IMG/VR virus record: IMGVR_UViG_3300032316_001466
Location: 1 to 20,516 of that record
Reading direction: 5' to 3' (one strand)
Length of the DNA stretch: 20,516 nucleotides
Origin: a virus
The notes under the pieces are model-generated. The model worked only from the letters and a program-made list of their open reading frames with translations. It was not told the origin of the DNA and made no database searches. Positions 1 to 20,516 of the stretch are shown piece by piece (the stretch's first letter is position 1; every line of letters starts with the position of its first letter). Both the position numbers and the translations under genes were made by a program.

Positions 1-12
1 ATATACCTGACA

Positions 13-600
13 ATGATGCGATTTAAAGAGTGGCTACTCGAGAACACGATCGGAACAGACGAGGTATTCAGCCAGATAGACGCCCTCTACGACAAGGCCA
101 AGTACGCCATAAAACTGGTGCAGCTGTACAGCAAGGCCACGAACAAGGGCCTACTCAAGAACATAAGCACCGTCGCCCCCCTTCACTCCGGGGTGTACGG
201 GCTCTACAACTCGTCCGAGAACAAGAAGGTCATCGGGCCCGCCGCGTCCAACAAGATAAGGTTCAAATTCGGACAGGACGCCCTCTCAAGCGCCAGAGTC
301 AACCGCCTTGCGAACGTCGTAATAAAGCAGTACGTGCCAGACATAGACGAAAGGCAGATCATCCCGAGCGACGTCATACATGTCAACGTTAGAAGAATAG
401 TGTCAGAGATGGGCGACACCCCGAGGGCGATAATCGAGATAGCAAGCACAATAGTCCACGAGGCCACGCACGAGATCGAATTCCAGAGCGCCGGAAAGAC
501 GGACGAGAACGGACCGAAAAAGGCCGAGGCGGACTTCCAGCGGTGGGTCTCTGCAAACTGGCGCCTTGCGGTATCAAAAATACCGCAATTGAACTTCTAG
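13..600 (+). CDS. Putative zincin-like metallopeptidase with capsid-targeting-like N terminus
   Basis: The 195-residue product has a HExxH zinc site, HEATH at residues 149-153, preceded by a hydrophobic helix (IEIASTIV). Glu172, in a KKAEADF segment 19 residues after the second His, could be the third ligand as in small gluzincins. Hydrolysis of a peptide bond is therefore plausible, but the substrate is unknown. The N terminus (MRFKEWLLE) resembles the short leaders that send T4 internal proteins into the prohead, with LLE as a possible prohead-protease site. Two ATGs (13 and 16) are possible starts, and the second gives the cleaner leader. The gene converges with the Pmp3-like gene, overlapping it by 4 nt. 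An ATATA stretch at the window edge may be part of a late promoter. The zinc motif is seen; the peptidase role and packaging are inferred. Confidence 0.6.
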   Translation: MMRFKEWLLENTIGTDEVFSQIDALYDKAKYAIKLVQLYSKATNKGLLKNISTVAPLHSGVYGLYNSSENKKVIGPAASNKIRFKFGQDALSSARVNRLANVVIKQYVPDIDERQIIPSDVIHVNVRRIVSEMGDTPRAIIEIASTIVHEATHEIEFQSAGKTDENGPKKAEADFQRWVSANWRLAVSKIPQLNF

Positions 601-773
601 TGCTTAAGCACCACGTAAACCCCGTGGATCAGGCCTGGAAAGTGGCCCATAAGGGTCAGCAACAAGTTGATCCAGAAATGGGAGCCGAACCCGAACTTTA
701 TGGCGACGCCGAGGGGCGGCAGGAACACGGTGACCAGAAGGGTTACCAGATCTTTTGCGTCCATGTCTTCCAT
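597..773 (-). CDS. Pmp3/YqaE (UPF0057)-like small membrane protein
   Basis: This 58-residue product is easily missed because it is so short. It matches the Pmp3/YqaE layout: a short acidic N terminus (MEDMDAKD), a first membrane helix containing the family hallmark FLPPLGV (residues 17-23), a short loop with FGFGSHFWIN, and a second helix with LLLTLMGHFPGLIHGVY, ending VVLKH. Cellular homologues are plasma-membrane proteolipids induced by salt, cold or membrane stress that affect membrane potential. The start is decided by a strong ribosome site, AAGGAGG at 780-786 (minus strand), 6 nt from the ATG. A CTATATA box lies further upstream at 802-808 (minus strand). The gene is divergent from the Pro/Gly-rich gene and its stop overlaps the zincin stop. 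Family assignment is by motif recognition. A role in holding or altering the host membrane during infection is inference. Confidence 0.8.
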   Translation of the reverse strand: MEDMDAKDLVTLLVTVFLPPLGVAIKFGFGSHFWINLLLTLMGHFPGLIHGVYVVLKH

Positions 774-827
774 TTTGAACCTCCTTGATTCAGCTCACAA
801 TTATATAGGAAATCACTACATAAGTCC
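774..827. promoter_or_regulatory. Divergent promoter region with two T4-late-like boxes
   Basis: The 54-nt gap between the divergent Pmp3-like and Pro/Gly-rich genes holds CTACATA at 816-822 (plus), 5 nt before the GTG at 828. It also holds CTATATA at 808-802 (minus), followed by a 28-nt leader containing AAGGAGG before the ATG at 773. T4 late promoters carry TATAAATA at about -13 to -6, and T4-like cyanophages use CTAAATA. The plus box therefore places the expected transcript start at the GTG itself. Promoter activity is inferred from sequence and spacing. Confidence 0.55.
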
Positions 828-1169
828 GTGAAGACTTTCCACCAATATCTGATGTCAGAAGCGACGCCTCCCCCCGGAGGACCGCCGCCAGGCAAGGGAG
901 GACCGCCCGGAGGGGGAGGGCCGCCGCCAGGCATGGGAGGACCGCCAATGGGAGGGCCGCCAATGGGAGGACCGCCAATGGGAGGGCCGCCGCCAGGCAT
1001 GGGAGGGCCGCCAATGGGAGGACCGCCAGGCATGGGAGGGCCGCCAGGCGACGCAGGACAGCCGGCTCCGAACAAGGTTCAGAAGGTCAGGTCTTCCGAT
1101 GTCTGGACGGCCCTTCGGAAATCCCTCAAGTCCCTCAAGGATGGACAGGAAAAGGCGGAAGGGGTATAG
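828..1169 (+). CDS. Pro/Gly-rich repeat protein with capsid-targeting-like leader
   Basis: The 113-residue product has three parts. Residues 1-12 (MKTFHQYLMSEA) closely resemble the capsid-targeting leader of T4 internal proteins (MKTYQEFIAEA type), ending in a possible MSE|A prohead-protease site. Residues 14-75 are a low-complexity tract of GGPP, GMGGPP and GGPPM units. Residues 80-113 are basic and helical (KVQKVRSSDVW...), possibly able to contact DNA. The start is a GTG with no Shine-Dalgarno site; a CTACATA box ends 5 nt before it, so the mRNA may be leaderless. No enzymatic motif is present. An internal head protein is the best guess; a flexible linker or scaffold is the alternative. 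The repeat resembles collagen only in composition, not in strict Gly-X-Y periodicity. Confidence 0.7.
   Translation: MKTFHQYLMSEATPPPGGPPPGKGGPPGGGGPPPGMGGPPMGGPPMGGPPMGGPPPGMGGPPMGGPPGMGGPPGDAGQPAPNKVQKVRSSDVWTALRKSLKSLKDGQEKAEGV
868..1050 (+). repeat. Tandem GGPP-coding repeat
   Basis: Short tandem units of the type GGGAGGACCGCCAAT and GGGAGGGCCGCC, 12 to 15 nt long, recur with small variations inside the Pro/Gly-rich gene. All copies keep the reading frame, so loss or gain of units would change protein length without a frameshift. The same repeat creates a long spurious Pro/Gly open frame on the minus strand. Confidence 0.85.
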
Positions 1170-1187
1170 TGTTTTCTAGTTGCTAAC

Positions 1188-2279
1188 ATGAAAATACTAA
1201 TATTCAGCGACCTCCACATCCATCCCCACAAGAAGTCCTCAGGCCGCCTGGACGACTGTCTAAAGGCGCTTGACTGGGTCTTTCAGGTGGCGGTCGACAG
1301 GGAGATTGAAAACATCGTTTTCCTCGGGGACCTCTTCCACGACAGGCAGAAGATCGACGTCCTCGCCTACCAGAGAACCTTCGAGATACTGGAGCGGCGG
1401 CTATCCGACGGAAGGTTCTCCCTTCACATACTTCTGGGTAACCACGACCTCTGGCACCACCAGAGGCTCGACATCTCAAGCGTCAACCCCCTGAGAACCC
1501 TTCCTCGAGTCACCATCGTGTCGGAGCCGTCCGTCCAGGAAATATCAGGGAAGTCTGGCTCTGTTTCCATGGGGTTCCTCCCTTACACCCACGCCCCGAT
1601 GGAAGACCTCAAGAAGGTCGAGGCCGAATGGCGATCCAAGGCCAAAAAGGGGTCCAGGAAGGTACTCGGAGGCCACATAGCGGTCGACGGGGCCGTATGG
1701 AACGTGAGACACAACACCATGTCCGACATAACCGTGGAGCACGAGGGCGACATGGTCAGGGTCGGCCCGGAGATATTCAAGGGCTGGGACAGGGTCTTCC
1801 TCGGCCACTACCACGCTGCCCAAAAAATGGGCAACAGGGTCGAGTACGTCGGCTCGCCCCTCCAGCTCAGCTTCGGAGAGGCGGACCAGGACAAGCACCT
1901 CCTAGTCTACGACCCGTCCTCCGACTCTGAGGAGTACATCAAGAACGACTTCAGCCCAAGGCACCTCATCATAGGCGAAGACCAAGTCGAATCCCCAGAC
2001 CTCAAGGGCAACTTCGTGCGACTGGAGGTCGAGGACATAGCCGACAAGCGCATGTCAGACCTGCGCCAGAAACTCGTCGAGTCCTGCGGCGTATCGACGC
2101 TGGAGATAAAGCAGAGGACGAGGGACGAATCCCACGTCATCGACGACGCCAAGTCCATACTCAGCGACGAGGACAAGATGATCGAGAGGTACGTGGAGCA
2201 GGTGGCCCCTGAGGGCCTCGACGCCGCGACGCTCATCCGCATAGGCACGGAAATATGCAGCAGGGCTTCCGAAGCATGA
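1188..2279 (+). CDS. 47: gp47-like recombination endonuclease subunit (Mre11/SbcD family)
   Basis: The 363-residue calcineurin-type nuclease carries the full metal-binding series: FSDLHIH (Asp8, His10), FLGDLFHDR (Asp48), LGNHD (Asn85-His86-Asp87) and GHYHAAQ (His207, His209). With gp46 it forms the Mre11-Rad50-type complex that resects DNA ends for recombination-dependent replication in T4-like phages. Length is close to T4 gp47. The C-terminal part (from about residue 270) is the expected Rad50-binding and capping region, rich in charged helices. The stop overlaps the gp46 start as ATGA, so the two are probably translationally coupled and made in equal amounts. No clear Shine-Dalgarno site precedes the ATG. 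Catalytic residues appear intact. Confidence 0.95.
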   Translation: MKILIFSDLHIHPHKKSSGRLDDCLKALDWVFQVAVDREIENIVFLGDLFHDRQKIDVLAYQRTFEILERRLSDGRFSLHILLGNHDLWHHQRLDISSVNPLRTLPRVTIVSEPSVQEISGKSGSVSMGFLPYTHAPMEDLKKVEAEWRSKAKKGSRKVLGGHIAVDGAVWNVRHNTMSDITVEHEGDMVRVGPEIFKGWDRVFLGHYHAAQKMGNRVEYVGSPLQLSFGEADQDKHLLVYDPSSDSEEYIKNDFSPRHLIIGEDQVESPDLKGNFVRLEVEDIADKRMSDLRQKLVESCGVSTLEIKQRTRDESHVIDDAKSILSDEDKMIERYVEQVAPEGLDAATLIRIGTEICSRASEA

Positions 2280-4285
2280 GAGACCTGCGAATCAAGTACA
2301 TCAAGGCCCAGAACTTCCTGTGCTTCGGCAGCGAGCCGATCGAGGTCGACCTCACCCACAGGGGGAAGGTCGTTCTCGTCAAGGGCATCAACCTCGACGT
2401 GCAGGAGGGAGAGTCCGCGGCCGCCAGCAACGGCGCAGGCAAGAGCTCCATACCAGAGATAATCGTCTACACGCTCTTCGGCAAGACGATCAAGCACCCC
2501 AAAAAGATCGGGCACAGGGACGTCATAAACAACTCCACCGGCAAAGGGCTCCGCACCGAAGTCGTATGGGGCGACTACCGGGCGGTGCGGACACGCAAGC
2601 CCGACGGATTGAGGCTTTGGGAGAGCTCCGAAGGCGTGTGGGACGACTCCACGGAGATAACCCTCGGAGGCCAGCCCGCCACCCAGAGGCTAATCGAAGA
2701 GAAGATAGGCCTCAACTACGAGACCTTCGTGAACGTGGTCGTATTCACGGACAACAACGCCGGGAGCTTTCTGGAGTGCGACTCCGCCGGCAAGAGAGAG
2801 ATAGTCGAGAACCTCCTCTCGCTAGAGAAGTACAAGGACTTCGCCGAAACGGCCAAGTCAGCGAAGAAGGAGAAGAAAGACTCCGCCAAGATTCTGGAGT
2901 CGGAGGTGACGAGCCTCAAGAGGCAGGTCGAGCAGTCCGAATCCAGAATCAAGACAGCCAAGCAAGAGGAGTCTTCTTGGCGATCCAAGATCGAGCTCGA
3001 GGCCACGAACATCAAGGCCAAGATCAAGGGCCTGAAGTCCCTCCTGAGCGCCCCCGCGGGCGACTCCGACACGAAGAGGTACAACGAGGCGGTATCGCGC
3101 ATCTCTGAAATCAACTCGGAGCTCCCGGCGCTGGAGACAAAGAGACAGAAGCTCGACGAGGTGCTGGACAAGGCCCAGGAAAAGCTGACGGAATCAAGAA
3201 AGTCGCAGAGCGAAATTCAGATAGAGTCCAAGGCCGCGGAATCAGAGGCCGAAAGGCTAAATTCGATCGCCAGAGACCACGAATCTGAAGTCGAAAGACT
3301 TGAGAGAAGCGAGGGCGGCACCTGCAAATACTGCCTCGGCAAGGTATCCAAGGAAAACTTCAAGAAATACGCGGAACAAATGAAGGAAAAGGCCTCCGCA
3401 ATAAGGGCCGAAGCCAAGGATGTGCTTTCGAAGAAGTCGGCCCTAGACGACAGAGCGGGCGTGGCGGCCGAAAAAATCGCGAACATATCCGAGGCCATTT
3501 CGACCGCCAAGTCGTCAATATCCACCACATCGTCCTCCATAAAGTCGATGAGGTCAGAGTTGGCCGAACTCGGCAGGATAGAGAAGCCGAAGTCGGGGGA
3601 CGCAAAATCCAGCGAGCTGGAGGGCGAGATCAAGGCTCTGGCGAACCAACTGGCAGAAAAATCCAAGCAACTAGAGGGGGACACCCCTTTCAAGTCGATG
3701 ATAGACTCCCTTTCGGACGACCTCTCCGCAAGGGACGAAGAACTCAAGGCCAAGGAGTCCGAGCTGAAGTCATTGGAGCTGGAGCTCCCTTATTACGACT
3801 TCTGGTGCGTCGGGTTCGGCGACGCCGGCATAAGGAAGTTCGTGATCGACGGGGTAGTTCCCGCCCTCAACTCGCGCATAGCCCACTGGCTTCAGTTCCT
3901 AATAGACGGACGCATATCGCTTGAGTTTAACAACGAACTCGAGGAGAGGATCGAGAGGCGACCGTCCGACGGAGACCCGTTCGTCTACCACGCGATGAGC
4001 GGCGGGGAGAGGCGAAGGCTCAACCTGGCGGTGTCGCAGGCCTTTGCGCACGTGATGATGTTGAACTCCGGAACCTGTCCGAGTCTAGTGTTCCTCGACG
4101 AGGTGACGACCAACATTGACCAAATGGGGGTGGTCGGGGTATACAATATGATAATGGAGCTTGCGAAGGACAGGCAGGTTTTCATAACCACCCACGACCA
4201 CAACCTGCTCGACATGCTGGAGGGTTGCGAGGTAATAACCCTAGAGAAAAAAGGCGGTTTCACGCGCCTGAAAAATTTGGGTTAA
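2276..4285 (+). CDS. 46: gp46-like recombination endonuclease ATPase subunit (Rad50/SbcC family)
   Basis: The 669-residue SMC-like ATPase has a Walker A site SNGAGKSS (residues 51-58), a long charged coiled coil (about 180-510) broken by a zinc hook CKYC (Cys350, Cys353), the ABC signature MSGGERRR (574-581), a Walker B VFLDEVTT (Asp608-Glu609) and an H-loop in TTHDHN (His640). With gp47 it processes double-strand breaks, and the hook should join two complexes through one zinc ion. The start at 2276 overlaps the gp47 stop (ATGA). An upstream in-frame ATG at 2255 would add seven residues inside gp47 and is less likely. Length is somewhat greater than T4 gp46 (about 560), mostly in the coiled coil. 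Confidence 0.95.
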   Translation: MRDLRIKYIKAQNFLCFGSEPIEVDLTHRGKVVLVKGINLDVQEGESAAASNGAGKSSIPEIIVYTLFGKTIKHPKKIGHRDVINNSTGKGLRTEVVWGDYRAVRTRKPDGLRLWESSEGVWDDSTEITLGGQPATQRLIEEKIGLNYETFVNVVVFTDNNAGSFLECDSAGKREIVENLLSLEKYKDFAETAKSAKKEKKDSAKILESEVTSLKRQVEQSESRIKTAKQEESSWRSKIELEATNIKAKIKGLKSLLSAPAGDSDTKRYNEAVSRISEINSELPALETKRQKLDEVLDKAQEKLTESRKSQSEIQIESKAAESEAERLNSIARDHESEVERLERSEGGTCKYCLGKVSKENFKKYAEQMKEKASAIRAEAKDVLSKKSALDDRAGVAAEKIANISEAISTAKSSISTTSSSIKSMRSELAELGRIEKPKSGDAKSSELEGEIKALANQLAEKSKQLEGDTPFKSMIDSLSDDLSARDEELKAKESELKSLELELPYYDFWCVGFGDAGIRKFVIDGVVPALNSRIAHWLQFLIDGRISLEFNNELEERIERRPSDGDPFVYHAMSGGERRRLNLAVSQAFAHVMMLNSGTCPSLVFLDEVTTNIDQMGVVGVYNMIMELAKDRQVFITTHDHNLLDMLEGCEVITLEKKGGFTRLKNLG

Positions 4286-4290
4286 TAGAC

Positions 4291-4297
4291 TTACATA
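4291..4297 (+). promoter_or_regulatory. Possible late-type promoter box upstream of nrdB
   Basis: TTACATA, preceded by C, lies in the 46-nt gap between gp46 and nrdB and resembles the CTACATA boxes elsewhere in the window. It would give a leader of about 30 nt containing AAAAGGAAAAG just before the nrdB ATG at 4332. A nucleotide-metabolism operon would not be expected to be exclusively late, so this call is tentative. Confidence 0.3.
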
Positions 4298-4331
4298 CTC
4301 TCGCGTTTCAATCAGCAAAAGGAAAAGACAC

Positions 4332-5303
4332 ATGATTTTCGAAGAGCAAATCAGCCGGAAGCCCGACAATTACCCATGGACCCAGGATTTCATAGAGGCC
4401 ATGCACAATGGCTTCTGGACGGACAAGGAGTTCAGCTTCCAGAGCGACAAGCAGGACTTCATGGTCTCCCTGAACGACCAGGAGAAAGAGATCATTGTTC
4501 GCGCGTTAGCCACCATCGGACAGCTTGAGATAAGCGTTAAGAAGTTCTGGGCGAAGCTCGGCGACAACCTCCCCCACCCCAGCATCGGCGACATGGGATA
4601 TGTCATGGCGAATACCGAGGTGATCCACGGCGATGCATACGAGAGGCTCCTAGAGGTTCTGGGAATCGACGACGCCTTTGAGAAGATACTCGAGCTCGAC
4701 ATCGTAAAGGGCAGGGTGAATTACCTTCGCAAGCACCTGCACAAGTTCCACGCGGATAACCGCAGGCAGTTCGTCTACTCGCTCGTCCTTTTCACCCTCT
4801 TCGTGGAGAACATAGCCCTCTTCTCGCAGTTCTACACCATCAGCTGGTTCGGTCGTTACAAGAACGTTCTCAAGGACACCAACAAGCAGGTCGAGTACAC
4901 GAGCAGGGAGGAGAACCTTCACGCCATGATCGGCATGAAGATCGTCAAGGCCATACGAAAAGAGCACCCGGAGTTCTTCGACGAGCAACTAGAGGCAAAG
5001 ATCGCCCACGAGGCAGAACAGGCCGTCAAGTACGAGATGGAAATCATCGAGTGGATCGTCAACGGATACGGCGAAGACAAACTCAACTCGCCGGTGCTGA
5101 AGGAGTTCATAAAGAACAGGATGAACGAATCCCTTCGGGAGATAGGATTTAATATGGTTTTTGATGTGGACAAAGAACTTCTTTCTAAAACGAGGTGGTT
5201 CGACGAGCAGATTCTTGGAAACAACCAATCTGATTTTTTTCATTCAAGACCAGTAGAATATTCGAAGAAATCTAAAAGTTTTGCCGCGGAGGATTTGTTT
5301 TGA
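4332..5303 (+). CDS. nrdB: Ribonucleotide reductase class I small (radical) subunit
   Basis: The 323-residue ferritin-like subunit houses the dinuclear metal site and stable radical used by NrdA. Visible ligands are Glu66 (in GQLEISVKKFW), the E-x-x-H-x-x-x-Y motif of EVIHGDAY (Glu96, His99, radical Tyr103), Glu159 (LFVEN) and Glu194/His197 (EENLH). These match the E. coli order D84, E115, H118, Y122, E204, E238, H241, with Glu replacing the first Asp. The C-terminal tail that docks into NrdA ends KSFAAEDLF. There is no N-terminal ATP cone. The last 150 nt or so are clearly richer in A+T than the rest and match the inserted endonuclease gene that follows, suggesting this end was replaced together with it. 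The stop overlaps the next start (TTGA). Confidence 0.95.
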   Translation: MIFEEQISRKPDNYPWTQDFIEAMHNGFWTDKEFSFQSDKQDFMVSLNDQEKEIIVRALATIGQLEISVKKFWAKLGDNLPHPSIGDMGYVMANTEVIHGDAYERLLEVLGIDDAFEKILELDIVKGRVNYLRKHLHKFHADNRRQFVYSLVLFTLFVENIALFSQFYTISWFGRYKNVLKDTNKQVEYTSREENLHAMIGMKIVKAIRKEHPEFFDEQLEAKIAHEAEQAVKYEMEIIEWIVNGYGEDKLNSPVLKEFIKNRMNESLREIGFNMVFDVDKELLSKTRWFDEQILGNNQSDFFHSRPVEYSKKSKSFAAEDLF

Positions 5304-6973
5304 ATAGTATTGGAACAAAAGAATTCATAAAAAGAAGCAAAAAAAAGTTTGGAAACAAATACGGTTATTCAAAAACTGAATATAAAAACAACAGGTTTGG
5401 CGTAATTATAACATGCAAGAAGCATGGCGATGTTACAATTAATCCTAATTCGCACCTTTCTGGATGCGGATGTAATAAGTGCGGTAGGGAAATCAATGGA
5501 AAATCACACAAATACACTACGGATGAGTTTGTAGACAAGGCTCGTTCCATATATGGCGACAAATACGACTACAGCAAGGTTGTTTATGAACACAGCCTGA
5601 AGAAGGTAACTGTAATATGCCCATCTCACGGCGCATTTCAAATACGTCCTTCAAACCACATAAACAATAGGCAAGGCTGTCCCGACTGTGGTAATGAATC
5701 TACTGGTTCCAAACAAAAAAGGACAAAAGAACAGTTTTTATCGCTCGTCTGCAAGAAAAATGGATTCGAGAATTATCAGTTTTCAGAAGTAGTAGATTTC
5801 AAGAATAAAAAACAGAAGGTCAAGGTGGTCTGCAACAGGCATGGGCCCTATATGAAAAGTACGGAGGACATCCTGGAGAGCAGATACTTCGGATGCAAGT
5901 CGTGCAGAATAGAAGACGATAGGCACGATACCGAAATCTTCGTCCGAAGATCCTCAGAGGCTCATTCGGGTCGTTACTCGTACGAGAAATCAAAATATCT
6001 TAAGTCGCACAAAAAGGTGACGGTAACATGTCCGAATCACGGCCCCTTCAGCGCCAAAGCGTATATTCATGTGGCCGGTGGAGGACATTGTCCCAAATGC
6101 AATCCACAACATAGTGCCGGCCAAGTGGAGATAATGAGTTTTTTGAAGTCGCTTGGCGTTAAAGGCGCCTTTATGTCTTATCGCGAAGTGCCAGAAGTGA
6201 CAGAAATAGATGTGTATTGTCCAGAAAGAAATATTGGAGTGGAATTCAATGGGCTATACTGGCACAGCGAGGAATTCAAAGACAAGAATTATCACATAGA
6301 TAAAACAAAGGCCGCTGCATCACAAGGCATAAGACTGATACATATATTTGAAGACGAGTGGAATATCAAGAAGGAAATATGTAAAGGCATGCTTGCCAAT
6401 TCTTTCAAAGCATGTCAAGAAAGAATTCATGCAAGAAAGTGCAAGATAGCCGAAGTAAATCCCAAAGTCGCAAGAATTTTCCTTGATGAAAACCACATCC
6501 AAGGATATTGCCCATCCAAATTCATCTATGGTCTTTTCATGGAAGACAGACTCGTCAGCATTATGACATTCGGGGCCAACAGGATTTGCTTGGGATCAAA
6601 AGCAAAGAAAGGGGAATACGAACTCCTCAGGTTCTGTAGCCTGAAGGGCGCCAGTGTTCCCGGCTCCGCATCGAGGTTGTTCAAACATTTTACTTCTTGC
6701 CAAAAACCGACTCGTATAGTCAGTTACTGCGACATGAGGTGGGGAACAGGCAAGGTTTACGAGATTCTCGGATTCAAAAAAATCAAAGAGACGCAACCGA
6801 ACTACTTCTACACCAGAGGCTCCACGAGATATGGTAGGTTTGCGTTCAGAAAAGACAGACTTGTCTCCAAGGGTTACGACAAGTCAAAGACGGAAAAACA
6901 GATAATGTCAGAACTCGGATACTTGAGAATATACGACTGCGGGTGCCACAAATTTGAATGGAAAAATACATGA
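5300..6973 (+). CDS. Free-standing homing endonuclease, EDxHD (Vsr-like) type with zinc-finger repeats
   Basis: The 557-residue protein begins with four repeats of about 55-65 residues (near 8-62, 77-131, 146-203 and 213-268). Each has a FxxxxxxxxGxxYxYSK-like start, a C..HG core and a CxxC end (for example CNKCG, CPDCG, CPKCN), as in the DUF723-type DNA-binding repeats of phage homing endonucleases. Residues about 272-355 form a nuclease core with TEIDVY, GVEFNGLYWHSEE, YHIDKTKAA and HIFEDEW, matching the EDxHD family related to Vsr mismatch endonuclease (I-Bth0305I type). A further C-terminal domain (about 380-557) looks GNAT-like and includes GFKKI and FYTRGSTRYGR. The gene is markedly AT-rich against GC-rich neighbours. 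It begins with TTG overlapping the nrdB stop and ends inside the nrdA start. It likely cuts the nrdB-nrdA junction of phages lacking it. Confidence 0.85.
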   Translation: MNSIGTKEFIKRSKKKFGNKYGYSKTEYKNNRFGVIITCKKHGDVTINPNSHLSGCGCNKCGREINGKSHKYTTDEFVDKARSIYGDKYDYSKVVYEHSLKKVTVICPSHGAFQIRPSNHINNRQGCPDCGNESTGSKQKRTKEQFLSLVCKKNGFENYQFSEVVDFKNKKQKVKVVCNRHGPYMKSTEDILESRYFGCKSCRIEDDRHDTEIFVRRSSEAHSGRYSYEKSKYLKSHKKVTVTCPNHGPFSAKAYIHVAGGGHCPKCNPQHSAGQVEIMSFLKSLGVKGAFMSYREVPEVTEIDVYCPERNIGVEFNGLYWHSEEFKDKNYHIDKTKAAASQGIRLIHIFEDEWNIKKEICKGMLANSFKACQERIHARKCKIAEVNPKVARIFLDENHIQGYCPSKFIYGLFMEDRLVSIMTFGANRICLGSKAKKGEYELLRFCSLKGASVPGSASRLFKHFTSCQKPTRIVSYCDMRWGTGKVYEILGFKKIKETQPNYFYTRGSTRYGRFAFRKDRLVSKGYDKSKTEKQIMSELGYLRIYDCGCHKFEWKNT

Positions 6974-8622
6974 CAGAAAAAGAATATTATTGGCTCAACT
7001 CCCACAGCCGCCTCTTCCTCGAGCGGGGTTATCTGGAGCCCGACGTCACCCCGGAGCAGAGGATCAGGCAGATTGCGGAGAACGCCGAAAGAATACTCAA
7101 AATCAAGGGCTTCGCCGACAAGTTCGAGGGCTACATGAAGCGAGGGTTCTACTCTCTTGCAACCCCCGTCTGGTGCAACTTCGGCAATAAGAGGGGGCTT
7201 CCGGTGAGCTGCTTCGGAAGCTACGTCGAGGACAAGATGGAGGCCATCCTTACGAAGGCCGCCGAAGTCGGGATCATGAGCAAGATGGGAGGCGGAACCA
7301 GTGGCTTCTTCGGGGCCCTGCGAGCCAGAGGCACGAAGATCAGCGTCGGCGGCGAGAGCAGCGGCGCCGTCCACTTCATGGAAATCTTCGACAAGGTCAG
7401 CGAGGTCATCAGCCAGGGAAGCGCCCGAAGGGGCTCCTTTGCGGCCTACATGCCCATAGAACACCCGGACATCGAGGAGTTCCTGAGAATCAGGAGCGAG
7501 GGACACAGCATACAGAACATGAGCATCGGCGTCACAGTCACCGACAAGTTCATGAATGAACTAGTGGAGGGCGACAAGGACAAGAGAAAGATATGGGCCA
7601 AGGTCATCCAGAAGAGGTTCGAGACCGGATATCCCTACATAATGTTCGTCGACACGGCCAACAAGAGCGCCCCCAAGGTCTACAAGGACAAGAAGCTCAA
7701 GATCAAGGCCTCAAACCTATGCTCCGAGATACAACTTTTCTCCGATGAGGACCACTCTTTCGTATGCGTCCTCTCCAGCCTCAACCTGCTCCACTGGGAC
7801 GAGATCGCGGAAACCGACGCCGTGGAGACCATGGTCAGGTTCCTCGACAGCGTCTGCGAGGAGTTCATACAGAAGACGGAGGGCGTGAGGTACATGGAGG
7901 CGCCCCGCAGGTTCGCAATCGAACAGAGGGCCCTCGGGCTGGGCGTCCTCGGCTGGCACTCCTACCTCCAAAGCAGAATGATAGGGTTCGAGAGCATGGA
8001 GGCGAAACTCAAGAACACCGAAATCTGGAAGACCATACGCCAGCGCGCCGACAAGGCCACCGAGGAAATGGCCGAGGAGTACGGCGAGCCGGAGCTCCTC
8101 AAGGGCTACGGCAGGAGGAACGTCACCACCCTGGCGGTCGCGCCCACCACATCGAGCAGCTTCATACTCGGCCAGGTGAGCCCAAGCATAGAGCCACTCA
8201 ACTCGAACTACTTCGTCAAGAACCTCGCGAAGGGCAAGTTCACATACAAGAACCCCTGCCTCAAGGAGATTCTCAAGAAACACGAGAGGAACGACGAGGA
8301 GACCTGGAAGAGCATCCTCATCAAGGGCGGATCGGTACAGCACCTCGACTTCCTCACCAAGGAGGAGAAGGACGTCTTCAAGACCTTCGGGGAGATAAGC
8401 CAGAAGGAGATCGTCATACAGGCCGCCCAGAGGCAGAAGTACATAGATCAGTCCCAGAGCCTAAACCTCACGATCCCTCCTTCCACCTCCCCCAAGGACG
8501 TCAACAAGCTGCTAATCGATGGGTGGGAGATGGGAATAAAGACCTTCTACTACCAGAGGTCGGCGAACCCGGCTCAGGAGCTTGCCCGCTCGATACTCAC
8601 TTGCTCATCGTGCGAGGCCTGA
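6958..8622 (+). CDS. nrdA: Ribonucleotide reductase class I large (catalytic) subunit, short form without ATP cone
   Basis: The 554-residue product reduces ribonucleoside diphosphates with the radical supplied by NrdB. Catalytic features in order: Cys85 (PVSCFG, equivalent to E. coli C225), MGGGTSG, NLCSE with Asn253, Cys255 and Glu257 (N437, C439, E441), Cys270 (C462), radical-transfer Tyr531-Tyr532 (FYYQRS) and tail cysteines 549 and 552 (CSSC) that shuttle electrons. The protein starts close to the catalytic barrel and lacks roughly the first 140 residues of E. coli NrdA, including the ATP cone that senses the dATP/ATP ratio. The start is 6958, or 6970, where ATGA overlaps the endonuclease stop. 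The first 35-40 nt share the endonuclease gene's AT-rich composition. Confidence 0.95.
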   Translation: MEKYMTEKEYYWLNSHSRLFLERGYLEPDVTPEQRIRQIAENAERILKIKGFADKFEGYMKRGFYSLATPVWCNFGNKRGLPVSCFGSYVEDKMEAILTKAAEVGIMSKMGGGTSGFFGALRARGTKISVGGESSGAVHFMEIFDKVSEVISQGSARRGSFAAYMPIEHPDIEEFLRIRSEGHSIQNMSIGVTVTDKFMNELVEGDKDKRKIWAKVIQKRFETGYPYIMFVDTANKSAPKVYKDKKLKIKASNLCSEIQLFSDEDHSFVCVLSSLNLLHWDEIAETDAVETMVRFLDSVCEEFIQKTEGVRYMEAPRRFAIEQRALGLGVLGWHSYLQSRMIGFESMEAKLKNTEIWKTIRQRADKATEEMAEEYGEPELLKGYGRRNVTTLAVAPTTSSSFILGQVSPSIEPLNSNYFVKNLAKGKFTYKNPCLKEILKKHERNDEETWKSILIKGGSVQHLDFLTKEEKDVFKTFGEISQKEIVIQAAQRQKYIDQSQSLNLTIPPSTSPKDVNKLLIDGWEMGIKTFYYQRSANPAQELARSILTCSSCEA

Positions 8623-8623
8623 A

Positions 8624-8986
8624 TTGTCGGACAAAAGCAGAACATGGTTCCTGGACTTCGACGGCACCCTGGTTCTCCAGAAAAGCTACCTTTCGGACAT
8701 GGACTACATCATGCCCGAGACTTTGGACTTCTTCAGGAACCACGTGCGGGAAGACGACCGAGTGGTCATCACGACGGCCAGGGAGGGGGAGGAACACAGA
8801 GACAGGATATCAAGGTTCATGTCGGCCTACGGCCTAAAGTGCGACCTGATAATATGCGACCTCCCGACTGGCCCCAGAATAGTGGTCAACGACACCAAGC
8901 CGGACGGCACGGCGACCGCCCACGGCGTCAGGCTGAAGAGGGACGCCGGAATCAAAGACGAGGACCTCAAGCATGTCAGAAATTAA
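8624..8986 (+). CDS. HAD-superfamily phosphatase-like protein
   Basis: The 120-residue product has the HAD nucleophile motif FLDFDGTL (Asp11, Asp13), a motif II VVITTAR, and a late acidic motif IVVNDTKPDG. This supports a Mg-dependent phosphohydrolase acting through an aspartyl-phosphate. It is shorter than most HAD enzymes and has no large cap domain. The nrdA stop and the proposed TTG start are separated by a single base; an in-frame ATG upstream would lie within nrdA. It ends 14 nt inside the dUTPase gene. Sitting between nrdA and dut, it may act on a nucleotide or deoxynucleotide monophosphate, but that rests on context only. Confidence 0.75.
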   Translation: MSDKSRTWFLDFDGTLVLQKSYLSDMDYIMPETLDFFRNHVREDDRVVITTAREGEEHRDRISRFMSAYGLKCDLIICDLPTGPRIVVNDTKPDGTATAHGVRLKRDAGIKDEDLKHVRN

Positions 8987-9401
8987 GGTGAAGAAAACAA
9001 GGGCGTCTGCTGTCGTCCCGAAAAGGGCGCATCCGACCGACGCCGGGGCCGACCTCCACTCCTTGGAGGAAATCATCATACAGCCTATGGAGAGAAGGGC
9101 CGTCTCCACGGGAATATGCCTAGAGATACCAGAGGGTCATTACGGCAGGGTTGCTCCGAGGTCCGGCCTGGCCGTGAGGCACGGCATAGACGTACTCGCC
9201 GGCGTCGTGGACTCTTCGTACAGGGGTGAGATCAAGGTCGTCCTGCACAACACCGACAAGGCCGAGTCCTTCCGCGTCGGCCGTGGCGACAAGATAGCCC
9301 AGATAATCATCGAGAGGCACTACAACCTGGAGTTCAGGGAGGTCGAAGATCTGTCCGAGACCGACAGGGGCGAGGGCGGATTCGGCTCCAGCGGCAAATG
9401 A
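8973..9401 (+). CDS. dut: dUTP diphosphatase
   Basis: The 142-residue trimeric-type dUTPase has all five family motifs: DAGADL (23-28), RSGLA (63-67), GVVDSSYRGEI (77-87, with catalytic Asp80 and uracil-stacking Tyr83), GDKIAQIII (105-113) and RGEGGFGSSG (132-141). It hydrolyses dUTP to dUMP and pyrophosphate, keeping uracil out of phage DNA and feeding thymidylate synthesis. Length is normal for the family. The ATG lies inside the end of the HAD gene (14-nt overlap) and the stop overlaps the SET gene start (ATGA), consistent with one cotranscribed nucleotide-metabolism operon. Confidence 0.96.
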   Translation: MSEIKVKKTRASAVVPKRAHPTDAGADLHSLEEIIIQPMERRAVSTGICLEIPEGHYGRVAPRSGLAVRHGIDVLAGVVDSSYRGEIKVVLHNTDKAESFRVGRGDKIAQIIIERHYNLEFREVEDLSETDRGEGGFGSSGK

Positions 9402-9781
9402 GCGAATACGCTCCTTTCCTCGACAGCCGCCTGTACATCTCCCGAGACGAGTCCGTCGGGTACGGCGTTTTCACCAAAGAGTCGATCAAGAGCCATGCTT
9501 TCATCGAGATAGCCCCAGTAGTCGACTTTTCTCCCGAAAGCCGGCCAGACGAAAACCTCATGAAGCATGTGGTAGAATGGGAGGGAAGGCTGGCCGTGGC
9601 ACTCGGCTGGACCATGGTCTATAACCACAGCGACGCCAACAACTGCGCATTCTCCATGAACTACTTCGACAAACTAATCGCCATCATTTCAATCCGCGAC
9701 ATAGAGGCCGGGGAGCAGCTCACCGTCAACTACGGGCCCAACTGGTTCTCCTCCAGAGGCATGCACAAGGTGACGCTTTGA
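9398..9781 (+). CDS. SET-domain protein (putative protein-lysine methyltransferase)
   Basis: The compact 127-residue protein is essentially one SET domain. It shows the N-terminal GYGVF segment (residues 21-25) that contacts S-adenosylmethionine, the central YNHSDANN (75-82) matching the NHS pseudoknot motif, and the C-terminal IEAGEQLTVNYG (102-113), matching the GEELTxDY motif and ending with the catalytic-type Tyr112. There is no pre-SET or post-SET zinc cluster. SET enzymes methylate protein lysines; the target here could be a host or phage protein. It starts at an ATGA overlap with dut and ends at a TTGA overlap with the next gene, so it belongs to the nrd/dut operon. Fold assignment is fairly secure; the substrate is unknown. 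Confidence 0.8.
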   Translation: MSEYAPFLDSRLYISRDESVGYGVFTKESIKSHAFIEIAPVVDFSPESRPDENLMKHVVEWEGRLAVALGWTMVYNHSDANNCAFSMNYFDKLIAIISIRDIEAGEQLTVNYGPNWFSSRGMHKVTL

Positions 9782-10140
9782 ACAAGCACGCCTGCCCCGT
9801 CTGCGGACAGAACATGGACATATATACCACGGCCCACAAGAACGCCCCGTTCGTCGACAACAAGACCTACCACGCAATGTGCTTCACCTGCTACTTCGTC
9901 CCCAAGACAGGCGAGCAGAAGTACTCCGAAGACGGTACCGTCTCCGAGGACGTGGACCTGCCCTACTCCTGCCAGAGCCTCTGCACCCCGAGGGAGCTGT
10001 ACGATTCCGGGGCCGCCGACTCCCTCAAGCAGGCCAAGACCTCCGTCGAGGCCGTGTCCGAGGCCTGCCGCGGGGTCAAGCCCCCCAAAAAGCCGACGAA
10101 GAGGCCCGCCGCCTGTTGGAACATCCCCCGCAGACACTAG
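9778..10140 (+). CDS. Cys-rich, probably zinc-binding protein of unknown function
   Basis: The 120-residue product opens with a probable zinc ribbon: CPVC (Cys6, Cys9) and CFTC (Cys35, Cys38), with further cysteines at CQSLC downstream. The C-terminal third is basic and proline-rich (KPPKKPTKRP) and could bind nucleic acid. The start is a TTG overlapping the SET gene stop (TTGA), which suggests translational coupling. The end of the gene overlaps the CTAGATA box that precedes the gene at 10149. I do not recognise the family. Confidence 0.7.
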   Translation: MNKHACPVCGQNMDIYTTAHKNAPFVDNKTYHAMCFTCYFVPKTGEQKYSEDGTVSEDVDLPYSCQSLCTPRELYDSGAADSLKQAKTSVEAVSEACRGVKPPKKPTKRPAACWNIPRRH

Positions 10141-10148
10141 ATAAGACC
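10137..10148 (+). promoter_or_regulatory. Late-type promoter box abutting start codon
   Basis: CTAGATA (10137-10143) followed by AGACC leads straight into the ATG at 10149. The surrounding CACTAGATAAGACC matches CACTACATAAGTCC before the GTG at 828 at 12 of 14 positions, with identical spacing. By T4 late-promoter geometry, transcription would start at the A of the ATG. The box overlaps the stop codon of the upstream gene. Confidence 0.55.
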
Positions 10149-10511
10149 ATGGAATTCAAGGACTTCATACTGAACGAGGCCGAACAGTACTTCTCCCAGA
10201 GGGTGTCCGACATCCTCAGCGCCCTCCAGGACCTCAACGACAGCGCCGGGGACATGGGGACAAGGCACCTCGTATCCAACGCCCAGGGCATCGCAAACCA
10301 GATGAGGAGGGTGGTTCACACCCACTGGCCCCAGAGCCAGGAACCGAGCCTCAAGACCCTCCAGAAGTGCGGCGTGGCCATCATGAGGGCAATAGAGGAG
10401 AAGGACGACCTTCAGGGCGTCCTGAAGGCCTGCCAGGCCCACCTGGAGTCCATGGCCGGCAAACAGGAAAAGCCCTCCAACTCCCTAGCCACAGAGGAAC
10501 CGGCGGCCTGA
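10149..10511 (+). CDS. Small protein with capsid-targeting-like leader
   Basis: The 120-residue product begins MEFKDFILNEA, which matches the T4 internal-protein leader pattern and contains LNE|A, a consensus prohead-protease site ((L/I)xE|A). The remainder is helical and mildly charged (SDILSALQDLNDS..., then NQMRRVVHTHW), ending in a disordered tail (KPSNSLATEEPAA). There is no catalytic motif. The ATG has no strong Shine-Dalgarno site and is preceded by a CTAGATA late-type box with 5-nt spacing. A packaged internal head protein is the favoured interpretation. The family is not recognised. Confidence 0.7.
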   Translation: MEFKDFILNEAEQYFSQRVSDILSALQDLNDSAGDMGTRHLVSNAQGIANQMRRVVHTHWPQSQEPSLKTLQKCGVAIMRAIEEKDDLQGVLKACQAHLESMAGKQEKPSNSLATEEPAA

Positions 10512-10534
10512 TTTTGGTATTTTTTTCTTCCGCA

Positions 10535-10541
10535 CTACATA
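10535..10541 (+). promoter_or_regulatory. Late-type promoter box before the PD-(D/E)XK gene
   Basis: CTACATA, again within CACTACATA as at 814-822, ends 6 nt before the GTG at 10548. It follows a T7 run (10520-10526) in the 36-nt intergenic gap. No Shine-Dalgarno site is present between box and start, so a very short or absent leader is predicted. Confidence 0.5.
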
Positions 10542-10547
10542 CTTCTT

Positions 10548-11114
10548 GTGGAAGAAGATGCCGAAATAGAAGACATTTTAAGCGATAAGCCCAAGAAGAT
10601 AAAGTCTGGGAGGAAGGGCAAGAGGGTCGAGTTGGACCTCATAAAAAGCCTCAACGAGCGGTTCGCGGCCGCCCTGGCGGCCAGACCCAACGCGGGCAAG
10701 TTCTCCAGGTCGGTGGGGTCCGGAAACCGCTGGGGCCAGCGGGTTCACCTTAGCAAGGCCGCCTCCGACACCTACTCGGGCGATATAGTGTGCCCAGAGG
10801 GCTTCCTGTTCGTCCTAGAGAGCAAGGGCGGGTACAATGACATAGACCTCTGCACTGCCTTCTCCGGCCGTCAGAGCGAGCTGGACGCGTTCCTGAAGCA
10901 GGTGAGCGACGACTCCGCCAGGTGCGGCCGCATGCCTCTCCTCCTCTGGAAGAAAGACAGGAAGCCGAGGCTGGCCTTCCTCAGGACCTCCGACCTCGGC
11001 GACAGGTCGTTCCCCTGCATGATGCGCTACGGGGAATGGACGGCGGCGTCCTTCGACGATCTGGCATCCCTGGGGGACGACTTCTTCTTCAGCCCGACCC
11101 AAGAGCCCGCCTGA
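10548..11114 (+). CDS. PD-(D/E)XK-family nuclease (possible Holliday-junction resolvase-like)
   Basis: The 188-residue product shows the nuclease-fold signature: GKRVELDLIKSL in a first helix (Glu28), YSGDIV (Asp79), a hydrophobic strand, then LESKGG (Glu91-x-Lys93). This is the E ... D-(x)n-ExK arrangement of resolvase-like endonucleases. The stretch SRSVGSGNRWG is basic and Gly-rich and could contact DNA. The N terminus (about 25 residues) is charged and probably disordered. A role in junction resolution or end processing fits a phage that also encodes gp46/47. The GTG start follows a CTACATA box by 6 nt. The gene converges with the minus-strand gene at 11089, overlapping 26 nt. Confidence 0.65.
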   Translation: MEEDAEIEDILSDKPKKIKSGRKGKRVELDLIKSLNERFAAALAARPNAGKFSRSVGSGNRWGQRVHLSKAASDTYSGDIVCPEGFLFVLESKGGYNDIDLCTAFSGRQSELDAFLKQVSDDSARCGRMPLLLWKKDRKPRLAFLRTSDLGDRSFPCMMRYGEWTAASFDDLASLGDDFFFSPTQEPA

Positions 11115-11301
11115 CGCCATCAGGGGCCCTCTCCAGGTCGATGGTTACCACCCCCAGATCGGAGCCCTCCGCCACCGCCATGTTAATTATGCAATCCGAG
11201 GGCAGGAACACAACCTCTGCGTCAGGCCCCGGCTCGCTCCCCAGCCTGCAGAGGACTCCGTCCTCGCGTCTCTCCGCCACCCTCACGGGCATCAGGATCA
11301 T
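11089..11301 (-). CDS. Small hypothetical protein
   Basis: The 70-residue product (MILMPVRVAERRED...) looks like a small beta-rich fold: alternating strands (VLCRLG, AEVVFLP, LGVVTIDLE) with few helices. The ATG overlaps the stop of the upstream 475-residue gene (ATGA), and GGAGGGCGGAAA just before it supplies a ribosome site, which fixes this start over longer in-frame possibilities. It converges with the nuclease gene, with a 26-nt overlap. Family not recognised. Confidence 0.6.
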   Translation of the reverse strand: MILMPVRVAERREDGVLCRLGSEPGPDAEVVFLPSDCIINMAVAEGSDLGVVTIDLERAPDGVRRALGSG

Positions 11302-12725
11302 TTTCCGCCCTCCAACGACGACAGGAGGCCGTTTATCCTGTCCACCTCCATTTTGTGGGGGCGCTTCATCTCCTCCCACTCCTTGCGTTCGGACTCCTTC
11401 TGGGCCAGCTTCTCGGACACCTCCTGCCTGCGCATGAGCATCCTCTCCACCTCATCCCTGAGGGCGTCCATCTGACGCTTCTTCTCCCTTTCCGCTATCT
11501 CGAGGGCCTGGAGGTCCAGTTTGAGCTTGGCTATTTCCTCTTCTGCGGAACTTATGACCTCGTCAACCTCCCTGACCTGCTTCTCGGCCAGTTCGTACGA
11601 AGAAACAAGTTCTTTCACCTTTGATATGGACTTCGGCGAGCAAGCCGCAGAGGCCTCCTTCGGCGAAACGGCCTCGTCTCTTTTATCCGCAACAGTCGGT
11701 AGCCCCTCCGATTCCACCGCCCAGTTCGCGTTCACCATGGCCTCGACAGATGGTCCGAACCTGCCCTTCACCAACTCCAGCCTGCGAACCCCCGCGCTGG
11801 TGAACTTGTAGCCCCTGATCCCCCTGCTGACGCCGCCTCCTCTGGCGGATTCGTAACGAATCCGCTTGATGTACTTGCCCCTCTTTCTCAAAGCCATGGT
11901 CAGGGCCCTCATCGCCCCCTGGACGCTCTTGTACAAGGGGCTCTGCCCGGAAACGAACCGCTTTATGCCGAGGTGGCGTACGATCGAAGACGACGCCTCC
12001 GACTTCTTCGCGTACCCGAGCTGTGCGACGAAACTCATCGCCACAAGCGCCCTGTCCATCGCATCGTGATCGGACAGGAGGAATGAAGGGTCGAGCTCCA
12101 GCGGATGAAAGCCCTCGCCTCCCTCTACCGAATCGGCCAAAACGACTTCGGACTCCGAATCCACTGGCGTCTTCGCTCCCAGGACATTCTCTTCTTGGAT
12201 TTCGACTTCTTCCGCAAGAGATAGATCGCGTTCGCCCCCCGCCAGTTCGCTGGAAGCATTCTCCTCTGCGGTGCGATCCTCGTCGGACACCTCCACAATC
12301 CTCTCCTGCTCCATCGGGATCGGATTGTCGATGTTTAGGGCCCTGGCGAACACGGCGGTCGGAAGCGAGGGGGATTCGGCGACCCTGAGGGTGATCGGAC
12401 TCACCCTCTTCAGGATTGCGAACGCCGTCTGGATGTCGACATCGGCCGGCGGGAACAAGGAATACTCGAAGGCGGTGTCGTTTCCCCTCGGCTTGCACCA
12501 GAAGCGAATGCTGGTGGAGCCCGCTCGCGACTCTATTCGGATGGTTCCGAACCTCTCCCTGCCCTTCTTCTTGATTCTCCTCGAGTCCCTGACCGACCAG
12601 ACGCCGTCCAGACCGGCCTCCTCGAGTAGGTTGGTCACCAAGGCTTTGGTGGGGTTGACAATCTTCTTCTCCGACCTCTTGATCGCACTCTCAAGAACCA
12701 CCTCGACCATTCCCTGATCTGCCAT
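11298..12725 (-). CDS. 475-residue protein of unknown function with coiled-coil C terminus
   Basis: Four regions can be seen. Residues 1-125 form a mixed alpha/beta domain (NPTKALVTNLLEEAGL, then beta strands). About 140-215 is acidic and low in complexity, probably a linker. About 220-325 is a compact basic domain (DHDAMDRALVAMSF ... RGIRGYKFTSAGVRRLEL) with a winged-helix feel, suggesting nucleic-acid binding. About 365-465 is a strongly charged coiled coil. The start at 12725 is chosen because AAGGAG lies 8 nt upstream; an in-frame start at 12767 would have no such site. It is followed by a 4-nt-overlapping small gene. Flanking genes are virion components, so a structural or DNA-associated role is possible, but I do not recognise the family. 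Confidence 0.7.
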   Translation of the reverse strand: MADQGMVEVVLESAIKRSEKKIVNPTKALVTNLLEEAGLDGVWSVRDSRRIKKKGRERFGTIRIESRAGSTSIRFWCKPRGNDTAFEYSLFPPADVDIQTAFAILKRVSPITLRVAESPSLPTAVFARALNIDNPIPMEQERIVEVSDEDRTAEENASSELAGGERDLSLAEEVEIQEENVLGAKTPVDSESEVVLADSVEGGEGFHPLELDPSFLLSDHDAMDRALVAMSFVAQLGYAKKSEASSSIVRHLGIKRFVSGQSPLYKSVQGAMRALTMALRKRGKYIKRIRYESARGGGVSRGIRGYKFTSAGVRRLELVKGRFGPSVEAMVNANWAVESEGLPTVADKRDEAVSPKEASAACSPKSISKVKELVSSYELAEKQVREVDEVISSAEEEIAKLKLDLQALEIAEREKKRQMDALRDEVERMLMRRQEVSEKLAQKESERKEWEEMKRPHKMEVDRINGLLSSLEGGK

Positions 12726-12888
12726 GTCTAGTTCTCCTTGCGTTGGCGCCTTCGAAACCCAACACAAAGGTTATACGGCCACGGATGCGATCGTCAACAA
12801 GATTTTAGGGGGGTTTATTCGAGCAAGGGGGGGCAAGGAGGGGGACGGAATCATTCCGCCCCCCTCCGACCACACACAAACCCCCCCG
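12726..12888. other. Noncoding gap with a GC-rich hairpin
   Basis: This 163-nt gap between two minus-strand genes holds long G runs on the plus strand (GGGGGG at about 12829, GGGGGGG at about 12827-12834) and a hairpin at 12837-12867: a 14-nt arm, TCA loop and complementary arm with one G-U-type mismatch. It also contains a GTATAAC stretch (minus strand) about 45 nt before the 475-residue gene. The hairpin may stop transcription from the upstream structural gene, but no T tract follows it on either strand. Confidence 0.5.
12837..12867 (-). terminator. Possible terminator or mRNA-stabilising hairpin
   Basis: The arms GGAGGGGGACGGAA and TTCCGCCCCCCTCC pair over 14 bp, with one G-U pair in the transcript, around a 3-nt loop. 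The hairpin sits 22 nt past the stop of the gene at 12889-13632 on the minus strand. Because no U tract follows, a classic intrinsic terminator is uncertain; a 3'-end block is equally likely. Confidence 0.45.
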
Positions 12889-13632
12889 TCAGTAGACCTG
12901 CAGCTGCAGGTTTTCCGAAATGAAGCTGTTCTCGCCGAACTCGAGCTCGAACCAGACGTTGTATATCCCGCAGTCCATGTCCAGACCCACGGTGTCAAGG
13001 AAGAAGTACCCCTCGGCGTCCCTGCGGTACTCCACTTCGCCCCTCTCCACCACCATCCGCAGGTCCTTCTCCTTCGGCAGGCAGTCGCCGCAGGCCTTCT
13101 CTATCGATATCTTGACGGGGCTGGCCACCGCGAGGTTCATGTAGTATCTGTCTAGGTCGGACGCCCTCGGGACGTTCGGCACAACCTCGACCGTCAGCCA
13201 CCTCTTCTCGCCCTTCCTGACCCTGTTAGGCCGGAAGCCGTACGAGAAGTCGTAGACCACGGGCATGTCGCTCGCGTACCAGAGCTCCGACAACACCACG
13301 AACTGGTTCGTGACCGTTCCGGACTGGTTCGGGCTGAACTGCACTTCCCAAACGTCCACATACGACCCGGTGGTGAACAGCTCCGCGGACAGCACCACGG
13401 ACACGCTGTAGTGGCCCCCGAAGGGGTCGTCCACCACGTCGACCGACTCGATCTCGACGACGAGCCTCCTGCCCTCCGGGTTTTCCTCGGTGACGCAGGT
13501 CTTGTCGAGTTGGTATATCGACACCTTGTTCACCTGTTCAACCTGCTGCCTTTGGTTGGAGTTGTAGGTGAAAAGGCGCAGGACTAGCTCGTCGCCCGCG
13601 ACGGGGTTCTGGTTTCTCTCTTTGACGGCCAT
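12889..13632 (-). CDS. Putative virion structural protein
   Basis: The 247-residue product is rich in beta strands, aromatic residues and valine (LVLRLFTYNS, HYSVSVVLSAELF, YVDVWEVQF, DFSYGFRPNRV), typical of Ig-like or jelly-roll virion proteins. There is no signal peptide, membrane helix or catalytic motif. The ATG follows AGAGGTAG by a few bases and lies 3 nt after the stop of the small frameshift-linked protein, so it is probably cotranscribed with the baseplate gene. A tail or baseplate accessory role is likely from position; the exact part is unknown. Confidence 0.6.
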   Translation of the reverse strand: MAVKERNQNPVAGDELVLRLFTYNSNQRQQVEQVNKVSIYQLDKTCVTEENPEGRRLVVEIESVDVVDDPFGGHYSVSVVLSAELFTTGSYVDVWEVQFSPNQSGTVTNQFVVLSELWYASDMPVVYDFSYGFRPNRVRKGEKRWLTVEVVPNVPRASDLDRYYMNLAVASPVKISIEKACGDCLPKEKDLRMVVERGEVEYRRDAEGYFFLDTVGLDMDCGIYNVWFELEFGENSFISENLQLQVY

Positions 13633-13635
13633 TGG

Positions 13636-13797
13636 CTACCTCTTGGCCTTCTTTCTTGCGGACTCCATGGCCTCGTTTTCCTTTTCCTTCTGTTTTATGA
13701 AGCGGTCTATCATCCACTTCCTCTCGTTTATAGGCAGAGACAGGAAGCTGTCCCTGCTCTGTCTCATGTGGTACATGAAGAAGAACATCTCCTCCAT
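13636..13797 (-). CDS. Small tail/baseplate assembly protein in the -1 frame of the baseplate gene
   Basis: From an ATG at 13797 this gives 53 residues: MEEMFFFMYHMRQSRDSF, then LPINERKWMIDRFIKQKEKE and a basic end. The LP-x-x-x-RKW(M/L)I-x-RFI-x-QKEKE pattern resembles small phage tail/baseplate assembly proteins. The frame stays open upstream of the ATG, through the whole end of the baseplate gene, and contains protein-like sequence there (DASLDLWNNL). The ATG has only a weak ribosome site. An A AAT TTT slippery heptamer at 13875-13869 would let ribosomes enter this frame by -1 slippage, adding a 79-residue extension to the baseplate protein. Either a short independent gene or a frameshift product is possible. 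Confidence 0.6.
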   Translation of the reverse strand: MEEMFFFMYHMRQSRDSFLSLPINERKWMIDRFIKQKEKENEAMESARKKAKR

Positions 13798-13814
13798 GAG
13801 GTTGTTCCAAAGGT

Positions 13815-14909
13815 CTAGGCTTGCGTCCTCGATGTGGCCGCCGTCTTTTTCCTTGCCCGAGGGAAGAAAAAATTTGACTCCAGCGGGAGCTCTATCTCGA
13901 AGTCCCTGAGGCTGTAGGGGTTCGTTATCGAAACTTTGGTGTCCACACCAAACGGAGGCTCGTTCACGACCGTCCTGAGGTAGGCCACGTCCTGTATCGG
14001 AAGCTTCTTGAGGAGCGTCTGTATCTCGTTCTTGTCCGTGAGCCCCTCTATTTCCTCCAACAGGTGAGCCGTTCTGTAAAGGAGCGTGTCGTCCGCCTGC
14101 CCAGAGAGGTCGAAGTTCTTGGCCCTGCGCTCCCGGTGGTCCTGGATCATCTGCTCGTCCTTGCCGACTGCGAGGCGGTACCTGAACCTGTACCCGGTCA
14201 CCGGCAGCACGTCCTCGAGGTTCCCCACGCCGAAGTCGGAACTGCAGAAGTCCACGAACAGGTCGTTGAGGTTTATGGTGGTCGCGAACGTCTGGTCGCT
14301 CTCCGGGTCCCTAACTTCGACGTCGTACTCCGGGGTGTAGGATATGCCTCGGAGGTATATCAGCATGTAGGTCCTGTCCTGCGTCAGGAAGTTGGCGGAG
14401 TCGTAGCCCTCCTTCATGCACCTGTTGAAGATCATGTTTATGGCCTGGCCCTTCTTGACGAACCGCGGGGTGGCTAGGATCTCCTCCTCTTCCCCTGTCA
14501 TGGGCCGTATGTGGATCACGCCGTCCGAGGGGCCGTCCTCCCCCGTGTAGAACTTGCCCTTCGACGGGAGCTCTACCCTCTCGTATACCATGCTCCCCTT
14601 GGTGCCTATGCCCGCGATGAGCTCCTCGAGCTTGCCGCTCCCCGTAACCCTCATCTCTTGGCCCTTCGGGGCCGGGGCGCCAGACGACCCCTTAATGGCT
14701 CTCTTGAAGGCCTCCGGGATGTTCCCCTTGACTCGGCCCCCCGCATCGCCGCGCGGCTCTTGGAATCCTTCTCCCTCCTCCGCCGAGGCCCTATTGCGCA
14801 TGGCGGCCATCTCCTCGAGATGGGCGTTGACCTGGGACGCGCCTTCGTCCTCCCCAAGGTCCTCCTTCGAAATCTGCCTTTTCTGTGGTCTGAAAGATTC
14901 TTCGGTCAT
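13815..14909 (-). CDS. T4-type baseplate protein (gp26/gp51-like family)
   Basis: The 364-residue product has a charged, probably disordered N terminus (1-110) and then a domain starting at about residue 125 with ELPSKGKFY, followed by HIRPMTGEEEEIL, a Gln/Met helix (INMIFNRCM), TYMLIYLRGISY and DPESDQTFATT. This is the arrangement of the T4 baseplate hub assembly family seen in T4-like phages. The C-terminal helix-rich part (EIQTLLKKLPIQDVAYL...) ends in NPYSLRDFEIELPLESNFFF. The start is supported by AAAGGGGAAAT before the ATG. A slippery sequence near codons 345-347 could extend the protein by -1 frameshifting. It is expected in the tail baseplate or its assembly; the exact T4 counterpart is uncertain. 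Confidence 0.7.
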   Translation of the reverse strand: MTEESFRPQKRQISKEDLGEDEGASQVNAHLEEMAAMRNRASAEEGEGFQEPRGDAGGRVKGNIPEAFKRAIKGSSGAPAPKGQEMRVTGSGKLEELIAGIGTKGSMVYERVELPSKGKFYTGEDGPSDGVIHIRPMTGEEEEILATPRFVKKGQAINMIFNRCMKEGYDSANFLTQDRTYMLIYLRGISYTPEYDVEVRDPESDQTFATTINLNDLFVDFCSSDFGVGNLEDVLPVTGYRFRYRLAVGKDEQMIQDHRERRAKNFDLSGQADDTLLYRTAHLLEEIEGLTDKNEIQTLLKKLPIQDVAYLRTVVNEPPFGVDTKVSITNPYSLRDFEIELPLESNFFFPRARKKTAATSRTQA

Positions 14910-15000
14910 ATTTCCCCTTTCGGATGGCTTGTGTGTTGGAGTCCGCCTCTTTCGGGGCGAAATCCATTGCTTTAACTACATTAGCTAGGGCAACCTAAAA
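14910..15000. promoter_or_regulatory. Divergent intergenic region
   Basis: The 91-nt gap between the baseplate gene (minus) and the gene at 15001 (plus) contains CTACATT at 14976-14982, a variant late box 18 nt before the TTG at 15001, and AAAGGGGAAAT next to the baseplate ATG. No hairpin terminator is seen, as expected for a divergent start region. Confidence 0.4.
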
Positions 15001-15384
15001 TTGACGAACAAAGACCAGATCAAATTGCGCATAGGAGCCAGGAACGTGGAGTCCGTACTCTTCGAGGACGCCAAGGCCTGGAATGTAATTCCCGACATGG
15101 CCCACTTCAGGGACAAGTGGGCGGTCAGCAGGCTGAGTCCCTCCCTTAGGCCGACTGGAAGGGCCGCCATGCTGGATTTTCTGAACGAGTCGACGTCTTC
15201 CCACGAGGCCTCGCTTTCCGTGTATTTCGGCAGGGAGGTTACTATCGATAGTGCTGACCGAAATTCTGTGTCACACGTCGAATTCGACATCGATTCCCCT
15301 CCCGACCTCGAGGAAATGTCGGTCTATTCAGGGTTCGGGTCTTTTCGGAAGGGAAACCGAGTCTGCCTGACCTTTTGGAGATGA
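15001..15384 (+). CDS. Hypothetical protein
   Basis: The 127-residue product is soluble and mixed in character, with IPDMAHFRDKWAVSRL and later acidic beta segments (HVEFDIDSPPDLEEM) ending FRKGNRVCLTFWR. No known motif is recognised. The start is a TTG; CTAGGG about 10 nt upstream is a modest ribosome site and a CTACATT box lies 18 nt upstream. It is the first gene of a four-gene plus-strand cluster whose members overlap or nearly overlap. Confidence 0.6.
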   Translation: MTNKDQIKLRIGARNVESVLFEDAKAWNVIPDMAHFRDKWAVSRLSPSLRPTGRAAMLDFLNESTSSHEASLSVYFGREVTIDSADRNSVSHVEFDIDSPPDLEEMSVYSGFGSFRKGNRVCLTFWR

Positions 15385-15386
15385 AA

Positions 15387-15710
15387 ATGTCCGACACAAC
15401 TAGGATGGTATTGTTCGCCCTGGCGACCGTTGGCCTTACGAACATCATCGTCGACCCGGCCGCCATAATGCAGCCGGTCCGCGACCTCATAGACAAGCGA
15501 TGCCACCCATGGGTAAGGAAGCTGGTATCATGCTACCAATGCTCGGGAACCTGGGTCGGCTTTCTTTGCGGGTACCTCGTCGTCGGCCAGGAGCCGTCGA
15601 CGGTGTTCCTGTGCGGAATGGCGGGAAGCTACCTGGCCACTATTTCCGCCACATACGCGAACTACCTAGAGGCCAGAAGCATAGTGGGCGTGGAAGAAAA
15701 TGCCGAATAG
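15387..15710 (+). CDS. DUF1360-like membrane protein
   Basis: The 107-residue product has an N-terminal hydrophobic segment (MVLFALATVGLTNIIV), the motif CYQCSGTWVGFLCGY, and a second hydrophobic stretch (VFLCGMAGSYLATISATY). The CxxCxGxWVG signature is that of DUF1360, small membrane proteins found in phages and spore formers, with no assigned biochemical function. Start 15387 is preferred because GGAG lies 6 nt upstream; an ATG at 15381 overlapping the previous stop is the alternative. The last 11 nt overlap the next gene. Confidence 0.7.
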   Translation: MSDTTRMVLFALATVGLTNIIVDPAAIMQPVRDLIDKRCHPWVRKLVSCYQCSGTWVGFLCGYLVVGQEPSTVFLCGMAGSYLATISATYANYLEARSIVGVEENAE

Positions 15711-15984
15711 CAAGTCCATTTTCCTTTGCTCCAAATGCGGATGGAAGAGGGTTTCCGGCCTTGATGATTCGGGCCTTATGGAGCTGAAGAACGACACCAT
15801 GAGCTCAAGGAAGTTCAGGTGTCCCCAGTGCGGATTGGCGATAACGCCAAGGCCCTGCCAGGACCCGCAGTCAGAGCTCGAGAGGAAGTTCGAAGAGGAA
15901 AGGCTCAAGAGAGAGAACGAGTCATTCATTGCCGATTCGGACGAGTTCCGCAAGCAGTTCGTCGAGGAGACCAGCGATGGGTAG
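15700..15984 (+). CDS. Zinc-ribbon protein of unknown function
   Basis: The 94-residue product carries two CxxC knuckles, CSKCG (Cys10, Cys13) and CPQCG (Cys41, Cys44), making a zinc ribbon, followed by a long charged helix (ELERKFEEERLKRENE). A nucleic-acid or protein adaptor is possible. It overlaps the DUF1360-like gene by 11 nt and the following gene by 8 nt, so the cluster is cotranscribed. Confidence 0.65.
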   Translation: MPNSKSIFLCSKCGWKRVSGLDDSGLMELKNDTMSSRKFRCPQCGLAITPRPCQDPQSELERKFEEERLKRENESFIADSDEFRKQFVEETSDG

Positions 15985-16360
15985 TTCGAAGATCGGCCTG
16001 CAGGACGTCAAGAACGCCCTCAAGGACTCCAGGTTCAGGCTAACCCTGCCCAAGGACATGAACCCGGAAATAGAGGAGTTCCTGAGCAACCCGGGGTGCG
16101 CCTGCCACACCCCCCTGTACAGGAAGATCATCAAGAACTGCTCCGAGCAGCTCTCCAGGTACTACCCGGGCATGAAGGTTCCAGAGCACGACGAGGACAT
16201 AAGGAAGATGTCAGAGAACCACTGGACTGTCATCAACTGCCACATCGACGAGCTGGAGTCGAGGCTCTCCCGACTCGGACCCGGCAGAAAGCAAATGGAC
16301 GTGGCGAGGTGGGAGGACCAGGTGACGGTCGTCGTTAACGAACTAGACGTGGTCTTCTAG
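15977..16360 (+). CDS. Conserved-type hypothetical protein with NPGCxCH motif
   Basis: The 127-residue product is mainly helical, with EEFLSNPGCACHTPLYRKI followed by an amphipathic helix (NCSEQLSRYYPG). The NPGCxC.xPLYRK pattern is one I associate with small uncharacterised proteins of T4-like phages, but I cannot name a family. The C-terminal half (NHWTVINCHIDEL...) ends with a strand VTVVVNELDVVF. Start 15977 is chosen because GAGGAG precedes it; an upstream in-frame start would overlap the previous gene further. It converges with the minus-strand gene at 16343 (18-nt overlap). Confidence 0.65.
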   Translation: MGSSKIGLQDVKNALKDSRFRLTLPKDMNPEIEEFLSNPGCACHTPLYRKIIKNCSEQLSRYYPGMKVPEHDEDIRKMSENHWTVINCHIDELESRLSRLGPGRKQMDVARWEDQVTVVVNELDVVF

Positions 16361-16591
16361 AAGGCCCGGGCATCGAAGCTCATCCCGCCACCCCACCGGG
16401 GCCAGATCGCATGACGACAATCTCCTGCTGCAGTAAATGTTATTCGCCGCCAGCGCGGCCGCGGCAGCGCCACTTTCCTCCAGCATCGACTTGCAGGCGT
16501 CCGACGCCCTGTGTCGGTCTGGCGCCTCGAAGACAACCGTCTCCTCGGACGGTGGGTTTTCGTACCTCAAAATCATTTTGAAATGTGGCAT
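16343..16591 (-). CDS. Small hypothetical protein
   Basis: The 82-residue product starts MPHFKMILRYENPPSEETVV, with a strand-helix-strand look, an Ala-rich helix (ESGAAAAALAANN) and a terminal Cys-containing segment. The start at 16591 is fixed by CAAGGAGGACGCG immediately upstream; an upstream in-frame start would lack a site. A CATACATATA stretch lies about 25-35 nt upstream and could be a promoter. It is the last gene of the minus-strand group led by the Cys-rich protein at 17926. Family not recognised. Confidence 0.55.
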   Translation of the reverse strand: MPHFKMILRYENPPSEETVVFEAPDRHRASDACKSMLEESGAAAAALAANNIYCSRRLSSCDLAPVGWRDELRCPGLLEDHV

Positions 16592-16633
16592 CGCGTCCTC
16601 CTTGAGCAGACCCACAATATATGTATGTTTCTT

Positions 16634-17566
16634 CTAGGCGCGTTTGGTAGGCACCACCAGCCCCCCAGACATGGCGGACCTGCACTTTTCTTCCATGAGA
16701 CTTGGGTAGGACTCGTACTTGGATATCTCTATGGGAAAGCTGTCGTCGACCTTCCTTCTGGCCCCGCACACCCTCGCGTTCTCGTACATGTGTATGGCCC
16801 TCCTGTATTCGCCCCTCGAGCAGAACATGTCCCCCAGCAGGCACCAGAACTCCGCGAACGAAGGGTTGGAGAACAGGCATCCGACCGCCCTCCTGTAGGC
16901 TTCCCTGGCCTCCCCGGCGGCGAACTCCTGCCTTGCAAGGTAGTAGTTCATCAGAACCACGGAGTCCCCCCCGTCAACCGCCAGCGACAGGTACTTGCGT
17001 GCGGCGGCCACAAATTCCCTCCCCTTGCCCTCCGACAGCAACGAGCACGCTAGGTAGTAGTACGGGTCGGGCGACGTCGGCCTTCTGGACGCCCAAATCC
17101 TGCACGCCTCCAGCGTAGAAGCCCTGTCGCTGGGCTGCCTCCCAGAGATTATGGCCACCTCTGGCGTCACCTGCGCCTCTACGCCGGAGACCGACTCGAA
17201 GACCGGGTTCTCGAACCTTCCGCCCTCCCACAGCCTCACCTGCTTCGACACCACTCCGCCCGCCAGAACATAGAAAGACCTGTTCCCGCTCAACCCCCGT
17301 ATCAGGCCCGATCCCTTTGCCACCCGCTCCCATGGCTCAAGGTACATGTTCCTTCCGTCCGAACATATTCTGTTCCTGATCGCCGAGAAGTCTCCGTCGA
17401 ATACGACGCTGATAACATCCGCCCCGCGGCCGCGGGCAATCTCCCGGGTGCCGTCCTTCGACCCCATGTCGGCCACCAGAACCCTGTCGCAAACCCCCCT
17501 CACGGAGTCAAGGCAGCCGGCTATGGTCTCCGCGTTGTCCCTCGTCAGGATGTGCAACGTCAACAC
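16634..17566 (-). CDS. Family-2-like glycosyltransferase with C-terminal TPR repeats
   Basis: The 310-residue product starts with a GT-A type nucleotide-sugar fold: LTLHILTRDNAETIAGCLDS, then VLVADMGSKDGT (residues 30-40) and DFSAIRNR. The usual DADE/DxD metal motif that should follow is replaced by NMYLEPWE (73-80), so catalysis may be altered or lost. From about residue 165 the protein is helical with TPR-like pairs (PDPYYYLACSLLSEGKGREF, SFAEFWCLLGDMFCSRGEY, RRAIHMYENAR). It could glycosylate a virion protein, DNA or a cell-surface target. The GTG start follows GGAGAAGTTCG and lies within the end of the upstream small gene (59-nt overlap). The second GT-A protein is 404 nt away on the other strand. 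Confidence 0.7.
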   Translation of the reverse strand: MLTLHILTRDNAETIAGCLDSVRGVCDRVLVADMGSKDGTREIARGRGADVISVVFDGDFSAIRNRICSDGRNMYLEPWERVAKGSGLIRGLSGNRSFYVLAGGVVSKQVRLWEGGRFENPVFESVSGVEAQVTPEVAIISGRQPSDRASTLEACRIWASRRPTSPDPYYYLACSLLSEGKGREFVAAARKYLSLAVDGGDSVVLMNYYLARQEFAAGEAREAYRRAVGCLFSNPSFAEFWCLLGDMFCSRGEYRRAIHMYENARVCGARRKVDDSFPIEISKYESYPSLMEEKCRSAMSGGLVVPTKRA

Positions 17567-17711
17567 CGAACTTCTCCGAAACTAGAAAACGCAACACATC
17601 GGCCCGCTCGGCCGCCCCCATCGCCTCGTAGCACGCAGCCAAATCTTCGTAGCCCCTGCGAGCCCAGGGACTCTCCAGGATGATGGCCATTGCATCCGAA
17701 GCGGAACTCAC
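17508..17711 (-). CDS. Small helical hypothetical protein
   Basis: The 67-residue product is made largely of two or three helices (SDAMAIILESPWARRGYEDL, CYEAMGAAERADVLRFL). The helical-pair character is similar to the TPR region of the adjacent glycosyltransferase, so a partner is conceivable. Start at GTG 17711 overlaps the upstream stop (GTGA) and has AAGGA 9 nt before it; ATG 17720 or 17690 are alternatives. It overlaps the glycosyltransferase start by 59 nt in a different frame, unusually long, which lowers confidence. Confidence 0.5.
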   Translation of the reverse strand: MSSASDAMAIILESPWARRGYEDLAACYEAMGAAERADVLRFLVSEKFGVDVAHPDEGQRGDHSRLP

Positions 17712-17926
17712 TGATCGCATTCCTTGCAAACGCCGAGGATGCGCCTCCAGAAAGGACATTCGGGGGGCTGGTTGACAGGCCAGCAAGAACAGCACTTTTC
17801 CTTGCTTATGAAGCTCTGGTTTTCCGAAGCCAAAGCCCTTTCAAGCGCCGTGGAAATCTCCTCGTCCGTCAACAGGAGGTCTATACATCTGTCATCGACC
17901 GTTATCGTGGTGTGTCTAAAACTCAT
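17708..17926 (-). CDS. Cys-rich small protein
   Basis: The 72-residue product has a first half with VDDRCIDLLLTDEEISTALE and a second half dense in cysteine and tryptophan: CCSCWP, ECPFWRR, CKEC. Seven of its last 30 residues or so are Cys, so zinc binding is likely. CGGAGATTTT before the ATG gives the ribosome site, and an upstream CTCATATAAG stretch may be its promoter. It is the first gene of the minus-strand group and is divergent from the glycosyltransferase at 17970. Function not recognised. Confidence 0.6.
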   Translation of the reverse strand: MSFRHTTITVDDRCIDLLLTDEEISTALERALASENQSFISKEKCCSCWPVNQPPECPFWRRILGVCKECDQ

Positions 17927-17969
17927 AAAATCTCCGAAAAATTAGAGTCTGCCCTATCTTATATGAGCG
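17927..17969. promoter_or_regulatory. Divergent promoter region with CTTATAT/CATATAAG
   Basis: In this 43-nt gap CTTATAT (17958-17964, plus) ends 5 nt before the ATG at 17970, with no Shine-Dalgarno site between. Read on the minus strand the same bases give CATATAAG, upstream of the Cys-rich gene. The spacing to the plus gene matches the boxes at 816 and 10137, but the sequence fits CTAnATA less well. Confidence 0.4.
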
Positions 17970-18842
17970 ATGATCTTTGAAAATATTGCCCCTCTACGCA
18001 ACAGGAAAGCCGAAGAAGCCCCTTGGAGGGGGTCCTGCGCCCGCAAGCCCTGGGAATACAGGGTGACCGCCGTCATACCCGTGATGGACACGCCAGAGTG
18101 CCTAGAGCTTTGCGTCGAACTGATCCGCCTCCAGACCGAGAGGCCCTACATAGTCGTTGTGGACACCGGCAGCCAGAGGCAAAACCTAGAGCGGATACTG
18201 GACATGCACGCCGAGGACCTCGAGGTCCACTGCATCAGGCAGAACGGCACAATGCACCCCTCCGACCCCGTTTGCGTCGCCATGGACACCGCCCAGAGCA
18301 TGTGCAGGTCGGAATACATGTTCGCCACCCACTCCGACGCCTTTTTGATGAGAAGGGACTTCCTGGAGTGGATGCTCACGCTCTGCGGGGAAGAGGACGA
18401 AGGCCTATCCCCCGTGGTCGGATACGAGATGAGCCCGAGGAACCACGAAGACTGGAAGGGAATGATCAGCCACACGGCCACCATGTACCACATTCCAACC
18501 CTGGACAGGATAGGGTTCGGGTGGAGCATGAGAAGACTCGCATCGCTGTGCGGACTGCCCAACCAAGAACCCCACCCAGAAAGGCCAAACTGGCCCGACA
18601 CGGAGACCCTAGGGAACATGATCCTCAGGCACAACCGCACAAGAACGATGATCATAGGTTCAGAGTCCAACTTCGCCAGAAACAAAGACGAAAACATAGA
18701 CCACGCTAGGAGCATAACGCTTGGGATGCTGTATGCCCCCGACTACCACAAAGTCGCATCGGAGTGGCTCAAAGACGCCATGGACCAGGCAAGGTCCCGC
18801 ATAAATACTTGGAGGTCTTCGGACCACATCGGAGGAAATTGA
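17970..18842 (+). CDS. GT-A type glycosyltransferase-like protein
   Basis: The 290-residue product has the nucleotide-sugar half of a GT-A fold: YRVTAVIPVMDTPECLELCV (30-49), YIVVVDTGSQRQ (60-71), and later FATHSDAFLMRRDFLEWM (118-135), where HSD stands in for the DxD metal site. The C-terminal half contains conserved-looking His/Trp segments (YEMSPRNHEDWKG, PERPNWPDTE) that could form the acceptor site. It is likely cytoplasmic: no signal peptide or membrane helix. The target could be phage DNA, a virion protein or cell-wall polymer; the sequence does not tell. The stop overlaps the sigma gene start (TTGA). A CTTATAT box ends 5 nt before the ATG. Confidence 0.7.
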   Translation: MIFENIAPLRNRKAEEAPWRGSCARKPWEYRVTAVIPVMDTPECLELCVELIRLQTERPYIVVVDTGSQRQNLERILDMHAEDLEVHCIRQNGTMHPSDPVCVAMDTAQSMCRSEYMFATHSDAFLMRRDFLEWMLTLCGEEDEGLSPVVGYEMSPRNHEDWKGMISHTATMYHIPTLDRIGFGWSMRRLASLCGLPNQEPHPERPNWPDTETLGNMILRHNRTRTMIIGSESNFARNKDENIDHARSITLGMLYAPDYHKVASEWLKDAMDQARSRINTWRSSDHIGGN

Positions 18843-19372
18843 ACGAATACCTGAATAACAAGAATCTGGAGCGTCTCATCAACTCATTCCAAGAGTCCAA
18901 GAGAACCCAGGCGCGCCTCGGGATGCTCATAGAGGAGTCGGAGGAGACCGTTGCAAGAAAGAAGGCAAGGCAGGTCGACGACTCTCTCAACAGGGCCGTT
19001 TTGGACGTCAAGAGGTCCGAACTGAAAGACTGCGTCTCAAGGCACGAGGAATCAAAGCAGAAACTGGCCGTCGCCTTCTTCACTCTATCCGAGAACATAG
19101 TGAGGTACGCCAAGTTCCAGCTCATTGACGCCGACGACGCCACCCAGGAGGGGGTCATGATCTGCTTCGACAAGATAACGAGGTTCGACTCCCGCAAGGG
19201 AAAGGCGTTCAACTACATGACAACCTGCATACTCAACCACTTCCGGCAGCTATACAGGACGGCCAGGAACTACAACGAACTAAAAAAGAAGTACCTCAAC
19301 CACATACAGTTCGTAGAGGGCAAGTCCACCTTCAACAACGGCAAGCAGATGTTCGACAACAGCAGCCATTGA
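18839..19372 (+). CDS. 55: gp55-like late sigma factor
   Basis: The 177-residue product resembles T4 gp55, the small sigma-like protein that directs host RNA polymerase to late promoters. The recognisable part is sigma region 2: DADDATQEGVMICFDKITRF (97-116), then KGKAFNYMTTCILNHFRQLYR (120-140), matching the QE...F-D...F..Y.....N.F pattern of gp55. The N-terminal third is helical and charged. The C terminus (KQMFDNSSH) does not show the SLDFLYE-like sliding-clamp motif known from T4 gp55. Start is TTG 18839, overlapping the upstream stop (TTGA), with GGAGG close by at an unusually short 3-nt spacing. It would act on the CTAnATA boxes seen in this window. Confidence 0.75.
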   Translation: MNEYLNNKNLERLINSFQESKRTQARLGMLIEESEETVARKKARQVDDSLNRAVLDVKRSELKDCVSRHEESKQKLAVAFFTLSENIVRYAKFQLIDADDATQEGVMICFDKITRFDSRKGKAFNYMTTCILNHFRQLYRTARNYNELKKKYLNHIQFVEGKSTFNNGKQMFDNSSH

Positions 19373-19388
19373 TTTAATCTAAACAAAT

Positions 19389-19395
19389 CTATATA
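19389..19395 (+). promoter_or_regulatory. Late-type promoter box before the 74-residue gene
   Basis: CTATATA, followed by ATGTCCCC, ends 8 nt before the ATG at 19404 in an AT-rich 31-nt gap. The same CTATATAAT string occurs on the minus strand at 808-800. No Shine-Dalgarno site precedes the start. Confidence 0.5.
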
Positions 19396-19403
19396 ATGTC
19401 CCC

Positions 19404-19628
19404 ATGAGCGGAATAGACAACCTAGAGAGACAGGAACTAATCAACAAGCTAATCGCCAACGGATACGGCCAAATAGTGAAGGCGCTTCTGGAGGACGAGA
19501 AGAAGGTCTACACCAAGAAGGGCAGGCTCAACAAAAGCGGCGCCTGCCGCAGCCTCAACATAAAGTCCAAGCAGCTGGAGGACATGCTCTCCGAGATGAG
19601 AGACCTCCTCAAGAAAGACCTAGACTAA
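19404..19628 (+). CDS. Small basic helical protein next to the late sigma gene
   Basis: The 74-residue product has an N-terminal helix (LERQELINKLIANGYGQIV), a central basic segment VYTKKGRLNKSGACRSL that looks like a helix-turn-helix arm, and a C-terminal helix ending in KKDLD. A DNA-binding or transcription-related role is plausible from the charge pattern and its position after gp55; it could be a co-activator like T4 gp33, but the sequence does not resemble gp33. The stop overlaps the tail-tube gene stop by 4 nt (convergent). Confidence 0.65.
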   Translation: MSGIDNLERQELINKLIANGYGQIVKALLEDEKKVYTKKGRLNKSGACRSLNIKSKQLEDMLSEMRDLLKKDLD

Positions 19629-20134
19629 CACCCCTCGATCCACGCCCTGTCGTATCGGAGCGTGAGCTCGACCGTAACATACTCGTTCTGGCTCATGTCA
19701 AGGTCGCCCCACTCTATGTTGTTGGGCCAGGCGTTCCGTACCACCCAGCGCTCTATCGAGTTTCCGCATCCGTCGTACAGCTCTATGTTCACCGTCCTCT
19801 TCCAGTTGCCGCCGGGCCTCTTCCAGTCGCCCTTGTCGCCGCAGGTGTCATACTGGTTCTTGAGCCACTTGAAGACGGGGTTCTCGCTTGTTTTGAGGTC
19901 AAACAAGGTCAGCTGTATGGGCTTCCACTCCGGCTTGCCGGCGAAGTAAATGGTCTCGTTGATGTGCTGGGCGTCCATCTCCTTGAAGCTCAGGCTCGGC
20001 CTCGACCCCTTGTCCGGGGGCAGCATGTTCGCCCCCTCCCCCACGACCCCGTCTATGTAGAAAAGCCACCTGAACTTGCGCTTCATGCACACGTCCCCGC
20101 CTCCGAGAACTCCTATGCCCATGTCCCTGCCCAT
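19625..20134 (-). CDS. 19: Tail tube protein, T4 gp19-like
   Basis: The 169-residue product matches the tail tube family: an N-terminal strand region (KRKFRWLFYIDGV), ETIYFAGKPEWKPIQLTLFD, a helix (NPVFKWLKNQYD), and the C-terminal block VNIELYDGCGNSIERWVV, NAWPNNIEWGDLD, EYVTVELTLRYDRAW. T4 gp19 (163 residues) has the same W-P ... D ... E-x-T-L pattern near its end. Rings of this protein form the inner tube through which DNA leaves the head. Start 20134 is chosen because GGAGG lies 5 nt upstream; ATG 20149 has a weaker site. A paralogue lies upstream on the same strand beyond a terminator. It may be the tube protein itself or a gp54-type tube initiator. Confidence 0.65.
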   Translation of the reverse strand: MGRDMGIGVLGGGDVCMKRKFRWLFYIDGVVGEGANMLPPDKGSRPSLSFKEMDAQHINETIYFAGKPEWKPIQLTLFDLKTSENPVFKWLKNQYDTCGDKGDWKRPGGNWKRTVNIELYDGCGNSIERWVVRNAWPNNIEWGDLDMSQNEYVTVELTLRYDRAWIEGC

Positions 20135-20171
20135 GTCCACCTCCAACATATCCTAGTCCAAATCCAAACAA

Positions 20172-20203
20172 AAATAGGCCGGCGGATGCCCGCCGGCCTA
20201 TTT
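20172..20203 (-). terminator. Intrinsic terminator after the upstream tail tube paralogue
   Basis: A perfect 14-bp stem (AAATAGGCCGGCGG and its complement) closes a 4-nt loop. On the minus strand it is followed by a T-rich tract (TTTTTGTTT), giving a textbook intrinsic terminator about 50 nt past the stop at 20254. Plus-strand reading also gives a T-rich end, so it may work both ways and stop the convergent plus-strand transcript too. Confidence 0.85.
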
Positions 20204-20253
20204 ATTTGACGACAATCAGAAGGATCCCGCAACGGTCATCATTCTTCGATGTA

Positions 20254-20516
20254 TCAGTCGCAACCGCAGCATCTGGGCGTGAAGCCGTTGCCGCACAGGT
20301 TGGTGTACTTGACGTTTGAGTACCTGAGGGTCACCTCTATGGTACACTCCTCCGACTGCGAGTAGTCGAGATCGCCGAAGTTGATGGCCTGCGGCCAGCA
20401 GTCCTTCATGCGCCACTCCTCTAGCGGATTGCCGCAACCGTCGTACATGGTGAGGATGCCCTCGCCGCCGTAGCACCGGCGCACCGAGGACTGCTTCAGA
20501 CCCACGTTGTCCGTGA
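20254..20516 (-). CDS. Tail tube-like paralogue (partial, cut by window edge)
   Basis: The visible C-terminal 86 residues or so share clear similarity with the adjacent gp19-like protein: YDGCGNPLEEWRM, CWPQAINFGDLDYSQ, CTIEVTLRYSN. The 5' end runs beyond the window with an open frame, so the true start is not visible. It ends in an unusual Cys-rich tail (NLCGNGFTPRCCGCD) absent from the neighbour. One of the pair is probably the main tube protein and the other a tube initiator, terminator or baseplate-associated ring; which is which cannot be told here. Confidence 0.6.
   Translation of the reverse strand, partial: TDNVGLKQSSVRRCYGGEGILTMYDGCGNPLEEWRMKDCWPQAINFGDLDYSQSEECTIEVTLRYSNVKYTNLCGNGFTPRCCGCD

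Follow-up and report, generated by a model that had tools for sequence, protein, structure and literature searches.

T4-type late promoters fused to start codons and predicted leaderless late mRNAs in giant phages

INTRODUCTION

When a late-promoter box ends only a few nucleotides before a start codon, where does the mRNA begin? The question is raised by IMG/VR record IMGVR_UViG_3300032316_001466, a viral sequence of 20,516 bases that was analyzed here as the complete record (the window). Published T4-type late boxes end at −6 relative to the transcription start (PMC1524935, PMC2988020); the T4 late box TATAAATA lies at −13 to −6, and the Aeh1 box CTAAATA extends from −12 (PMC1524935). A preliminary description of the window had taken the T4 box to end 5 nt before the transcription start and had proposed that late boxes are fused to start codons, giving leaderless mRNAs. 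Because the T4 and Aeh1 boxes end at −6, a 5-nt gap would place +1 on the start codon.

The gene content of the window is that of a T4-type giant phage and includes SbcCD (gp46/47), class I ribonucleotide reductase, dUTPase, a baseplate hub, a gp19-like tail tube protein, and a gp55-like sigma factor. The closest named record is the uncultured 595-kb phage LR756511, with protein identities of 45 to 48%. The window also encodes a large HNH/homing endonuclease between two ribonucleotide reductase genes (positions 5300 to 6973; phrog_559, E = 3e-123) and a SET-domain protein between dUTPase and the gene at 9778 (9398 to 9781; PF00856, E = 5.8e-14).

RESULTS

Late boxes in the window

CTANATA occurs eight times in the window, compared with an average of 2.55 in shuffled sequence (eight was reached by 1 of 100 shuffles), and four of the eight boxes end 5 to 8 nt 5′ of a gene start. 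Two sites (814 to 830 and 10135 to 10151) had been described as sharing 14-mers that agree at 12 of 14 positions and lie exactly 5 nt from the start codon, and both points held. At the first, CTACATA (816 to 822, plus strand) is followed after 5 nt by GTG 828, which opens a predicted leaderless late gene (828 to 1169, plus strand). Its product, which had no PHROG match, has the N terminus MKTFHQYLMSEA, resembling T4 capsid-targeting sequences, and a tail of GGPPM repeats. The single orthologue found (G001) keeps the box as CTACATA-N5-ATG, with ATG replacing GTG. At the second, CTAGATA (10137 to 10143, plus strand), whose TAG also terminates the preceding gene, lies 5 nt before ATG 10149. This predicted leaderless late gene (10149 to 10511, plus strand) encodes a protein with the capsid-targeting-like N terminus MEFKDFILNEA and no PHROG match, and its gap-5 box is kept in nine relatives (L003, L004, L007, L010, L012, L013, L019, L026, and G015).

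A third box, CTACATA (10535 to 10541, plus strand), was located as claimed, 6 nt before GTG 10548, where a predicted leaderless late gene for a RusA-like Holliday-junction resolvase begins (10548 to 11114, plus strand; phrog_244, E = 2.6e-12). Its orthologues have CTATATA or TATATA 5 to 6 nt before ATG, and for the orthologues of both 10149 and 10548, a box at 5 to 6 nt is conserved across 35 to 58% GC. The genes at 828, 10149, and 10548 fit the predicted leaderless late pattern. Two of these three genes begin with GTG, which counts against a leaderless reading; in E. coli, GTG starts perform poorly when the mRNA is leaderless, although some bacteria do use GUG on such mRNAs (PMC9031893). A gene with the capsid-targeting-like start (M)MRFKEWLLEN (1 to 600, plus strand) has a promoter truncated at the edge of the contig (ATATA at 1 to 5), and orthologues of this gene, which starts at 13 in the window, carry TATATA 5 to 6 nt 5′ of ATG.

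Other boxes in the window have a T4-like arrangement with a Shine-Dalgarno (SD) leader. CTATATA (802 to 808, minus strand), which also includes TATAAT, lies 28 nt upstream of ATG 773 (minus strand), and TACATA (16620 to 16625, minus strand) lies 28 nt upstream of ATG 16591 (minus strand), each with AAGGAGG in between. The gene 3′ of the former encodes a Pmp3-type proteolipid (597 to 773, minus strand; E = 4.8e-19) and is divergent from the 828 gene.

The preliminary description had cited two further sites, before 17970 and 19404, and correctly reported that none of its five sites has an SD site between box and codon. CTTATAT (17958 to 17964, plus strand) does lie 5 nt before ATG 17970 and is a −10-like element conserved in near relatives. 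Despite this conservation, it does not match TANATA, and its assignment to the same box plan was unsupported. The 19404 site is discussed below with a second promoter class.

Spacing of boxes and gene starts in relatives

We fetched 80 related loci by their baseplate-hub protein and then 13 larger contigs (62 to 533 kb; 37 to 57% GC), in which 2,724 genes were called with a home-made hexamer model that included an SD bonus and was blind to the box. The first 50 kb of LR756511 (L199; positions 1 to 50000), which contain very few long standard-code open frames and one tRNA, were left out of gene-based counts since too few genes were called there.

The genome-wide search for CTANATA near gene starts that the preliminary description had suggested found the box to be enriched there. 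In the 13 contigs, TANATA ends 4 to 5 nt before the start of 146 genes (some orthologues being counted repeatedly across related genomes), compared with a mean of 7.0 (maximum, 12) for dinucleotide-shuffled upstream sequences and an expectation of 1.9 from interior ATGs. The spike is made up of 69 gap-4 and 80 gap-5 genes, and the background is ~4 per position. With the longer CTANATA, counts were 13, 43, 6, 9, and 5 at gaps 4 to 8, respectively, 11 for gaps 9 to 14 together, ~4 per position at 15 to 39, and ~1 per position past 45. In 20 related viral records, we counted 93 instances of CTANATA-N5-ATG but 18 of a reversed-pattern control. Chance as the source of the spacing was ruled out by the shuffles, the reversed-pattern controls, and the interior ATGs.

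The largest relative (G015; 532,729 bp) alone has 31 genes at gaps 4 to 5 versus 0.45 per position (P = 2e-36), and when its hexamers were scanned de novo, TATATA at gap 5 gave the strongest signal other than SD sites. One relative, G014, lacks the CTANATA-N5-ATG signal. Box genes in the relatives start with ATG in 96% of cases and lie closely behind a same-strand gene less often than other genes (9% versus 38%). A separate element, CTTANATA, is conserved 34 to 38 nt 5′ of nrdB, with an SD site, at window position 4332 and in orthologues; it may represent a separate, perhaps middle, promoter class, since late boxes almost never have a T immediately before TANATA.

Predicted transcription start sites

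The nucleotides that flank the start codon point to the same initiation site as the box geometry. A pyrimidine occupies −1 of the start codon in 137 of 149 box genes (92%) versus 1232 of 2481 no-box genes (50%; P = 3e-27). A pyrimidine at −1 is the usual preference at bacterial transcription start sites, and its presence in gap-4 and gap-5 genes alike would make the A of ATG the purine at which transcription starts. The SD-led late promoters, with boxes 16 to 44 nt upstream of the gene, allow the start site to be mapped independently of start codons: 83% of them have a purine 6 nt 3′ of the box (P = 2e-7), and steps from pyrimidine to purine are most frequent at just the two positions equivalent to gap 4 and gap 5.

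Gaps of 9 to 14 nt, which would leave no room for an SD site in the leader, are depleted, consistent with genes having either a full leader or none. SD sites of at least 4 nt precede 5% of genes at gaps 4 to 6, a value that is partly forced since the box takes the SD position, compared with 95% at gaps 15 to 25 and 63% of genes without a box. The central proposal of the preliminary description, late boxes fused to starts and predicted leaderless mRNAs, is thus upheld by the enrichment, the −1 pyrimidine, the start mapping at SD-led promoters, the empty gaps, and the orthologues of 10149 and 10548; from geometry and the −1 pyrimidine, the 5′ ends of late box genes are predicted to lie at the start codon.

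A gp55-like sigma factor and the proposed mechanism

The gp55-like late sigma factor that had been reported in the window is encoded at 18839 to 19372 (plus strand; TTG start with SD GGAGG), and this assignment was confirmed by phrog_234 (E = 1.1e-5), Pfam Sigma70_r2, and the predicted fold. Its AlphaFold model (pLDDT, 88) matched domain 2 of bacterial sigmaA in a fold search with probabilities near 1 and E values of only ~0.01; the best viral match was a sigma-like factor from KPV15, a T4-like Klebsiella phage. A profile search against PDB sequences gave no match. The gp55-like family was found in 13 of 13 relatives, and genes for gp21 protease and gp23 capsid protein also occur in the relatives. 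Short gp23-like fragments (open frames of ~90 to 150 amino acids [aa]) are present in G009, G012, G013, and G015, alongside a full-length gp23 gene in all of these except G013. Upstream of the gp55-like gene, G012, G015, G018, and G020 share a conserved TATATAGATACCC-like element (AAATAGATACCCC in G020).

Genes 3′ of boxes include those for RusA-like resolvase, the large terminase, and a head-tail adaptor, as well as tag-bearing genes described below. DnaB-like helicase and thymidylate kinase genes also carry boxes, so the gene set is not purely late, and the capsid gene has no box within 75 nt.

Of the features of T4-type late promoters, the TANATA box, the start position, and a gp55-like factor are present, and recognition of the box by this factor is predicted. 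We consider it very likely that T4-type late promoters fused to start codons give leaderless late mRNAs in these giant phages. The boxes, with a consensus of roughly [C/A/G]TANATA, would be read by host RNA polymerase carrying the phage gp55-like sigma factor, and initiation would occur 5 to 6 nt 3′ of the box. From the positions, spacing, and conservation of the boxes, we infer that the start codon of a large class of late genes sits at the initiation point, such that the mRNA would start with AUG, sometimes GUG, and would be translated leaderless, without SD pairing. Further late genes of these phages have the box at least 15 nt upstream and an SD leader, as in T4.

A sigma70-type class of predicted leaderless genes

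A second class of promoters (TT[GT]AY..., 16- to 18-bp spacer, TANNNT) is also aligned to start codons, with a peak at gaps 6 to 7 (27 genes versus 1.7 per position). At these gaps, sigma70 geometry likewise places +1 on the start codon. The 19404 site belongs here. CTATATA (19389 to 19395) does lie 8 nt before ATG 19404, as described, and the leaderless prediction stood; the late-box reading was discarded in favor of a conserved sigma70-type promoter, TTGATT-N17-TATAAT (19369 to 19397, plus strand), that ends 6 nt before the ATG. The same arrangement occurs in L003, L004, and L005, and other orthologues have gaps of 6 to 7. The gene, which lies downstream of the gp55-like gene and encodes a 74-aa protein (19404 to 19628, plus strand), looks leaderless and is probably transcribed from this promoter. 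In G015 (loci L083 to L109), leaderless early-type promoters have the form TTTACA-N17-TANNAT-N6-ATG, and GGGG often precedes the −10 element.

A capsid-targeting-like tag in predicted leaderless late genes

The N-terminal resemblance to T4 capsid-targeting sequences extends to the relatives. The tag pattern M..F..[FWY][LIVM], which was written after the first examples were seen, matches 69 of 134 leaderless late genes (51%) versus 89 of 2,481 no-box genes (4%), and each of the 13 genomes by itself gives nominal significance (P < 0.05) for this association. The consensus, MxF[KR][ED][WFY]L...E (MxFKEWLxxxE), is like the MKTFKEFT of T4 IPI. T4 capsid-targeting sequences of the IPI/IPIII type are N-terminal tags of 10 to 20 residues that gp21 cleaves behind LxE or IxE; here, [LIM]xE occurs at residues 6 to 20 in 37% versus 18%, and a gp21-type protease scored above the family cut-off in seven relatives. 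Only 8 of 95 SD-led late genes carry the tag. An association with leaderlessness as such was ruled out, since none of 27 sigma70-type leaderless genes is tagged.

The tagged proteins have little else in common: the 68 that are long enough for comparison represent 50 unrelated families, and the 15 from G015 represent 15. T4 internal proteins are likewise diverse defense proteins that share only the capsid-targeting sequence (PMC3012670), and by analogy the tagged proteins are probably packed in the virus head. Since the leaderless class is enriched in tagged but unrelated proteins, box, start codon, and tag probably form one short 5′ module that would confer late expression and packaging. More tentatively, this module of ~60 bp (box, 4- to 5-nt spacer, start codon, and capsid-targeting codons) may be portable, a recipient gene becoming late transcribed, leaderless translated, and head packed, and dozens of unrelated cargo proteins may have been recruited in this way.

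DISCUSSION

The tight spacing could have other causes. Late promoters might initiate a few nucleotides off the start codon, giving leaders of 1 to 4 nt or requiring another start codon. Promoter start sites generally vary by 1 to 2 nt, gaps 4 and 5 are both used, and gaps 6 to 8 are mildly enriched. However, the −1 pyrimidine in both main gap classes points to the A of ATG as the purine start, the SD-led promoters give the same two start positions, and mRNAs with leaders of 1 to 4 nt would still be functionally leaderless; we therefore regard this offset as unlikely. Alternatively, the box might be a translation signal, an AU-rich motif bound by the ribosome or S1, in an mRNA begun farther upstream, which would also account for a fixed distance to the start and the lack of an SD site. 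Yet the box is also enriched 15 to 40 nt 5′ of genes that have an SD leader, where it is followed 6 nt on by an initiator-like purine, box genes stand at the starts of transcription units, and the sequence fits gp55-type late promoters (PMC1524935), with a gp55-like factor in every relative searched, all of which makes a translation signal quite improbable. That the sigma70-type class is aligned to start codons as well might suggest a mere by-product of genome compaction, with ordinary −10 boxes near start codons and no leaderless translation. We find this highly improbable considering that the spike is 1 to 2 nt wide and absent from shuffles and interior ATGs, that intermediate gaps of 9 to 14 nt are depleted, and that T4, Aeh1, KVP40, S-PM2, and CBA120 show no excess.

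Late promoters fused to start codons, the reading that we prefer, are not a general T4-family trait, which was ruled out since no excess was seen in T4, Aeh1, KVP40, S-PM2, CBA120, phiKZ, or P-SSM2. The pattern does exceed its control in LR756511 (36 versus 7). The cultured Xanthomonas phage XacN1 gives a weak signal (8 genes at gap 5 versus a background of 0.6); none of its boxes falls at gaps 9 to 13, and the SD-led ones are most frequent near 22 nt. Its predicted leaderless starts include 73051 (plus strand), 158321 (minus strand), 163334 (minus strand), and 307415 (minus strand) of AP018399. Phage-encoded IF3 or bS21 was rejected as an explanation: the genes are present in only 3 of 17 records (LR756511, G010, and G014), one of which, G014, is without the leaderless box signal.

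The promoters resemble T4 late promoters (gp55-gp33-gp45, with the Aeh1 variant CTAAATA) in box class, in needing no −35 element, in the gp55-type sigma factor, and in a box position of −12/−13 to −6 (PMC1524935, PMC2988020). They differ in that the T4 box lies 12 to 35 nt (mode, 27 to 29) before the start with an SD site between, whereas a large class here lies at 4 to 5 nt and is predicted to be leaderless. The T4 coactivator gp33 and sliding clamp gp45 were not detected in eight relatives with Pfam models (PF16805 and PF02916) that matched nothing in the control genomes either. In Deinococcus-Thermus, a −10 motif at a specific spacing of a few base pairs before the open reading frame has been shown experimentally to give leaderless mRNA (PMC12340547). 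Those promoters are cellular, with a TANNNT −10 element, in contrast to the phage late sigma class and head-protein tags described here, but since the same architecture is established with a cellular sigma factor (PMC12340547), the mechanism proposed for the phages is plausible. Lambda cI and other leaderless phage mRNAs (PMC9031893) likewise have 5′ ends at the AUG and SD-free translation, but these are single genes, compared with a genome-wide class of 30 genes in the 533-kb relative. T4 internal proteins share a short N-terminal tag on unrelated proteins (IPI; PMC3012670, PMC5694885), but T4 ipI has an SD leader, whereas the tag here comes after a leaderless late promoter and is carried by roughly half of the genes in that class.

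We found no report of a genome-wide leaderless late mRNA class in T4-type giant phages in the literature searched; the novelty lies in the phage late version of the architecture and in its link to head cargo. Such a class, predicted here and unlike the situation in T4, raises the question of how infected cells efficiently translate leaderless mRNA late in infection. XacN1, which is cultured and has the same two-class spacing, makes the prediction testable in culture. The box could also serve to correct gene starts in these genomes, and tag and box together provide a sequence rule for finding proteins that are probably injected with the DNA.
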